Below are positions 1 through 64,000 of a DNA stretch of 64,000 nt, in pieces. The notes beneath the pieces are model-generated. The model did no database searches and was not told the origin of the DNA. It saw only the letters and a list, made by a program, of their open reading frames with translations. Made by a program: the position numbers and the translations under genes. Numbering within the stretch: position 1 is the stretch's first letter; each line of letters opens with the position of its first letter. The stretch comes from an uncultured Bacteroidota bacterium (GTDB taxonomy: Bacteria > Bacteroidota > Bacteroidia > Chitinophagales > Chitinophagaceae): NCBI GenBank assembly GCA_903905065.1, contig CAIVEW010000068.1, positions 62,001 to 126,000 of the forward strand, read 5' to 3'.

Positions 1-75
1 AGCAAGGACGAACTGTTTGAGTAACGGTAGAATTAGGAATTGGGGATAGGATTGGGAATGTTTTTCGACAGTTCT

Positions 76-765
76 CTACCGGAAAATATAGCCTACCACG
101 AAGTTTGCCGGTGTTGATATTGTGGTATAAGCGCCCAACATATTCCCCACTGCACCAAGGTTCATGTCTGTCAGACGAGGTGGTGGTACATGTTCATCCC
201 CTGGTGCAGTTCTGCCTACTTCTGTTACTGTTTTGTACTTAAACCCAAGGCCGGCAAATGCTTCGAACATAAAATGCCCGCTGTGATATTGAACGCCCCA
301 TTTCGCGTTGGCACCTTCCATTTTCTTTTTCAGATAATAGCTGTCAGAGTAGTGTATGTTAGTTGATTGGCTGATGAATGAATCATCCGTATAGTGGCGA
401 TAGCCGGTGTAGAAAACATCTGCCGCAAGAAAGAAAGATGCTTTTCTCCTCACGTGATAGTAATGCCTGTATTCAGCCGCCAGCCGGAAGCCATTCACTA
501 CAGAGTAGTCGTGCGGCTTTAGTGCGGTGGTGCTAATATCAGTGCTGATACCAGCAAGGAACTGCACACTATTTTTTCCGTTAAGGCGGCGTTCCAGGGC
601 AATACTCAGGTTGGGGCTGTTCAGGTCAATGAGATTGAGCAGTGGGATCTTGGCGATCCAGTATTTATTTGGTTCATAAACTTTCCGGGAAAGTGTGTCT
701 TGCGCGTGTACGGCATTGTCCAGCAACAACAATAGTAAAATGAAGAGGAAGTTTTTGTAGCTCAT
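76..765 (-). CDS. Exported protein, probable outer-membrane beta-barrel
   Basis: A protein of about 229 aa whose first 22 residues (MSYKNFLFILLLLLLDNAVHA) form a clear signal peptide ending at Ala-x-Ala before Gln-Asp. The rest alternates polar and hydrophobic residues with many Tyr/Phe (for example HDYSVVNGFRLAAEYRHYYH) and ends in an aromatic-rich strand (VVGYIFR), which suits a small outer-membrane barrel. The open frame extends 60 bases further upstream, but that part runs into the terminator hairpin of the upstream gene, so the ATG at 763-765 is preferred. No named family recognised. The ABC exporter upstream is on the same strand but separated by that terminator. Confidence 0.6.
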   Translation of the reverse strand: MSYKNFLFILLLLLLDNAVHAQDTLSRKVYEPNKYWIAKIPLLNLIDLNSPNLSIALERRLNGKNSVQFLAGISTDISTTALKPHDYSVVNGFRLAAEYRHYYHVRRKASFFLAADVFYTGYRHYTDDSFISQSTNIHYSDSYYLKKKMEGANAKWGVQYHSGHFMFEAFAGLGFKYKTVTEVGRTAPGDEHVPPPRLTDMNLGAVGNMLGAYTTISTPANFVVGYIFR

Positions 766-790
766 AGGTATTGATAAAAATACGGAAAAT

Positions 791-825
791 AAAAAAGCTA
801 CCAAATGAAATCCGGTAGCTTTCAA
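791..825 (-). terminator. Rho-independent terminator of the ABC exporter gene
   Basis: A 9-bp perfect stem (AAAGCTACC at 794-802 pairs with GGTAGCTTT at 814-822) with an 11-nt loop. Read on the minus strand it ends in a T run (796 to 791). It begins about 20 bp after the stop codon of the ABC transporter gene. Confidence 0.8.
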
Positions 826-841
826 TACTATAAACCAATGG

Positions 842-2635
842 TTAATTTGCCATCACCTTCCTCATGTTAGCTGTCTCTTTGCGCTCACCTATCTGCTGGC
901 GCCACATGGCGTAGTAGAGGCCTTTTTCTTCCAATAGGGTAGCATGGCTGCCTGTTTCTATCACGTTGCCTTTTTCCAGCACGTAGATGCGGTCTGCGTG
1001 CATGATAGTGGAAAGGCGATGCGCTATCATGATGGTGATGTGCTGCCGTTGCGAAGTGATGCTGCGCATGGTCTGCGATATTTCATCTTCGGTAAGCGAG
1101 TCGAGCGCAGAGGTAGCCTCATCAAAGATCATCAGGCGTGGCTGGCGCAGCAAGGCGCGGGCTATAGACAGGCGCTGGCGCTCACCACCAGACAGTTTCA
1201 GCCCACCTTCGCCGATCACTGTATCAAGCCCCTTTTCAGCGCGGGCCAGCAGGTTCTGGCAGGCAGCTTTTTGCAAGGCTAAGTTGATGTCATCTTCAGT
1301 TGCACCGGGATTTACAAACAACAGGTTTTCTTTTATAGTGCCGGAGAACAGTTGCGGGTCCTGGGTTACCAGGCCCATCTGGCGGCGCAGCTCTTCATAA
1401 TCTATATTGGCCTCGTCATGGCCATTGTAATAAATGTGCCCTTTAATGGGGTGGTACAAGCCCACCAACAATTTTACTAATGTGGTCTTACCACTGCCGG
1501 ACGGGCCTACGAAGGCAATGGTCTCACCCAGCTTCACATCAAATGATATGCCGTCGAGTGCAGGGCGGTTAGCGGTGTTGTGTTTAAAAGTAACATCAGA
1601 GAATTTCAACTCGGCAATGCCGTTAATTGCTTCCGGTCTTTCTGGCTTGAATTCCACCGGTTTGCTAAAGAGCGTCTGCATGTTGTTAAGTGATGCCTCG
1701 GCTTCACGATAGGAGAGGATAACATTCCCGATCTCCTGCATAGGCTGGAGAATGAAGAAAGAAAAGAACGTAAGCGAGAGATATTGGCCGGGAGTAATAG
1801 CGCCCTTAAAAATGAAGAACAGGAAAGTCATCACGATCACCTGCTGCAGGAAATTCACGAACGTACCTTGTATGAAAGAAATAGTGCGGATACTCCGCAC
1901 TTTTCTGAGCTCCAGTTTTAGTATTTTGATCGTCGTGGCATTGAGCCTGCGTATCTCCTGGTCGGTAAGGCCAAGGCTTTTTACCAATTCTATATTGCGA
2001 AGTGATTCTGTTGTAGAACCGGCGAGCGCATTTGTTTCCCGGACTATATTCTTCTGGACGATCTTTATTCGTTTACTCAGCGCACTGGTGAGTAGACCCA
2101 ATACCACGGCACCACCCAGGTACACGAGCGGCAGGTAAGGGCTGATGGGCACGCAGTAAATTACCACGAACACTATGCCAATGATGGTAGGCAAAAGCAC
2201 GTTAAAAAAGGACATAATGAACTTTTCGCAATCGGCGCGGACTTTTTGCAAGACAGACAATGTTTGCCCGCTGCTCTGGTCTTCGAAATCCTGGTAGGGT
2301 AGTCGCAGTGCATGCTTGAGCCCGTCTGTATATAGTTGGGCGCCATATTTCTGTATTACTACATTCACGGTATAGTCCTGGAAGTTCTTTGCGATCCTTG
2401 ATACCATGGCGAATCCCATTATAAGCAAGATGGGGTTTAGGGCCTCGCGCAGATAAACGGCCATTGTGCGTGCATGACCAGCCTTATCAGTATACGGGTG
2501 GTTCACAAAATTGTCCAGTATCTTACCGGATATGATGGGATTGAACAGCGAAAAGCTTTGATTGATCGCAGCCAGAATAATTGCCAGTAATATCATCAGC
2601 TTGTAGCGGCTGAGGTATTGCATTAATAGTTTCAT
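842..2635 (-). CDS. ABC exporter, fused permease and ATPase
   Basis: A half-transporter of about 597 aa that would work as a dimer in the inner membrane. The N-terminal 300 residues hold about six membrane spans. The C-terminal ATPase has Walker A GPSGSGKTT (about residue 375), Q-loop VTQDPQLF, signature LSGGERQR (about 480), Walker B LMIFDEATSALD and H-loop IAHRLST. Substrate is unknown; the family exports lipids, peptides or drugs. The frame is open 13 codons upstream, but a TACCTTTG -7 box sits 6 bp before the ATG at 2635, so the shorter form is preferred. Monocistronic, with its own terminator. Confidence 0.93.
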   Translation of the reverse strand: MKLLMQYLSRYKLMILLAIILAAINQSFSLFNPIISGKILDNFVNHPYTDKAGHARTMAVYLREALNPILLIMGFAMVSRIAKNFQDYTVNVVIQKYGAQLYTDGLKHALRLPYQDFEDQSSGQTLSVLQKVRADCEKFIMSFFNVLLPTIIGIVFVVIYCVPISPYLPLVYLGGAVVLGLLTSALSKRIKIVQKNIVRETNALAGSTTESLRNIELVKSLGLTDQEIRRLNATTIKILKLELRKVRSIRTISFIQGTFVNFLQQVIVMTFLFFIFKGAITPGQYLSLTFFSFFILQPMQEIGNVILSYREAEASLNNMQTLFSKPVEFKPERPEAINGIAELKFSDVTFKHNTANRPALDGISFDVKLGETIAFVGPSGSGKTTLVKLLVGLYHPIKGHIYYNGHDEANIDYEELRRQMGLVTQDPQLFSGTIKENLLFVNPGATEDDINLALQKAACQNLLARAEKGLDTVIGEGGLKLSGGERQRLSIARALLRQPRLMIFDEATSALDSLTEDEISQTMRSITSQRQHITIMIAHRLSTIMHADRIYVLEKGNVIETGSHATLLEEKGLYYAMWRQQIGERKETANMRKVMAN

Positions 2636-2641
2636 ATCGTG

Positions 2642-2649
2642 CAAAGGTA
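2642..2649 (-). promoter_or_regulatory. Bacteroidota -7 box of the ABC exporter
   Basis: Minus-strand TACCTTTG, a full match to the Bacteroidota consensus TAnnTTTG, followed by CACGAT and then the ATG. A start of transcription at the usual distance would leave almost no leader. No convincing -33 TTG element was assigned. Confidence 0.55.
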
Positions 2650-2741
2650 ATGGGTAGGCGCACTTATGGCGCAAATAGGTATATTGATAATGCTTATCAG
2701 CCCTTAACCGAAATTATGTATGCGAAACCGTACCGTTCCTT

Positions 2742-3167
2742 TTAGTAGGTAATGGCATGAAAGTGCTCAAAAAGCATCCCGCCCACCACCTTATCTATGG
2801 CGAGGGTAAACGTATCTGCCGAAACATCAGATATATTCATCCAGTAGGTGCGCTCGTTGGCTTCACTGTTTACAAAGATATCCGGCACGGGTGCGGTAAC
2901 AAAGTAGTATATGCTGATGACCTGTGAATTGTCGAAGGCGGATGGCTGGAAGAAATCGGTAGTATAAAAATGATCGAGTACTTGTATATCTATACTTAGT
3001 TCCTCTTTCCATTCGCGTACCAGGCAGTCCTTAATACCTTCACCCCAGTCGAGGCCGCCCCCGGGGAACTTGATGATCTTCCTCCCGCGTATCAGTTCTT
3101 CGTTCACCAATATTTTCCCGTCCTGTATCCAGATACCATATACACGTATGTTGAAACGCTTGTCCAT
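2742..3167 (-). CDS. NUDIX hydrolase
   Basis: A 141-aa protein with the NUDIX box: G37-x5-E43-x7-R51-E52-x2-E55-E56, sequence GGLDWGEGIKDCLVREWKEE. The box Gly near the end (EExG) is Ser here. NUDIX enzymes hydrolyse nucleoside diphosphates linked to another group with Mg2+; the substrate cannot be told. The start ATG at 3165-3167 is chosen because the upstream extension of the frame is hydrophobic AT-rich sequence running into the promoter region shared with the divergent nuclease gene. Confidence 0.88.
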   Translation of the reverse strand: MDKRFNIRVYGIWIQDGKILVNEELIRGRKIIKFPGGGLDWGEGIKDCLVREWKEELSIDIQVLDHFYTTDFFQPSAFDNSQVISIYYFVTAPVPDIFVNSEANERTYWMNISDVSADTFTLAIDKVVGGMLFEHFHAITY

Positions 3168-3278
3168 AACATAAAGATAATGCGCTATGAGATTAACCAA
3201 AAAAATGATAACATTGCAATAATTAACAGTTAATATCAGAAAAGTATGTTTGCTACACAAAACATACACGCCAATTTT

Positions 3279-4655
3279 ATGAAGAGATTTTTTTTACTCC
3301 TTACAACTGCAATCGTTGTACTGGGCATGAGCAACTGCTCTAAAGACAAAGGCACTACCAGTGTAGCGCCTGCAACTACAACGGCCGCCGCGCCACATCA
3401 CCTTGAGGCACGCGCCCTTTATACAGGCTGGCCAGAGACATTTGAAACCGGGACCAAGGGCGCTTATGCCGATGGTACGGTGACACTGTCAACTGGGATA
3501 TGGGACCTTAATGACGCACTAATTGGTAATTTATCAGGTGATCGTAAGAATGGGACCAAATCTGTAAGGATAGAGAACACGGGTACTGTTACCATGAATT
3601 TTGACGTCACAAATGGTGCAAGCCAGGTAACTATAGCACATGGTGTATATGGCACAGACGCTTCGAGCACATGGCAATTGTGGTATTCTACCAACAGCGG
3701 CAGCTCGTGGACACAAACCGGCGGCACTACCACTACTTCATCTACCACACTCGCTACGGCTACATATACTATGAGCGTTAGCGGCAATGTGCGTTTCCAG
3801 GTGCGTAAACTTACCGGCGGCAGACTAAATATAGACGATTTCAGCATTACTGATAACTCTGGCTCCGGCGGCGGAGGCGGTGGGGTACCTGGGCGCGACG
3901 ATAACATGGCTCTCGGTAACCCAAGTGGTGCTACAACCAATGTTGCTAACCCGAACAATTACCTGATGGTAAAACCACAGTACACCCTTTCTTATAACAA
4001 TTCAAAGGGCGAGCCAAACTGGGTAAGCTGGCACCTGAGCACTGCATGGTTAGGTTCTTCAGACCGTTGCAATTGTTTTACTTCTGATGCTACATTGCCT
4101 TCGAGTTTCTTTCATGCTTCAACTTCAAATTATACCAGCACAGGTTTTGACCGCGGGCATCTTTGCCCATCTGGCGACCGCACATACAGCGATACAGACA
4201 ACGCACGTACCTTCCTGATGACTAACATGACGCCACAAGCGCCAAATATGAACGAAGTAACCTGGGAAGCTTTTGAATCCTATTGCAGGTCGCTTGCAAC
4301 TGCGGGTAATGAGCTGTACATCATAGCAGGATGGTCAGGCCAGGGCGGCAGCGGCAGCAATGGCGGCACTACTAATACTATTGCAAGTGGCGCTATCAAT
4401 GTTCCCGCTTACTTCTGGAAAATAGCAGTGATACTTCCGGTGGGAACCAATGACGTGAGTCGTATAACCACTTCTACCCGTGTGATAACGGTGAAAATGC
4501 CAAATACCCAATCGGTGAATGCACATACCTGGGACTATTACCGCACTAGTGTAGATGCTATAGAAACGCTGACTGGTTACGATTTCCTGTCTAATGTGCC
4601 AGTGAGCATACAGGCCGTGATTGAAGCAGCGGTAGACAACGGACCAACGAGCTAA
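3279..4655 (+). CDS. Secreted DNA/RNA non-specific endonuclease (NucA/NucG type), lipoprotein
   Basis: 458 aa. A lipoprotein-like signal ends at Cys about residue 20 (GMSNCSKDK). Residues about 40-190 form a beta-rich jelly-roll-like domain, followed by a Gly-rich linker (SGSGGGGGG) and the nuclease domain. The catalytic DRGH motif is at residues 291-294 (GFDRGHLCPSGDR), with the downstream metal-site Asn region TNMTPQAPNMNEVTWE. The family cleaves single- and double-stranded DNA and RNA with Mg2+. Probably a surface or extracellular scavenging nuclease. ATG at 3279 chosen because it starts the signal peptide. A strong terminator follows. Confidence 0.9.
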   Translation: MKRFFLLLTTAIVVLGMSNCSKDKGTTSVAPATTTAAAPHHLEARALYTGWPETFETGTKGAYADGTVTLSTGIWDLNDALIGNLSGDRKNGTKSVRIENTGTVTMNFDVTNGASQVTIAHGVYGTDASSTWQLWYSTNSGSSWTQTGGTTTTSSTTLATATYTMSVSGNVRFQVRKLTGGRLNIDDFSITDNSGSGGGGGGVPGRDDNMALGNPSGATTNVANPNNYLMVKPQYTLSYNNSKGEPNWVSWHLSTAWLGSSDRCNCFTSDATLPSSFFHASTSNYTSTGFDRGHLCPSGDRTYSDTDNARTFLMTNMTPQAPNMNEVTWEAFESYCRSLATAGNELYIIAGWSGQGGSGSNGGTTNTIASGAINVPAYFWKIAVILPVGTNDVSRITTSTRVITVKMPNTQSVNAHTWDYYRTSVDAIETLTGYDFLSNVPVSIQAVIEAAVDNGPTS

Positions 4656-4691
4656 TATTGCGGAAATAAAAGAAATAGTAAGTACATATAC

Positions 4692-4728
4692 CCGGCTTAA
4701 GTCTAAAAACTTAAGCCGGTTTTTTTTA
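4692..4728 (+). terminator. Rho-independent terminator of the nuclease gene
   Basis: Perfect 11-bp stem CCGGCTTAAGT (4692-4702) / ACTTAAGCCGG (4709-4719), 6-nt loop, then eight or nine T. It abuts the stop codon of the convergent small exported protein. Confidence 0.92.
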
Positions 4729-5079
4729 TGGCTTTCTTACGCTGAGAATAATATCTGATTCCTCCTTTGCCCTTTTAATAACAACAGGCGTATGGCTTTT
4801 CTCTGACTCTTTAAGCAGAACAAGGTAACCGGGGTTAGCATCATTGGGAAGTTTATAGAACCGCTGTGATTGCAAGAAGGTGACCCTTACAAAGGTCTCA
4901 CCGCCATTTGGCGGGCGTATTGCGGCAACAGTCATTGTATTTTCCACGCCCTTTTTTTTCGGTTTGTGCTTTGGTGCCGAAAATGATGGAACGGTAAGCA
5001 GCATAAATAACAAACCCAGCATACTTGGTAAGTATGCCGGGCATGAAAAATGCTTTGCGATAACTTTCTTTACGGACAT
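4726..5079 (-). CDS. Small exported protein resembling a protein-glutaminase pro-domain
   Basis: 117 aa: a positively charged N-terminus, a hydrophobic signal segment (LGLLFMLLTVPSFSA) and a basic stretch (PKHKPKKKG), then one compact domain. The domain (TMTVAAIRPPNGG, then VRVTFLQSQRFYKL, then LLKESEKSHTPVVIK) lines up with the N-terminal part of the upstream glutaminase-like protein (VVTIANIRTSADGS, then TKVMFCQNEQI, then LKDAFAKNHAVQVTF), and with the known Chryseobacterium pro-sequence pattern as I remember it. Its start overlaps the end of that gene by 10 bp, so the two are probably translationally coupled. Inferred role: a free-standing inhibitor or chaperone of the enzyme. No direct proof. 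Confidence 0.7.
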   Translation of the reverse strand: MSVKKVIAKHFSCPAYLPSMLGLLFMLLTVPSFSAPKHKPKKKGVENTMTVAAIRPPNGGETFVRVTFLQSQRFYKLPNDANPGYLVLLKESEKSHTPVVIKRAKEESDIILSVRKP

Positions 5080-6146
5080 GAAATAAGGTGCCGGTAGCTA
5101 ACCAGTGTGGAATTTGTATTTACATAAAGCGGGTCCGTATCGAAGAAATAGCCGCTGCCGCCCGATGGGCTGTAAGAGGCAGTAGGCTGAATGTTTATCA
5201 TGCTGACATGCGGTACATCACCCGAAGGAACGCAGGCGGGATTAGTCTGTGCATGGAGCCATGTGGATAACAGTACGGGTTGGTCGAACATGGCAGGATC
5301 AAATACGAATGCTTTGGGGCCGGTAGCGGTTTTTATGGTTACCAGTGGCGCTACATGGTACCACCAGTTTATGCAACAGCCATTCCATTTTTCAGCCTTC
5401 ACACAAAGCTCGTCGATGCCGGCATTTGCAAAACTGAATACTTTTTGTGTGCCATAATGGTACTTACTGTTAATGATCATGCACATTTTGTGCGCACGGG
5501 CATAGCAGCCGTCTTCGCAATACTGGAAACTGATGCAGTGGTCGATGGCGTAAGGGCCGGCCAACTGGCAGCACTGGTGGGCTATGTAATCGAACATGAG
5601 CTGCGCCGTATTGAAATCAGGGATCACATTGGTAAGCGTGTCTCCGGTCAGGTTAAGGACGCCCATGTCTGCCGCATGATCAATGGCTTCTGCAGAGGTC
5701 GTGGCTTCAATTTTCATTGCGGTACCTGCATGACTGACTACTTCTTTATTATTAAAGTAAGCCTGGTCCTCTGCAGAGGCAAGCGCCACGTGTGAAACCG
5801 CAGCATGCCAGGGATCGAACGTGACCTGCACAGCATGGTTTTTAGCAAAGGCATCCTTTAGCGTGTTTAAATCCGCTGAGTTGACCACGTTCAGAATTTG
5901 CTCGTTTTGGCAAAACATAACCTTTGTTGTACTGCCGTCTGCCGACGTGCGGATATTTGCTATCGTTACCACGCTGGTTATCTCCGCGTTTTGTACCAGC
6001 GGTGTGCCGGATGCCTTTTTCAGCGATTCCTCAGTAACGGCTACAGGTGTAACCGTCCTGCTCTTATTACAGGCGATCATCGTCCCGACCAGGCCTAATA
6101 CAGCGATTGCATAGACCGCTGGAAATTTTATCGTGTTTCTTTTCAT
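5070..6146 (-). CDS. Protein-glutamine glutaminase (protein deamidase)-like lipoprotein
   Basis: 358 aa with a lipoprotein-type signal (LGLVGTMIACNKS). A pro-domain of roughly residues 40-170 precedes the catalytic domain. The catalytic Cys-His-Asp triad of the family is visible: Cys214 in DGCYARAHKM, His264 in WWYHVAPLV and Asp283 in VFDPAMFD, in the same order and similar spacing as in the Chryseobacterium enzyme. Several extra Cys pairs (HQCCQ, NGCC) suggest disulfides. The enzyme class converts protein-bound Gln to Glu, releasing ammonia. The ATG at 6146 is chosen because it gives MKRNTIKF followed by the signal core. It forms an operon with the downstream pro-domain-like protein. Confidence 0.82.
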   Translation of the reverse strand: MKRNTIKFPAVYAIAVLGLVGTMIACNKSRTVTPVAVTEESLKKASGTPLVQNAEITSVVTIANIRTSADGSTTKVMFCQNEQILNVVNSADLNTLKDAFAKNHAVQVTFDPWHAAVSHVALASAEDQAYFNNKEVVSHAGTAMKIEATTSAEAIDHAADMGVLNLTGDTLTNVIPDFNTAQLMFDYIAHQCCQLAGPYAIDHCISFQYCEDGCYARAHKMCMIINSKYHYGTQKVFSFANAGIDELCVKAEKWNGCCINWWYHVAPLVTIKTATGPKAFVFDPAMFDQPVLLSTWLHAQTNPACVPSGDVPHVSMINIQPTASYSPSGGSGYFFDTDPLYVNTNSTLVSYRHLISCP

Positions 6147-6305
6147 GCCCATTTTGTTTATAAGCGGATACACACAAAATACATTCTTTTTTATTATTAT
6201 CGGAAAAATGAGGTGGAAATATTATTATTCCGCGTTAATCGAAAATTATTTAATAATAATAGTAACTTTCGTTGTTACCATATTTGTGGCAATAAAATTA
6301 TACCG

Positions 6306-7763
6306 ATGAAATACATTTTTGCCTTGATGATGTCGCTGCTCTGCGCTAACTATTTGTCAGCACAAAAGGCGATCACTTCTGCGGCTTCCGCAAAGCACAG
6401 ACAGGTATTATCCATGCTGCTGCAACAACATGGACAGAGCCACGACGCTATGAAGACAACAGCAGGCGTTAGTACTGAACGCGTTATCGGGCAAAGCACC
6501 CACGACAGTATGAGTGTGCTGGACGACTCTGTTGCCCTGAACTATGCAACCAATATGACGTCCGCCTACGATTTCAATATGATGGATTACCCCTACAACT
6601 ATCCGTATTCAGCATCGCCCATGTTCAATTACGCGGGGGCTTTCACAAAGCCGCAGGTATTATTTGATACCTTCCTGCATTGGACACAAGACCCCTTCAC
6701 CCTCGTCTACGGGCTATATGAGTCAGCGAGAGCAGGGTATGATGCCTCGAAAAACATGGTAAGTTACCTCGACCTTTTTGCCGACTCGGTTACCAATACC
6801 AACATGAGCTACATAAACAGGTTCAATATCGCCAATAACATAGACAGTGGTTACTGGTTCCACGAAAGTGCCGGCATGGCCGACAGTACATTTGAGCAGT
6901 TTTTTTCCTATAGCACAGCCGGCTTGCTAACTAAAGACAGCGTGTATGAATACCACTCAGGTTCTTGGCACCTGGTGGCCAGATCGTTGTACACTTATGA
7001 TGCATCAAATGACCTTACACAAATAGACTATTTCGCAAATGACACCGATACCTCCTTCACACAGCCGCTGCAAGAGAAGGAGCAGTACATCAATACTTAC
7101 GATGCAAGTAACAGATTGCTGACTGTGCTCACCAAACTCTACACCGGGGCTGTGCTCGACAGTTATGTAAGGGACACATTCGCCTATACCGGCACGCACG
7201 CCTTTCATACTTCATGGAAAGAATACCAGTATGACCCGATAAATACCTACTGGGCGCCGTTGTTCTTCATGTCGAAAACACTTAACGCAGCAGGCTTTCC
7301 AGATACAGTGAACATAGAGGGGTTTGATAGCATCATGAATGCATGGGTGCCGCAAACAATGGATGTGGTCAACTATAACAGTTTTAACCTGCCCGATTCG
7401 CTGCATGAGTACGATTATGACTTTACTGCGTTCCCATCAACGCCCAGTTATAACACCGTGTATTATTACCAGACTTACTTAAATACCACTGCGGCGCAAA
7501 ATATCGCACCTGCGGAAGACAAGATAATTGTATACCCTAACCCGGCTAGGAATACGATAAATATATCGCAGCAAGGACTGCAACAAAGCATGGCGAGTAT
7601 TGTTCTTATTAATGTAAATGGGCAGACAGTAAGACAAGAAGATGTGCAGGGACAAAGTGATGTACGGCTATCGACGGAAGATACGCTGCCCGGCGTGTAT
7701 TGGATATTTGTAAGGGATAAATCAGGAAATGTGCTGCACAGGCAGGCAATCGTCAAGCAGTAG
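6306..7763 (+). CDS. T9SS type A sorting-domain protein
   Basis: 485 aa. Signal peptide MKYIFALMMSLLCANYLSAQ. The central part is Tyr/Asp/Thr-rich and weakly repetitive, with YTYDASNDLTQIDYFAND and INTYDASNRLLTVL segments resembling a YD-like repeat (protein backbone with text-like Y-D-x-x-x-N-L motifs). The last 75 residues are a type A sorting domain (IVYPNPARNTINI ... LPGVYWIFVRDKSG ... IVKQ), so it is exported through the outer membrane by T9SS and anchored or released. The ATG at 6306 is chosen for the signal peptide; the 31 upstream codons are AT-rich leader. Confidence 0.85.
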   Translation: MKYIFALMMSLLCANYLSAQKAITSAASAKHRQVLSMLLQQHGQSHDAMKTTAGVSTERVIGQSTHDSMSVLDDSVALNYATNMTSAYDFNMMDYPYNYPYSASPMFNYAGAFTKPQVLFDTFLHWTQDPFTLVYGLYESARAGYDASKNMVSYLDLFADSVTNTNMSYINRFNIANNIDSGYWFHESAGMADSTFEQFFSYSTAGLLTKDSVYEYHSGSWHLVARSLYTYDASNDLTQIDYFANDTDTSFTQPLQEKEQYINTYDASNRLLTVLTKLYTGAVLDSYVRDTFAYTGTHAFHTSWKEYQYDPINTYWAPLFFMSKTLNAAGFPDTVNIEGFDSIMNAWVPQTMDVVNYNSFNLPDSLHEYDYDFTAFPSTPSYNTVYYYQTYLNTTAAQNIAPAEDKIIVYPNPARNTINISQQGLQQSMASIVLINVNGQTVRQEDVQGQSDVRLSTEDTLPGVYWIFVRDKSGNVLHRQAIVKQ

Positions 7764-7793
7764 GCACCGTTTAAGAATATAAAAACTGATTGT

Positions 7794-7988
7794 ATGCGCA
7801 AACCATATGATTTGATATTGTTACTGGCGATCGCAGCAACGATCATCTATTTTGTATTGTTTGATAAGCCGATAAACCCGGATAAAACAGAAGAGGTACA
7901 CGATATCGGTGTCTTTGGGCTGGGGTATGTAGTGCTTATTTTTGGCATCATTGCTTGCGCACGGCTGTATTTTAAGAAAGGAAGGTAA
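7794..7988 (+). CDS. Small two-span membrane protein
   Basis: 64 aa with two hydrophobic segments (LILLLAIAATIIYFVLF and GYVVLIFGIIACARLYF) separated by a polar loop (DKPINPDKTEEVHDIG) and a basic tail (KKGR). Its stop codon overlaps the fdhD start (TAATG), which suggests co-translation. No family recognised. Confidence 0.65.
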   Translation: MRKPYDLILLLAIAATIIYFVLFDKPINPDKTEEVHDIGVFGLGYVVLIFGIIACARLYFKKGR

Positions 7989-8839
7989 TGTTTTCCTTAA
8001 ATTTGGGCATGCCGCAGACCTCCCGTACCACCATAAAAAAAGTAGAAGCAGCAACAGTCACTGACGCCAATGATCTGCTTGCTACCGAGGAGCCCATGGA
8101 GATACGGCTGGAGTATGGCCCCGGAAATAACAGGGTGCAAAAAAGTATTTCCGTTACCATGCGCACACCGGGCAATGACGAAGAACTGGCTGCGGGGTTT
8201 TTATTCACAGAGGCCATCATCAGTAAGCCAGCCGATATTGTTTCCATTACCCGCCCGAAGAGTGGAAATGACGGTATTATAATGGTCTCACTCGCTGAAA
8301 ATATTACGCTTAACACCGCCAACCTCGAACGCAATTTTTACACCACTTCCAGTTGCGGAGTGTGCGGCAAGGCGTCGATAGAGGCAGTAAGAACAGCCTG
8401 CAACATTCCCGATTCATTCGATCGTTTGCGAGTGCCGGTATCTCTTATTTATCAGTTGCCCGGCTTGCTGCGCAAGCAGCAGGAAGTGTTTGAGAATACG
8501 GGCGGACTTCATGCCTGCGCCTTATTCGACACATCAGGCAAGCTGCTGCTGAGCCGGGAAGACGTGGGCAGGCACAACGCCCTGGACAAACTGGTAGGTG
8601 CTGCATTGAATGCCGGTATGATACCGCTGGACAACCACATACTGCTGCTAAGCGGAAGGGCCAGTTTCGAGCTGGTGCAAAAGGCCGTAATGGCAGGAAT
8701 AAAAATAGTGGCCGCCGTTGGTGCACCCTCCAGCCTGGCAGCAGAGATGGCAGAGGAGTGGGGGATGACCCTCATCGGTTTCCTGCGTGGTGAGCGCTTC
8801 AACATTTATTCTGGTGCGGAAAGAATAGAAGTAACATGA
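7988..8839 (+). CDS. fdhD: Formate dehydrogenase accessory sulfurtransferase FdhD
   Basis: 283 aa. FdhD passes sulfur from the IscS desulfurase to the molybdenum cofactor of formate dehydrogenase. Family motifs seen: the sulfur-carrier loop TSSCGVCGKA, the DVGRHNALDKL motif, SGRASFELVQKA and GFLRGERFNIYSG. No formate dehydrogenase gene is in this window. The start at 7988 overlaps the previous stop; an alternative ATG at 8009 is preceded at 7998-8005 by TAAATTTG, a perfect -7 box, so a second, shorter product from an internal promoter is possible. Confidence 0.93.
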   Translation: MFSLNLGMPQTSRTTIKKVEAATVTDANDLLATEEPMEIRLEYGPGNNRVQKSISVTMRTPGNDEELAAGFLFTEAIISKPADIVSITRPKSGNDGIIMVSLAENITLNTANLERNFYTTSSCGVCGKASIEAVRTACNIPDSFDRLRVPVSLIYQLPGLLRKQQEVFENTGGLHACALFDTSGKLLLSREDVGRHNALDKLVGAALNAGMIPLDNHILLLSGRASFELVQKAVMAGIKIVAAVGAPSSLAAEMAEEWGMTLIGFLRGERFNIYSGAERIEVT

Positions 8840-8852
8840 AGATTTCGCATTT

Positions 8853-8946
8853 GTCATGCTGACGCAGGAAGCATCTGTACGCGCATCGAATTTGGCGAAC
8901 CTGCACTAGGAGAATACGCTCATCCTGAGCCCCGCCGAAGGATGGC
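8853..8946. repeat. Non-coding interspersed-repeat-like sequence
   Basis: Two short segments, GTCATGCTGACGCAGGAAG near 8853 and TCATCCTGAGCCCCGCCGAA near 8921, look like non-coding repeats that I recall being scattered between genes in this group of bacteria. No second copy was seen in this window, so the call rests on recall. Confidence 0.3.
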
Positions 8947-8997
8947 ATGTTGAAAATAGCACGCAGCCAAATAGCAATTTTGATTGTCGTTTATTCT

Positions 8998-9005
8998 TAA
9001 TTTTG
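8998..9005 (+). promoter_or_regulatory. -7 box of the 123-aa conserved protein
   Basis: TAATTTTG, a full match to TAnnTTTG, followed by only CACC before the ATG at 9010. This gives a leaderless or nearly leaderless transcript. Confidence 0.5.
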
Positions 9006-9009
9006 CACC

Positions 9010-9381
9010 ATGAAGATCAGGATAAAGGGCAATTCGGTTCGTGTGCGCCTCACCCGCTCTGAGGTGGACCACTTTGCCGAAACAGGCTACCTGGAAGAGC
9101 AGACGGAATTTGGCAACAGCCATTTTATATACGCGCTGCAGAGCAAGGAAGGCATCCCCGCACTCGCAGCAGATTTTTCCGGGAACAAAATGACCATGTA
9201 CGTGCCTGCAAACATCCCCGCCGCATGGGCTGCCAATGAAACCGTAGGCTATGAAAACAACATGGACATCGGCGATGCCAAGCAACTATACCTGCTGCTG
9301 GAAAAAGACTTTAAGTGCATAGACGCTCCCGTACACGAAGATCAGAGCGATAATTTCGAGAACCCGCACAAGGTGTGTTAA
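9010..9381 (+). CDS. Conserved protein, DUF7009-like
   Basis: 123 aa, soluble, starting MKIRIKGNSVRVRLTRSEVD. It resembles a family of short Bacteroidota proteins that I recall as DUF7009, and ends with the Asn-Pro-His-x-x-Cys tail (FENPHKVC) that could bind metal. It follows fdhD, with its own promoter between; a link to molybdoenzyme maturation is only suggested by position. Confidence 0.65.
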   Translation: MKIRIKGNSVRVRLTRSEVDHFAETGYLEEQTEFGNSHFIYALQSKEGIPALAADFSGNKMTMYVPANIPAAWAANETVGYENNMDIGDAKQLYLLLEKDFKCIDAPVHEDQSDNFENPHKVC

Positions 9382-9441
9382 AATCATCATCTTCTTTATA
9401 CTTCTACCATTTCTCTGAAAAATGCGGGCCGCGCAACATCT

Positions 9442-9498
9442 CCCCTCCTGTTTTTAGGAGGGGCGTGCCTGAAAACATAGCGAAGCAGTGTTTTCAGG
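9442..9498. repeat. Two consecutive hairpins between convergent genes
   Basis: CCCCTCCT (9442-9449) pairs with AGGAGGGG (9456-9463) and, directly after, CCTGAAAACA (9468-9477) pairs with TGTTTTCAGG (9489-9498). Both are perfect. The pair lies between the convergent ends of the 123-aa gene and an NHL-repeat gene and may work as a two-way terminator or be a mobile palindromic repeat. Confidence 0.6.
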
Positions 9499-9526
9499 CC
9501 GGGGTGGTTGACTTGCGCATGAAATT

Positions 9527-10873
9527 CTACTCCACCACCACCTTCCTCACCACACGCTCATCTCCGCTCTGCAGATAAACAAAATAAACCCCCGCAGACT
9601 GGTCAGAAAGGTCTATTTCAGTAGTAGCGCCGTTGCTTACGGACGCGTATATTTTCTCACCCACCACATTGCGTACATCAATTAAGTATTGCTTGTTTGT
9701 CCGTGTTTGAATTGTGAATTTTCCAGTGGTGGGGTTGGGGTACACTTTTATATCACTCACATTCTGCGGCTCTTTTACGCTAGTAGGGTTATATACTTTG
9801 CGAATGCACTGGTTGTCGTAGTCGGCTATGATTATGTCGCCATTATCCGCCAGTATCGCATCACCAGGGACCATTTGAGCATTTAAAGGCGGGCCACCGT
9901 CACCTGAATATCCCCATGTATTATTGCCTGCTACTGTACTAATAATGTTTGTTACAGCATCTATTTTGCGCACAACTCCATTCCCAAATTCAGTAAGGAA
10001 AAGATTGTTTTGCTTGTCAAAAAATAAACCAGCAGGGCGGTTTAATTGAGCATTATTCGCTGGACCGCCGTCGCCGGAATAACCTACTGTGCCATTACCG
10101 GCAAATGTCGTAATAATACCTGTAGCAGCATCTACTTTACGAACTACATTATTCCACTGATCCGAAAAGAAAATATTGCCTGCATTGTCTAAACAAACTT
10201 TTTGAGCGCCATCTAATTCAGCATTTATTGCCAGACCATTATCGCCTGAATATCCGTTTGACCCATTCCCAGCAATAGTTGTAATAATTCCAGTAAATCC
10301 GTCCACTTTACGGACTACATCGTTGTAATAGTCTGCAATAAAAATATCTTTATGGGTATTAACGTATAAACCACTGGGGGCATTTAATTCTGCATTTATG
10401 GCTAGGCCGTTATCACCGGAGTATCCCGTAATACCATTTCCTGCAACAGTTGTGATAATGCCAGTGGAAACAGTTATCTTACGAATTCTGTTATCTAGCC
10501 CATCGGCTATATAAATATCTCCTACCGTATCTATAAATACATCAACGGGTTCCCATAATCCGGCATCTGTCGCTGGTCCATTATCGCCCGAATAACCTGT
10601 AGTATCTCTGCCTGCAATTGTAGTAATAATACCTGCGGGGTCTATTTTCCTTACCCTGTTGTTCGCAACATCCGCAATTAACAAATTACCCGATTTATCA
10701 AAGCATACTGCTTCCGGAAACCACAATTTTGCATCTATTGCAGGGCCGTTGTCTCCACCATAGCCTGCGCTGGTGTCTTTGTTGGCAATGGTCTCAATAA
10801 TCTCAACCTGCGCCTGCCCCGCAAGCGGCATACAGGCAATAACAAGAAGCAATAGGAAGAAGGCTTTCTTCAT
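9527..10873 (-). CDS. NHL-repeat T9SS type A protein (copy 1)
   Basis: 448 aa. Signal peptide MKKAFFLLLLVIACMPLAGQ. Six repeats of about 55 residues follow the pattern GYSGDNGPAxxAxL...DxxGNxxIADxxNxxxRKID...GIITTIAG, expected to fold as a beta-propeller. The C-terminus is a type A sorting domain (VYPNPTTGKFTIQT ... QSAGVYFVYLQSGDERVVRKVVVE). It is a paralogue of the next gene; the signal peptide, the last 70 residues and the 24 bp before the ATG are almost identical while the propeller core differs. Surface or secreted; ligand unknown. Confidence 0.9.
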   Translation of the reverse strand: MKKAFFLLLLVIACMPLAGQAQVEIIETIANKDTSAGYGGDNGPAIDAKLWFPEAVCFDKSGNLLIADVANNRVRKIDPAGIITTIAGRDTTGYSGDNGPATDAGLWEPVDVFIDTVGDIYIADGLDNRIRKITVSTGIITTVAGNGITGYSGDNGLAINAELNAPSGLYVNTHKDIFIADYYNDVVRKVDGFTGIITTIAGNGSNGYSGDNGLAINAELDGAQKVCLDNAGNIFFSDQWNNVVRKVDAATGIITTFAGNGTVGYSGDGGPANNAQLNRPAGLFFDKQNNLFLTEFGNGVVRKIDAVTNIISTVAGNNTWGYSGDGGPPLNAQMVPGDAILADNGDIIIADYDNQCIRKVYNPTSVKEPQNVSDIKVYPNPTTGKFTIQTRTNKQYLIDVRNVVGEKIYASVSNGATTEIDLSDQSAGVYFVYLQSGDERVVRKVVVE

Positions 10874-11042
10874 TTATCAAATCTAAACATTAATTGTCTG
10901 AATATTATTTGAACGTGGAAATCAATGTAGGCTCACGTTTCATTTCTGCTCACCGGAAGTTATCTTCATGTCTCATAACTCATTCGACCTCACCCTCTCC
11001 TTCGGAGGGGGCCAGCGAAGGGGCGTAGCTCAAGGGGTGAAG

Positions 11043-12380
11043 CTACTCCACCACCACCTTCTTCACCACCCGCTCCTCACCACTCTGCAGATAAACAAAG
11101 TACAGCCCCGCAGGTTGGTTAGAAATGTCTATTTCCGTTATAGTACCATTACTTATGGACTCGTATATTTTCTCACCAACCACATTACGTACATCTATTG
11201 AGTATTGTTTGTATGCACGTGTTTGGATAGTGAATTTACCGGTGGTGGGATTGGGGTATGTAATTATGCCTTTGCTATTACTGGATATGCTGCCTACCAA
11301 TACATTGTACCGTATCAGCCGGATGCGGTTATTGTCGGCATCAGCAATGTATATGTTTCCATTGGGGGCTATAGCAACATTAACAGGAATTTTAAGTTCT
11401 GCCGCTAGCGGACTACCATTATCACCCCCATAACCACTAGTGCCGTTACCGGCAATAGTGGTGATGATCCCTGCAGTATCTACTCTGCGTATTCGGTTAT
11501 TGGTTGCATCACCGATATATAAATTGCCAATTTTATCCAAAGTAACACCGGATGGCGCATTTAGTGATGTTGACGTTGCCGGCACATCATCGCCTGTATA
11601 GCCAACTGTCGCATTACCGGCAATAGTCGTGATAATTCCGTCAGTATTTGGATTGAACTTCCGCACTCGGCTATTTCCTTCGTCAGTAAAAAACAAATTT
11701 ATCGATTTATCAATTGCTATCCAGTATGGGTGATATAACGTAGCTGAAGTAGCCGGATTATTATCGCCGCTAAAGCCAGCAGTACCAGTTCCGGCAATGG
11801 TAGTTATGATGCCGGAAGCATTTACCATCCGGATTCGATTGTTTACAAAATCTGCAATATATATATTGCCGGATGTATCTATGGCTATCCCCGAAGGATT
11901 ATTCAATTCAGCGGCCGTAGCAGCTATGCCATCTTCGTTGTAACCGGGAGTACCGGTTCCCGCAACCGTAAAAATAAAGCCAAATGTGTCAATCTTGCGT
12001 ATCCTGTTGTTACCTACATCGGCAACAAAAATATTGCCAGTATCATCTATTGCAATGCTCCATGGACCATATATTTTCGCATCAGTCGCCAGTATGCTAT
12101 CTCCATTGTAGCCAGTGCTTCCTGTTCCGGCAATAGTCGTAATGATTCCTGAAGTATCTATTTTACGAATAACGCTATTACCTGCATCAGCAAAATATAG
12201 ATTACCTTTTTTATCCAGTATCACCCCACTCGGCTGCCGTAGTTTCGCGTTTATCGCAGGGCCGTTATCGCCTGTATAGCCTATTGTCCCGGTGCCAGCA
12301 ACGGTTGTAATGACCTGCCCCCGCCCCACAAGCGGCATACAGGCAATAACAAGAAGCAATAGGAAGAAGGCTTTCTTCAT
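11043..12380 (-). CDS. NHL-repeat T9SS type A protein (copy 2)
   Basis: 445 aa, paralogue of the gene at 9527-10873. Signal peptide MKKAFFLLLLVIACMPLVGR, six NHL-like repeats (GYTGDNGPAINAKL, GYNGDSILATDAKI, GYNEDGIAATAAEL and so on) and a type A sorting domain ending EERVVKKVVVE. The leader just upstream of the ATG (TTCATTTATCAAATCTAAAC on the plus strand) is the same as in copy 1, so each copy probably has the same promoter. The 169-bp space between the copies has GC-rich palindromic sequence (CCCTCTCCTTCGGAGGGGG) and no gene. Confidence 0.9.
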   Translation of the reverse strand: MKKAFFLLLLVIACMPLVGRGQVITTVAGTGTIGYTGDNGPAINAKLRQPSGVILDKKGNLYFADAGNSVIRKIDTSGIITTIAGTGSTGYNGDSILATDAKIYGPWSIAIDDTGNIFVADVGNNRIRKIDTFGFIFTVAGTGTPGYNEDGIAATAAELNNPSGIAIDTSGNIYIADFVNNRIRMVNASGIITTIAGTGTAGFSGDNNPATSATLYHPYWIAIDKSINLFFTDEGNSRVRKFNPNTDGIITTIAGNATVGYTGDDVPATSTSLNAPSGVTLDKIGNLYIGDATNNRIRRVDTAGIITTIAGNGTSGYGGDNGSPLAAELKIPVNVAIAPNGNIYIADADNNRIRLIRYNVLVGSISSNSKGIITYPNPTTGKFTIQTRAYKQYSIDVRNVVGEKIYESISNGTITEIDISNQPAGLYFVYLQSGEERVVKKVVVE

Positions 12381-12466
12381 TTATCAAATCTAAACATTAA
12401 ATGTCGCTAATTGATTTATTCTGGGTGGGGTTGATAAACATTACTTCACCCTAATACAAAAGAAAT

Positions 12467-12529
12467 AAGCGGGGTTACCATCCAAACTAACTGATCATAA
12501 TTCCTTCAAAAATCCAGATAACCCCGCTT
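12467..12529. other. Long inverted repeat in the 345-bp gap 12381-12725
   Basis: AAGCGGGGTTA (12467-12477) pairs perfectly with TAACCCCGCTT (12519-12529) around a 41-nt spacer and is followed by a short T-rich stretch. It lies between divergent genes. It could be a structured small RNA or leader element. Nothing else coding was seen in this AT-rich gap. Confidence 0.4.
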
Positions 12530-12725
12530 TGTTAATCAATTGCAAATGACGTGCCAGTAAAATTTAAGCGAATTTATTTTGTTAATTAGCTATATTACAA
12601 TTAAATACACTTATAAAATAAAATTCTTTGAAAAATATTTTGCAGAACGTTTGGTAGTTTCAGAAAGACGATATACATTTGTATTAACAAATCAATCACA
12701 AACGCTTCACAAAACATTAAAAAAT

Positions 12726-13142
12726 ATGAAAAAGATACTCCTAATCGCAGCCATCACAATCATCAGCGCACCTGGCGCTTTTGCACAGAAACGCATCGTT
12801 GAGAATGCCGGCAAAGAAGTTGCCCTCGTTCCAGCCAAAGATGCTAAAGTACTCACAGACCGCAAAGCCTGTGCCATCACTAATAATTCTGTAGACCGTA
12901 CGGTTACGGTTCGTATAGAAGAATCGGTAATGGTCAATGACTACTTACAAAAAAGAATAAAGGTGATAGAGAAGATCGGGCCAAAGGAGCAGAAGTTCGT
13001 GGGGTATGCCGGCTGCGAGGCCAACGTACTTGGCGAAAAATGTGCCGGCTACAAGATCCTGCTTGCATACTATGACGACGCACGCTCGGCCGCACCACAA
13101 ATGAACGTAAAAGCAGCAGACGCAGTAGCCATGCTTAAATAA
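12726..13142 (+). CDS. Small secreted protein of unknown function
   Basis: 138 aa. Signal peptide MKKILLIAAITIISAPGAFA then QKR. The mature part has three Cys (RKACAITNNS, GYAGCEANVLGEKCAGYK) and a beta-rich middle (DRTVTVRIEESVMVN). No family recognised. The open frame runs 49 codons further upstream but that sequence is AT-rich leader; the signal peptide fixes the start. Confidence 0.75.
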   Translation: MKKILLIAAITIISAPGAFAQKRIVENAGKEVALVPAKDAKVLTDRKACAITNNSVDRTVTVRIEESVMVNDYLQKRIKVIEKIGPKEQKFVGYAGCEANVLGEKCAGYKILLAYYDDARSAAPQMNVKAADAVAMLK

Positions 13143-13217
13143 TACTTACTTGAGTCTATCCTTCCGGGAGCCGCAACATCAGCTTGCGGCTTTCTTTATG
13201 GAGTAACCCGCCCCTCG

Positions 13218-13232
13218 TGGCACGAATATTGA
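13218..13232 (+). promoter_or_regulatory. Sigma-54-like promoter (-24/-12)
   Basis: TGGCACG at 13218-13224, then AATA, then TTGA at 13229-13232. The consensus is TGGCACG-N4-TTGC; only the C at -12 is changed. The next gene starts 155 bp downstream. rpoN and an NtrC-type activator are encoded at 47.7-50.6 kb. Eye match only. Confidence 0.35.
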
Positions 13233-13387
13233 TTTGTGATAACTGGTTGATTATTAACACAATAGCGCAGATTGATGACTTACGACTCACGAATTATGAC
13301 CATTTCGGATTTTTTTTTTCAGGAACTGGGTTACCTTTTTCTGTTTACGGTATAAACTGCAAAATCTAACTCAAAAAACAAAAAATT

Positions 13388-13651
13388 ATGAAACTTGTAA
13401 AATTAAGCGTACTCGCTCTTTCAATGGGTCTTTTTGTAGCTTCTTGCGGTAACGGCAACGGTGATGCTGCTAAGGCGAGCGCAGATTCTGCTGCTGCTGC
13501 TGCCACTGCTGCTCCAGCCGCTCCAGCTCCGGCTCCAGCTCCTGCTGACACTACTGCTAAGCCAGCTGCTATGGATACAACAGCTAAGGCTGCTGCTCCT
13601 GCTGACAAAATGGAGAAGAAAGATGACAAGAAAATGGAAAAGAAGAAATAA
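13388..13651 (+). CDS. Ala/Pro-rich mini-lipoprotein (copy 1)
   Basis: 87 aa. Lipoprotein signal MKLVKLSVLALSMGLFVASC with the lipid Cys at residue 20. The mature part is low complexity: Ala/Pro/Asp/Thr-rich, then a Lys/Glu/Asp/Met tail (KMEKKDDKKMEKKK). Probably an abundant extended periplasmic or outer-membrane lipoprotein. Tandem paralogue of the gene at 13906; the 50 bp before each ATG are also similar (GGTTACCTTTT...GGTATAAACTG / GGTATTAACTG). Confidence 0.8.
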   Translation: MKLVKLSVLALSMGLFVASCGNGNGDAAKASADSAAAAATAAPAAPAPAPAPADTTAKPAAMDTTAKAAAPADKMEKKDDKKMEKKK

Positions 13652-13670
13652 TTATTTCTCCTTCGATCTT

Positions 13671-13706
13671 AATAATAAAACATCCCAACAGGGATGTTTT
13701 ATTATT
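13671..13706 (+). terminator. Terminator of mini-lipoprotein copy 1
   Basis: Perfect 16-bp stem, AATAATAAAACATCCC (13671-13686) with its reverse complement (13691-13706), 4-nt loop AACA, T-rich end. Symmetric, so it could also act from the other side. Confidence 0.9.
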
Positions 13707-13905
13707 TTAGGGCAAACGGCAACGCAAAACGAAAAAAAATACAGAAGGAAACCGAAAATCTTTTGTTTACAATCAATTGACGGTCAGTCGTATAAGAAAG
13801 ATAGAAGTCCTGCTGGTCCTTTTAATCTGAAATCCTGATCCGCGACCGGGTTACCTTTTCTCCTTTTTGGTATTAACTGTATAACCAACTAAAAAGAAAA
13901 AAATT

Positions 13906-14178
13906 ATGAAATTCGTAAAATTAAGCGTGCTTGCACTTTCGATGGGTCTTTTTGTAGCTTCTTGCGGCAACAGCAGCACTGACGCTACTAAGACAACTGA
14001 TTCTACTTCAACTACATCTACTGCTACTGCAGCACCGGCGTCTCCAGCACCAGCTCCTGCTGATACAATGGCTGCAGGTCCTGCAAAGCCAGCTGCTGAT
14101 ACTACTAAGCCAGCTACAGAAAGCAAAATGGAAACTAAGACCACTACTACAGAAAAAACAAAAACTAAGACTAAGTAA
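13906..14178 (+). CDS. Ala/Thr/Pro-rich mini-lipoprotein (copy 2)
   Basis: 90 aa, with signal MKFVKLSVLALSMGLFVASC nearly identical to copy 1. The mature part has drifted to Thr/Ser/Lys-rich (TTDSTSTTSTATAAP, ending in a KTKTK tail). The contrast between a frozen signal and leader and a free mature sequence suggests that composition, not exact sequence, matters. It has its own leader and terminator. Confidence 0.8.
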   Translation: MKFVKLSVLALSMGLFVASCGNSSTDATKTTDSTSTTSTATAAPASPAPAPADTMAAGPAKPAADTTKPATESKMETKTTTTEKTKTKTK

Positions 14179-14205
14179 GTTTTACTGTAACAAAATTAAA
14201 ATAGT

Positions 14206-14238
14206 AAACCATCTGCTAACCGCAGGTGGTTTATTGTT
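14206..14238 (+). terminator. Terminator of mini-lipoprotein copy 2
   Basis: AAACCATCTGC (14206-14216) pairs with GCAGGTGGTTT (14222-14232) with one G-T pair, followed by ATTGTTTT. Confidence 0.85.
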
Positions 14239-14364
14239 TTGGTTAAACCCTCCAAATGCAAGCTTGTTTTGCTCTGCGGAAAATTTTCAGCTTATTGAGT
14301 ATGGAGTGCCGGTATTTTACCATAATCGGTAAATCAGTTAATCCCGGCTAATCTGAGGTTCAAA

Positions 14365-16032
14365 CTACTTACTCATCTCCACCGGTAACACCATTTCTTT
14401 GCCGTCCCTGGTAACGGTTACCTGCGTTTTATCACCTGGCGAGAGTTTCCCCAGCGCCTCCATGTAGCTTTGCAGCCCGTTAATGCGCACATCGCCCAGC
14501 TTGGTAATGATGTCTCCGCGCTTTATCCCTGCCTTCATGGCTGGCCGGTTGTCACTTACGCCATCCACGCGCACGCCGCCTTCCTGGAACGAATAGTCGG
14601 GCATGATTCCCAGTGATACTTTATAGCTTCTTCTCCCGGTTGCTGTTTGTTTGGTGGCCGTAAAAGCCGGTTTCACATTTTCCTTGTCCAGCTTGGTCAC
14701 TACTTTTTTTACATAGTCCAGCACCATGGCCTCACCGGCATAGTTCAGCAATTCGGCTTTGTCGCTGGGTTTGTGGTAATCCATATGCTGGCCGGTAAAA
14801 AAGAAAAGCACAGGAATACCCACATTGTAAAAGCTGGTATGGTCCGATGGCCCTACCCCGGAGCTGTCCAGTTTCAGTTTAAAATCAGTGCCTTCTGCTA
14901 CCACATCACCCCACGCCGGTGAGGTACCCACGCCTCCCAGTTCCAGGTAATGGGTACTGTCGTTCAGGCGGCCCACCATGTCCATGTTTATCATATAGGC
15001 TATATGTGCGCTGTCTATGCTTTGGTCTTTCACAAAATTCTTCGATCCGTATAGCCCTAGCTCCTCACCGGAGAAGTTCAGGAACAGGTAATTGTAATGA
15101 TTCAGTTTCTTGCTGTTCTTTTTCACCCATTTGGCCATCTGCAGCACTGCAGCCGTACCACTCGCATTATCATCCGCACCATGGTGTATCTGGTGTTCTT
15201 TGACTGCATTTGCATACAAGCTGTTGCCGTCTTCGCCATAACCCAGGTGGTCGTAATGCGCGCCCAATATCACGGTATAGCGTGCGTGGTTGTCAATGTA
15301 GGCTGCAATGTTGGTACCGGTGCGCTCCACTTTGTTCACACTCACATTAAGGTCTACCGATAAGCCCTTCTGGGCGCCGGTGTCGGGTTGTTTTACATAT
15401 TTTTGGTAGGCGCTATGAGTGAGATATACTACAGGTATCCCCAACTGCTCCAGCTCGGAGTGTTTGTTAAATACCGGCTCCCACTTGCTACCATATCCAT
15501 CATAGAACATCACAGCCGAGGCACCCTGTTTCTGAGCCTCTTTGCTGCGGTCAAACATGGACTGATCGGCTTCAAAATGTGGATTATTGGCCGCGTCCTG
15601 GTCGGCATACAGCGGCAATAGCCAGATGTTGCCTTGTTCCATCACATCTGGCAGTACATCACCTGCCATATGCTTGTTTGCGCTGAACGGCAGCGGGAAC
15701 ACGTCCTCATCCATCTTCATCGGGGTACCATTAATGAGTACCGCAGTGCCGGAGGCTATTTCCTTGCCGTAAATAAAATGAAACGGGTAGCTGTACTGGC
15801 TTTTATAAGGGGCTACTTCTTCCGCCCTATATCGCTTTTCAATATAATCAGCAGCTTTGTGTTCGCCCACTGTGCCGGTGCGCCGGCCCTCCAGCTCATC
15901 CGATGCCAGGTAGGCTACGTCTGCCTGCAGCTCCTGCGCCACCTTTTTCGCCGCTTTCTTTTGTGCAAAGACGGAAGGCTGTACTGTCAAAAAGAGTATC
16001 GAAAAAACCAGCGTAAAAATACGGATCAGCAT
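14365..16032 (-). CDS. M28-family zinc aminopeptidase with PA and PDZ domains
   Basis: About 555 aa. Signal peptide (MLIRIFTLVFSILFLTVQPSVFAQ). A protease-associated (PA) domain is inserted in the first half. M28 metal ligands are in GAHYDHLG, HHGADDNASG, FSGEELGLYGS, MINMDMVG and DYHKPSDKAE. A C-terminal PDZ domain (GGVRVDGVSDNRPAMKAG ... RGDIITKLGD) follows. Expected to be a periplasmic or secreted aminopeptidase. Start at 16032 because the signal begins there; six extra codons upstream are possible. Confidence 0.93.
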   Translation of the reverse strand: MLIRIFTLVFSILFLTVQPSVFAQKKAAKKVAQELQADVAYLASDELEGRRTGTVGEHKAADYIEKRYRAEEVAPYKSQYSYPFHFIYGKEIASGTAVLINGTPMKMDEDVFPLPFSANKHMAGDVLPDVMEQGNIWLLPLYADQDAANNPHFEADQSMFDRSKEAQKQGASAVMFYDGYGSKWEPVFNKHSELEQLGIPVVYLTHSAYQKYVKQPDTGAQKGLSVDLNVSVNKVERTGTNIAAYIDNHARYTVILGAHYDHLGYGEDGNSLYANAVKEHQIHHGADDNASGTAAVLQMAKWVKKNSKKLNHYNYLFLNFSGEELGLYGSKNFVKDQSIDSAHIAYMINMDMVGRLNDSTHYLELGGVGTSPAWGDVVAEGTDFKLKLDSSGVGPSDHTSFYNVGIPVLFFFTGQHMDYHKPSDKAELLNYAGEAMVLDYVKKVVTKLDKENVKPAFTATKQTATGRRSYKVSLGIMPDYSFQEGGVRVDGVSDNRPAMKAGIKRGDIITKLGDVRINGLQSYMEALGKLSPGDKTQVTVTRDGKEMVLPVEMSK

Positions 16033-16090
16033 AGCAGTATTTGCTGACAAATATACGGAGAATAGCTTCGGCTAAAGAGTGTGATAAATA

Positions 16091-16116
16091 AAAAAAACCG
16101 CCTCGGAAGGAGGCGG
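16091..16116 (-). terminator. Terminator of scpB
   Basis: CCGCCTC (16098-16104) pairs with GAGGCGG (16110-16116); on the minus strand it is followed by seven or more T. It lies 43 bp beyond the scpB stop. Confidence 0.85.
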
Positions 16117-16158
16117 CGAGTTGTGAATATGCAATATTATTCTTGTGCTACCACGGCA

Positions 16159-16797
16159 TCAAGAGGCTTTTTTCAGTATTGTATGCTCTGGCAGCAAAGC
16201 TATACCAGGGTTGTCGTTTGGCTGTGCTTCTTCCGCATTGGTAGGCGTCACCAGTTGCACATCGCTGATATCTTTCAGCTGCGGCAATTGCGAAGCAGAA
16301 TTGATACCCAGGTAATCCATGAAGTTCTTTGAGGTCGTGTAGATCAATGGTTTGCCGGCCATTTCTTCATTACGGCCTGCAATAACAATCAATTCCTTTT
16401 CCAGCAATTTCTGAATACTGTAGTCAGCGCTCACGCCGCGTATGTACTCTATATCACTCTTGGTAATAGGCTGCTTGTAAGCTATGATAGACAGTGTTTC
16501 CATTGCAGCGGTTGACAGCTTCTTTATATGCTTGTCGCCGTTCAGTTGCAGCACTGTTTTATGGAATGCTTTCTTGGTGAGGAACTGGAAACCACCCCCT
16601 ATTTCCTTCAAATGGAAAGGGTAGTAGTCAACATCATACTTCTCACGGATGGCGTCTATGCAGGTGGCTATCCTTTCAGATTCAATTGCTGTTTCCAGCG
16701 CCTGGCCCAGCGTCTCTGTTATTTCCATTTGTGTTAATGGCCGCTCGCTTGCAAATATGAGGGCCTCTACGTGCGGCATCAGTTGTTCGATATCCAT
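16159..16797 (-). CDS. scpB: Segregation and condensation protein ScpB
   Basis: 212 aa. Tandem winged-helix protein that joins ScpA and SMC in the bacterial condensin. Family features: IEALIFASERPLT-like start (VEALIFASERPLTQMEI), the ALETLSIIAYKQPITKSDIE-type core (seen as METLSIIAYKQPITKSDIE) and the IRGVSADYSIQKLLEKELI segment. Length is usual for the family plus a short acidic tail. scpA is not in the window. Confidence 0.93.
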   Translation of the reverse strand: MDIEQLMPHVEALIFASERPLTQMEITETLGQALETAIESERIATCIDAIREKYDVDYYPFHLKEIGGGFQFLTKKAFHKTVLQLNGDKHIKKLSTAAMETLSIIAYKQPITKSDIEYIRGVSADYSIQKLLEKELIVIAGRNEEMAGKPLIYTTSKNFMDYLGINSASQLPQLKDISDVQLVTPTNAEEAQPNDNPGIALLPEHTILKKAS

Positions 16798-16965
16798 GCT
16801 GTTCTCCTTTTCTTTTTCACTACCGAAATTAGGCTACCTGTTCAATCCATCGGGAATAAGTAATGCACCAAATGTGAATAACTTCTCCGTCATTGTTGAG
16901 CAGAATAACAATCTATACAAAGGTACGAAAGATACCTATGGCAAGCGATCATGCCCTCTTGGCCG

Positions 16966-17493
16966 CTACCCGAAAGCAGCCACAATTAGCGCGAGTACAA
17001 ACAAAAAGAATACATCAATACTACCAAGAATGATGCCCGCCAGCGCGAGCCCAATGAATTTATGCCTTCTGCTCGGCCTGCCCTTTACCCCGAAAATGAT
17101 CCCCGCCAGGCCGCATAAGATACCGAAAATGATAGCTGGAATCGCCGCCCCGCCGATCACCGTAGTGCCTGTCCCCACGGCAACCACGGAAAATCCGATA
17201 ATTATGCAAATGAAACCTACCAGGGAGCACGCGAAAGAAGTAATTGCCTGCCAGGCTGATTTTTTACGCTTGCTGCCTGCTTTATGGTCGTCGGAGAACG
17301 TGTTTTTTAGCTTGCTTTTGATCTCAGCTACAAGGGCTTTCTTTCGGGCGCGGGTATCCAGCTTCGTATCAGCCGGCTTATTGATCGTTTCCGTGGTACT
17401 GTGTTTGGAGATCACAAATCCCGCTAACGCTTGTTGGTTGCCGGTTACGGTGAGCATAAGTGCAATAAAGATGGCGAATACTATTTTTTTCAT
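16966..17493 (-). CDS. Membrane protein, DUF4190-like
   Basis: 175 aa. N-terminal hydrophobic signal or anchor, a basic polar stretch (about residues 35-78), then three hydrophobic segments (FACSLVGFICIIIGFSVVAV, AIPAIIFGILCGLAGIIFGV, GLALAGIILGSIDVFFLFVLALIV). The small-residue-rich spans with GKxG-like turns resemble DUF4190-type proteins. Function unknown. Confidence 0.65.
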   Translation of the reverse strand: MKKIVFAIFIALMLTVTGNQQALAGFVISKHSTTETINKPADTKLDTRARKKALVAEIKSKLKNTFSDDHKAGSKRKKSAWQAITSFACSLVGFICIIIGFSVVAVGTGTTVIGGAAIPAIIFGILCGLAGIIFGVKGRPSRRHKFIGLALAGIILGSIDVFFLFVLALIVAAFG

Positions 17494-17652
17494 TTTTGCT
17501 TTTTAGAGGTTAATTGCGGAGATGGTTTCAACAACGTGTGACACAAGTTATGTATTAAGACTTGTTTATAACTTTTTTTTAACTACCGCATAACATTCTG
17601 GTCATATTAAAGTAGTCCTTTTGTATAACCAAATGCTTCGTCGAAGGGAATA

Positions 17653-18558
17653 ATGGCTAAGAGAGAAGTGGACATCCTGGTGTTGTCGGATTTGCATCTC
17701 GGCACCTACGGATGCCACGCAACCGAACTCCTCCAATACCTGAAAAGTATCAAACCCAAAGCGGTAGTCCTCAACGGCGACATAATAGACGTCTGGCAAT
17801 TCAGCAAAAGATACTGGCCCGCAACACATATGATGGTGGTAAAGCACCTCATAGGGCTTATTGCCAAAGACGTACCGGTATACTACATTCCGGGCAACCA
17901 TGATGAGATGCTGCGTAAGTTCAAAGGGTTCCGGATGGGCTCACTGAAGATCACTAACAAGCTTTCCCTCAAAATTGATAACGCCCGGGTTTGGATATTT
18001 CATGGAGACGTATTTGATGTGGTAATGCAGCACAGCCGCTGGCTGGCTAAGCTGGGCGCAGTGGGATATGATACGCTGATCCTTATCAACAGGTTTGTTA
18101 ACTACATTTCACTGAAAATGGGCCGCGGCAAAATATCGCTGTCTAAAAAAGTAAAAAATAGCGTAAAAAGCGCCGTAAAATTCATCAATAACTTTGAAGA
18201 CACGGTTTGTGACATTGCCGCCGAGAATAATTATGACTATGTGATCTGCGGGCACATTCACCACCCCGAAATAAAAGAGGTAGATACAAAGCACGGTCAC
18301 GTCACTTACATGAATTCAGGTGATTGGATCGAAAACCTTACAGCTCTTGAATACCATGACTCAAAATGGCGTCTCTATAGTTTCAACGAGGACCCGGTAG
18401 CGAAGACCATCGACATCAACAAAAAGAAGCAGGGTAAGGAAACAGCGAAACAACTTATGGCCAACCTGATGCTGGAAATGAATATGAAGCCCGGCCAGGT
18501 AAAAGAAATGCAGGAGATGGATGAAGATAGGGATGATGAAGAATCAGAAGCTGCATGA
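17653..18558 (+). CDS. LpxH-family metallophosphoesterase (UDP-2,3-diacylglucosamine diphosphatase-like)
   Basis: 301 aa. Calcineurin-type metal ligands are all present: D13-L-H15, GD43, N82-H83-D84, FHGD and GHIHH (201-204). The family member LpxH cleaves UDP-2,3-diacylglucosamine to lipid X in lipid A synthesis. The 60-residue charged tail rich in Met/Glu/Asp (MKPGQVKEMQEMDEDRD) is longer than in E. coli LpxH. A glycosyltransferase gene follows 126 bp on. Confidence 0.85.
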   Translation: MAKREVDILVLSDLHLGTYGCHATELLQYLKSIKPKAVVLNGDIIDVWQFSKRYWPATHMMVVKHLIGLIAKDVPVYYIPGNHDEMLRKFKGFRMGSLKITNKLSLKIDNARVWIFHGDVFDVVMQHSRWLAKLGAVGYDTLILINRFVNYISLKMGRGKISLSKKVKNSVKSAVKFINNFEDTVCDIAAENNYDYVICGHIHHPEIKEVDTKHGHVTYMNSGDWIENLTALEYHDSKWRLYSFNEDPVAKTIDINKKKQGKETAKQLMANLMLEMNMKPGQVKEMQEMDEDRDDEESEAA

Positions 18559-18576
18559 TCCCGATAGCTATCGGGA
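18559..18576. repeat. 18-bp perfect palindrome
   Basis: TCCCGATAGCTATCGGGA, overlapping or abutting the stop codon of the phosphoesterase gene. Palindromes of this kind are, as I recall, repeated between genes in Chitinophagaceae. Confidence 0.55.
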
Positions 18577-18684
18577 GAATTAGTATTTTGGTAGGGATTA
18601 GCATTGTTACTTGTATTCTTTTGTTGTCTTGATTCGGAGCCTGGATTTTGTTCTTTGGATTTTGGATTTTACCTTTTGGGATTT

Positions 18685-19713
18685 ATGAAAATATTATTTG
18701 CGATACAGGGTACCGGAAATGGCCACCTGAGCAGGGCCAGGGATGTATATCCTGAGCTGGCGAAATATGGAACAGTGGATGTGTTGATAAGTGGCATTCA
18801 AGCCGATGTAGATGTTCCTTTCCCGGTAAAATACAAGATGTATGGGATGAGCTTCATCTTCGGGAAGCGCGGCGGAGTTGACTTGTGGGCAACAGCGAAA
18901 ACCCTGAAACTTTTCAAACTATTTAAGGACATCCGCAATTTCCCGATAGAGGACTACGATCTTGTCATCAATGACTTTGAGCCTATATCTTCATGGGCCT
19001 GCAAGCGCAAAAAGTTGCCCTGCATCTCAGTAAGCCACCAATGCGCAGTGGCTAATAAGAATGCACCGCCGCCCGAGTCCGGCGACCCCATGGGCAAATT
19101 TGTTTTGATGAACTATGCACCTGTAACGGCGGAATACGGTTTTCATTTCAAAGCATTTGCAGAGAACATCTTCACCCCGGTGATTCGCAAGGAAATACGT
19201 GAACTCACGCCTACGGATGAAGGCCATTACACGGTTTATCTTCCGGCTTACGACGACGCAACGATAGTAAAGCACCTGTCCCATTTTAAGAATGCAAAAT
19301 GGCAGGTGTTTTCAAAGCATAACAAACAGCCTTTTGTTGCCGGTAATGTATCGGTCAGCAAGATCGATAACAGGGCATTTATTAAAAGTATGGCGGCAAG
19401 CACAGGCGTATTGTGCGGCGCAGGCTTTGAGGGGCCTGCAGAGGCCATGTACCTCAACAAAAAAGTGCTGGTAATACCCATGCTCATCCAGTACGAGCAG
19501 CAATGCAATGCCGCCGGCGCAAAGGCTATGGGTGCTACGGTAATAAAGACATTGAGTGAGAAATATTATGGCACTATTGGCGACTGGCTGGAGAACGGAA
19601 AAAAAATAACTGTAAACTATCCGGACATTACCGGTGAGATCATTAAAAAGATAGTGATGAAACATGCCGGCGATAAAATGCCGGTAAAAAAACCTGAATT
19701 GCAAACCATATAA
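18685..19713 (+). CDS. Glycosyltransferase (GT-B fold, MurG/UGT-like)
   Basis: 342 aa starting MKILFAIQGTGNGHLSRARD, with the Gly-rich N-terminal loop (GTGNGHLSRA) of GT28/UGT-like enzymes. The C-terminal half has the nucleotide-sugar region GVLCGAGFEGPAEAMYLNKK and QYEQQCNAAGAKAMG, typical for donor binding. Acceptor unknown; next to an LpxH-type gene, so a glycolipid is likely. The start at 18685 follows the gap by a TACCTTTT box at 18670-18677. Confidence 0.85.
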   Translation: MKILFAIQGTGNGHLSRARDVYPELAKYGTVDVLISGIQADVDVPFPVKYKMYGMSFIFGKRGGVDLWATAKTLKLFKLFKDIRNFPIEDYDLVINDFEPISSWACKRKKLPCISVSHQCAVANKNAPPPESGDPMGKFVLMNYAPVTAEYGFHFKAFAENIFTPVIRKEIRELTPTDEGHYTVYLPAYDDATIVKHLSHFKNAKWQVFSKHNKQPFVAGNVSVSKIDNRAFIKSMAASTGVLCGAGFEGPAEAMYLNKKVLVIPMLIQYEQQCNAAGAKAMGATVIKTLSEKYYGTIGDWLENGKKITVNYPDITGEIIKKIVMKHAGDKMPVKKPELQTI

Positions 19714-19907
19714 AATGATACAAAGTTTCGATCCAAAGGATTACCTGGCAATGGTCTTCAATCATGGCCTGGATTTGATGGTGAGGCTTACAGATGTAGT
19801 AAGGGCGATCTGTCTCTGAGCATCGGTTATTTCTCTGAAGAAACGCCACAGTGGTGCCCCGTGTAACATTGGGGTGGCTGAAGCGATACCCCTCGAACTT
19901 TTCCCCA

Positions 19908-21092
19908 TTACCGCTCCCGCTCTGAAAACCGATCTCTGAGCTTCATTACCGGGTACTCGTAATATTTATACAGTAACGAAGAAAGGCCGATTACTATAGT
20001 CCAATACAACAAATAGTATAAAACAGTGGCGGGTATAGATACTGCCTTCATGTTGTTGAAAAATGGAATAAACACCAGTGAATAATGCACCAGGTACATG
20101 GAGTAAGATATCTTGCTGATGTGTTTAAAAAAGCCGGAAAGATACCTGTTGCGGACCGAAAGGATATTACTGGCGAATGGCAGGCACAGCGCGCAGAGCA
20201 AGGGCGTTAGCAAATATAGGAACGCATCACTGGCGAAGCGAACTGTATGGTTTTGCGAGTCGGTTATGTTTATACTGGGAGCAGTCATCAGCCAGGCGAT
20301 ACATATTATGCCGGCTATCCCCGTCGCCAGCAGGATGTTTTTTAATTTTCTTAGCGCAGTACCGTGGTAGTGATTGAAGTAGGCAATGAGCACCCCATAC
20401 ATGACGGCATCAAGCCGGAAGGCCACTACTTTTCTTATGCCTGCTTCCTGGTCAGGACCATTTATAGGATGAAACGCGTTGATAAACCTCAGCACTACAA
20501 AAACAGCAATGTAGCCCGCAAAAATCCGGAATAAAAACTTCCTTTTATTTTCCGGTTTGAATATTAACGCAGACAGGTACATGGTTATCGGCAACGTAAT
20601 GTAGAACCATTCCTCTACCGAAAGGCTCCACGCCTCGCCAAAAAAATAGACCGGGTGTGGATACCATAGGTTTTGAATGAACAGGTAGTCAAATGCCTTG
20701 TTCATTTCATGGCTTCGAAGATCAAGGAAGTGATACAAAGCAATATCCGCAGTAAGAATGAGCCAGTAGAGCGGAAGTGTGCGAAACCACCGACGTATCC
20801 AGAAACTGCGTATGTCGCGGAATGAAAAGGTCGCATCGTTTATGAATGTCCTGATAAGAATATTGCCAATGAGGAAGCCACTCAAAACAAAAAACAAGTC
20901 TACTCCAAATGCGGCAAGAGGATAGGCGCACGCTGCAAAACCGTGAGTCACACTTCCTAAAAGGCCCGTATCACCTACGCGCAGCAAGTAGACGCAAGAG
21001 TGTGCGGCTACTACCGCTAAAATTGCGACAGATCTCACAATATCAAGGCCGGGTATTCTTTTCGAAGTCAAATGAGGCTTTGTTGGTATCAC
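19908..21092 (-). CDS. Acyltransferase 3 family membrane protein
   Basis: 394 aa with about ten membrane spans. Family motifs: GLDIVRSVAILAVVAAHS at the N-terminus, FFVLSGFLIGNIL, FWIRRWFRTLPLYW and AWSLSVEEWFY. Such proteins O-acylate surface polysaccharide or lipids (OafA/YrhL type). No other polysaccharide genes adjoin it. The 194 bp after the previous gene hold nothing clear. Confidence 0.9.
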   Translation of the reverse strand: MIPTKPHLTSKRIPGLDIVRSVAILAVVAAHSCVYLLRVGDTGLLGSVTHGFAACAYPLAAFGVDLFFVLSGFLIGNILIRTFINDATFSFRDIRSFWIRRWFRTLPLYWLILTADIALYHFLDLRSHEMNKAFDYLFIQNLWYPHPVYFFGEAWSLSVEEWFYITLPITMYLSALIFKPENKRKFLFRIFAGYIAVFVVLRFINAFHPINGPDQEAGIRKVVAFRLDAVMYGVLIAYFNHYHGTALRKLKNILLATGIAGIICIAWLMTAPSINITDSQNHTVRFASDAFLYLLTPLLCALCLPFASNILSVRNRYLSGFFKHISKISYSMYLVHYSLVFIPFFNNMKAVSIPATVLYYLLYWTIVIGLSSLLYKYYEYPVMKLRDRFSERER

Positions 21093-21178
21093 TTAAATAG
21101 AAAGTCCGGCAGTAAAGTTGCACATTATTTCAGAGAAATTGCATAACAGGCCTTCGTCCGTAATGAGGTAGCACGATA

Positions 21179-21213
21179 AAAAAATCCCCGTAACGATGTT
21201 ACGGGGATTTTTT
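21179..21213 (-). terminator. Terminator of the PKD-repeat giant protein
   Basis: AAAAATCCCCGTAAC and its exact complement around a 3-nt loop (GAT at 21195-21197), with T on either strand outside. It lies about 20 bp after the stop of the gene at 21234. Confidence 0.92.
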
Positions 21214-21233
21214 GAAAATCTGGTTTGTTATGA

Positions 21234-24200
21234 CTACCTCAGCAGGGTTACATTGCCTTGGTGATGCTCCATTTGGCCATCTTTGAAATTGGCGTCAATG
21301 ATATATACATATACACCCTCGGGTTGTGGCTGGCCATTAAAGGTGCCATCCCAGCCCCTGCCATCGAGGCTGGTAGTCTGGTACACGAGCTGCCCCCAGC
21401 GATTGTAGACATTTATATTCACCGAAGTTAACCCCCTGGTAAGAAGCTGGCGTGGATAGAAGTAATCGTTAACGCCATCGCCATTAGGGGTAAATACATT
21501 CGGGATGTCCATGTAACAATCCTTCTGCACCCATACGGTGTCTGCCGACGAGCAGCCATTGATCGTTACAACTGTGTAATAGTAACCTGGTTTTACAACC
21601 ACGATCGAAGAGGTTGTCTCGCCTGTATTCCATAACCAGCTGGCTCCAGATGCCAGGTCATTCTGGTTGTCAGCCAGAATAATAGAATTGCTGCCCGGGC
21701 ATATTGATGTGTCCGGGCCTAGGTAGACGTCCGGATAGCTGAAGACATTAATGATCTTGGTAGCAGTGGTTTCCGGGCAAGCCCTGTACAACGCAGTAAC
21801 AGTAACTATAAACTGGCCAGCCTGATCAAAACCATGCAGTATCGGGTTCACATTGATCATACTGTAGCCGTCACTTATCGACCACGTATTGCCCGTAGAG
21901 CCTTCACTGGCATATAGTGCGGTGAACGTGATATCCTTGCCTCGGCAAACCGTAGTATCGGTAGCGAGCATTTTTATGTTACTTATTGTGTCTACAACCA
22001 CCGTCTGTGCAAATGTATCGCTACACGGTACGAAATTGGTTTCTACCAGAGTTACAGTGTAAACACCGGTATTGTTGTAAATATTGGCCGGTGTTGTACC
22101 CACAGAAGTATTACCGTTCCCGAAATTCCAGGTATAAATTGTTGCTGCACTATCCGGCGGGCTCAAATTGATAGACGTATTGGTAAAGTCTACCGGGGTC
22201 AGCTGGCACACATATGGTGCAGGGGTAAAGGTATAAGACGCCTGGATGTAGTTGAGCAGTTTCAAATTTGCAAAAACGCTGTCAACACATACGCCATTGG
22301 TTGCGTAAAGCTTCACGGAGAACGCAGTATCTGTCAGGCTGTTGTTATAAATATGGTTCGGGTTTTGAGCGGTATCTGTGTAACCATCACCAAAATACCA
22401 GTGATAGGTCAGCACATGATCTGAATCAGACAGGTTCTGATTTGTAAATATCACCGTATCTCCATGGCAGCCATAATGTATAGCATCAGTAAAAACGTCG
22501 TTCAATTTTGGTCCCGTCAATGTTACGCCTATCAATGTATTCGTTAGACAGACACTATCTGTACGTGCGAAGAAGTTAGTATAAGTATCGCCATCACAGA
22601 GCGCTGTGAACAATACCAAACTATCTGGCCCTACATAATAACTTTCAGATGTTGCTGTACCATTGTAGGTATAGTATATAGTATCAAGCTGGTTCGGATT
22701 AAGGCCATACAGCGTGATGGCACCATTGCATGCGCCGCATCGGTTCGGGTTTACGGAAGATACCGCTCGAATGGGGAACGGCGGATTCGTCAGCACCACC
22801 GAGAGCGGGTCCGATTTACAAAAACCGTAACTGACGATGATGTTGTCATAAGTACCAGCAAGCATCGATATGGGCGGATGCGGAGTGGTGATCGTGCCCC
22901 CGGCACTGACCGTTTGCCAGAACAATGGCTGTGGCACGGCATTATAGTTGTATCGCACCGTATCTATCGCCCCAGGCACAAGATTCGACAATGTGATCGA
23001 TCCATCGTTAGCACCGCAAAAAGTCGGATTCGTAGATGCTAATACGGGTACAATAGGTGTAGGAGGGTTAACAGTCACGACAATGTATGCGCCGCATTCA
23101 TGAGACACATTGGTGAAAATACTCACAGTATCCACGCCGGGATTCAGTGTATCTGCAAATGTTACAGAATCCACATATCGCTGGAATGTATCCAGCCCGT
23201 TACCGGAGACATCTATCGTCCAGGGCTTGCCTGTCCCACCAGGGGTTAGATTGACGACCTCACCCAACAGGCACGTCGCGTTCGATACCACAGCAGCGGT
23301 GATGGAAGGCACCGGATAGATATTGATGGAATAGGCTTGCGTATTATTGCCCGTGAGGGGGCAATTGTTATCTTGCATATGTACGAAAAACGTGTAAAGC
23401 CCTGGAGTCATTAACGTGGTATTGCCGCATACCGTTACCGACGGATGGTTTGTTCCGTTCGCTGTTACTGTGTAGGTCATACCACTGGTCAAACCAGTTA
23501 CTGTAAGCGTGATCAGGTTTGAGGTATCTGCCGCTTCTGTGGCACTATATGTGAGGCACCAGGGGCCCGAATTACCACAAATGTGATAGTGAGTTGAATC
23601 ATCCTGGGTAATACTGCCACTCGTATCAGTAAGCGTTGCTTGCGGCGATGGAGTTGTACACGGCAGTACCACAAAGGTCATTTCGCGCTGGCAAGTGCCT
23701 ACAAACGTATCATTCCGATATTCTTCAATATTGTAAACCACCACCGATCGTTGGGTTGCGGTCGGATTAAAGCAAATTTGCCCTGTAGATGGGTCGAAAT
23801 AATACGATGGTGGCGCCACTACGCTTTCAAGCGGTGTCGCACCGGTGAGCGGCTGGCCCGGCCAGGCAGGGGTAGCTACATAGGTTAAAGCCGCGCCTAC
23901 GGCACAGTTTGCGGCGCTGCCGCCATTATCGCTGCCATTTGTTGGGGGCACCAACGCAAACCTCAAACTGTCACCATCCGGGTCAAGGGCCCCGGGATTG
24001 TAACAGTCGGTACTGCTTAGGCAAAAGAACGGAGTAGGAACCACGGTAAGCAGCGGACTGGTGTTGTGGCTATAGATACCGGAGCCCGAGTTGTTCAGCG
24101 TGTCGATCAATTGCATAATAGAACTTCCCGGGGCGGTGATGTTTGTAATAGAAGCCGCCCGGCCTGAAGCAGAAGCAGTACCGTTGTCGCCTGTATAAAC

Positions 24201-24623
24201 AAAACGCCAGTAACGCGACGTATGTGGAAGTGTAACGGTACCGGTATACACAAATTTTGTGATCCCGGGTATTGTGGAAGATGGCACATGGCATTGTGTC
24301 AGCGCTGAGTCTGCAGGGCAAACAGGCGTTATCTCTACACCGGCTGACGGGGCCACGATGGCCAGGTGAATGGTAGTATAGTAAGTGCCTGCATCCCATA
24401 TGCACACGTATGGTGTTGCAGTAGGCAGTGTGCTGTATGCCGCGCTGCTGGCCGTGCCGCAGTTCCCGTAAAGAATAACGGTCACATTATATTGATTGCC
24501 GGTGACCCAGGTATAGTACATATCGCAGCCCACGATGTGGGACGCAAACGTGCTGAAATGCATACACAGCAATGCAACGGAACAGATAAGGGTGCGAAAA
24601 CAGGCGGGTAATAATTTTTTCAT
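21234..24623 (-). CDS. PKD-domain, gliding-motility-associated T9SS type B protein
   Basis: 1129 aa. Signal peptide (CSVALLCMHFSTFASH), then many Ig-like/PKD modules; a clear PKD motif is YHWYFGDGYTDTAQNPNHIY and another YTWNFGNGNTSVGT. The last 95 residues are the type B (gliding motility-associated) sorting domain: IPNVFTPNGDGVNDYF ... INVYNRWGQLVYQT ... GVYVYIIDANFKDG. Expected to be secreted by T9SS and held at the surface as a large adhesin or filament protein. Many Cys occur (about one pair per module). Confidence 0.92.
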   Translation of the reverse strand: MKKLLPACFRTLICSVALLCMHFSTFASHIVGCDMYYTWVTGNQYNVTVILYGNCGTASSAAYSTLPTATPYVCIWDAGTYYTTIHLAIVAPSAGVEITPVCPADSALTQCHVPSSTIPGITKFVYTGTVTLPHTSRYWRFVYTGDNGTASASGRAASITNITAPGSSIMQLIDTLNNSGSGIYSHNTSPLLTVVPTPFFCLSSTDCYNPGALDPDGDSLRFALVPPTNGSDNGGSAANCAVGAALTYVATPAWPGQPLTGATPLESVVAPPSYYFDPSTGQICFNPTATQRSVVVYNIEEYRNDTFVGTCQREMTFVVLPCTTPSPQATLTDTSGSITQDDSTHYHICGNSGPWCLTYSATEAADTSNLITLTVTGLTSGMTYTVTANGTNHPSVTVCGNTTLMTPGLYTFFVHMQDNNCPLTGNNTQAYSINIYPVPSITAAVVSNATCLLGEVVNLTPGGTGKPWTIDVSGNGLDTFQRYVDSVTFADTLNPGVDTVSIFTNVSHECGAYIVVTVNPPTPIVPVLASTNPTFCGANDGSITLSNLVPGAIDTVRYNYNAVPQPLFWQTVSAGGTITTPHPPISMLAGTYDNIIVSYGFCKSDPLSVVLTNPPFPIRAVSSVNPNRCGACNGAITLYGLNPNQLDTIYYTYNGTATSESYYVGPDSLVLFTALCDGDTYTNFFARTDSVCLTNTLIGVTLTGPKLNDVFTDAIHYGCHGDTVIFTNQNLSDSDHVLTYHWYFGDGYTDTAQNPNHIYNNSLTDTAFSVKLYATNGVCVDSVFANLKLLNYIQASYTFTPAPYVCQLTPVDFTNTSINLSPPDSAATIYTWNFGNGNTSVGTTPANIYNNTGVYTVTLVETNFVPCSDTFAQTVVVDTISNIKMLATDTTVCRGKDITFTALYASEGSTGNTWSISDGYSMINVNPILHGFDQAGQFIVTVTALYRACPETTATKIINVFSYPDVYLGPDTSICPGSNSIILADNQNDLASGASWLWNTGETTSSIVVVKPGYYYTVVTINGCSSADTVWVQKDCYMDIPNVFTPNGDGVNDYFYPRQLLTRGLTSVNINVYNRWGQLVYQTTSLDGRGWDGTFNGQPQPEGVYVYIIDANFKDGQMEHHQGNVTLLR

Positions 24624-25136
24624 ACAAACAAATAAAAAAGTGAGTTATAATTCTTAATTCCTTTTACCATAACATCATCGACTACCATATAGACGGCCTA
24701 AAATGATGAAATGGTTTGCATCAATTCCAAATTTATTCCTGCTCCCTTGCCGGAGAGGAGAAAAACACGGGATAAAGTTAATTTTTTTCAATCCATAAAC
24801 AATGGTAAAGTAAAGATTTATTTTCGAATAATTTGTCTACGTGGTAAATCTTTACAAATAAAAATGTCTATATATAAATTGGCCGAGGCATTGTTATTTC
24901 ATGTCAAGATTCGGGGTCCGGACACTCAAATTAAATTTATCCGAAATTTAATTTGCTCTTTAATAGGCGGACTTAAAGCGTCGAACAATTTTATTTCAGT
25001 TCTATTTCATGAAAAAAACACGAAAGTTTTAAAGAGGCTTTATTTTTTTATATTAAATCCTATCTTTGCAGCCCTTGAACCGGAACGGTAACCTCCGGGC
25101 AGGCATTTATTATACTGATAATCTCAACAAGAACCC
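24624..25136. other. 513-bp gap upstream of secDF with two inverted repeats
   Basis: AT-rich. GTAAAGATTTA (24810-24820) pairs with TAAATCTTTAC (24845-24855). CAAATTAAATTT (24927-24938) pairs with AAATTTAATTTG (24944-24955), 5-nt loop; both are perfect. No T run follows, so they are not simple terminators. A 126-codon open frame here has poor composition and was not accepted as a gene. The secDF promoter box is at 25061. The inverted repeats might form a small RNA or regulator sites. Confidence 0.4.
25061..25068 (+). promoter_or_regulatory. -7 box of secDF
   Basis: TATCTTTG, full match to TAnnTTTG, 69 bp before the ATG; a leader of roughly 60 nt would follow. Confidence 0.55.
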
Positions 25137-28100
25137 ATGCATTTAAAAGGTTTGGTAAAATTTTTTACTGTCGCGCTTATAGCTATATCGCTATACCAGC
25201 TATCCCTGACATTAGTAGTTCGTAATGAAGAAAAGAAAATGCACGCGCAGGCCATGCGCGAAGCAAAGGCCGATGACCCCACCGCATCCGGCACTACTCT
25301 TGATAAGTTAGTTGAGAATCATTACCAGTCTATTACAGACAGTATGCAGGGTGAAGTGATCTTCAGCATTCCGGTGCTGAAGAAATACACTTACCAGGCC
25401 GCAAAAGCCGAAGAGCTCAGCCTCGGCCTTGATCTGCAAGGTGGTATGAACGTGACCCTTGAGGTAAGCCTCGATGATCTTGTTCGTTCTATGTCGAACA
25501 ACCCGCGCGATGTTGCATTAAACAAAGCCATTGCCGACGCAAATGCCGCAAAAGCGAACAGCGAGGCCAATTTCATAACACTTTTTGGTGAAACCTTCCA
25601 GAAGGAAAATCCGAACGTGAACATGGCATACTTGTTTACCAAGCCTTCTGAAAAAGACATTACACTGGCGTCCACTAACCAGGAAGTGCTGGCTAAATTG
25701 AACAAAGAAGCTAAGGACGCGATCACCCGTACATACAATGTACTGCAGACGCGTATTGATAAATTTGGTGTTGCCAGCCATCACCTGAACCTTGATGAGG
25801 CTAAGGGTATCATATCTGTGGAACTTGCCGGAGTTCATAACCCCGATCGCGTACGCGGCATATTGCAGGCCACTGCCAAGCTCCAGTTCTTCGAAACATA
25901 TACCAACCCGGAAATATGCCAATTGCTGGTAAATGCCAACGAAACACTGGCCAATTATTTATCTGGCGCAACCGATACAACTGCTGCTGATTCTACAAAA
26001 ACTGCTGCTGGAGACTCTACCGGCAAAACTGCTAAGTCAGATACAAACAGCCTTGCCAGCGTTCTGGCCAGCGATAAGGCTGCGGGTGGCAAAAAAGGCA
26101 CCGCCAATCCGGCCGACTCCACTAAAACTAAGGAACTGGAAGCCGACAAGAAGGCTCCTTTGCTCAGGCTCATACAGTTGGCAGCTACTCAAACAGAGAT
26201 TTTACCTGGTCCGGTTGTGGGTTATGTAATGAAAAGGGATACCGCCAAAGTAAACAGATACCTGTCACTGGAGGCGATAAAGAGCAAGTTCCCCGCAAAC
26301 GTTCATTTTGCTTACGGTATTGAAGACAGTAAAAAGAACCACGACCCAAATGCGAGGCTCCCACTTTACGCGCTGAAAGTGCCAATTGGCGGTACCGCTA
26401 AACTTGAAGGTGATCACATTACCTCAGCCCGCAATGACTTCGATCCGCTGACCGGCAAGCCCGACGTGACCATGGAAATGGACATTACCGGTGCCCGCAT
26501 ATGGAAAGAAATGACCGGCCGTATTGCAGATGCTAAAGGTTTTATTGCCGTAGTGCTTGATGACCGTGTTTATTCCAGCCCAAGCGTTACCAACGAGATC
26601 AGCGGTGGCAATACAGAAATATCGGGCAACTTCGATGTAAATGAAGCAACCGACCTTGCTAATATCCTTAAGTCAGGTAAGTTACCAGCCCCCGCGCATA
26701 TCGTGCAGGAGCAGGTAGTAGGGCCAACCCTCGGTGCAGAAAATATCGACAAGGGTATGAACTCGCTCATACTTTCTTTCGTTGTGATTTTCGTCCTGAT
26801 GCTGATTTACTATAACACAGGCGGTATCATAGCAGACATTTCGCTTATCCTCAACCTGATATTTACAGTGGGTGTACTTGCTGCATTGCACGCCACACTC
26901 ACCATGGCGGGCATAGCTGGCCTTGTGCTTACGGTAGGTATGGCTGTGGATACCAACGTTATCATCTTCGAGCGTATTAAAGAGGAGTTGATGCTGGGCA
27001 AGAGTTATCAGCAAGCAGTATCTGATGGATACAAACGTTCGTACGCACCTGTGCTCGACGGCCACATTACTGTATTGATCACGGCCATCATTCTGTTTGT
27101 ATTCGGTCTCGGCCCGGTTAAGGGTTTTGCGACTACACAGATCATCGGTATCTTATTATCGTTGTTCTGCGGTATCCTCGTATCACGTCTTGTTACAGAT
27201 ATGTATACAAAGCGTGAGCGCCACTTCAAATATTTTACGGGCCTTTCCAAGAGCATTTTCAAAAAGGCGCATTTTAAATTCGTTGAGGCAAGAAAGTACA
27301 CTTACTTCATTACCGTTGCTGTATTGCTTATGGGTGCAAGTACTTGGTTTACAGGATTCGAGCAAGGGGTTGAATTTAAAGGTGGCCGTAGCTATACCAT
27401 TAAGTTCGACCAGAAATACAAGACCGAAGATGTACGTGAGAAAATGAAATCCTATTTCGGTGAGCGCCCGATAGTGAAGACTGTGGGTACAAACAACGAA
27501 CTGAACATCACCACGTCCTACCTCATCACTACCCCAGGCCAGGGCATTCAGCAAAAGGTGGATTCGACATTGTGGATGGGGCTTACCAAGGAGCACCTGA
27601 TTCCGGATGGCACCACGTTTGCCAATTTTAATGCAAAATACCTCCAAAGCTCGCAAACGGTATTACCCACCATCTCCGATGACCTGAAGGCGGGCGCTAT
27701 CAAGGCAACTATTATTTCTCTGATCGCGATATTCCTTTACATATTGTTGCGTTTCCGCAAGTGGCAGTATTCAATAGGAACCCTTCTCTCCCTGTTACAT
27801 GACGTATGTCTTACACTTGCTGTGTTCTCTTACTTCAAAGGCAAGGTGCCTTTCGCATTGGAAATTGATCAGCACTTTATCGCAGCGATCCTAACGGTGA
27901 TCGGCTTCTCGATGAACGATACTGTTATCGTATTCGACCGTATACGTGAGTACTTCCGTAAATCGCCCGATGAGGATAAGACTAGTGTTATCAACCGTGC
28001 CATCAACGATACGCTGAGCCGTACGATAATGACGTCATTGTGTGTATTTATTACGCTGCTCATATTATTCATCTTCGGCGGTGAAGCTACAAGAGGATTC

Positions 28101-28250
28101 GCTTTCGCAATGCTTATAGGTGTATTTACAGGTACTTACTCATCTATATTCGTTGCAGCACCGGTACTTGTTGACATGGACAAGAAAGGCTCCCTGAAAA
28201 AAGAAATAGACCACGAAGCCCGTGTAGAAGAACTGAAGAAGCTGGCTTAA
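25137..28250 (+). CDS. secDF: Protein translocase subunits SecD and SecF, fused
   Basis: 1037 aa; twelve membrane spans expected. SecDF uses the proton motive force to help pull proteins through SecYEG. Motifs: SecD GLDLQGGMNV (near residue 99) and AVDTNVIIFERIKEEL; SecF VEFKGGRSYTI and NDTVIVFDRIREYFR. The fusion is usual in Bacteroidota. Residues about 277-340, in the periplasmic region, are a low-complexity Ala/Thr/Ser/Lys/Asp-rich insert (TTAADSTKTAAGDSTG) that is not part of the family core. A leader with strong secondary structure lies upstream. Confidence 0.96.
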   Translation: MHLKGLVKFFTVALIAISLYQLSLTLVVRNEEKKMHAQAMREAKADDPTASGTTLDKLVENHYQSITDSMQGEVIFSIPVLKKYTYQAAKAEELSLGLDLQGGMNVTLEVSLDDLVRSMSNNPRDVALNKAIADANAAKANSEANFITLFGETFQKENPNVNMAYLFTKPSEKDITLASTNQEVLAKLNKEAKDAITRTYNVLQTRIDKFGVASHHLNLDEAKGIISVELAGVHNPDRVRGILQATAKLQFFETYTNPEICQLLVNANETLANYLSGATDTTAADSTKTAAGDSTGKTAKSDTNSLASVLASDKAAGGKKGTANPADSTKTKELEADKKAPLLRLIQLAATQTEILPGPVVGYVMKRDTAKVNRYLSLEAIKSKFPANVHFAYGIEDSKKNHDPNARLPLYALKVPIGGTAKLEGDHITSARNDFDPLTGKPDVTMEMDITGARIWKEMTGRIADAKGFIAVVLDDRVYSSPSVTNEISGGNTEISGNFDVNEATDLANILKSGKLPAPAHIVQEQVVGPTLGAENIDKGMNSLILSFVVIFVLMLIYYNTGGIIADISLILNLIFTVGVLAALHATLTMAGIAGLVLTVGMAVDTNVIIFERIKEELMLGKSYQQAVSDGYKRSYAPVLDGHITVLITAIILFVFGLGPVKGFATTQIIGILLSLFCGILVSRLVTDMYTKRERHFKYFTGLSKSIFKKAHFKFVEARKYTYFITVAVLLMGASTWFTGFEQGVEFKGGRSYTIKFDQKYKTEDVREKMKSYFGERPIVKTVGTNNELNITTSYLITTPGQGIQQKVDSTLWMGLTKEHLIPDGTTFANFNAKYLQSSQTVLPTISDDLKAGAIKATIISLIAIFLYILLRFRKWQYSIGTLLSLLHDVCLTLAVFSYFKGKVPFALEIDQHFIAAILTVIGFSMNDTVIVFDRIREYFRKSPDEDKTSVINRAINDTLSRTIMTSLCVFITLLILFIFGGEATRGFAFAMLIGVFTGTYSSIFVAAPVLVDMDKKGSLKKEIDHEARVEELKKLA

Positions 28251-28302
28251 TCTAGTCATGAGTCGTGAGTCTTCGAATGCACCAAGACAAAATAATCAAT
28301 TG

Positions 28303-28338
28303 AAATCCCGCTCCCTTTTCCGGAGCGGGATTTTCTTT
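28303..28338 (+). terminator. Terminator of secDF
   Basis: AAATCCCGCTCC (28303-28314) pairs with GGAGCGGGATTT (28322-28333), followed by TCTTTTT. Confidence 0.9.
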
Positions 28339-28354
28339 TTGATGACCCGACATT

Positions 28355-28480
28355 CGACTCACCCATGAATTTATTACGTCCGGACTTACGACACTGCCTA
28401 CCGGCAGGCAGGTTATGACTCACGACCCACCCGTGAATTTATTACGGCCGGACTCACGACTTATGACTTACGACTTATGA
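28355..28480. repeat. 38-bp direct repeat and TGACTTACGACT-type short repeats
   Basis: 28355-28392 and 28423-28460 match at 34 of 38 positions. Between them is a CTGCCTACCGGCAGGCAGG palindrome; after the second copy there is GACTTATGACTTACGACT, which recurs at 31361-31380 and, less exactly, near 13276. Intergenic; just before the mlaE promoter box (TACCTTCG, 28489-28496). Confidence 0.7.
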
Positions 28481-28504
28481 CTTTTCCCTACCTTCGCACC
28501 GGTT

Positions 28505-29245
28505 ATGAAGCGTTTTTTCGGGCATTTTGGCAAGTTGGTTTTAATGGTTTGGGATGGCTTCAGCAAGCCGGAGAACCTTAAAGTTTACTGGACCGAATTT
28601 ATGGAACAGTGTATGGATATCGGCATCGGGTCGCTGCCCATCGTTGTTATTATTTCTTTGTTCATGGGGATGGTGATGACCGTGCAATTTGCGTATCAGC
28701 TCATAAGCCCATTGATCCCTAAATCTGTAATAGGTACGCTGGTAAGGGATTCTACGATCATTGAGTTTTCTCCAACGTTAGTGTGCATAGTGCTTGCGGG
28801 CGTTATTGGTTCAAAGATCGCTTCAGAGTTGGGTAATATGCGGGTGAGCGAGCAAATTGATGCACTGGAGATAATGGGCATCAACACCAAGACCTACCTC
28901 ATCATGCCAAAGATACTTGCCGGTATGCTGATGATACCCTGTCTCATTATTATCTCCATTGCTATAAGTATATGGGGAGGATACCTGGCTGGTATGTTCT
29001 CCAACATCCTCACCCGCCAGCAATTCTTCCTCGGCCTTACGACCGGTTTTAATTCTTACAACCTTTTCTTTGCTATCATTAAAGCATTTACCTTTTCATT
29101 CTTCATAACCATCATACCTGCTTACTACGGCTATAACGTAGAAGGCGGAGCGCTGGAGATAGGCCGGTCGTCCACCAAGGCTGTGGTGCTTACCTGTGTG
29201 ATGATCCTCTGCGCTGATTATGGGCTTTCCATTCTACTGTTGTAA
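28505..29245 (+). CDS. mlaE: MlaE-family lipid ABC transporter permease
   Basis: 246 aa with about five membrane spans. The MlaE fold moves phospholipid between the membranes with an MlaF-type ATPase and an MCE protein. Family motifs seen: the LVRDSTIIEFSPTLVCIVLAG-type stretch and GSKIASELGNMRVSEQIDALE(IMG). An ATPase or MCE gene is not next to it here; normally the ATPase follows. The promoter box TACCTTCG ends 8 bp before the ATG. Confidence 0.9.
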   Translation: MKRFFGHFGKLVLMVWDGFSKPENLKVYWTEFMEQCMDIGIGSLPIVVIISLFMGMVMTVQFAYQLISPLIPKSVIGTLVRDSTIIEFSPTLVCIVLAGVIGSKIASELGNMRVSEQIDALEIMGINTKTYLIMPKILAGMLMIPCLIIISIAISIWGGYLAGMFSNILTRQQFFLGLTTGFNSYNLFFAIIKAFTFSFFITIIPAYYGYNVEGGALEIGRSSTKAVVLTCVMILCADYGLSILLL

Positions 29246-29393
29246 TAGGCCAGTGACTTTTTGTTCTCCCTTATAATATATTTAGTAATTCCTGCATTGC
29301 CCACGGGAAAAATACCCTTTTTAAATCAGGGATAATCACATTAATAAGCGCTGTTTCTGTGTGCAATTTTACATCATCAAAACACACAGGATC

Positions 29394-29591
29394 ATGAAAA
29401 CACAACCCGCAAATTATGGCACCCGCCTCACCCGCCGCGAAGTGGAAGTCTATAACCTCGTAGCCGCCGGCTTCAACACCAAGCAAATTGCTGCCATCCT
29501 TTACATCAGCGAATTCACAGTCTCCAACCACCGCAAAAACATAATGAAAAAGAAAGGCGTACGCGTAAAAGAACTAGTTGGGTTAAGCTAA
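29394..29591 (+). CDS. Stand-alone LuxR-type HTH protein
   Basis: 65 aa consisting of just the GerE/LuxR HTH: LTRREVEVYNLVAAGFNTKQ, IAAILYISEFTVSNHRKNIM, KKKGVRV. No sensory domain, so activity must be set by its level or a partner. ATG at 29394 chosen over an upstream one because it follows the gap normally and starts MKTQPANYG. Confidence 0.75.
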   Translation: MKTQPANYGTRLTRREVEVYNLVAAGFNTKQIAAILYISEFTVSNHRKNIMKKKGVRVKELVGLS

Positions 29592-29638
29592 AAGAATATT
29601 TGAAATGATAGCCCAAAACATAGGAAGTTACAATAAGT

Positions 29639-29665
29639 AAAAACGGCCCAGAGGCCGCTTTTACT
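29639..29665. terminator. Shared terminator of convergent genes
   Basis: AAAACGGCC / GGCCGCTTTT hairpin (one mismatch) between the LuxR-type gene and the convergent dinB-like gene. Confidence 0.7.
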
Positions 29666-29686
29666 TTACTATTCAAACAGCAAAAA

Positions 29687-30223
29687 TTAACTCATCTCGG
29701 CCACCGCTGCTGCTTCGGCAACAGGCATATTCATTTCGTCATAGCTTGGGCCGTACATGCCGGGAACGTGCACATCCAGCAGGCGGAGGTAAACGCTGAG
29801 CTGGCCGCGGTGGTGGTAGTGATGGCTCAGGGCCATAGAACGTACCACGGCTATCTTCGGCATGGAGAACATAACATGGTCGCCACGGCGCAGGGTCCAC
29901 ATTTTACCAAAGTCTTCATCGCTGGAATTTTCCAGGCAAGCAATAGCTTTGTTTACGTTCGTGTCCAGCTTGGCCAGCAGCTCTTCTGTGCTGGTGGAGA
30001 TTACCGGCTTGTAGTTCATGGTAGCAAGATCAAGCTCATGTGATTCCATGGTGAAGTTGATCCATCCGGGTAATTCCGCAATGTGGTTGGCGAGGTTACC
30101 CAGTTTCATAGATTTGTCGTGTGGTTTCCAGTCGTTCTTTTCTACTGGTACGCGCTCCAGAATTTTCCTGGTAGCGGCAGCTTCCATACGAAGCTCAGCA
30201 ATTAAGCCTTGATTGATTGACAT
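29687..30223 (-). CDS. DinB-family protein
   Basis: 178 aa four-helix DinB/YfiT-type protein with metal-binding His: HIAELPGWINF near the N-terminus and the SMALSHHYHHRGQLSVYLRLL motif near the C-terminus. These proteins are putative metal-dependent hydrolases or thiol transferases. Function not assignable further. Confidence 0.88.
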   Translation of the reverse strand: MSINQGLIAELRMEAAATRKILERVPVEKNDWKPHDKSMKLGNLANHIAELPGWINFTMESHELDLATMNYKPVISTSTEELLAKLDTNVNKAIACLENSSDEDFGKMWTLRRGDHVMFSMPKIAVVRSMALSHHYHHRGQLSVYLRLLDVHVPGMYGPSYDEMNMPVAEAAAVAEMS

Positions 30224-30288
30224 AGTTGTATATTTTTATGGAAATTAAGGAATAAATCTCGTTTGAAAATTGATTTAACCTAAATATC

Positions 30289-31344
30289 ATGTTAACGCGG
30301 TCAACGCTAAAAACAATAATGTTTCCCATACTGGCTTTCGTGGCATTAACGGGCTTGTACGGCTGCACACAACAAGCTGATAATCACGAAATAGCCGTCG
30401 CATTCTACAATTGCGAGAATTTTTTCGACACCGTCCACAACCCCGCAAAGGAAGATGAAGATTTTACACCCGAAGGCAGATACCACTATACACAGCGCAT
30501 CTACGAACAGAAACTCCACAACATTGCCACGGTGCTGCAAAGTATGGGCGGCGATGACGGCCCGGCGATGATAGGCATGGCTGAGGTAGAGAACAACACT
30601 GTACTCACAGACCTTGCCCACCAGCCGGAACTCGCAAAACGCAATTACAAATATGCGTGGTTCGACGGACCCGACCCACGTGGTATAAATGTGGCCCTGC
30701 TTTACAACCCCAAATACTTTGTAATGCTCGGCACAGAACCGCTGCATGTGGACCTTTCGGCCTTCGCAGGCAAGTCGTTGACCCGCGATGTGCTGCATGT
30801 ATATGGCATACTCGCCGGCGATACTGTTGACATATTTGTGAACCACTGGCCATCCCGCAGGGGCGGTGAAGATGCCAGTGACGCCAAGCGGGCAACAGCC
30901 GCACAGGTGGACAAAGATGCCATCACCACCATCATGAAGAACCGGCCGGGCGCAAAGATCATCCTCATGGGGGACCTCAACGACAACCCCACCGACAATA
31001 GCATAACCGGCATACTGGGCGCCAAAGCGGAGCCGACAGATGTTACTGAAACCGGCCTGTACGATCCGTGGACCGGCATATACAAGGGCGCAGCCGGTAC
31101 CGAGTCCTTCCGCGGTAGCTGGAACCTCTTCGATCAAGTCATTATCTCTGGTGGCTTTCTGGCTAACAGAAACAATAAGCTACGCTACGACAGGGCAGAA
31201 ATATACCGGCCCGATTTTATTGTAGACCACTACAAAGGGCACGATGGCGAACCGCACCGTTCCTTCGTAGGAACCCGTTGGATAAATGGTTACAGCGACC
31301 ATTTCCCCGTTATTCTTTACCTTTCAAATTCAAAAGCCAATTGA
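30289..31344 (+). CDS. Endonuclease/exonuclease/phosphatase (EEP) family lipoprotein
   Basis: 351 aa. Lipoprotein signal with Cys at residue 26 (LTGLYGCTQQ). EEP catalytic motifs: FYNCENFFD, GMAEVENNTV (Mg-binding Glu), FVNHWPSRRGG, LMGDLNDNPTD and the final GYSDHFPVIL (catalytic His). Divalent-metal phosphodiesterase; substrate could be DNA, RNA or phospholipid head groups. Location: outer membrane or periplasm. Confidence 0.9.
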   Translation: MLTRSTLKTIMFPILAFVALTGLYGCTQQADNHEIAVAFYNCENFFDTVHNPAKEDEDFTPEGRYHYTQRIYEQKLHNIATVLQSMGGDDGPAMIGMAEVENNTVLTDLAHQPELAKRNYKYAWFDGPDPRGINVALLYNPKYFVMLGTEPLHVDLSAFAGKSLTRDVLHVYGILAGDTVDIFVNHWPSRRGGEDASDAKRATAAQVDKDAITTIMKNRPGAKIILMGDLNDNPTDNSITGILGAKAEPTDVTETGLYDPWTGIYKGAAGTESFRGSWNLFDQVIISGGFLANRNNKLRYDRAEIYRPDFIVDHYKGHDGEPHRSFVGTRWINGYSDHFPVILYLSNSKAN

Positions 31345-31389
31345 GGTTTATTTTATTGACTCACGACTTATGACTTACGACTTTTTACA

Positions 31390-31803
31390 ATGAACATTAA
31401 CGAAGTGCCACAAGACCCCCGGAACATAAAGCCCGGAGATAAGTTGAAGAAACTGGTGTATGCTGTGGATAAAGACGGCAAGTACACCGGTGTCAATTCT
31501 GTGGGCTGGGAGGCCGAGAACGTCGTAATCAAACAGGCGTGGGACGATATAGATGAGCACCTGGCCGAAACCGAAGCAAAGGTGAAAGCTGGTACACTAA
31601 GCCCGCTGCCATACTTCATGCAAAAGAACCTGATGGACCTGGCCCTGCTGGCCCGGTATGCAGGTAAGTGGCAGTGGCAGGTGAAGCGGCACTTTAAACC
31701 AGCAGTTTTTAATAAGCTATCCCCTGCTATGCATGATAAATACGCACAAATTTTCAACATCACTACCGCCGAGCTTACAGGCTTCGGGAAAAACAATTCA
31801 TGA
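31390..31803 (+). CDS. Conserved protein co-transcribed with a BtrH-type gene
   Basis: 137 aa, soluble, mixed alpha/beta, no signal peptide and no family recognised. It is preceded by the TTATGACTTACGACT repeat (31361-31380) and overlaps the next gene by 4 bp (ATGA at 31800-31803), so the two products are likely to act together. Rich in Trp/Lys (SVGWEAENVVIKQAWDDI, GKWQWQVKRHFKP). Confidence 0.7.
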   Translation: MNINEVPQDPRNIKPGDKLKKLVYAVDKDGKYTGVNSVGWEAENVVIKQAWDDIDEHLAETEAKVKAGTLSPLPYFMQKNLMDLALLARYAGKWQWQVKRHFKPAVFNKLSPAMHDKYAQIFNITTAELTGFGKNNS

Positions 31804-32804
31804 GCAACACACCCTACGTACACCACCAGCATGCCCATTGCGAGAGCGGGGTGACTTCCAATCTACTGGCACATGAAGGCATCAACATCAGCGAGCCTAT
31901 GGCCTTTGGGATAGGCGCTGGCCTGTTCTTCGGGCATCTGCCCATGCTGAAGGTAAGCGGCATACCCGGCACCACCTACCGCACATGGCCGGGCGCTATC
32001 TTCAAGCGAGTGGCCCAGCGGCTTAACGTGACCATACATTCAGAACGGTTCAACAGCCCGGATAAGGCCATGCAGGCCCTTGACGCAGTGCTGGCCACAG
32101 GCAAGCCTGTGGGCATACTGGGCAGCGTGTTTTATCTGCCCTACCTGCCAGAGGCATTCCGTTTCCACTTCAATGCCCACAACCTGGTGTCTTATGGCAA
32201 GCAGGATGGCGAATACCTCATCAGCGATCCCATAATGGAGGACGTAACCCGCATAGCCCCGGCGGATCTCATTAAGTCGCGCTTTGCAAAGGGCGTACCG
32301 GAGCCCAAAGGGTTTATGTACTACGTCACCAGCACCTCCCGCGATATGGATATGGCCAAGGCCATTCAGCAAGGCATCAGGCAAACTTGCTTCTTCATGC
32401 TGAGCCCTCCCCTGCCTTGGTTTGGCAATAAAGCTATTTTCCTGCTGGCCAACCGCATCAGCGAGTACCCTAAGAAACTAGAGCCGCGCAAAGCTGCCCT
32501 CTACCTGGGAAATGTGGTGCGGATGCAGGAGGAGATAGGTACCGGCGGAGCAGGCTTCCGGTACATTTACGCGGCCTTCCTGCAGGAGGCAGGCCAGCTG
32601 CTGAAGCGCGACGACCTTCTTGATTTTTCCGCGCGGCTCACCGCTATTGGCGACGATTGGCGGCACTTTGCCTATAGCGCTGCCCGCATCCTCAAGGCCC
32701 GTCAATCTGACATTGTTTCTTACGACGAGCTCAGCGACCTGCTGCGTAAATGCGGCGCCGAGGAAAAGGAACTGTTCCAAAAACTCCGCAAGCTGAAATG
32801 GTAG
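31800..32804 (+). CDS. BtrH N-terminal domain protein (acyltransferase-like)
   Basis: 334 aa. The N-terminus (HHQHAHCESGVTSNLLAHEG) has the Cys that is nucleophile in BtrH-type enzymes, and PMAFGIGAGLFFGHLPML follows as in that family. In butirosin synthesis BtrH transfers an acyl group from a carrier protein to an amine; related Bacteroidota proteins occur with fatty-acid or lipid gene sets, but no ACP, ketosynthase or transporter is adjacent here. Role inferred only from the family. Confidence 0.78.
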   Translation: MSNTPYVHHQHAHCESGVTSNLLAHEGINISEPMAFGIGAGLFFGHLPMLKVSGIPGTTYRTWPGAIFKRVAQRLNVTIHSERFNSPDKAMQALDAVLATGKPVGILGSVFYLPYLPEAFRFHFNAHNLVSYGKQDGEYLISDPIMEDVTRIAPADLIKSRFAKGVPEPKGFMYYVTSTSRDMDMAKAIQQGIRQTCFFMLSPPLPWFGNKAIFLLANRISEYPKKLEPRKAALYLGNVVRMQEEIGTGGAGFRYIYAAFLQEAGQLLKRDDLLDFSARLTAIGDDWRHFAYSAARILKARQSDIVSYDELSDLLRKCGAEEKELFQKLRKLKW

Positions 32805-32910
32805 CTATCTTCTCCCTGAGCAGGTTTATAAGGGGCAGGCAGGGATGCTTCGTATGTCTACATGACACCAGCTGCCGCCCTCCCAACATAACTTATTTAT
32901 CAAAATCCCT

Positions 32911-32918
32911 TACCTTTG
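32911..32918 (+). promoter_or_regulatory. -7 box of the gtrA-like gene
   Basis: TACCTTTG, full match to TAnnTTTG, followed by CATCC; the GTG start is 17 bp on. Confidence 0.55.
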
Positions 32919-32934
32919 CATCCTAAATTTACAG

Positions 32935-33450
32935 GTGCACGATAGGATCAGACATAGTATTGTTGGGTTTATTGATTTTTTTCACCGGCCGTTCGCCCGT
33001 ATCATCCCTACCCAAACCTTCCGCTACCTCGCTTGCGGCGGTTCTAACACTGTGCTCAACATTGTTATCGAATCCCTTTGCTTTAATCACCTTTTTCACA
33101 AGCATCCCCTCCCCATCTATGGCAACCTGGCGATCACTGCCGAGGTAGGCGCCTGGATCATAGCGTTTGCTATCAGTTTCCCGGCGGGGTTCATACTGTC
33201 CCGGCATGTGGTGTTCCCCGAGTCTAACCTGCACGGCCGCATACAGCTCTTCCGGTATGCCCTTACCACGGCTACGTTTATCCTCATGACCTACCTGCTC
33301 ATCAAGGCATTCACCTTCTGCCTGCCCATGATCAACCAAACAGTGCGCTATACCGCCATCTGTATCATCACCGCTGTGCTCAGCTATATCTCCCAGCGGA
33401 AATTCACGTTTAAGACCGTGGATAAGGAAGTGGTGACATCTGAACCATGA
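32935..33450 (+). CDS. GtrA-family membrane protein, GTG start
   Basis: 171 aa with four membrane spans. The family pattern is an initial RYLACGGSNTVLNI... span (here FRYLACGGSNTVLNIVIE) and a final KFTF motif (YISQRKFTFKTVDKE). GtrA-like proteins probably flip lipid-linked sugars across the inner membrane. No ATG is available at the N-terminus; GTG at 32935 fits the promoter box spacing. Confidence 0.85.
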   Translation: MHDRIRHSIVGFIDFFHRPFARIIPTQTFRYLACGGSNTVLNIVIESLCFNHLFHKHPLPIYGNLAITAEVGAWIIAFAISFPAGFILSRHVVFPESNLHGRIQLFRYALTTATFILMTYLLIKAFTFCLPMINQTVRYTAICIITAVLSYISQRKFTFKTVDKEVVTSEP

Positions 33451-33530
33451 CCTGCCGGCAGGCAGGTTAAAGGATTCAAGGATTTCCTGATTTTTGTTGC
33501 CATCAAAGAGATAGGGATTTCCTTAGAAAG

Positions 33531-33869
33531 TTATTTCTCATCCATTAATTGCCGCACTTCCGCGAGTAAAAGAGGAATATCCTTGACGATTACTTTCCAT
33601 ATTATTGTATCATCTACTGCATCATAAGCATGTATCACCCGGTTGCGAAGGTTTACGATCTTACGAGCGGAGGATAGCGTAACTTCAGTACCTATCTTCA
33701 GCAAATTATTTGTCGCTTCCCCTATTATTTCCAGTTCTCTTTCTATTGCACGGCGTTTGGTAATATTAGCAGCATATTCATCCCATATCCTTCTTCCTTC
33801 CAGGTGAATGTCTACGTTTGATGCTGCCTGTTCTATATCTTTCAACAGTTTTTTTTCTTCCTCGGTCAT
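33531..33869 (-). CDS. hepT: HepT-like toxin (HEPN, DUF86)
   Basis: 112 aa. HEPN RNase motif Rx4HxY is seen as RNRVIHAYD, with the family IIGEATNNLL helix upstream. HepT toxins cleave RNA and are silenced by their MntA partner, which AMPylates the Tyr of the motif. The ATG overlaps the end of mntA (4 bp, 33866-33869). Confidence 0.9.
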   Translation of the reverse strand: MTEEEKKLLKDIEQAASNVDIHLEGRRIWDEYAANITKRRAIERELEIIGEATNNLLKIGTEVTLSSARKIVNLRNRVIHAYDAVDDTIIWKVIVKDIPLLLAEVRQLMDEK

Positions 33870-34168
33870 ATTAGTTGCAGTTTATGCCTATCGATGTTTG
33901 CGACGAGATAGGGATTTTTCAGCGTTTTTTCGGTAACAAGATCAACACTTTTATGTAATAGTGCCTCAAGCGCATCCGCAAGCGCAAAGTAATTGTCTGC
34001 ATAACTCACATAGTTCATATCCTCCGGAAACTTTATAATAAAATCTACATCACTTTCGGCAGTCATCGTATCCCTGGCAGCACTGCCAAACAAATATGCG
34101 CGCTCCACGCCGTATTCCAGCATGAGCTTTTTTATTTGCGTTAAGTTTTGTTCTACAACTTTTTCCAT
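33866..34168 (-). CDS. mntA: MntA-like antitoxin nucleotidyltransferase
   Basis: 100 aa. Nucleotidyltransferase signature GS-x10-DxD: LFGSAARDTMTAESDVDF. The MNT antitoxin transfers AMP to its HEPN toxin. It is upstream of and overlaps hepT. AT-rich DNA with 11-bp direct repeats lies upstream. Confidence 0.9.
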   Translation of the reverse strand: MEKVVEQNLTQIKKLMLEYGVERAYLFGSAARDTMTAESDVDFIIKFPEDMNYVSYADNYFALADALEALLHKSVDLVTEKTLKNPYLVANIDRHKLQLI

Positions 34169-34229
34169 AGGCTAAAATTACGCCTTATTGCCAACTTCCT
34201 TTTATACATTTCATAGTTTATGCTACGAT

Positions 34230-34342
34230 CAAAATATCACAGTTTTCAAGAAAAAAAGTTTTGTGGACAGCTGCACATATTTTGCTGGTTATCAATGATC
34301 AGACTTTTTGAAAATATCACAAAAATATCACACGAATATCAC
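34230..34342. repeat. 11-bp direct repeats upstream of mntA/hepT
   Basis: Three tandem copies of NNNAATATCAC at 34310-34320, 34321-34331 and 34332-34342 with exactly 11-bp period, and a fourth copy at 34230-34240. Each is one helical turn, so they would lie on the same face of DNA. They lie 60-175 bp upstream of mntA and could be operator iterons. The remaining bases to about 34620 show no gene. Confidence 0.6.
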
Positions 34343-34678
34343 ATGTTTTTTTGGGGTTTTGCGGGCTCGCTGAAGCATGCCATTTATTGTTATTTGTAAC
34401 TGAGTTTCCGCTACGCCCATGTATTGAAAACCGGCACAAAGGTAAAGCAAGAAGCGCACTGGGTGGTGCTTTTGGGGCGAAAAGATATGCACAAATCTTG
34501 TCTGAATCAGAATTGGCCAGAATTGTCGAATTTTCGGAATTGAGCGAAAAAGATACCATGTTATTGCTCCGTTAGTGCAACGGCTTTGTAGCGCAAGTAT
34601 AATCGATCGAGATACAGCCCCCCGTGGCGGACGCAACCTATTCGCGATGGAAAAATTACGATGAGAAATTATGGTGAA

Positions 34679-34816
34679 GCCAGTTTTAAACTGGCTAAAT
34701 TATTTGGGCACGAGTCGGCTGCGCTCGTGGATTTGCTACAGACTCGCGCCAGTGTGAAATTATTTGGGCACGAGTCGGCTGCGCCCATGGATTTGTTACA
34801 TACTTGCGCCAGTGTG
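34679..34816. repeat. 60-bp tandem duplication with hairpins
   Basis: Unit 1 at 34697-34756 and unit 2 at 34757-34816, exactly 60 bp each and about 90 percent alike. Within a unit GGCACGAGTC and GACTCGCGCC can pair as a long hairpin and CACGAG/CTCGTG is a shorter one. It is preceded by the palindrome GCCAGTTTTAAACTGGC (34679-34695). Looks like a REP-type repeat. The 78-codon frame through it is judged non-coding. Confidence 0.65.
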
Positions 34817-34840
34817 AGCTTTTGTCTGCTGCAACTTCGA

Positions 34841-34930
34841 TCACAAAAAATAAAACACAGAATATACTACCAATGTAAAAAACGCGATAAGAACTAATAA
34901 ATAAGCAGTCATAGGAATAATATCTCTCAT
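34841..34930 (-). CDS. Candidate 29-aa single-span membrane peptide
   Basis: Too short for normal gene calling. Starts ATG at 34928-34930, begins MRDIIPMTAYLLVL, continues with one hydrophobic span of about 22 residues (Phe/Val/Leu/Tyr) and ends SVFYFL before TGA at 34841-34843. What supports it is the promoter: a TATGTTTG -7 box (34960-34967) with the same 18-bp palindrome at the same distance as in three neighbouring genes. Its leader can form a hairpin (CCCCG...CGGGG). Resembles small regulators of membrane complexes; partner unknown. Confidence 0.5.
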   Translation of the reverse strand: MRDIIPMTAYLLVLIAFFTLVVYSVFYFL

Positions 34931-34959
34931 TACAATTGGCCCCGTTTTTTATCGGGGGG

Positions 34960-35006
34960 CAAACATACCACTAACGAACGGTGCACGTATCCCTAGTTCT
35001 AGTAGT
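34960..35006 (-). promoter_or_regulatory. Palindrome-driven promoter of the 29-aa peptide
   Basis: Palindrome ATCCCTAGTTCTAGTAGT at 34989-35006; -7 box TATGTTTG on the minus strand at 34960-34967. The near edge of the palindrome is 22 bp from the first T of the box. Directed toward the small ORF at 34930. Confidence 0.65.
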
Positions 35007-35030
35007 TTTTTTGACTATGCCCGGAAATAA

Positions 35031-35062
35031 TAAAGCCGGCCGGAGAACAGGCCGGCCTTTTA
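35031..35062. terminator. Terminator of the two-component operon (bidirectional)
   Basis: GCCGGCC (35035-35041) pairs with GGCCGGC (35050-35056), loop GGAGAACA. T-rich on both sides, so on the minus strand it ends the operon and it also insulates the promoter at 34960-35006. Confidence 0.8.
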
Positions 35063-35150
35063 TTTACTAATCAGTATGAGCTGTTTATGTGCACTCCACG
35101 GGCGTGTAACCAGCAGGTTCCATTTGAGGGTAATTGTTGGAACCGGTTTT

Positions 35151-35558
35151 CTAATGCTTGTTGCTATTAAGGTCTGCCTCTTTTTCCTTCCGAATGGCGT
35201 GGCTGATCACGTTGATCAGCTCTTTTGCAAAGAATGGCTTTGTAACATAGCCGTCGGCACCCATGTTGAGGCCTTTCAGCACATCTTTCTCATCGGCATA
35301 TGCAGAGAGAAAAATAAAGGGGATCTTGTAAAGGCGCGGCTCGCTTTTTACCATCGTAAGGATGTTGTAACCGGAGATGTCCGGCAGGTTTATGTCGCAA
35401 ATGATCAGGTCAATTTCTAGTGCATGTTTTTTCAAAAGCTCAAAGGCAGCAAACCCAGCCGGGGCAAAAAGAGTTTCGTAACCGCCTGCCTCAATGATAA
35501 ATTTAATAGACTCCGCAAGGGCCAGTTCATCTTCTATAATGAGTATGGTTTCTTTCAT
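35151..35558 (-). CDS. Receiver-only response regulator
   Basis: 135 aa; just a CheY-like receiver. Phosphoacceptor Asp in LIICDINLPDISGYN, the acidic pair IEDELALAE at the N-terminus and Lys in YVTKPF. No output domain, so a phosphorelay intermediate or a protein-binding switch. Last gene of an operon starting at 39292; 6 bp after the kinase gene. Confidence 0.93.
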   Translation of the reverse strand: MKETILIIEDELALAESIKFIIEAGGYETLFAPAGFAAFELLKKHALEIDLIICDINLPDISGYNILTMVKSEPRLYKIPFIFLSAYADEKDVLKGLNMGADGYVTKPFFAKELINVISHAIRKEKEADLNSNKH

Positions 35559-35564
35559 GCTTTT

Positions 35565-38500
35565 TTATATTGGAAATGATATGGAGAATGTGGTGCCTTC
35601 ATGTTGCTGACTTGTGAACGTAACAGCGCCGCTATGTTTTTTAACCGCATAGTCTACCACCATTAGCCCCAGGCCCGTGCCCTGTATGGTTGCTACATTT
35701 GTGGCCCGGAAAAAGGACGTAAACAGCTTTCCCTGCTCCGCTGCGGGTATACCCACTCCCTGGTCGGTTACAGAGATAACCAGGTTACCATTTTCAATAC
35801 CCACCTGCATAACAGGAGCAGGCTTGCCCGGTGAGTATTTATAGGCATTGTTTACCAGGTTCACAACCGCCTGCCGGGTAAGATTCTTATCAATGCTTGC
35901 CGTAGTCACTGCAGCAGCTATATGCAGTTCCAGTACGCGGCCATCGGTATGTGGATCGAACAGATCCTGCTTTATGCCGGTGAAGAAGGATGGGAGATCC
36001 ACAGTTTGCCGTTTGAACTCGATATTGCCGGCCTCTATCCGGCTGATGGTCATCAGCTGGTCCAGTATGTCTGTCATGATAGTGACTTCCTTGATGATCC
36101 TTTTGAGCATGACAGCCGGGTCTAGCCTGGAGGTACCGTGCGTGCCTGCAGTTCGTATCATTTCCAGTATCTCCGCATTGGCCAATATTATTGCCAGTGG
36201 TGTGCGCAGCTCGTGAGATGTGATCTTTACAAAACGCGATTTAGACAGGTTCAGTTCTTTTTCCTTTGCAATGATCTGCGTAAGGCTTTCTTCTTTATTC
36301 GCGATCTCTGTAATATCCGATATGCGCCCCACAAAGGCTGCTTCGATACTGCCGATAGCTTTTGTTAATGAGAAATCAAGATAGGCGCTTTGGCCGCGGT
36401 CGTCAATAAAATGAATGATGCCGGATTGCGGCTGTCCGGTCTGGTTGAGCTGCGATAGCTTTTGCTTCACTTTTAGTGTCTCTGCAGCAGGGAGCAGGTC
36501 AAAAAGGCTCAGCGGTTGATCGAAGTTGCTATCCGCGATATTGAGGAGGTGCCGGAAAGAATTATTGACGAAATTTATGTGTCCGACCTCATCGAATGTA
36601 AAAACGCCGTCACGGATCATATTGAGCAGCATCCGGATTCGCGCTTCTTGTAATTCGGCGAATCTCTTATTTTTTACCTGCTCTGTAACATCTACACCAT
36701 AACCCACTACAAATTTTAATGCCCCCCCGCTGCTGGTATGAGGATGAAAGAACCTGAGCTTGAATGTACTGGTGCCGTCCTCATTTTTTATTTCATCTAT
36801 AAAGCTTGCGGGCTCGTTCGTAGCCAGAACGTCACGGAACTTTGCCCGGCGGCCGTCAGCGATAGCGGGAGCCAGGTTTCTTCTTACGCAATAGTCGTAG
36901 TCATCTTTACCGATGATCCATTTGCGCATTTCCGGGTCCCGCACGGCAGACCTGTTGACAAATTCATATTTGTGATCCGGACTGAGGATGGCGATGTCGG
37001 CAGGAATGGCATCGAGAATGTTGTGGTAGTATTCTCTTTGCTCTATGAGTTTCTTTTCATTGATCACCTGATCGGTAATGTCTATCCCGAACCCAACAAG
37101 GAAATCAATGTGCTCATCCTTGTCCAGGAAAGGATAAAGAAATCGCAACTTATACTCTTCCGTACCGTCAGGTTTCAATCTGCGGTCTACTTCCTTAGAC
37201 GCTCTCCGCAACATGATCGCCTCGTCAAAAATCTTCTTCCTGCTATCGGCAAGGTCCGTGGGCAAGTTTCTTTCCCTGCAATAATCATACATGTCTTTAC
37301 CGATCAGCCATTCCCTCATTCTGTCATCCCTAACGGCTGCTTTATTCAGAAATCTGAACTTCTGGTCGGGAGATAGAATAATGACATCAGCCGGCAGCTC
37401 ATTAAGAATGCGGTGGTAGTACTCCCGCTGCTCCTTTATCTCTATGTCTTTCAGCTTTTCCTCGTTTATATCCGTAAGCGTGCCGAACACGATACGTGCG
37501 CGCTCATCTTCCGCCCATTCTATTACTTTGCCCTTCGTCTTATAGTATTTAGGCTGGCCGTTCTTAGTTTTAAGCTGTAGCTCATAAGAAAAAGTGGGTT
37601 CACTTTTGGTGAAACGCCGAATGATGCCTGACCGGATATGTTCCAGGTCTTCCGGCTGCATGGATGCTATAAAATCTTCTATTCTGTAAGCGTCCTTTGG
37701 CTGCCAGCCGAGTATTTCTTTGAATTTGAATGATACTTGCAGGTCTGACTTACTGAGGTCGTAAAACCACGCCCCATCTCCGGCACCTTCCATCGCAAAT
37801 TTCCACAGCTCCTGTGTTTCGAGCAGGGCTCTCTCGTTTTCCTTCAGCGTGGTTACATCTTCAAAGCTGTAGTAGCGGCCCTTTACCTCATTATTGCCAT
37901 CGAGTATGGGCTGCACAGTTGTTCTGAACCAGAAAGACGCATTGCGCCTGTTGTACCCAATGTTATCAAATGAAAATGGTTCTTTCAGCTTCACCATCTC
38001 ATCCACATAGCTTTTTGGAATGTGGGTAGACCCGGAGCCATAGATCACCTGTCTTGGCCGGATTCCGATCACCTCATGCAGGTGATATCCCGTAGTGCGC
38101 TCAAAATCGCGGTCGACCCATTCTATTGCGCCTTTCGCATCCGTAATGGCAACACCTTTTATGGTTTCGGTACTATCGAATGGACTGATAGCGTTGCCAC
38201 TCACCAGGCTATAAGATTCTGTGGTAGTGATACCGGAAGATTTCAAGAAAATATCTTCGTGACGGATCTGTGTATTGTCGCGTCGCTGGCTATTAGATAT
38301 CCCGTGCTGCATATTCACTTTTGGCGAGCCCAGGAAGAAAATATCACCGCTGTCTTCGATACTCAAAAGTTCGCCTTGCAGCAGGATGGGGTTGCGACCG
38401 GCGCTGTCTAAGCAGCTGATCAACTGATAATGTGTGCCGGTAATTTCATCCACAGTGTGTTTATCGAGGTCTGGCGTCTGGATCGTGAATATTTCCGTTA

Positions 38501-38642
38501 GCTTTTGCCCTGCCCGCAGTTGTACAACTTTGGCGAGCGATGAGCCAAAAGATTTTATACGGCGAGACCTATCAACAAGAATATAAAATGGGAATAGCCT
38601 GTTGATCTGGTTTTCAGCAATATTAAATTGAGTTCCCAACAT
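35565..38642 (-). CDS. Sensor histidine kinase with HNOBA-like and multiple PAS domains
   Basis: 1025 aa, no membrane span, so cytoplasmic. Residues about 10-112 (FPFYILVDRSRRIKSFGSSL ... LLQGELLSIEDSGDIFFLGS) match the pattern of the heme-NO-binding-associated (HNOBA) domain of soluble guanylate cyclases. Then about five PAS units (VAITDAKGAIEWVDRDFERT; WKFAMEGAGDGAWFYDL; two near-duplicates with EYYH(R/N)IL(N/D)x(L/I)PAD, YDYC and RRLKPDG/NEDGTS; one final). HisKA with SHELRTPLAI (His about residue 810) and HATPase (NLVNNAYKYSPG, DQGVGIP, GTGLGLMVV). Partners: adjacent LuxR-type and receiver-only regulators. An H-NOX protein is not seen in the window. Confidence 0.9.
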   Translation of the reverse strand: MLGTQFNIAENQINRLFPFYILVDRSRRIKSFGSSLAKVVQLRAGQKLTEIFTIQTPDLDKHTVDEITGTHYQLISCLDSAGRNPILLQGELLSIEDSGDIFFLGSPKVNMQHGISNSQRRDNTQIRHEDIFLKSSGITTTESYSLVSGNAISPFDSTETIKGVAITDAKGAIEWVDRDFERTTGYHLHEVIGIRPRQVIYGSGSTHIPKSYVDEMVKLKEPFSFDNIGYNRRNASFWFRTTVQPILDGNNEVKGRYYSFEDVTTLKENERALLETQELWKFAMEGAGDGAWFYDLSKSDLQVSFKFKEILGWQPKDAYRIEDFIASMQPEDLEHIRSGIIRRFTKSEPTFSYELQLKTKNGQPKYYKTKGKVIEWAEDERARIVFGTLTDINEEKLKDIEIKEQREYYHRILNELPADVIILSPDQKFRFLNKAAVRDDRMREWLIGKDMYDYCRERNLPTDLADSRKKIFDEAIMLRRASKEVDRRLKPDGTEEYKLRFLYPFLDKDEHIDFLVGFGIDITDQVINEKKLIEQREYYHNILDAIPADIAILSPDHKYEFVNRSAVRDPEMRKWIIGKDDYDYCVRRNLAPAIADGRRAKFRDVLATNEPASFIDEIKNEDGTSTFKLRFFHPHTSSGGALKFVVGYGVDVTEQVKNKRFAELQEARIRMLLNMIRDGVFTFDEVGHINFVNNSFRHLLNIADSNFDQPLSLFDLLPAAETLKVKQKLSQLNQTGQPQSGIIHFIDDRGQSAYLDFSLTKAIGSIEAAFVGRISDITEIANKEESLTQIIAKEKELNLSKSRFVKITSHELRTPLAIILANAEILEMIRTAGTHGTSRLDPAVMLKRIIKEVTIMTDILDQLMTISRIEAGNIEFKRQTVDLPSFFTGIKQDLFDPHTDGRVLELHIAAAVTTASIDKNLTRQAVVNLVNNAYKYSPGKPAPVMQVGIENGNLVISVTDQGVGIPAAEQGKLFTSFFRATNVATIQGTGLGLMVVDYAVKKHSGAVTFTSQQHEGTTFSISFPI

Positions 38643-38656
38643 TTTTTCAGACTAAG

Positions 38657-39292
38657 TTAATTGAGGTTGTTGCGTTTCACTACCAGCTCCATTTTAGAAT
38701 TTACGTCAAATTTTATGTATATTTTTTTTAGATGAAAGTTGACGGTGTAATAGGATATGTTTAGTTTTTCAGCGATCTCTTTGTAACTCAAACCTTGTTC
38801 AACCAGTTTTATGATGTCCATTTCCCGGTTTGTGAGCTCATCATCAATTGACTGGTTATTTAATTTTTTCTTTTCCCTCATCAGCCACATTAGCTTGCTT
38901 AAAATCTCCGGCTCCAGAAAACTGCCGGTTTCATGTAATTGTTCCATCATGTTCACCAGGCTGTTCATGGTAATTGGTTTGTAAAGAAAGCCATTGGCAC
39001 CATTTTCTACAGCACGAAGGAGGAGGTCATGATTGTCTTTATCTCCGGTGATCACAATTATCTGGACCCCTGAAAACCGTTGGTGTAGATCAGCAATAAG
39101 ATCGATACCCGAGCCATCGAGCAGATGAATATCCAACAATATGAAGTGTGGCACCACGTCGAGCTTTACGCGCTTGATTTCGAAATAGGAGGCGGCAGAA
39201 AAGACAACTTTGTAGCTGCCTGTTGCTTCCAGAAAATCGGCTATTGATTCCCTCAACGGCTGATTATCCTCCAAGATACCTAAGTATGTCAT
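38657..39292 (-). CDS. LuxR-family response regulator, first gene of the kinase operon
   Basis: 211 aa: receiver (phospho-Asp in ILLDIHLLDGSG; Lys in LYKPIT) and LuxR/GerE HTH (ELTNREMDIIKLVEQGLSYK, EIAEKLNISYYTVNFHLKKI). Followed 14 bp on by the kinase gene. Its promoter has a perfect CTACTA-N4-TAGTAG palindrome, so autoregulation is likely; LuxR-type regulators commonly bind such dyads at about -42. Best candidate for the protein that binds all four palindromes of the locus. Confidence 0.93.
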   Translation of the reverse strand: MTYLGILEDNQPLRESIADFLEATGSYKVVFSAASYFEIKRVKLDVVPHFILLDIHLLDGSGIDLIADLHQRFSGVQIIVITGDKDNHDLLLRAVENGANGFLYKPITMNSLVNMMEQLHETGSFLEPEILSKLMWLMREKKKLNNQSIDDELTNREMDIIKLVEQGLSYKEIAEKLNISYYTVNFHLKKIYIKFDVNSKMELVVKRNNLN

Positions 39293-39314
39293 GGGCTGAT
39301 CTTTTAGTAAGCAG

Positions 39315-39361
39315 CAAAGGTCGATAATTTGTTAACGAAATTAGCTACTAATGTTAGTAGT
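39315..39361 (-). promoter_or_regulatory. Palindrome-driven promoter of the response regulator operon
   Basis: Palindrome GCTACTAATGTTAGTAGT at 39344-39361 (inner CTACTA/TAGTAG perfect); -7-like box GACCTTTG on the minus strand at 39315-39322. Edge to box is 22 bp. The ATG is 23 bp beyond the box. Confidence 0.65.
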
Positions 39362-39438
39362 AAATATGTTGAAAAGACGCAAAAACTGTTTCAGCGAAAA
39401 ATGTAAAGTTAAATTGGCTGGGCTCATTTATACCTGGA

Positions 39439-39669
39439 CTACGCGTCTTTGTCCAGATTGTCAAATTCCACGCGGAAGACGGTGAAAAGATTATCTATCA
39501 GAATTAATGTCGTTAGCGTGTTTGCTGCGAGGGAAGCATAGCCATCAGATATCGCACCATTGCGTCCTGCCGCAAGCTGCATGAAACGCAAATGTTGTTC
39601 TTTTAAAGAAATAATTTTTTCGGTAAATGCTTGATAAGTGGCTGTCTGTTCGATTTGTTGCAAATCCAT
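39439..39669 (-). CDS. 76-aa protein of unknown function, in the palindrome regulon
   Basis: Predicted all-alpha, soluble (MDLQQIEQTATYQAFTEKII ... NLFTVFRVEFDNLDKDA). No family recognised. Accepted because it has the same promoter layout as its neighbours and a normal start 23 bp after the -7 region. Confidence 0.65.
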   Translation of the reverse strand: MDLQQIEQTATYQAFTEKIISLKEQHLRFMQLAAGRNGAISDGYASLAANTLTTLILIDNLFTVFRVEFDNLDKDA

Positions 39670-39691
39670 GTTTTCGATACTACTTCATGTT

Positions 39692-39738
39692 GCAATGTAC
39701 GCAGGCATGGCATGCATCGTACCCCTAGAATTAGTAGT
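39692..39738 (-). promoter_or_regulatory. Palindrome-driven promoter of the 76-aa gene
   Basis: Palindrome ACCCCTAGAATTAGTAGT at 39721-39738; a degenerate -7 box TACATTGC on the minus strand at 39692-39699. Edge to box is 22 bp. Flanks resemble those at 34981-35012 (CGTAnCCCTAG and TAGTAGTTTTTT), so the similarity extends past the palindrome. Confidence 0.6.
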
Positions 39739-39803
39739 TTTTTCGATGTGCTTTGAAAAAATTGTGATTATCAGTTTTAGCCAGATACGTTCGAAAAAAA
39801 TAA

Positions 39804-39850
39804 ACTACTATTATTAGGGGCTGTATTTCGCGGAAGTCGTTCTAGTTTTG
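39804..39850 (+). promoter_or_regulatory. Palindrome-driven promoter of the ArsR-type gene
   Basis: Palindrome on the minus strand GCCCCTAATAATAGTAGT (39804-39821); -7 box TAGTTTTG at 39843-39850 on the plus strand. Edge to box is 22 bp. Divergent from the previous promoter, the two palindromes being 65 bp apart. Confidence 0.65.
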
Positions 39851-39879
39851 TGGTATCTAAATATCGATACAATTTGGCT

Positions 39880-40191
39880 ATGCAAGATGCAGATAAAATA
39901 TATACTATAAATATGCAATCAGTTAAGGCGGCAGCTTTAACGGTTAGGTCAATTAATCATGTCATGCGCCGGCAGATTCTTAAATTACTCGAAGAAAGAA
40001 GACGCATGAATGTAACTGAAATATACGTGAAGCTCCGCCTGCAGCAGGCAGACGCATCACAACAACTCGGTATTTTGCGTTCCGCAGGTATGGTGTCCAC
40101 CGAACGCGTAGGTAAACAGATATACTACTCCTTGAACTATCAGCGCATTGAAGAAGTAATCCTATTTGCAGAACGACTAAATATGCGATAA
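39880..40191 (+). CDS. ArsR-type winged-helix regulator
   Basis: 103 aa. HTH core SINHVMRRQILKLLEERRRM, NVTEIYVKLRLQQADASQQL and wing VSTERVGKQIYYSLN are typical of ArsR. No Cys metal site of the classic kind is seen, so perhaps a redox or metal-free member. The GTG at 39850 is inside the -7 box, so ATG at 39880 is the true start. Could be a second binder of the palindrome. Confidence 0.82.
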   Translation: MQDADKIYTINMQSVKAAALTVRSINHVMRRQILKLLEERRRMNVTEIYVKLRLQQADASQQLGILRSAGMVSTERVGKQIYYSLNYQRIEEVILFAERLNMR

Positions 40192-40344
40192 CTACAACTT
40201 TGACAATGCCCCCTGATCGTAAAAACTATCTACTTATAGTTTCCAGAAAAGGATGCGGCAATAAGGGCCCCGGCAGTTCAGCAAATGGCTAACAAACCGT
40301 TTTTAAAGAGTTTCTTCCAGGTTTTCATAGTGATAGGTTTATAG

Positions 40345-40372
40345 GCCGGCTTGTTCTCAGGCTGGCTTTTTT
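40345..40372 (+). terminator. Terminator of the ArsR-type gene
   Basis: GCCGGCTT (40345-40352) pairs with AGGCTGGC (40359-40366) with two G-T pairs, followed by TTTTTT. Apart from it the 356-bp gap 40192-40547 shows no gene. Confidence 0.7.
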
Positions 40373-40547
40373 ATATCCTGTCGCAAAAGGCACCGTTAAA
40401 GGTGCTAAAAAATTGTCTAAAGCCAGGACATAAGCAAAATAGCTAAGTACCCAAAAGTTTTATTATTTTACCAGCACGGTTGGTAACGGCCTTCTTGTCG
40501 TGGTTCGGCGGGGCTCACCATGACAACGATAAATCAACACGTTTTTT

Positions 40548-41552
40548 ATGAACAAGAAAATATTTGTTACCCTTATTGTTACTGTCCTAATGGCGAGCAG
40601 TGTTGCGGTGTTTGGATGGGGGGTATGGGGGCATAACCATATCAATAAGGGTGCGGTGCTGAGCCTGCCAACCGAGATGGGGATGTTCTTTTACAACCAT
40701 TGCGATTTTATAGTGGAGGAAAGCACGGTGCCGGATATACGCAAGCATGTGATGAACGACAAGGCAGAGGCCAGCCGCCACTACATAGACCTGGAGCGCT
40801 ACAGTTATGCGGGGCGCACTACAATGCCGCGCACCATGGATGAGGCAATAACAAAGTATAGTAAGGATACGCTGGACCGCTATGGGCTGCTGCCATGGTA
40901 CATACAGGATATGATGGCTAAGCTGACGGATGCCATGAAGCACAAAAGGAAAACGGAAATACTACTGCTTGCTGCAGACCTGGGTCATTATGTGGCAGAT
41001 GCACATATGCCGCTGCACACCTCGCTGAATCATAACGGGCAGCTAACAGGGCAGGTGGGTATACATGCGTTTTGGGAGTCGCAATTGCCGGAGCTGTTTG
41101 GGAAGAGCTACCACCTTTATTCCGGCACGGCGCACTATATAGGCGATGTGGAAAAGGCAACGTGGGACATAATAGACAGCAGCCACAAGCTGGTGGATAC
41201 GCTGCTGGGCATAGAACTGAAGATGCGAAAGGACAAGCCCGAGGACAAGCAGTACGCTATGGATGCGGGTGGCAAACCTGCAAAAAATAAATTTGGCAGC
41301 CCGGTGCATAGCTATGAGTACGCACATGTGTATCATGAGCTGCTGAATGGTATGGTGGAGCGGCAGATGAGATCGGCGATAGCAGATGTTGCAGACTTCT
41401 GGTACACAGCCTGGGTAAATGCAGGTAAGCCAGATCTTGATGACCTGGACCCGGCATCTATGACGGACCGCAACAAGGCGCTGTATAAGGAAGACATGAA
41501 GGCGTGGAAAACGGGAAAGATCAAGGGGTTGCGGTCGGATAAGGAGTTTTAG
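40548..41552 (+). CDS. Secreted zinc-dependent phospholipase C-like / S1-P1 nuclease-fold protein
   Basis: 334 aa. Signal peptide (MNKKIFVTLIVTVLMASSVAVFG) ending before WGVWGHNHINKGAV; the mature Trp N-terminus with the following His is a zinc ligand of this fold. Further His: HYIDLERY, LLAADLGHYVADAHMPLHTS, NHNGQ and GIHAFWES. Bacterial members include zinc-dependent phospholipase C and S1/P1 nuclease. Probably acts in the periplasm or outside. Confidence 0.88.
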   Translation: MNKKIFVTLIVTVLMASSVAVFGWGVWGHNHINKGAVLSLPTEMGMFFYNHCDFIVEESTVPDIRKHVMNDKAEASRHYIDLERYSYAGRTTMPRTMDEAITKYSKDTLDRYGLLPWYIQDMMAKLTDAMKHKRKTEILLLAADLGHYVADAHMPLHTSLNHNGQLTGQVGIHAFWESQLPELFGKSYHLYSGTAHYIGDVEKATWDIIDSSHKLVDTLLGIELKMRKDKPEDKQYAMDAGGKPAKNKFGSPVHSYEYAHVYHELLNGMVERQMRSAIADVADFWYTAWVNAGKPDLDDLDPASMTDRNKALYKEDMKAWKTGKIKGLRSDKEF

Positions 41553-41571
41553 CTTTTCTGGCGCGGGGAGG

Positions 41572-41692
41572 TTCACGCAAAGAACGCAAAGATTTTGTTT
41601 TGCGGGACCTTACGCAAAGGGCGCAAAGCATTGCCCGAATGAAATTGTTTCTTTGCGATCTCTGCGTTTTTCCTTTGCGGCCTTTGCGTGAA
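41572..41692. repeat. ACGCAAAG intergenic repeat cluster with long dyad
   Basis: TTCACGCAAAG (41572-41582) pairs with CTTTGCGTGAA (41682-41692). Between them are more CGCAAAG (41585, 41612, 41622 regions) and CTTTGCG (41651, 41673) copies, so the whole 120 bp is a set of nested dyads. Non-coding; lies between the two genes of the same strand. Confidence 0.7.
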
Positions 41693-41706
41693 AATTTCTT
41701 AAAACG

Positions 41707-42798
41707 ATGAATTGGATCAGGAAATTGGTACGGATGGCGGGGCTGGTGGGGCTGATCGCGATGTGCGTATATGTGCTGCCCGGGCATGTCTCGTTTTATG
41801 ATAAGTATTTCTTTTATCCTTTCCAGCAAGCCCGGATCGTGTTGCTGGGATGGGTGCCATTCAGCGTGGGGGATGTGCTGTATGTGGCAGGTGGTGCATG
41901 GCTGCTGTTTACGGTTGTACGGTGGGTTTATTACCTAATTAATTTCCGGGAGTATAGGGACAGGCTGGCAGCGTCGGTGCTGGATACAATCAATGCTACG
42001 CTGTTTGTGTATTTGTTTTTCTTATTGGGATGGGGCGCTAATTACGCAAAGCGGCCGCTGCATGAGTATTGGGGAATGGATAACCCCGTTTACAAAACAC
42101 GGGAGGAACGGCGCACGGCAGATTCGTTGATGCTTATAGCCTACAATGATTTCCTGGTGAAGAGGCTGAATGTATTTGCTCCGCAGTACCGCAATTTGCA
42201 GCTGCATGAAGTGAATGAACGATCAAGAGCATTCTACCAGCACTACACAGATAGTAAGGTGAAGATGCATGGCCTGGATGTGAAGCGGTCGTTGTTTGGC
42301 TACTTTATGGAGCGTGTGGCTGTGGATGGTTATTATAACCCATTTACGGGTGAGGGACAGATAAACGGTCGGTTGCCGGGTTTTGTGCTGCCGTTCATCG
42401 TATGTCATGAGATGGCGCACCAGGCGGGTATAGCTGCCGAGGGAGACGCCAACCTTATGGCCTATGCGCTGGGCACACAAACGGCAGACCCGAGTTTTAA
42501 CTACTCTGCTTATCTGAACATATGGCTCTATGCCAACAGCCGGTTGTATAGGCGGGACTCGGTGATGGCGAAGCATTTTGAGTCGCAGCTAAACAAGCTT
42601 ACGAAGGCACACCTGGATACACTGGAAGAGCTGAGCAAGAAGTATGATAATGAAGCCAGCAGGTACAGCACCGAGTTCTACGATAACTACCTGAAGATGC
42701 AGCACCAGAAGGAGGGCATCAGGAGTTATGGCAATGTGGTGACCAGCGCCTGGCTGCTGGAGCTGAACCGAAATGCGGCGGTGATACGGGTGCCGTGA
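41707..42798 (+). CDS. DUF3810 membrane protein with HExxH zinc-peptidase motif
   Basis: 363 aa. Three N-terminal membrane spans (residues about 5-25, 55-80, 98-118), then a soluble domain with IVCHEMAHQAGIAAEGDANLMAY: H-E-x-x-H plus a downstream Glu as third ligand, a gluzincin-like pattern. DUF3810 is widespread in Bacteroidota and of unknown substrate. Confidence 0.9.
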   Translation: MNWIRKLVRMAGLVGLIAMCVYVLPGHVSFYDKYFFYPFQQARIVLLGWVPFSVGDVLYVAGGAWLLFTVVRWVYYLINFREYRDRLAASVLDTINATLFVYLFFLLGWGANYAKRPLHEYWGMDNPVYKTREERRTADSLMLIAYNDFLVKRLNVFAPQYRNLQLHEVNERSRAFYQHYTDSKVKMHGLDVKRSLFGYFMERVAVDGYYNPFTGEGQINGRLPGFVLPFIVCHEMAHQAGIAAEGDANLMAYALGTQTADPSFNYSAYLNIWLYANSRLYRRDSVMAKHFESQLNKLTKAHLDTLEELSKKYDNEASRYSTEFYDNYLKMQHQKEGIRSYGNVVTSAWLLELNRNAAVIRVP

Positions 42799-42875
42799 AG
42801 GATGATCTCTCGCAAAGGCGCTAAGCTCGCGATGCACTCATTTAGTTTTTAAGGCCGCAAGCACCTGGTGTGATA

Positions 42876-44429
42876 TTACCCACGATATTCTCCCCATACA
42901 TCACGCAGTGTATCTGAGATCTCACCAAGTGTGCAGAGATTCTCCACGGCATCTATTACGGCTGGCATGAGGTTCTCGGTGGTCGTTGCCTTTTGCTTTA
43001 TGATGGCCAGGCAGGCTGCGGCAGCTTCGTTGTTGCGTTCCGCACGAAGCTTCTTTAGCTTCTCGCTTTGCACAATACGAATAGAATCGTCTATGCGGAA
43101 TACAGGGGGCGCAGCGGCTTCTGTAGACGTGAATTTGTTGACGCCTACTATCACTTTACTTTCGTCCTCTATGGCTTTGTTGTAGGCATAAGCTGAGCGG
43201 GCTATTTCATCCTGCATGAAGTGGTGCTCGATGGCTTTTACGGAGCCGCCCATTGCGTCTATTTTTTCAATGAGTTTCCATGCGGCAGCTTCTACTTCGT
43301 TAGTGAGAGATTCTACGTAGAACGAGCCGGCCAACGGATCTACTGTGTCGGTTGCGCCACTTTCGAAGGCGAGTATTTGCTGGGTGCGGAGCGCGATAGA
43401 TGCTGCTTCTTCCGTAGGCAAAGACAGCGCTTCATCATAGCCGTTGGTATGCAACGACTGTGTGCCCCCAAGAACTGCTGAAAGGCCCTGTAACGCAACG
43501 CGTATGATGTTGTTCTTGGGTTGTTGTGCCGTGAGTGTGCTGCCGCCGGTTTGGGTATGGAAGCGAAGCATCTGGGCGCGCGGGTCGGTAGCGCCGAGTT
43601 CTTTGGTGATGTGCGCCCACATGCGGCGGGCTGCGCGGAACTTGGCGACTTCTTCAAACAGGTTATTGTGGGCATTGAAGAAGAAGGAAAGCCTCTGCGC
43701 GAAAACGTTAATGTCTAGTCCCTTGTCCAGCGCGGCCTGCAGGTATGCTTTGCCATTGGCCAACGTGAATGCAAGTTCCTGCACAGCATTTGCACCTGCC
43801 TCCCGTATATGGTAGCCGGAAATAGAGATGGTATTCCACTTGGGCACTTCTTTGCTGCAATACTCGAAGATATCCGTTATCAGCCGCATAGAGGGTGCAG
43901 GCGGATAGATGTAAGTGCCGCGGGCAGCGTACTCTTTCAGTATGTCGTTCTGGATAGTGCCTGATATTTTCTTTATGTCGGCGCCTTGCTTTTTGGCGAG
44001 AGCAATATAAAATGCCAGCAGGATAAAGGCCGTGGCATTGATGGTCATAGATGTGGAAATGTCGCTGAGGCGGATGTCTTTGAAGAGCAGTTCCATATCC
44101 TGCAGTGAGTCGATAGCGACGCCAACCTTTCCAACCTCGCCTTCAGACATGGCATGGTCTGAATCATAACCGATCTGAGTGGGAAGGTCAAACGCTACCG
44201 AAAGTCCGCTTACACCCTGGCTGAGCAGGAAGTGGTACCTTTTGTTCGATTCTTCTGCTGTGCTGAAGCCGGCATATTGCCGCATCGTCCACATGCGGTC
44301 GCGATACATGGCGGCGTGAACGCCACGGGTGAAGGGGAACTGCCCAGGCAATTCGTCCATTTTTACCGGCTGGCAATAGAGCTCATTAATTATTATCCCT
44401 GAATCGGTCTTGATCGTTTTTTTGTCCAT
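42876..44429 (-). CDS. Methylmalonyl-CoA mutase large-subunit type protein without B12 domain
   Basis: 517 aa TIM-barrel part of an adenosylcobalamin mutase. Motifs: [77 protein letters not shown]. Tyr52 and Arg170 correspond to Tyr89 and Arg207 that hold the carboxylate in methylmalonyl-CoA mutase (isobutyryl-CoA mutase has Phe and Gln), so methylmalonyl-CoA is the likely substrate. It stops at 517 aa: no DxHxxG cobalamin domain, which must come from a separate subunit outside the window. ATG at 44429 chosen over 81-bp upstream extension. Confidence 0.88.
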
Positions 44430-44540
44430 TTGAAGCATTTTACACTCCCCTAACCACCTTCGCTCTGCATGTGGCTTTCGCTCAAGGGGGAATTTCCATC
44501 GCGAATGCATTAAGGTGCGAGCAACAAACGAAATCCCTGG

Positions 44541-45089
44541 TTACATATTAGGTACAGACATTACTTTTCTGACTTCATTGCTGAGGATCTGTATGGCCAT
44601 GTCGGTGGGCACATCGCCTTCTGCTTGCTGCAATACTTCGAGTATACGGGCATGCAGGTCACGGGCGGGGCCATCGGGGTTTACAGTTTGCGCGAGGCGG
44701 TTTATCATATTCAATTCCTGCTCTTTCACGTTCTTTACCGTTTCCCACGCATTATTTGATACGTATATCTGCTGTGAAAGATTGTGTTCAAATTCGGCAC
44801 TGATGTTAAATGTCATTGCTTGTTGCAGATCACGCACGGTCATGGACGGGTCGTAAACGCGAGGTATAAGCAACCTGGGGCTGATACGTTCCAGGAAGAC
44901 AATGAGCCGTTCATAAGCCTGCAGCCTTAGCCGCATGGTAATATCCTGGGTGTCTTTGAACAGAGCCAGTTGCTTGCGCTGCATTTCCGTAACAAGGAAT
45001 TTCCTGACAATCAGGTAGCAAGCTATCAGCACCACCAATGATGGTATTGTGTATTTCAGAATTTCGAGTGTGGCAACCATTATGTCCAT
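44541..45089 (-). CDS. Membrane-anchored conserved protein (DUF7935-like)
   Basis: 182 aa. One N-terminal membrane span (IPSLVVLIACYLIVRKFLV), then an amphipathic alpha-helical cytoplasmic part rich in Leu/Arg/Gln (LRLQAYERLIVFLERI...). Resembles a Bacteroidota family I recall as DUF7935. It lies 111 bp upstream of the mutase gene on the same strand and could be co-transcribed. Confidence 0.7.
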   Translation of the reverse strand: MDIMVATLEILKYTIPSLVVLIACYLIVRKFLVTEMQRKQLALFKDTQDITMRLRLQAYERLIVFLERISPRLLIPRVYDPSMTVRDLQQAMTFNISAEFEHNLSQQIYVSNNAWETVKNVKEQELNMINRLAQTVNPDGPARDLHARILEVLQQAEGDVPTDMAIQILSNEVRKVMSVPNM

Positions 45090-45201
45090 AAAATCAATTC
45101 AAGGGCCAAAAGTAACAATTCAAAATCTTTCGGGCACGGCAAATTAATATTAGGATAAATTTTTGAAATTTCAGCTCAATTTAAAATCGCTGGCGGGCAT
45201 G

Positions 45202-45216
45202 TGGCACAGTTTTTAC
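45202..45216 (+). promoter_or_regulatory. Sigma-54-like promoter (-24/-12)
   Basis: TGGCAC at 45202-45207, N5, then TTAC at 45213-45216, against consensus TGGCAC-N5-TTGC. The gene starts 27 bp after the -12 element, a normal distance. Eye match only. Confidence 0.4.
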
Positions 45217-45242
45217 CGTTGTTAGTCAAACAAAGCTTTTTT

Positions 45243-45716
45243 ATGGAAACGCACGAATCAATGACCGAAGTACTAAATGACCTGGTGATGATCAACAATG
45301 ATCGCATCGCCGGCTATGAGAAAGCAAAAAGCGAGTTGAACGGTCTTGATATTGACCTTAAGGCCCTTTTTGAAGAAATGATACATCAGAGCAACGCTAA
45401 CAAAGAAGAACTGATAAATAAGATAGAGGAAAAAGGAGGTATTGTGGATAATGATACCAGTTCGGCGGGAAAGATCTACCGCGCATGGATGGATATTAAA
45501 TCTACGTTTACTGCCAGCGACCGACATTCTATACTCGCGACTTGTGAATTTGGGGAAGACGCAGCGTTGCGCTCTTATGAGTCAGCGTTGTCGTCCGGGC
45601 TGTTGCTGGATGCCTCTTTTAAGGAGCTAGTTGATGGGCAACTAGCATCTCTCAGGAAATCGCACGATGTTATCAAACAACAAAGGAACGCACATAAGTC
45701 GCTGCAAAGCAAATAA
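45243..45716 (+). CDS. PA2169-type four-helix-bundle protein (DUF2383)
   Basis: 157 aa ferritin-like four-helix protein. Typical start MTEVLNDLVMINNDRIAGYEKA, with repeated helices ending KAHDVI-type (RKSHDVIKQQRN). Stress-associated in other bacteria; exact role unknown. ATG at 45243 chosen by homology; upstream 14 codons overlap the sigma-54-like promoter. Confidence 0.82.
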   Translation: METHESMTEVLNDLVMINNDRIAGYEKAKSELNGLDIDLKALFEEMIHQSNANKEELINKIEEKGGIVDNDTSSAGKIYRAWMDIKSTFTASDRHSILATCEFGEDAALRSYESALSSGLLLDASFKELVDGQLASLRKSHDVIKQQRNAHKSLQSK

Positions 45717-45768
45717 CGATCTTAATGAAGGCTAAACAAATTTTTCACACCAACTTAATTAGTATACT

Positions 45769-46128
45769 ATGAAAGCCGAATTGAAAGGTAAACCAGGGCC
45801 AGCAGAGCCAATACCATTTATGAATACGCTTACAGAGCGTGTGAACAAGGCCATTAAAGATGGCTATACAGATAGCTTAAAAGTAACGAAGCAGGGACTA
45901 TACTCAACAGCGAAGGACAAGACGTATGGCGCAGATGAGGTGCGGGTGATCGATTTTTTCCGTTTTGAAGGACAGTCAGATCCGGCGGATAACGCGATAA
46001 TGTATGTTGTGGAAACTATAGACGGGGCAAAAGGTGTTTTAGTGGACGCCTATGGCGCGTATGCCGACGAACACGTAAATAAATTTATGACGGAGGTGGA
46101 AGACATAAATAAAAAGAAACCTAAGTGA
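45769..46128 (+). CDS. Small conserved protein (KGVLVDAYG family)
   Basis: 119 aa, soluble. Its C-terminal KGVLVDAYGAYADEHVNKFM is a hallmark of a short Bacteroidota family that databases often mislabel as phosphoribosylpyrophosphate synthetase; nothing catalytic of that enzyme is present. It follows the DUF2383 gene by 52 bp and may share its promoter. Confidence 0.75.
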   Translation: MKAELKGKPGPAEPIPFMNTLTERVNKAIKDGYTDSLKVTKQGLYSTAKDKTYGADEVRVIDFFRFEGQSDPADNAIMYVVETIDGAKGVLVDAYGAYADEHVNKFMTEVEDINKKKPK

Positions 46129-47523
46129 TCAATCTTCCACCGGGAAAAATAATTTAAATTTAGCACCCATGTTTGGCTCGCCGTGGCCGATGATATAGCC
46201 CTCGTGGTTGGCCATAATTCGCTGGCAAATGGCAAGCCCTATTCCTTTGCCGTCGTACTTCGATTCTTCTGCATGCAGGCGCTGAAAGATCTGAAAAACC
46301 TTGTTGATGTATTGATTGTCGAATCCGATACCATTGTCAGAACAGGTAATGCGGTAGAATTTTTTGTGTGCCAGGCTGGGGTTGATACTGACCAGTTCAT
46401 GCCCGTTAATGGTCTCACAGCTTAACGTTATTACTGTTTTTACGGCGTCCCTTGTGAACTTCAGAGAGTTATCAAGTAATGCCCTGAAAAGAATTGCCAA
46501 CTGGTTGGGGAATCCCTTTATTAACGGCAAAGCATACACATCCACTGACGCGCTAATTGCTTTTATTTGCTCCTCCAGGTCGAAAAGAATGTACTGGCAG
46601 GTAATGTTGAGATCAACAATTTCTTTCTGCTCGTCTATTTTTGTAAGGCTGGTAAGGGCATTGAGGTCTGATATCAGCAATTGCATCCTGCTCGCTGACG
46701 AAATGATGCGGCTAATGGTTATTTTGTTTTGCTCCGTCACCAGGTCGCTGTTTTTATAGAGCAGCATATTGCTGAACACCTGTATTTTGCGCAAGGGCTC
46801 CTGCAGGTCGTGAGAAGCAGCGAAAGCTATCTCCTGCAGCTCATTGTGCGATCTGCGCAGGTCGATCACTTTTGTCTGGAGCTCTTCCTGGTACCGGATC
46901 CTTTCGCGTAGTTCCTTGATCATTATTGCAAAGAGGATGAGCGTAATGACACAGAAAATAACCAATAGGTACTTCAGGGTACTCGTAGTGAGCGCCTGGT
47001 AAAATTGCTGCCCCTGCGTTCGTTCTGCCAGGAGCTTGTTTTCGGCAAGGCGCATAGCCCGGAGCTGGTGTGAGCATTCTATCATTTGCTGCCGGCTGTC
47101 GAAGTAGAATTTCGACGGGGTTGTAGAACTGCTGGTGTCCACATATTCTATATTCGCCCGTACCGCAGCTATTCGTATTGCCACGCTGGCCTTTAGCAGG
47201 GTAACGTTTTTCTTTTGCTCCGGGTTGTCGGCGGTTATTTTTTCAAGTGTGTCTACGTACTTATTAATGCTGTCAATAGAGTTGTTCAAACCCCTCAGAT
47301 ATAACGTGTCGTGAGTGATCATATATCCACGCTCCGTAAGGCCCACATCCCTCAGCGCGACTTCAGCTGAACGGATGTCTATGATAACAAGATTGGTATG
47401 GTCAACGGCATCAGAGAATTGAGTAAATGTGGAGAACCTCGCCATTGAAAACAGCGAAAGCGCAATCATTGAGACAAATGAAACGCAAAAAGCAATAATA
47501 ATGACCAGCAGCCTCCTTTTCAT
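46129..47523 (-). CDS. CHASE3-domain sensor histidine kinase
   Basis: 464 aa. Membrane spans at about residues 5-27 and 183-205 enclose a periplasmic CHASE3 domain (VDHTNLVIIDIRSAEVALRD ... TERGYMITHD). Cytoplasmic part: coiled-coil linker, HisKA with ASHDLQEPLRKI, HATPase with LLDNSLKFT, CSDNGIGFDNQY and GKGIGLAICQRI. Stop codon abuts the end of the convergent 119-aa gene. Divergent from the rpoN operon. Ligand unknown. Confidence 0.92.
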   Translation of the reverse strand: MKRRLLVIIIAFCVSFVSMIALSLFSMARFSTFTQFSDAVDHTNLVIIDIRSAEVALRDVGLTERGYMITHDTLYLRGLNNSIDSINKYVDTLEKITADNPEQKKNVTLLKASVAIRIAAVRANIEYVDTSSSTTPSKFYFDSRQQMIECSHQLRAMRLAENKLLAERTQGQQFYQALTTSTLKYLLVIFCVITLILFAIMIKELRERIRYQEELQTKVIDLRRSHNELQEIAFAASHDLQEPLRKIQVFSNMLLYKNSDLVTEQNKITISRIISSASRMQLLISDLNALTSLTKIDEQKEIVDLNITCQYILFDLEEQIKAISASVDVYALPLIKGFPNQLAILFRALLDNSLKFTRDAVKTVITLSCETINGHELVSINPSLAHKKFYRITCSDNGIGFDNQYINKVFQIFQRLHAEESKYDGKGIGLAICQRIMANHEGYIIGHGEPNMGAKFKLFFPVED

Positions 47524-47734
47524 TGGTATTCAAAGCTACATGTTGTGGAACAAATTTCTCATGGTGGAAACAAAGATTATGTGATAATGAATAGTAGCAA
47601 ATGCATATACTTTTTGTATATCAGTATAACAGCACTGATAATAAGCGTTTTATTATATCGGTAATAAAATATTGGTTTAAAAAACGAATTTGGCTTTAAG
47701 CTTGATTTATAGTGAGCAATACAATTTGCACACT

Positions 47735-49150
47735 ATGATATCACAACAACAGTCGCAGAGGCAACAACTTAAGATACTTCCACAGCAGATACAATTGCTG
47801 AACCTGTACTTCCTGAATTCACTGGAACTGCAGCAGCGGATAAAAAATGAGCTGGAAGAAAATCCATTCCTTGACGCCAAAGAGGAAACCGCACCCGACG
47901 AGGAAAACAAATCCACTAAGGATTCGGAACAGGATTACCAGGACTGGGAAGAGACGATCTATGAAGACCGGCCGGACTACAAAGCGGAATACCAGAACTA
48001 TTTTGATGCGGAAGTCGCACCGAATTCAGCGATAGCAGATGTTGCCACCTTTAAAGAAGAGGCAAAACGGCAGCTGCATATGCTGGATATTTCTACTGAT
48101 GACCTGGAGACTGCGGAATATCTGATAGATATACTAAACCCACAGGGCCTTATGGACCGGCCGCTGGATGAAGTGGCTGACGATATGTCTTTTCATTTTC
48201 AAAACGTGGTGAGCGTTGACCGGATAAAGAAGGGCCTTGCCATTGTGCAAACACTTGACCCTACGGGTATTGGCGCTTGCAGCATACAGGAATGCCTGCT
48301 GCTGCAGCTGGCAAAAATGAATAAGAGCAGGCCTGACGTAAAATGTGCGATAGCACTGCTGGAGCATCATTACAACGACCTCATGCACCGCCAGTTTGAA
48401 AAGCTATATCATACGTTGAAAATAGATGATGATGAGCTGCGGATTGTGTTAAACCTGATCGGCAGCCTGAAATTTTACCCTGTAACAGAAATAGCCCGCA
48501 GCGACCCCAAGAATACGATCATCCCGGATTACATCATTACTAATTACGGAGACAACATACAGGTGAACTTATATTCCAGCAAGTCTTCGTCAGTCTTCGT
48601 AAACCAATCGCTGCATGACCAGCTTGCCAGTCACGTGAGCAGCAAGGACAAAACTGCCAGCCAGTATATTAAAAGCAAGCTGAGCAGCGCCCAATGGTTT
48701 GTGAATGCGGTGAAGCAAAGAGAGGAAACCATGATGCGCGTAATGCAGTGCATTGTAGAGTTACAGCATGACTATTTCATGGAAGGAGATATACAATTAC
48801 TGAAGCCAATGGTACTGCGAAACGTTGCCGAAATTTCGGGCTATGACATTTCTACTATTTCCCGCATTACCAGTAATAAATACGCGGAAACGCACTTTGG
48901 GTTGCTGTATCTGAAAAAACTTTTTAGTGAGGGTATAGCGGATAAAAAGGGAGATGTGATCAGTAACAAAGTGATACAGTCGGTGATAGGAGATGCGATA
49001 AGCATCGAAGACAAAAAGCATCCCTATACCGACCAGCAACTGGTAAACCTATTGTCCGGCAAGGGATACAACATCGCCCGGCGCACAGTAGCAAAATACC
49101 GGGAACAAATGCACATACCCATTGCCCAGGTGCGTGCAGTATGGGCTTAG
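47735..49150 (+). CDS. rpoN: RNA polymerase sigma-54 factor
   Basis: 471 aa. Region I Gln/Leu-rich start (MISQQQSQRQQLKILPQQIQ), an acidic region II, core-binding and HTH region, and near the C-terminus the RpoN box ARRTVAKYRE (about residues 448-457). Sigma-54 needs an AAA+ activator, which is the next gene. ATG at 47735 chosen: the frame opens 15 codons earlier only at a TTG and starts with non-homologous residues. Confidence 0.96.
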   Translation: MISQQQSQRQQLKILPQQIQLLNLYFLNSLELQQRIKNELEENPFLDAKEETAPDEENKSTKDSEQDYQDWEETIYEDRPDYKAEYQNYFDAEVAPNSAIADVATFKEEAKRQLHMLDISTDDLETAEYLIDILNPQGLMDRPLDEVADDMSFHFQNVVSVDRIKKGLAIVQTLDPTGIGACSIQECLLLQLAKMNKSRPDVKCAIALLEHHYNDLMHRQFEKLYHTLKIDDDELRIVLNLIGSLKFYPVTEIARSDPKNTIIPDYIITNYGDNIQVNLYSSKSSSVFVNQSLHDQLASHVSSKDKTASQYIKSKLSSAQWFVNAVKQREETMMRVMQCIVELQHDYFMEGDIQLLKPMVLRNVAEISGYDISTISRITSNKYAETHFGLLYLKKLFSEGIADKKGDVISNKVIQSVIGDAISIEDKKHPYTDQQLVNLLSGKGYNIARRTVAKYREQMHIPIAQVRAVWA

Positions 49151-49203
49151 ATAACCAATAATCAAGGCATTAATCCTTATATTTGATACACACAATTTGA
49201 ACT

Positions 49204-50637
49204 ATGCATAAAATACTAGTAGTAGACGACGACAATGATATGTGCCTGCTGCTTACCCGTTTTCTTACACGGAACAACTATACTGTTGCGAGTGCGAGGA
49301 GCGGTCAGGCAGCTATAGAATGGATGAAAAAAAATACACCCGACCTGGTGTTGTGCGACTTCCGGCTGGATGACATGACCGGTGTTCAGTTGTTGTCGAA
49401 GATCAAAGAAATGCACCCGGACGCCGCTGTTATCATTATTACCGGCTACAGCGATGTAAAGGATGCGGTAGAAGTGATGAAACTTGGCGCATATGACTAT
49501 GTTACAAAGCCCCTTTTCCCGGATGAGATACTGCTGACCATCAAAAAAGCGCTTTCAGACGAACCAAAGGAGAGTGTGGTTCCCAGGCCTTCTCCCAGCA
49601 CAAACGGAACAACCGTAAAAGCAAAAAGCGCTTATAACAACCAATATATCATTGGCGACAGCCCCGAATTCGGAGTGATCATTAAACAGATAGACCTTGT
49701 AGCACCTACAAATTTCAGTGTCATTATTTATGGCGAAAGCGGCAGCGGGAAGGAAGCAATAGCGCAGCAGATACACCAGAAAAGCAAACGCTCAGACAAA
49801 CCGTTTGTAGCTATAGATTGCGGGGCATTATCCAAAGAACTGGCCGGGAGCGAGCTCTTCGGGCATGAAAAAGGAGCCTTTACCGGGGCACTGAACCAAA
49901 AAACCGGCAGCCTCGAAATAGCGAATGGCGGCACCATATTCCTTGACGAGATAGGTAACCTGTCTTATGACATACAAGTGTCGCTCTTACGCGTGGTACA
50001 GGAGCGAAAAATAAGGAGGGTCGGCGGGGTAAAAGATATAGAGCTGGACGTAAGGATCATCATTGCGAGTAACGAGAACCTCTGGGACCTGGCACGTGCC
50101 GGCAAATTCAGGGAAGACCTTTATCACCGGTTCAATGAGTTTAGTATTTCGGTACCCTCGCTGCGTGAGCGGAAACAGGACATTATGTTATTCGCGCATC
50201 ATTTTTTGCAGGTTACCAATTCAGAATTAGGCAAAAATGTAAAAGGCTTCACCAAGGAGGTAGAAACTATACTGAACAGTTATATCTGGTATGGCAACCT
50301 GCGGGAACTGAAAAATGTGATCAAGCGTGCTACATTGCTTAGCGACGGGGACCTGGTGGAAGCGAAAACGCTGCCTTTTGAGATCAGTAATTTTTACAAG
50401 CTCCAGTTTGATACACCTGCGGCGTCAACAGAAAAGGCAAATACTGCCCCTGGTGATGGAGCCATATCCTATGAAAACAAATTGAAAACCGCGAATCTTG
50501 ATGCTGAATACGAAGTCATACTGGATGCACTGAAGCAGGCTAACTATAATAAAAGCAAAGCCGCCAAATTGCTCAACGTGGACAGGAAAACTTTGTACAA
50601 TAAAATGAGGCAGTTCAAAGAATTTAACCTGGATTAG
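49204..50637 (+). CDS. NtrC-family sigma-54 response regulator
   Basis: 477 aa: receiver (Asp52 in LVLCDFRLDDMTG; Lys in VTKPLF), AAA+ domain with Walker A GESGSGKEA (from residue 177) and the sigma-54-contacting GAFTGA loop (residue 224), Walker B GGTIFLDEIG, and a C-terminal Fis-type HTH (ALKQANYNKSKAAKLLNVDR). Activator for sigma-54 promoters. Sits between rpoN and two kinases in one operon, so it is very likely their output. Confidence 0.96.
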   Translation: MHKILVVDDDNDMCLLLTRFLTRNNYTVASARSGQAAIEWMKKNTPDLVLCDFRLDDMTGVQLLSKIKEMHPDAAVIIITGYSDVKDAVEVMKLGAYDYVTKPLFPDEILLTIKKALSDEPKESVVPRPSPSTNGTTVKAKSAYNNQYIIGDSPEFGVIIKQIDLVAPTNFSVIIYGESGSGKEAIAQQIHQKSKRSDKPFVAIDCGALSKELAGSELFGHEKGAFTGALNQKTGSLEIANGGTIFLDEIGNLSYDIQVSLLRVVQERKIRRVGGVKDIELDVRIIIASNENLWDLARAGKFREDLYHRFNEFSISVPSLRERKQDIMLFAHHFLQVTNSELGKNVKGFTKEVETILNSYIWYGNLRELKNVIKRATLLSDGDLVEAKTLPFEISNFYKLQFDTPAASTEKANTAPGDGAISYENKLKTANLDAEYEVILDALKQANYNKSKAAKLLNVDRKTLYNKMRQFKEFNLD

Positions 50638-50643
50638 CGGAAC

Positions 50644-52275
50644 ATGGTAAAGCAAATGCCTATCGGAACGGATATCGAGGTGGTCATGGACAATGTACAA
50701 ATATTGGAAACAACAGAAAAAGGAACTGGCTTACTCACACAAGATGTCGTGATGAGATGCATGGCTGGAGGGGCCGGGCTTCTGATGGTCGTGAGACCGT
50801 CAGACTTAAAAGTCCTGTATGCCAACGACAAGTTCGAAAAATATTTAGGGTATTCCAACGAGGACCTGCAGGGCAGGGGTATTTTCTTTACAGACCTTGT
50901 GGGCGATTATCTCACAGACCGCCTGCGTTTTCATCTAAATACCGTAACGAGCGATCCAGGTGCCGGCAACAGATATGTATTATACCCGCTGATAAGCAAA
51001 AACGGTGAGGGAACAAACCCTTATTACCTTTATGTGTCGTTGATACATTCCGGTGACGAGCCGGATATGTACAGCTTTGTTCTGCATCCGGATTTTTCGA
51101 AGTGGGATATGCCATTTACGTCTTTCAATACGAGGGAGTTGTTCCTTGAGCAATTTAACGGCGAGGACTTCGGCACATTTGAATGGATCATGGGCGTGGA
51201 CAAAGTATTCTGGTCGGCGGGTGTATACCGGATATATGAAATTGAAGACAAACAGCTTGTCATAAACAGAAAGGTAGCGAGTCATTTTATTCATCCGCAA
51301 GACCGGGCTGCCACAGAAGATGCAACTGCGAATGCCGTGGTGAATGGTACAGATGTTAACCTTGAATACAGGATCATCACTGCCAAAAAGAAGATCAAGA
51401 TCATTCACTCATTGGCAAGAGTCATTAAAGACCATGAAGGCAAGGCTGTAAAACTTATCGGCAGTATCAGGGATGTTACTGTGCAACGCAACATAGAGCA
51501 AAATCTGAAAGATAAGGTTGAGGAGCTTAACCACTCCAACAAGGAGCTGGAAGAGTTCGCCTTTGTAGCCAGCCATGACATGCAGGAGCCACTAAGGAAA
51601 ATCACCACTTTCAGTGACCGGCTGTTTGAGAAGTATAAAGATGTGCTGGCGGGGGATGGCCTTATGTACCTGTCCCGTATGGTAGCCTCGGCAGAGAACA
51701 TGAGGCTGCTTATAAACAACCTGCTGGATTTTTCAAAAATTTCTAAAAACAAACAGCCATTTGAGCCTGTGAATCTTAACCTGATACTGAAGCAGGTAAA
51801 AACGGATCTTGAACTGATAATAGAAGAGACGGGTACGGTGATCAACAGCTCTTCCTTACCAATGGTAGAGGCGATACCATCGCAAATGAAGCAGTTATTT
51901 GCGAACATTTGCAGCAATGCCATAAAATTCCGCAAACCAGATGTGAGCCCCTTAATAACAATCGAAACGACCAGGCTCAGTGACATTGAGAAAAATCATT
52001 TCGAGCTGCAACTGCACGAAGCTTACTATAAGATATCCATTACCGACAATGGAATAGGGTTTGAGGATGAATACAGTACGCGTATCTTCCAGGTTTTCCA
52101 GCGACTGCATGGAAAGTCGGAATATCCGGGGTCAGGAATCGGACTGGCCATTTGCAAAAAAATATTAGAATATCATCACGGTGTTATCTTTGCCGAAAAT
52201 ATTCCCAACACCGGTGCGCGGTTCGTGTTTATACTCCCGGAACAGCAGGAGGCCCTTAAACAAGTCAGCGAATGA
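50644..52275 (+). CDS. PAS-domain sensor histidine kinase
   Basis: 543 aa, soluble. N-terminal PAS-like region (AGLLMVVRPSDLKVLYANDK, YLGYSNEDLQGR), a second PAS (FGTFEWIMGVDKVFWSAGVY), HisKA with FVASHDMQEPLRKITTFSDR, HATPase with ICSNAIKFR, TDNGIGFEDEY and GSGIGLAICKKI. Close in type to the CHASE3 kinase. Start 6 bp after the NtrC-type gene; its end overlaps the next gene by 4 bp. Confidence 0.9.
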   Translation: MVKQMPIGTDIEVVMDNVQILETTEKGTGLLTQDVVMRCMAGGAGLLMVVRPSDLKVLYANDKFEKYLGYSNEDLQGRGIFFTDLVGDYLTDRLRFHLNTVTSDPGAGNRYVLYPLISKNGEGTNPYYLYVSLIHSGDEPDMYSFVLHPDFSKWDMPFTSFNTRELFLEQFNGEDFGTFEWIMGVDKVFWSAGVYRIYEIEDKQLVINRKVASHFIHPQDRAATEDATANAVVNGTDVNLEYRIITAKKKIKIIHSLARVIKDHEGKAVKLIGSIRDVTVQRNIEQNLKDKVEELNHSNKELEEFAFVASHDMQEPLRKITTFSDRLFEKYKDVLAGDGLMYLSRMVASAENMRLLINNLLDFSKISKNKQPFEPVNLNLILKQVKTDLELIIEETGTVINSSSLPMVEAIPSQMKQLFANICSNAIKFRKPDVSPLITIETTRLSDIEKNHFELQLHEAYYKISITDNGIGFEDEYSTRIFQVFQRLHGKSEYPGSGIGLAICKKILEYHHGVIFAENIPNTGARFVFILPEQQEALKQVSE

Positions 52276-53717
52276 GCCTATCAAATAACAAGGCAAGGAT
52301 ATTGATCGTAGATGACGATGAAGATGACTTCATCATCACGAGCGAGTATATACATTCCATTCCGGGCAATTCTTTCCAACTGACCTGGTGCAAAACCTAC
52401 AATGATGCGCTGAAAACACTTCAGTCGAAGGAATATGATTTATATTTCGTTGACTACCGCCTCGGCGCAAAATCCGGTGTTGATTTTTTAAAAGAAGCTG
52501 CCAGCTACAATTGTGAGGAACCGATAGTATTGCTGACCGGGAAGGGGAACTATGAAGTGGACATCCAGGCCATGCAACTGGGTGCAGTAGATTATCTCGT
52601 AAAAACAGAACTCAGCGTAGAGAAAATGGAGCGGTGCATCAGGTATGCGCTGGAGCGCGCGGGAACACTAAAAGCGCTGAAGGCCAACGAACGTAAATAC
52701 AGGAGCATTTTTGAAAAATCGAAAGACACGGTATTCGTAACGGACTATGCTTTGAATTTTAAAGACGTGAACGAGGCAATTGAGAACCTGTTGGGTTATG
52801 ACAAGGACGAGGTACTGGATATGAACTTAGGTGACCTCCTGGACATGCCCGCTAATAAAACATCCCTGGTACAATCTATACAGACAGGTAACGACGTGAA
52901 CGATCGTGAGGTGGTAATGAACACTAAGGATGGCGAGAAGAAATACTGCATCCTGACCCTTACTATAGAGGATAGTGATAAGGTTGATGGCTATGTGCAG
53001 GGAATAATACACGACATAACGAACCTGAAGAAAGTAGAGAAAGCAACATTGCAGGGCGAGAAACTTGCTGCGGCCGGAAGGCTGGTGCGCACTATAGCCC
53101 ACGAGGTGCGCAACCCACTCAACAATATTACGTTATCGGTAGAGCAAATGCAGCAGGACATGAAAGATGAGCAAATGCAGCTCTACATGGACATCATAAA
53201 AAGAAACGGCAAGCGGATAAATGACCTTATCAGCGAGCTCCTCAACACTTCCCGACCCTCTGAAAACACACTGGAGAAACAAGTGTTGCAGAATATACTT
53301 GATGACGTTATTGCTGCGTCAATAGACCGGCTTACCTTGAAGAAGATAAAGCTGCAAGTAACTTACCCCAATAGCGTATTGGAGATACAGGCAGACCGGG
53401 AGAAGCTGAAGCTGGCGCTGCTCAACATTGTTATAAATGCTGTTGAGGCCATGGAAGAACAGGAGGGTTTGTTGTCTGTGTCACTAAACCAGGCCAACAA
53501 TTCAGTTGTTCTTGTGATCTCCGACAATGGTTGCGGCATCAGTGAAGAAAATATTTCCCGCCTTTTTGAGCCCTACTTTACACAAAAACGGAACGGAGTG
53601 GGACTAGGGCTTACTTTTACACTGAATATACTGCAGGCCCACAAAGCCAATATCGAAGTGTTATCTACACCTGGCAACGGCACCTCTTTTAAGATCACTT
53701 TCCCAATTGCGGGGTAG
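52272..53717 (+). CDS. Receiver-PAS-histidine kinase (hybrid in reverse order)
   Basis: 481 aa. N-terminal receiver (ILIVDDDEDDFIITSEYI, Asp in LYFVDYRLGAKSG, Lys in YLVKTEL), PAS (FEKSKDTVFVTDYALNFKDV), HisKA with IAHEVRNPLNNITLSVEQM, HATPase with NIVINAVEAM, ISDNGCGISEENI and GVGLGLTFTL. An NtrB-like kinase core controlled by its own receiver; likely partner of the NtrC-type regulator. Confidence 0.92.
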   Translation: MSLSNNKARILIVDDDEDDFIITSEYIHSIPGNSFQLTWCKTYNDALKTLQSKEYDLYFVDYRLGAKSGVDFLKEAASYNCEEPIVLLTGKGNYEVDIQAMQLGAVDYLVKTELSVEKMERCIRYALERAGTLKALKANERKYRSIFEKSKDTVFVTDYALNFKDVNEAIENLLGYDKDEVLDMNLGDLLDMPANKTSLVQSIQTGNDVNDREVVMNTKDGEKKYCILTLTIEDSDKVDGYVQGIIHDITNLKKVEKATLQGEKLAAAGRLVRTIAHEVRNPLNNITLSVEQMQQDMKDEQMQLYMDIIKRNGKRINDLISELLNTSRPSENTLEKQVLQNILDDVIAASIDRLTLKKIKLQVTYPNSVLEIQADREKLKLALLNIVINAVEAMEEQEGLLSVSLNQANNSVVLVISDNGCGISEENISRLFEPYFTQKRNGVGLGLTFTLNILQAHKANIEVLSTPGNGTSFKITFPIAG

Positions 53718-53729
53718 TATGATTCGTCA

Positions 53730-54638
53730 TTAGAAAAGCGAACCTTCATTTTGAATGGCAGGCAGCTGAATTTTGGTACCGCAGTGCTCGTTCATTTGCT
53801 CAATGAAATATTTTATCAACTCCGGCGAATGAAGCTCCTCGTGCTGATGCATGAAGAAGTAACAGGATTGCAATCCTTCGTCCATCCATAGCTTTATTCG
53901 CTGCACCCATTCATCGATCCGGGTGTAATCCGTAGGGTGCAGACCATTGCCCACGAAACGGATGAAACATTCCGGTGTGGACAGGTGCATGTGCACACAG
54001 TCCCTGCGGCCCGCGGAATCGGTTATAATGGTTCCTCGTTTATGGGTGCGTAGATAGTTGTACAGTTCCGGGTTATAGCCCTGTTTGTCTTTATACCATT
54101 CTTCGTGGCGCAACTCCAGGAAGACATCCACATCCTTTGGCATATCGTCGAGGAACTCTTCGATGGTTGCAAGGTGCTTTACACCCATCTGCGGGTGCGG
54201 CATCAGGAAGATAGGACCTAGGTGCTTGCCAAAAGCGGACGCTACGTCCAGGAAGGCATCAACTTCTGCCTTTGCATTCTTGAGTCTGCGCAGGTGGGTT
54301 ATGGACTGTGTGAACTTGGGGCAGAACAGGAAACCTTTGGGTACGGCAGCAACCCATTTTTCCACTTGTTCGCGTGAGTGGATGTTGTAAAAGAAACCAT
54401 TGAACTCAATACTGTTGAACTGTGTAGCATAGTAGTGCAGGAAATCCTTTTCCTTTGTACCCTTTGGGTATAGCTTCCCGATCCAGTCTTTACGGCCCCA
54501 CTTTGCGCAGCCTATGTAGAACTTGGTTTTTCCCTTTCCCTTCTTTAGCACGGCTTTATTTTCCGAAGGCTCGGCCGGCAGGGTGAAATCTATTTGGGCG
54601 AGTTCTTTTTCTTCAATTTTTCCGAAATCCATGGTCAT
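53730..54638 (-). CDS. DUF72 TIM-barrel protein
   Basis: 302 aa. Family motifs: YIGCAKWGRKDWIGKLYP, FNSIEFNGFFY, WVAAVPKGFLFCPKFTQSIT, GPIFLMPHPQ, VFLELRHEEW and VHMHLSTPECFIRFVGN. DUF72 proteins (YecE-like) have no settled function. An N-terminal 40-residue Lys/Glu-rich extension is unusual. ATG at 54638 is the first after the AT-rich leader. Confidence 0.9.
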   Translation of the reverse strand: MTMDFGKIEEKELAQIDFTLPAEPSENKAVLKKGKGKTKFYIGCAKWGRKDWIGKLYPKGTKEKDFLHYYATQFNSIEFNGFFYNIHSREQVEKWVAAVPKGFLFCPKFTQSITHLRRLKNAKAEVDAFLDVASAFGKHLGPIFLMPHPQMGVKHLATIEEFLDDMPKDVDVFLELRHEEWYKDKQGYNPELYNYLRTHKRGTIITDSAGRRDCVHMHLSTPECFIRFVGNGLHPTDYTRIDEWVQRIKLWMDEGLQSCYFFMHQHEELHSPELIKYFIEQMNEHCGTKIQLPAIQNEGSLF

Positions 54639-54779
54639 TATTGATTGACATGAAATTAGGCAATTCTGATTGTTACGGCAAACATGATTTTGCCCCTGGG
54701 CGAAGGGTTTTACCACAATAAGCGTCTAAAAGGAAAAACACCCCCAAAGTTTTCCTATTTTGCTGTCAAATAGTTTGTC

Positions 54780-56708
54780 ATGCGGGTTATTTTTGCGGTT
54801 ATGGTTTGCTTTTCCGCTATATCGTTTTTGACACCACCTGTCTTTGCCCAAAAACAGGGACAGGCCCTTATTGACTCATTGCTGAAAGAGTTGCCGGCTA
54901 AAAAGGAGGATACCGCCAAGGTAAAATTGCTTGAAAAACTGTCGTATGAATATACAAATGTGAATCCCGATGAAGGGATTAAATATGGGAAGCAGGCACT
55001 TGCACTTGCGGAGCAAAAAAAATGGGAAAAAGGAATAGCGTATGCCAATAACAGCATCGGCAGTAATTATGACGCAAAGTCGGATTTTCCACAGGCAATG
55101 GATTATTATCTTAAGGCGCTGACCATCAACGAAAAGCGGAATGACTCAGGAGCGATCGCCGTGAATTCACTGAATATTGGAATTATTTATTACCGACAAA
55201 ATGATTTTAACAAGGCTCTTGATTATTATCTGAAGGCGTTACCATTAAACAACAATTTGACCCACAGGAAGGAACTGGAACTTAAGTTGCTGAACGAGAA
55301 AAAACAGCATAAAAACGAGGAAGATACAACGTTCATAAAGACTCAAAAGAAGGCAGCGGAAGCTCTGATTGAAAGTAAGAAGGGACTAGCAGCTAACCTT
55401 GTGGATATTGGTATAGTATACAGCAGCCTGAAAGAGTATTCCAAGGCAATGGAATATTATAAGCAGGCATTGGTGATCGATTATGAGGTAGACAACAAAG
55501 ATGGTAAGGGAGAGATATACGCCAACATAGGTACGGATTACTTTACGCAGAACAACTATCCGGAAGCGTTACAGTATAGTTTCAGGTCCCTTCGTTTATA
55601 CCAGGAACTAGGTAACAAAGATGGCATAGCCGTGGAACTGGATGCGATAGGCGAGGCTTACCTTGCAATTGCAAAAGAAGATAGTGCGGTGCCTGCCGAA
55701 AAAGCAGTAAACTTAAACAAGGCCGTAGAATACCTGGAACAGGGATCTGTCATCAGCAAGGAGATTGGTAACCTGGAGCATCAAATAGAGTTCAGCCGGG
55801 ATATCTCGGATGCTTACTTCCTTGCAGGAAATTGTGATGCTGCGCTACGCAGCCTAAAAGTGTACACCACATTAAAAGACTCTGTTTTCTCTGATCAGAA
55901 TAAAGTAAAACTTGCCGGGCTGGAGAAGCAGCGGGAGACTGAGCTCGCTGCGAGGCTGGCGAGGCTGGAAACGCTGAGAAAGCGCAATGAGACACTGGTC
56001 ATCTTCGGTGGTTTTTTTGTGTTGATAACCATCATAGGCATCGTGATCTGGAATAACCGGAAGGTGACGGCGGAGAAGCAGAGATCGGACGAGCTGCTGC
56101 TCAATATATTGCCGGCAAAAGTGGCCGAGGAATTGAAGGCAACCGGAAAATCGGAAGCCCGCTACTTCGACCCGGTGACCGTGATCTTTACTGACTTTGT
56201 CGACTTTACTATACACGCAGAAAAAATGAGCCCGGCAGAGCTGATCGCCGAGCTGCATATGTGTTTTAAAGCGTTTGACGATATAAGCGGTAAGTATGGT
56301 ATAGAAAAAATAAAGACGGCCGGGGATGCCTATATGGCAGTATCCGGATTGCCGGTGGCCAGCAGTGCACACGCAGTAAATATGGTAAATGCTGCGCTGG
56401 AGATCAGGGATTTCATGCTGGCGCGCAAAGAGAAGATGGGAGAAAGGGCATTCGAGATCCGGCTGGGGATCCACAGCGGCAGTGTGGTGGCGGGCATTGT
56501 GGGTGTAAAAAAATTCGCTTATGATATCTGGGGCGACACGGTAAATACTGCAGCGCGTATGGAACAAAACAGTGTAGCGGGAAGGATCAATATTTCACAG
56601 ACAACTTATGACCTCGTCCATGATTTTTTTAATTGCAGCTACCGTGGAGAAATAGAAGCTAAGAATAAAGGAAACATGAAAATGTACTTCGTTGATAGTA
56701 AGAAATAA
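54780..56708 (+). CDS. TPR-repeat class III adenylyl cyclase
   Basis: 642 aa. Signal peptide (MRVIFAVMVCFSAISF), about six TPR units (for example DFPQAMDYYLKALTINEKRN), coiled coil, one membrane span (LVIFGGFFVLITIIGIVIWN, about 405-425) and a cytoplasmic cyclase. Metal Asp in IFTDFVDFT (472, 475). The purine-specifying pair is Lys in IKTAGDAY and Asp in YDIWGDTVN, which favours ATP over GTP (GTP cyclases have Glu and Cys). So periplasmic TPR sensing coupled to cAMP production is predicted. No cAMP-binding regulator seen nearby. Confidence 0.9.
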   Translation: MRVIFAVMVCFSAISFLTPPVFAQKQGQALIDSLLKELPAKKEDTAKVKLLEKLSYEYTNVNPDEGIKYGKQALALAEQKKWEKGIAYANNSIGSNYDAKSDFPQAMDYYLKALTINEKRNDSGAIAVNSLNIGIIYYRQNDFNKALDYYLKALPLNNNLTHRKELELKLLNEKKQHKNEEDTTFIKTQKKAAEALIESKKGLAANLVDIGIVYSSLKEYSKAMEYYKQALVIDYEVDNKDGKGEIYANIGTDYFTQNNYPEALQYSFRSLRLYQELGNKDGIAVELDAIGEAYLAIAKEDSAVPAEKAVNLNKAVEYLEQGSVISKEIGNLEHQIEFSRDISDAYFLAGNCDAALRSLKVYTTLKDSVFSDQNKVKLAGLEKQRETELAARLARLETLRKRNETLVIFGGFFVLITIIGIVIWNNRKVTAEKQRSDELLLNILPAKVAEELKATGKSEARYFDPVTVIFTDFVDFTIHAEKMSPAELIAELHMCFKAFDDISGKYGIEKIKTAGDAYMAVSGLPVASSAHAVNMVNAALEIRDFMLARKEKMGERAFEIRLGIHSGSVVAGIVGVKKFAYDIWGDTVNTAARMEQNSVAGRINISQTTYDLVHDFFNCSYRGEIEAKNKGNMKMYFVDSKK

Positions 56709-56768
56709 AAGCAAAATTTATCCGTTAAATAGGAAGAAAGCATTAGCACACTATCTAAATCGTTTTTT

Positions 56769-59162
56769 ATGAAGAAGCTAGTTCAATTACTACCGATCGC
56801 CGCAGTTATTTGCTTTTCAATTCCTGCATTGGCGCAAAACCTGATAACCGTTGCCGGGAATGGCCAGAATTCATTTGGCGGTAATGGCGGACCTGCAAGC
56901 ACCGCTGCATTTAACGGGCCTACGGGAATATTCTTCAACCCGCCAAACAGCACTTTGTATGTATGCGATGCAAACAATAACGTTATCCGGACGATCAACT
57001 CTTCGGCGATCGTGACCAACTATGCGGGCAACGGATTTGGAGCGGGCACAGGCGGAGGTGGATACACAGGTGACGGGCACCCGGCAACCAGTGCGGAATT
57101 ATTCATTCCTCAGGGTATAGTAAGAGATACAGCAGGGAATACCTACGTGGCTGATGCGGGCAACCATGTGGTAAGAAAGATAGATCCAACAGGTGTAATC
57201 ACAACTATAGCAGGAACCGGCACTGCCGGCAATACAGGGGATGGCCTGACGGCAACGGCAGCCGAGCTGAATTTTCCGGTTGGCGTGGCTGTTGATACCA
57301 GCGGGAACGTATACATATCAGACTTTGGCGCCAGCGTGGTGAGGAAGATCGATATGTCTGGAATCATATCGACTATTGCGGGCACCGGAACGCCCGGATA
57401 TAATTTCGATGGTGTTGCGGCCACGGCTGCACAGCTGGATAGCCCGAGTCATATTGTAGTCGATGCGCATGGAGGCTTGTACATATGCGACGGGCCCAAT
57501 CACAGAATCAGGCGGGTAAATACAACAACCGGCATCATTAACACCTTCGTGGGAAATGGAACACCCGGCAGCACAGGGGATAACGGGCCAGCCAGCACTG
57601 CGCAGATAAACATACCGCGCGGTATTACGATCGATCATTCTGGAAACCTATATTTCACAGACGTTTTTGAAAATGTGATCAGGAGGGTGAATATTATGAC
57701 AGGCACGATCTATGCCTTTGGCGGTACGGCCGGAACTGTAGGCTATACCGGCGACGGCGGGCCTGCAACCGCCGCTACCTTTAATCAGCCGGATGGTATC
57801 ACAGCTGATTCGGCAGGAAACGTTTTTTTCTGTGACCGGCTTTCAAAAGTTGTGCGGAGAATAACCACTGCCGGGATCATCTCTACGGTTGCGGGGCATG
57901 ACGACAGTTTGTTTTGCGGGGACGGTGGACCTGCCCTGCAGGCCGAACTGGATTCACCAATGGCCAGCGCCTATGATGCGGCAGGCAACTTGTACATAGC
58001 CGATTATGGGAATAATTGTGTGCGTATGGTATCGCCCAGCGGCGCTATTACAACATTTGCCGGCGATGCGCTTGCGGGTCCTGGTTACTCCGGCGATGGT
58101 GGGCCGGCAACGGCTGCGAAGCTAAACCATCCGAAAGCGGTGGCAACCGATGCCGCAGGTAATGTTTACATAGCAGATGCCGGGAATTCGGCGCTTCGTG
58201 TGGTGCACACATCCGGAAACATTTCACTGTTTGCGGGAACCCCGACGGTGGCTGGTTATAGCGGGGACGGCGGCAGTGCGCTCTCGGCCAAGCTCAGCGA
58301 CCCGGCGGGACTGATCGTGGATACGGCGGGTAATGTGTATGTTTCAGATGCGGGGAATAGTGCTTTGCGCGTCATACATACCTCGGGAAATATCGGCGCC
58401 GTAGCCGGCAACGGGAGTCCGGGGTCGGGTGGTGATGGTGGTTCTGCTGCTTCGGCACAGTTGGTGTACCCGATGGGGCTGGCCTTTGATGCTGTGGGCA
58501 ATTTATACATTGCAGATTCCGGAGCAGCCCGTGTGCGTGTCATTCATACTTCTGGAAACATTGCTACGTTTGCCGGTACAGGTACACGCGGATTTAGCGG
58601 TGATGGCACGGCAGCCAGCAGCGCGGAGCTCACTGCACCCATGGGTGTAGTAGTGGATGATACGGGTAACGTGCATATCTCTGACGGCGGCAATGCACGC
58701 ATCCGCATCGTACATACATCGGGCAACATCTCCACGTATGTGGGTACCGGCGTGCCAGGCTTCAATGGGGATGGGCCGATTGGTTCTGCCCAGTTGAATA
58801 TGCCTGTGGGCCTTACAAAAGACGCGGGTGGTACCATCTACGTCACCGATCGCAAGAACGATCGTGTGCGCAAGTTTACGGGTGCCGGGCCACTGTCCGT
58901 CAGCAATCCGCAGCAATTAGCTACCGGTGATGTTGTAGTTTATCCAAATCCCGGAAAGGACGCCTTTGTTGTGAATTTTTCATCGGCAACCAGCCAGCCG
59001 CTGCATTACACACTGATGGACCTTCTTGGCCGGAAAATTACGGAAGGCGATGCAACGACCAACCAGGCATTCGAGTTAAGGATTTCCACACAGGCGGGCG
59101 TATACTTGCTGAATGCAACAACCAGTGATAGCAGAAAAGCAGTGCGGATCGTTGTGGAGTGA
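56769..59162 (+). CDS. Long NHL-repeat T9SS type A protein
   Basis: 797 aa. Signal peptide, then about twelve repeats of 55-65 residues with the same motif as the two shorter proteins at 9.5-12.4 kb (GYTGDGGPATxAxF...GNVYIADxGNxxxRxx...GNIxxxAG), enough for two six-bladed propellers, and a type A sorting domain ending in KAVRIVVE. Probably surface-exposed, binding role unknown. Confidence 0.9.
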   Translation: MKKLVQLLPIAAVICFSIPALAQNLITVAGNGQNSFGGNGGPASTAAFNGPTGIFFNPPNSTLYVCDANNNVIRTINSSAIVTNYAGNGFGAGTGGGGYTGDGHPATSAELFIPQGIVRDTAGNTYVADAGNHVVRKIDPTGVITTIAGTGTAGNTGDGLTATAAELNFPVGVAVDTSGNVYISDFGASVVRKIDMSGIISTIAGTGTPGYNFDGVAATAAQLDSPSHIVVDAHGGLYICDGPNHRIRRVNTTTGIINTFVGNGTPGSTGDNGPASTAQINIPRGITIDHSGNLYFTDVFENVIRRVNIMTGTIYAFGGTAGTVGYTGDGGPATAATFNQPDGITADSAGNVFFCDRLSKVVRRITTAGIISTVAGHDDSLFCGDGGPALQAELDSPMASAYDAAGNLYIADYGNNCVRMVSPSGAITTFAGDALAGPGYSGDGGPATAAKLNHPKAVATDAAGNVYIADAGNSALRVVHTSGNISLFAGTPTVAGYSGDGGSALSAKLSDPAGLIVDTAGNVYVSDAGNSALRVIHTSGNIGAVAGNGSPGSGGDGGSAASAQLVYPMGLAFDAVGNLYIADSGAARVRVIHTSGNIATFAGTGTRGFSGDGTAASSAELTAPMGVVVDDTGNVHISDGGNARIRIVHTSGNISTYVGTGVPGFNGDGPIGSAQLNMPVGLTKDAGGTIYVTDRKNDRVRKFTGAGPLSVSNPQQLATGDVVVYPNPGKDAFVVNFSSATSQPLHYTLMDLLGRKITEGDATTNQAFELRISTQAGVYLLNATTSDSRKAVRIVVE

Positions 59163-59225
59163 TAGAGCGGAGGCGATAAAAGATGAAACTAGCGGCACAT
59201 GCGCTCATGCATGTGCTGCCTGGTT

Positions 59226-59966
59226 TTACCCCCATTCCCAGGCCACTTGCCCATGATGGTAATGAGTGGTTGTACCATCCGTTAGTTGAACCTCCAGAGT
59301 ACCGTCAGTATGAACCTTTAACAAAGTCGCATGCCAACTACCCTCGTTACTGCTAAAAGACTGTTTCTGGCCTCTTTTATAAAGCAATTCATTGTATCGG
59401 GCCATAATTTTCTCCGCGGGCGGCGGGCATATCGTGCAGAGGATAATACTTTCGCGCAGGGCATCACGGAGTTGTGTCATATTAAAGTCAATTCCTGATG
59501 CTATTTTCAAGGACGTGGCAAATGGCAGGTCTTCGGGAAACCGCTGTTGTTTAACATTAAGCCCAAGCCCTATTACGCTATTGGCCCATTTACTACCACG
59601 CAGCACGTTCTCTATCAGTATTCCCCCTGCCTTTTTGTCATTGATAATGATGTCATTAGGCCATTTCACATGTATCCGCCATTCTTTGGTCAAATTTTGT
59701 AAAACATTGGCTATGGCAACCGCTATGGCGGCGTTAAATACAAATTGTTCCTGTATTAACCGCCCCGGAACGACGATAACGCTCATTAACAGGCTCTGAC
59801 CCGGCGCATCTAACCACACCTTGCCTCGCTGACCCTTGCCTGCAAACTGGCTTTGGGCCACTATTGTCATGCCCTGCTGTGCTTTATTGGCATCTATAAG
59901 CTGCATGGCATAGTTATTGGTGCTGTCTATACTATCAACTTCTATTATAGGCGAATCAGAAAGCAT
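59226..59966 (-). CDS. birA: Biotin--[acetyl-CoA-carboxylase] ligase
   Basis: 246 aa. Catalytic motifs: AQSQFAGKGQRGKVWLDAPG (biotinoyl-AMP loop) and HVKWPNDIIINDKKAGGIL. Only the ligase part; the N-terminal repressor HTH of E. coli BirA is absent, as in most group II enzymes. Its start is 97 bp from rsfS on the other strand. Confidence 0.93.
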   Translation of the reverse strand: MLSDSPIIEVDSIDSTNNYAMQLIDANKAQQGMTIVAQSQFAGKGQRGKVWLDAPGQSLLMSVIVVPGRLIQEQFVFNAAIAVAIANVLQNLTKEWRIHVKWPNDIIINDKKAGGILIENVLRGSKWANSVIGLGLNVKQQRFPEDLPFATSLKIASGIDFNMTQLRDALRESIILCTICPPPAEKIMARYNELLYKRGQKQSFSSNEGSWHATLLKVHTDGTLEVQLTDGTTTHYHHGQVAWEWG

Positions 59967-60063
59967 GTGGCTGCAGAATGAGAAAGCATGAGGTTAAGTG
60001 AGAAAAGATTTATAATTTTGATAATCCAGAAAGCGATTACCGAACAAAAATAAGATATAAGAT

Positions 60064-60456
60064 TTGGAGAAAATCATAACTGCCCTGCAGGAAAGGAAAA
60101 AAGCGCCTGCGCGTCTTACCAAAAATAGCAAGCTATTTAAAACTATTATCAGCGCAATCCAGGAAAAAAAGGGTGATGGGATCGTTTCGCTGGACCTGAA
60201 AAAGATCGATGAGGCGGTAGCTGACTACTTTATTCTTTGTGAAGCACGGTCGAATATCCAGATCAAGGCAATTGCCCAGAACATAGAAGAAATGGTGGAA
60301 ACGGAATGTGGTGAAAGGCCTTACCATATGGAGCATGGAGATACATGGACGCTGGTGGATTACGTGAATGTTGTGGTACACATTTTTCAGCATGAGCAGA
60401 GGATGTTTTACAACCTGGAGAGTCTGTGGGAAGATGCACCGAGAACGGAGTATTAA
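60064..60456 (+). CDS. rsfS: Ribosomal silencing factor RsfS, TTG start
   Basis: 130 aa. Core VADYFILCEARSNIQIKAIA and ERPYHMEHGDTWTLVDYVNV VVHIF is diagnostic of RsfS, which binds uL14 and blocks subunit joining in starved cells. The N-terminus has an in-frame stop right before, leaving TTG at 60064 as the first usable codon; no ATG or GTG fits before the conserved region. An N-terminal basic extension is about 25 residues longer than usual. Confidence 0.9.
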   Translation: MEKIITALQERKKAPARLTKNSKLFKTIISAIQEKKGDGIVSLDLKKIDEAVADYFILCEARSNIQIKAIAQNIEEMVETECGERPYHMEHGDTWTLVDYVNVVVHIFQHEQRMFYNLESLWEDAPRTEY

Positions 60457-60588
60457 ATTTTATGCAATTGGGAAATAGTAGTTTGGAATTTGGATGGAAG
60501 TGTGCCCGGGGAAGATTGCGGATCGATGCGCCTTTAATTTAGACCTTTCTACTACTGACTTTAGACTAAATAACGATCAAAAGAGAAA

Positions 60589-62589
60589 ATGGAAGACAAT
60601 AAACAGACGCCGGGGATGAAACCGGTAAATGATAACCCGAACTCCCCAAGGAAGGGCCCTAAGTTCAATATTTACTGGATCTACGGCCTTATACTCCTTG
60701 CAATAGTTGCGGCACAGATATACGGCGGTAATTTTAATGGCGTAACCGCGGAGCACAGTTTCCAGGATTTTACGGAATACCTGAACAAGGGACAGGTAGC
60801 AAAGCTGGTGGTGATCAATAACGAACATGTGGACGTGTACCTGAAACCGGGATCTGTTCCGACGCCCCAGGGCAGCAAATCCCCAATGATCGCTAACCCC
60901 GGTGATAAAGGACCAGCCTTCAATTTTAAGATAGGTACGGTGGACAGGTTTGGCAAAGACCTGGACGAGGCTGAAAAAAATATTCCCATCGACAGCAGGC
61001 CGCCGGTAAACTATGACACGCAGGGCGACTACATGCAGATACTGAAATCATTCCTGATACCCGTAGTATTGCTCGTAGCTATGTGGTTCCTCATCTTCCG
61101 CAAGATAGGCGCGGGCGGCGGCGGACCGGGCGGCGGCGGTATTTTTAATATCGGAAAATCTAAAGCGCAGCTTTTTGAAAAAGGCACACGCGTAAATATC
61201 ACCTTCAATGATGTAGCCGGCCTTGATGAGGCTAAGGTAGAGGTGATGGAAATCGTTGACTTCCTGAAGAACCCCAAAAAATACACCGCGCTCGGTGGCA
61301 AGATACCAAAGGGCGCACTACTTGTAGGCCCTCCGGGCACGGGTAAGACTTTGCTGGCAAAGGCGATGGCCGGTGAGGCGCAGGTACCGTTCTTCTCGAT
61401 GTCTGGTTCTGATTTCGTAGAACTGTTTGTAGGTGTGGGCGCCAGCCGCGTTCGCGACGTATTCAAGCAAGCGCGTGAAAAGGCGCCCTGTATTGTGTTC
61501 ATTGATGAAATTGACGCGATAGGCCGCGCCCGCGGAAAGAATGTAGTGATGAGCAATGATGAGCGGGAAAATACGCTGAATCAACTGCTGGTGGAAATGG
61601 ACGGCTTTAGCGGTGACAGCGGCATCATAGTGCTGGCTGCAACCAACAGGCCTGATGTACTGGATATTGCATTGCTTCGTCCGGGCCGTTTCGACAGGCA
61701 GATATCAATAGACATACCCGATGTGAAGGGCCGTGAGAAAATATTTGATGTGCACCTGAAGCCCATCAAAAAATCAAAGGACCTGAACATCAGGAAACTG
61801 GCATTGCAGACCCCGGGCTTTGCCGGCGCAGATATTGCCAATATATGTAACGAGGCTGCGCTTATAGCTGCCCGTAAAGGAAAGAGCGAAGTGGATATGA
61901 GCGACTTTAACGACGCCATAGACCGCGTAATAGGTGGCCTGGAAAAGAAGAACAAGATCATACTGCCGGAAGAGAAGCGCATTATTGCTTATCACGAGGC
62001 CGGTCATGCGGTTTCGGGCTGGTTCCTGGAGCATGCGCATCCGTTGGTAAAAGTTACGATCGTTCCCCGTGGTGTGGCTGCGCTGGGATATGCCCAGTAC
62101 CTGCCTAAGGAGGTATATATCCGCACCACAGACCACCTGCTGGATGATATGTGCATGTCGCTTGGCGGCAGGGCCGTGGAAGAACTGATCTTTGGTAAAA
62201 TATCTACAGGCGCACTCAGCGACCTGCAGCATGTGACCCGGCTGGCTTATGCGATGGTGTCGATGTATGGTATGAACCCGGTGATCGGCAATATTTCTTT
62301 CTACGATCCGCAGAATGAGAACAGCTTCTCTAAACCTTTCTCAGAAGAGACCGGGAAGATGATAGATGATGAAGTGAGGAAACTTGTAGAGACTGCTTAC
62401 GTGAGAGTGAAACAGATGCTGGTAGACAAGACAGATGCTGTGAAGATGATAGCCGAGGAATTGCTGAAAAGAGAAGTGCTCTTTAAGGACGATATGGAAA
62501 GGCTGTTAGGAAAGCGCCCTTACGAGGATGCGATTGCAGCCGATGAAGATCCGCTGGTTCCTGAGAGCATTCTGAACCCGAACGTTTAA
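60589..62589 (+). CDS. ftsH: ATP-dependent zinc metalloprotease FtsH
   Basis: 666 aa. Two membrane spans near residues 26-43 and 148-170. Walker A GPPGTGKT (247-254), Walker B VFIDEID, second region of homology [20 protein letters not shown], zinc site HEAGH (469-473) with a downstream Asp. Degrades membrane and short-lived proteins. Follows rsfS by 132 bp on the same strand, a common Bacteroidota neighbourhood. Confidence 0.97.
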
Positions 62590-62712
62590 GAAATTTAGTT
62601 GATAAAATAGCGAAGGCTGCCCGGTGAGGTGGCCTTTGTTATTTGTTACAATTGGAGACGCTAAATATCGAGCCTCTTGTTTGTTAGCTGTTTATGTGTT
62701 CTGTTATCGCAA

Positions 62713-62740
62713 GTAGAGACGCAAAATATTGCGTCTCTAC
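62713..62740. repeat. 28-bp hairpin repeat between ftsH and the kinase
   Basis: GTAGAGACGCAA (62713-62724) pairs exactly with TTGCGTCTCTAC (62729-62740), loop AATA. A degenerate copy, GAGACGCTAAATAT, lies near 62655. Palindromes of this sort occur many times between genes in other Bacteroidota by recall. No T tract, so probably not a terminator. Confidence 0.6.
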
Positions 62741-62769
62741 GTATTGTGTACAATTTGTAAAGAGGGATA

Positions 62770-64000
62770 TTAAAAGGTAACGGTAAACTCAGACCCGTAG
62801 TTTGGCTGGCTTTTTACTTCTATGGTACCACCGAGTGATTCAATTTGCGTTTTGGTGATAAAGAGCCCTACGCCCTTGCTGTCGTGGCCGTGGTGAAAGA
62901 CCTGGTTGAGCTTAAATACCTTGTCTCCGTGTTTACTAAGATCGATACCGAGACCATTGTCTTTTACGGAAAGCTGTGTTCTGCCATCGACATTACTACT
63001 AGATATCTGTATAGTTGGCTCTATATCTTCCCGCCTGTATTTTATAGCATTGCTGATGAGATTGTACAATATGCTCTCCAGATATATAGCCGGATAGCGG
63101 ATCGCAGTCACATCGAATTTTTGAGTGACCTTAATATTATTCTGATAAATATCGCCCTGCAACTGGCTGGTGATCCGGGCCACGATCTCTGAGAAGTTGC
63201 AGAGATCGCGCTGTATTTCTTTGTCCAGCTTTATGCGGGCTACTTCCACCATCATATCGAGGTTGGTGAGCAGGGAACCGCTGGCCTCATTTATCATTTT
63301 AAGTGCCTCCTCATCGGGAAACACCCCACCTCGCTCGGAAAGAAATGCAATGTTCCTGGCTGGCCCCCGCAGGTTGTGGGCTATCATGTGGTGCAGCTCT
63401 TCCAACTGGTTGAAACGGTTGAGCAGGCTGGCAGATGCAGTTTCCAGTTCCTGGTTCTTCCGTTTCAATTCTTCCCTTGTCCGTTGTTGTGCAGTACGAT
63501 CTATCACATCACAAACAAAATATTTAGGATGACCATCTCTGTCCCAAACCAACGAAACAATGATCACAGTTGCTATCACCATTCTTTCTTTTGAGACATA
63601 TCTCTTCTCAATGGAGTAGGAGGGAATTTCTTTGGCCAGTAGTTTTTGTATAAGTGGAATATCATTGCCTATGTCCTCAGGGAAGGTAATGTCATTGTAA
63701 TGCAGTTCCTGTAATTCTTCTTTGGTATAGCCAGTAAGCTCGCAAATTACATTATTCACCTGTAGCCATTTGCCGCCCGGCGCAATTAGCGCCTTACCTG
63801 AACCAGAGTAATTAAAGGAATTGGCAAACATCTCTTTAGTTTGCCGTAACTCTTCTTCAGCCTCCTTGAGATGGCTGATATCCATGTGCGTGCCTATGAA
63901 ACGTAAGGGTGAGCCATCCGGTTTTTTTTCGATGACAAGGCCTCGGCTCAATATCCATTTGTAAGAACCGTCTTTACACCGATAGCGTATTTCGGTAGCG
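62770..64000 (-). CDS. PAS-domain sensor histidine kinase, 5' end outside the window
   Basis: Partial. The reading frame is open to base 64000, where it encodes RYRCKDGSYKWILSRGL, the end of a PAS domain; the apparent start at 63951 is an internal Leu. Then a second PAS (MFANSFNYSGSGKALIAPGG), coiled coil, an unusual phospho-acceptor helix (HHMIAHNLRGPARNIAFLS) and HATPase (NLISNAIKYR, KDNGLGIDLSKHG, KGVGLFITKTQI). Cytoplasmic; partner unknown. Confidence 0.88.
   Translation of the reverse strand, partial: ATEIRYRCKDGSYKWILSRGLVIEKKPDGSPLRFIGTHMDISHLKEAEEELRQTKEMFANSFNYSGSGKALIAPGGKWLQVNNVICELTGYTKEELQELHYNDITFPEDIGNDIPLIQKLLAKEIPSYSIEKRYVSKERMVIATVIIVSLVWDRDGHPKYFVCDVIDRTAQQRTREELKRKNQELETASASLLNRFNQLEELHHMIAHNLRGPARNIAFLSERGGVFPDEEALKMINEASGSLLTNLDMMVEVARIKLDKEIQRDLCNFSEIVARITSQLQGDIYQNNIKVTQKFDVTAIRYPAIYLESILYNLISNAIKYRREDIEPTIQISSSNVDGRTQLSVKDNGLGIDLSKHGDKVFKLNQVFHHGHDSKGVGLFITKTQIESLGGTIEVKSQPNYGSEFTVTF

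Follow-up and report, generated by a model that had tools for sequence, protein, structure and literature searches.

A palindrome at a fixed distance from the −7 boxes of four promoters is a probable operator of a NarL/FixJ regulator in an uncultured Bacteroidota bacterium

Main

Response regulators of the NarL/FixJ family usually have inverted-repeat operators and regulate their own genes, and to our knowledge neither the operators nor the targets of most Bacteroidota two-component systems are known. The solved structures closest to the regulator described here are VraR, NarL and DevR, which, like it, combine a receiver with a GerE helix–turn–helix and which match it over nearly its whole length of 211 amino acids (aa; E = 8.5e-19, 5.3e-17 and 3.1e-15, respectively). 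Unlike these systems, the present one has an operator core, CTA-N4-TAG, that keeps a locked distance of 21 nucleotides (nt) from a TAnnTTTG box of Bacteroidota.

The genes around this motif in related genomes invite comparison with nitric-oxide signalling, in which one sensor, NosP, is a FIST-domain protein. In Shewanella, Vibrio and Pseudoalteromonas nitric-oxide pathways, as outlined in the main text of one review, the partners of H-NOX are a histidine kinase and response regulators, and transcriptional outputs are mentioned (PMC8738867). Compared with the pathways in that text, from which the words 'Bacteroid' and 'LuxR' are absent, the system described here occurs in Bacteroidota, its kinases have HNOBA matches, its NarL-type regulator has a recognizable operator and its own genome has no H-NOX match. 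Among the matches listed in searches of open-licence literature on Bacteroidetes LuxR/NarL regulators, TAnnTTTG, HNOBA and H-NOX, titles and the starts of abstracts did not appear to describe the composite of palindrome and box, which is weak evidence of absence.

Here we analyse this little-described circuit. Its rigid composite serves as a sequence rule for proposing the targets of a regulator when only the genome is at hand. The composite also suggests that environmental Bacteroidota have a circuit linked to haem/nitric oxide, with which it connects small membrane proteins that have no known function, and it opens the geometry of activator-dependent transcription to direct tests at the unusual TAnnTTTG promoters.

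Four promoters share one palindrome

The 211-aa NarL/FixJ response regulator, our proposed operator-binding protein, is encoded at 38657..39292 (minus strand) of the 64,000-nt stretch of DNA analysed, hereafter the window; its receiver and GerE domains both score over cut-off (PF00072, E = 1.9e-16; PF00196, E = 5.9e-17). Directly after it, on the same strand and in the same operon, lies the gene for a 1025-aa PAS histidine kinase (35565..38642, minus strand) with HisKA and HATPase domains, whose partial N-terminal HNOBA match (residues 8–66; PF07701, 43.0 bits against a cut-off of 23.4) covers only profile positions 3–62 of 216. The last gene of the operon encodes a 135-aa stand-alone receiver protein (35151..35558, minus strand). 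Nearby are a putative open reading frame (ORF) for a 29-aa hydrophobic peptide (34841..34930, minus strand), which had no match in a Pfam search; the gene for a 76-aa protein (39439..39669, minus strand), for which a search of 149 genomes at E 0.001 found only its own and no homologue in the 148 other related ones; and the gene for a 103-aa ArsR-type regulator (P0003; 39880..40191, plus strand), some homologues of which also have the composite in front.

The first-pass annotation had described four 18-bp palindromes at an identical distance from a −7 box, and both observations hold. The window has four perfect matches to RYNNCTANNNNTAGTAGT and no more: at 39344–39361 in the promoter of the regulator operon, where the composite also precedes homologues (plus-strand match; ACTACTAACATTAGTAGC when read towards the gene, minus strand); at 34989–35006, downstream of that operon on the side of the 29-aa ORF (plus-strand match; ACTACTAGAACTAGGGAT towards the gene, minus strand); at 39721–39738 before the 76-aa protein gene (plus-strand match; ACTACTAATTCTAGGGGT towards the gene, minus strand); and at 39804–39821 before the ArsR-type gene (minus-strand match; ACTACTATTATTAGGGGC towards the gene, plus strand). 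With up to two mismatches there were 23 window matches, some sites being counted once per strand, whereas 100 shuffles gave 11.14 ± 3.56 and never more than 22. The half-sites are inverted and their outer bases correlated, around a core, CTA-N4-TAG, with the fuller form AYYMCTA-N4-TAGKRRT. The distal half-site TAGTAGT, reported as invariant, is so at the four window sites but differs in relatives.

At all four sites 21 nt separate the palindrome from its −7 box: GACCTTTG for the regulator operon (39315..39322, minus strand, read 39322–39315), TATGTTTG for the 29-aa ORF (34960..34967, minus strand, read 34967–34960), the degenerate TACATTGC for the 76-aa protein gene (39692..39699, minus strand, read 39699–39692) and TAGTTTTG for the ArsR-type gene (39843..39850, plus strand). 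Against the six specified positions of TAnnTTTG, two boxes score 6/6, one 5/6 and one 4/6, so that two are good, one is fair and one poor, and the set is weaker than first claimed. The start codon lies 22 nt past the box end for the regulator operon and the 76-aa protein gene, and 29 nt past it for the 29-aa ORF and the ArsR-type gene. In class-II activator-dependent promoters generally, the activator site is centred near −41.5, beside the −35/−33 region, and a poor or absent −33 element is expected. Here the operator centre lies 30 bp upstream of the box, counted to its first T, which would put it at about −42 and fits the class-II placement predicted from the sequence. In a comparison aimed at the −33 element, TTTG was seen at 17–22 nt from the box in none of 9 perfect-box composites and in 5 of 85 other perfect boxes, and TTG in 1 and 15 of them, respectively; the sites are few and the control is weak.

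The composite is rare elsewhere in the genome

A genome-wide scan, as the first-pass annotation had proposed, found the composite almost restricted to the four window promoters. In the 4.68-Mb genome (4,678,230 bp in 113 contigs, 98.89% complete) there were six composite matches at up to two mismatches, the four window sites and two others that apparently sit inside coding sequence; the reversed control gave 2 + 3. Searched for as palindromes alone, ACTACTANNNNTAGNNNY matched seven times in the genome, four of them window operators, and AYYMCTANNNNTAGKRRT four times, including two window operators.

The composite precedes related regulator genes

Homologues of the regulator were collected at 71 loci with a peptide pattern of the T[IV]NxH[LI]K kind, so the recognition segment common to them is shared by construction; several loci are near-duplicates, and the composite counts that follow are therefore not independent events. 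Within 300 nt upstream of the regulator gene, the composite was found at exactly 21 nt in 20 of the 71 and at 20–22 nt in 24 (two at 20, twenty at 21 and two at 22), with no other spacer exceeding four. In 200 dinucleotide shuffles of these upstream regions the mean was 0.06 and the maximum 1, against the 20 real cases, and among the 64 palindromic trinucleotide cores compared CTA was found at 20 loci and every other core at one at most. Where the regulator is at least 40% identical, 17 of 30 loci have the composite upstream at exactly 21 nt. Another 11 of the 30 have no intact composite directly upstream; in five of these (L108–L111 and L120) it stands one gene further up, before a gene for a small membrane protein that adjoins the regulator gene on its upstream side. 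The strict form ACTACTA-N4-TAG was present at 7 of 29 other regulator loci (L040–L068). Among more distant NarL-type regulators of four relatives, CTA-N4-TAG was absent from up to 330 nt upstream in all 27 scanned (from 36 matches, 6 without a locus and 3 receiver-only or partial being left out), a set in which L260 has only about 156 nt upstream and L239 has a TVNTH segment.

A census of the 18-mer gave 39 matches (26 in the reversed control) in 14 genomes picked out of 39 for a regulator match, and 15 (33 in the control) in 17 genomes of the same genus, of which 16 had no regulator match at 1e-25 and one, G016, was included with a 30% match; five of this group are only 57–85% complete. The two groups differed (Mann–Whitney p = 0.006; controls, p = 0.89), in a comparison that left out four same-genus genomes with a regulator match (G006, G011, G017 and G032), a choice that favours regulation by this protein because in G011 and G032 a 44% identical regulator lacks the palindrome upstream. 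A box with at least 5/6 positions stood 20–22 nt away, on either strand, at 19 of 30 palindromes (of the 39) against 1 of 15 (Fisher p = 3.4e-4), by a hand count in which the 30 regions were partly self-chosen, 9 of the 39 palindromes were left out (three being regulator-gene sites, G007:C23, G023:C226 and G014:C13) and some chance matches are expected given the permitted spacers, strands and box scores. The regulator search scored at most 20 candidates per genome, so absence there is no proof; for G001, G004, G008 and G016 all candidates were scored.

Which protein reads the palindrome, and to what effect

Because other species have the same composite in front of their related regulator genes, the palindrome is very probably the regulator's own binding site. 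The earlier proposal of a compact, probably autoregulated LuxR-type regulon gains support from the near-confinement within the genome and from the conservation, at the same 21-nt spacing, upstream of homologous regulator genes. We consider it highly probable that the palindrome is the operator of the 211-aa regulator, which would control its own operon within a compact local regulon, probably activating from about −42. From the sequence evidence we infer binding, phosphorylation and activation as follows. The PAS/HNOBA histidine kinase of the operon would phosphorylate the regulator, which would then bind the operator as a dimer, centred 30 bp from the initial T of TAnnTTTG on its upstream side, contact RNA polymerase and raise transcription of its own operon. 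It may likewise raise transcription of its neighbours, encoding the ArsR-type regulator, the 76-aa protein and the 29-aa membrane peptide.

ArsR-family proteins also bind inverted repeats, and P0003 or a paralogue could bind the palindrome and repress the four promoters. Besides the window's own gene, ArsR homologues of G016, G008 and G004 have the composite in front, and in G004 and G008 it is kept there although no regulator match exists at E 1e-25 and a profile search with all candidates scored found only more distant NarL types. Against this, the composite is missing at all 23 further ArsR loci (L016–L038, 54–61% identity; of the 30 ArsR loci in total, L010 and L024 have only 59 and 87 nt upstream), even though 147 of 149 genomes contain a match to P0003; and in G012, G007, G003, G020 and G023, where the closest ArsR match reaches only about 58% identity, regulator operons do have composites. 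As the motif's distribution tracks the NarL-type regulator subfamily, the earlier preference for a LuxR-type protein stands and control by ArsR seems improbable, although G004 and G008 count against this; the ArsR-type protein is probably a recurrent target and not the regulator.

The NarL-type regulator might instead repress, with an operator spanning about −50 to −33 blocking polymerase and the four genes silent until the signal comes. The promoter-proximal half-site does end close to the position expected of a −33 element in Bacteroidota; the 21-nt spacing, however, is rigid across distant homologues, which is more typical of activator–polymerase contact, since repressor sites tolerate shifts, and we think repression unlikely. 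A fixed box distance would also suit a palindrome that involves no regulator, whether it extends the promoter and is recognized by a sigma factor or is similar by chance. Such an origin is hard to credit for inverted half-sites with correlated outer bases that are nearly confined to one locus of the genome and specific in distribution to a regulator subfamily, and chance is excluded by the shuffles of the window and of the homologue upstream regions. Activation by the 211-aa regulator is the reading we prefer.

A probable link to haem and nitric-oxide signalling

Composites in relatives lie, in addition, upstream of one gene for H-NOX and one for a FIST-domain protein, and of genes for ArsR homologues, for small membrane proteins and for PAS kinases accompanied by receivers. 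The H-NOX gene lies 87 nt below its composite box (L210), and 12 of 16 scanned kinases from such regulator operons have an HNOBA match. A 394-aa protein that resembles NosP in having FIST domains (N and C) is encoded 23 nt below a composite box (L211, spacer 22), unlike the single FIST match of the window's own genome (G000:C25), which has no CTA-N4-TAG in the 3,570-bp region around it. H-NOX (PF07700) at E 0.001 had a match in 4 of 15 searched genomes and none in the window's, so the window system, unlike that of the relative with locus L130, is not classed as an H-NOX system.

Composites before the relatives' H-NOX, FIST, kinase and receiver genes suggest that the system probably belongs to haem/nitric-oxide type signalling. 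More tentatively, H-NOX and FIST/NosP-type sensors may feed HNOBA kinases and, through them, a dedicated NarL-type regulator acting at a rigid unit of operator, 21 nt and TAnnTTTG. It would switch on its own operon, kinase–receiver pairs, ArsR-type genes and a small membrane-protein family, forming a regulon undescribed in Bacteroidota; the window's species may have lost H-NOX and reduced the circuit to a single locus of 5 kb.

At L130, H-NOX is encoded inside the regulator operon. The regulator's operator there has TAGTTAT-type half-sites, and two further composites nearby at L130 have TAGTTAT as their proximal half, a co-variation that speaks for the 211-aa regulator type as the operator-binding protein; one weaker composite at the locus (5534) is without that half and speaks against it.

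A spaced palindrome in four window promoters

A re-check of the window bore out the proposal that four promoters share an 18-bp palindrome (core CTA-N4-TAG) at a constant 21-nt spacer from a TAnnTTTG-type -7 box. The palindromes lie at 34989-35006, 39344-39361 and 39721-39738, read towards minus-strand genes, and at 39804-39821, read towards a plus-strand gene. Box quality varies: TATGTTTG and TAGTTTTG are good, GACCTTTG is fair and TACATTGC is poor. The genes that the first-pass annotation placed under these promoters were also found. By domain matches the operon (39292-35151, minus strand) encodes a 211-aa NarL/FixJ (LuxR-type) regulator, a 135-aa receiver and, between them, a 1025-aa kinase with a partial HNOBA match (residues 8-66), several PAS domains, HisKA and HATPase. 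The other three palindromes stand before an orphan of 76 aa, an ArsR-type regulator of 103 aa and a hydrophobic ORF of 29 aa.

In its own genome the composite of palindrome, spacer and box is nearly confined to this locus: a genome-wide scan, suggested with the initial claim, gave six matches in 4,678,230 bp at up to two mismatches, four of them the window sites, and we read the other two as lying within coding sequence. The string ACTACTA-N4-TAG-NNN-Y has seven matches in the whole assembly, including the same four. A G+C-rich inverted repeat (ggccggcc; 35035-35057), by eye probably a terminator, separates the end of the operon from the operator at 34989. Below the 29-aa ORF a roughly 60-bp sequence (aaattatttgggcacgagtcggctgcgc...) occurs twice in tandem (34700-34830), and two small overlapping minus-strand ORFs (33531-34168) resemble a nucleotidyltransferase/HEPN pair by eye.

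Conservation and the proposed reader of the site

The composite is conserved upstream of a share of the regulator homologues, a check that the initial claim had called for. With a box matching at least five of six positions and lying no more than 300 nt upstream of the homologue, CTA-N4-TAG at 21 nt was present in 20 of 71 loci drawn from a named genome collection, the closest titled Bacteroidetes, Chitinophagaceae and Flavipsychrobacter MAGs; widening the spacer to 20-22 nt gave 24. Shuffled upstream sequences of these loci gave a mean of 0.06 composites (maximum 1), and no other palindromic core scored above 1. Sorted by best-segment identity of the homologue, the composite stood at 17/30 loci at or above 40% and 3/41 below. 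At its outer positions the palindrome mostly follows a TAGTAGT or a TAGGGAT pattern, the invariance of C5-T6-A7 and T12-A13-G14 being built into the search. A further 29 regulator loci from related genomes (L040-L068) include seven with strict ACTACTA-N4-TAG; the closest carry a palindrome, either this one or a TAGGGAT variant, at an equal distance, and others, such as L048 and L051, have upstream sequence without it. By eye, L116 and the ArsR gene of contig C39 in genome G004 keep the proximal half-site at 21 nt and have a decayed distal half.

Judged by sequence, the composite goes with one subfamily of NarL-type regulators; the palindrome was upstream of none of 27 more distant NarL-type matches. 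An 18-mer census found an excess only in the genomes selected because they had a regulator match (39 versus 26 in the control; 15 versus 33 in the other genomes counted), a count that left out G011 and G032, both with a 44% regulator and no palindrome upstream; this omission and the limited candidate scoring bear on the census, not on the 71-locus test. The half-sites of the operator at locus L130 are of TAGTTAT type; the composites at 5860 and 6013 have the same proximal half, unlike a weaker composite at 5534. Counting against the NarL-type regulator as reader are the composites of G004 and G008, genomes with no regulator match at E 1e-25 (up to 20 candidates scored per genome) and, in a profile search, only more distant regulator types. 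With no close regulator there, these sites would be read by another protein or be relics.

If the NarL-type regulator is the reader, the kinase would phosphorylate it, and its dimer would bind some 42 bp ahead of the start and contact polymerase; the operon would then stimulate its own expression, and a few neighbouring genes would be driven as well. The fixed spacing persists at homologues of 34-36% identity (L137, L141 and L149), which argues for such a contact. A comparison of -33 regions did not discriminate: TTTG lay 17-22 nt from the box in 0 of 9 composites with a perfect box and in 5 of 85 other perfect boxes. Autoregulated operators of NarL/FixJ regulators are known in general. By domain content the regulator is an ordinary family member, its nearest solved structures being VraR and NarL, and among the entries listed by literature searches of partial coverage none described this composite; we therefore call it a novel form of a familiar kind of system.

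Putative targets in related genomes

Elsewhere the composite precedes an H-NOX gene with an HNOBA kinase gene behind it (L210; box to start codon 87 nt), a gene with FIST domains (L211; 23 nt, with a spacer of 22) and PAS kinase genes, behind each of which lies a receiver-like ORF (L207, 66 nt; L208, 59 nt). It also precedes another NarL-type regulator (L198, 39 nt) and a PAS protein whose ATPase match is weak (L197, about 170 nt from coordinates). The L130 operon runs regulator, receiver, H-NOX, HNOBA kinase and receiver-like protein (receivers by eye). In both L130 and L210, H-NOX retains His104 and the YxSxR motif (133-137). HNOBA matched 12 of 16 kinases scanned from composite-type regulator operons; those of L200, L110 and L120 and the truncated L131 kinase gave no match. 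In the window's own genome H-NOX gave no match and FIST a single one, away from this locus, with no palindrome in the stretch examined around it. One arrangement recurs at L200 3369-5439, L214 265 and L215 7715-7881: in G033, two divergent composites beside a regulator operon serve a 98-aa ORF and a 433-aa ORF, the latter followed by a receiver-like ORF, and contigs of G016 and G001 end near this same arrangement.

Small membrane proteins, roughly 100 aa long, with two hydrophobic stretches each and alignable in their middle parts, lie below composites in L109, L110, L111, L120 and L196 and, with an uncertain start, L108 (about 6100-6700 in L108-L111 and L120; 9590-9880 and 10496-10792 in L196). 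In L196 these are an ORF of 97 aa that starts with TTG and one of 98 aa, about 370 nt off and preceded by a 92-aa ORF; the only one scanned (10496-10792) had no Pfam match. Two L130 composites (5860-6013) follow directly on a second regulator gene. On that strand no ORF below them reaches 75 aa, and, as with the window's 34989 site, their product is possibly a small RNA or a short peptide.

From the sequences compared, the ArsR-type gene looks like a recurrent target: an intact composite precedes it in the window, G016 and G008 (3 of 30 ArsR loci) and also in G004:C22, and in 0 of 23 loci L016-L038. G004:C22, G004:C39 and G008:C273, where ArsR is preceded by the composite or just the proximal half of it, belong to genomes without a close NarL-type regulator homologue. 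ArsR-type genes in L227, L229, L230, L231, L232, L234, L235 and L200 are followed by a 93-aa ORF; the composite is absent upstream of some copies of this pair and present before others, and the 93-aa product resembles an HU-type DNA-binding protein by eye.
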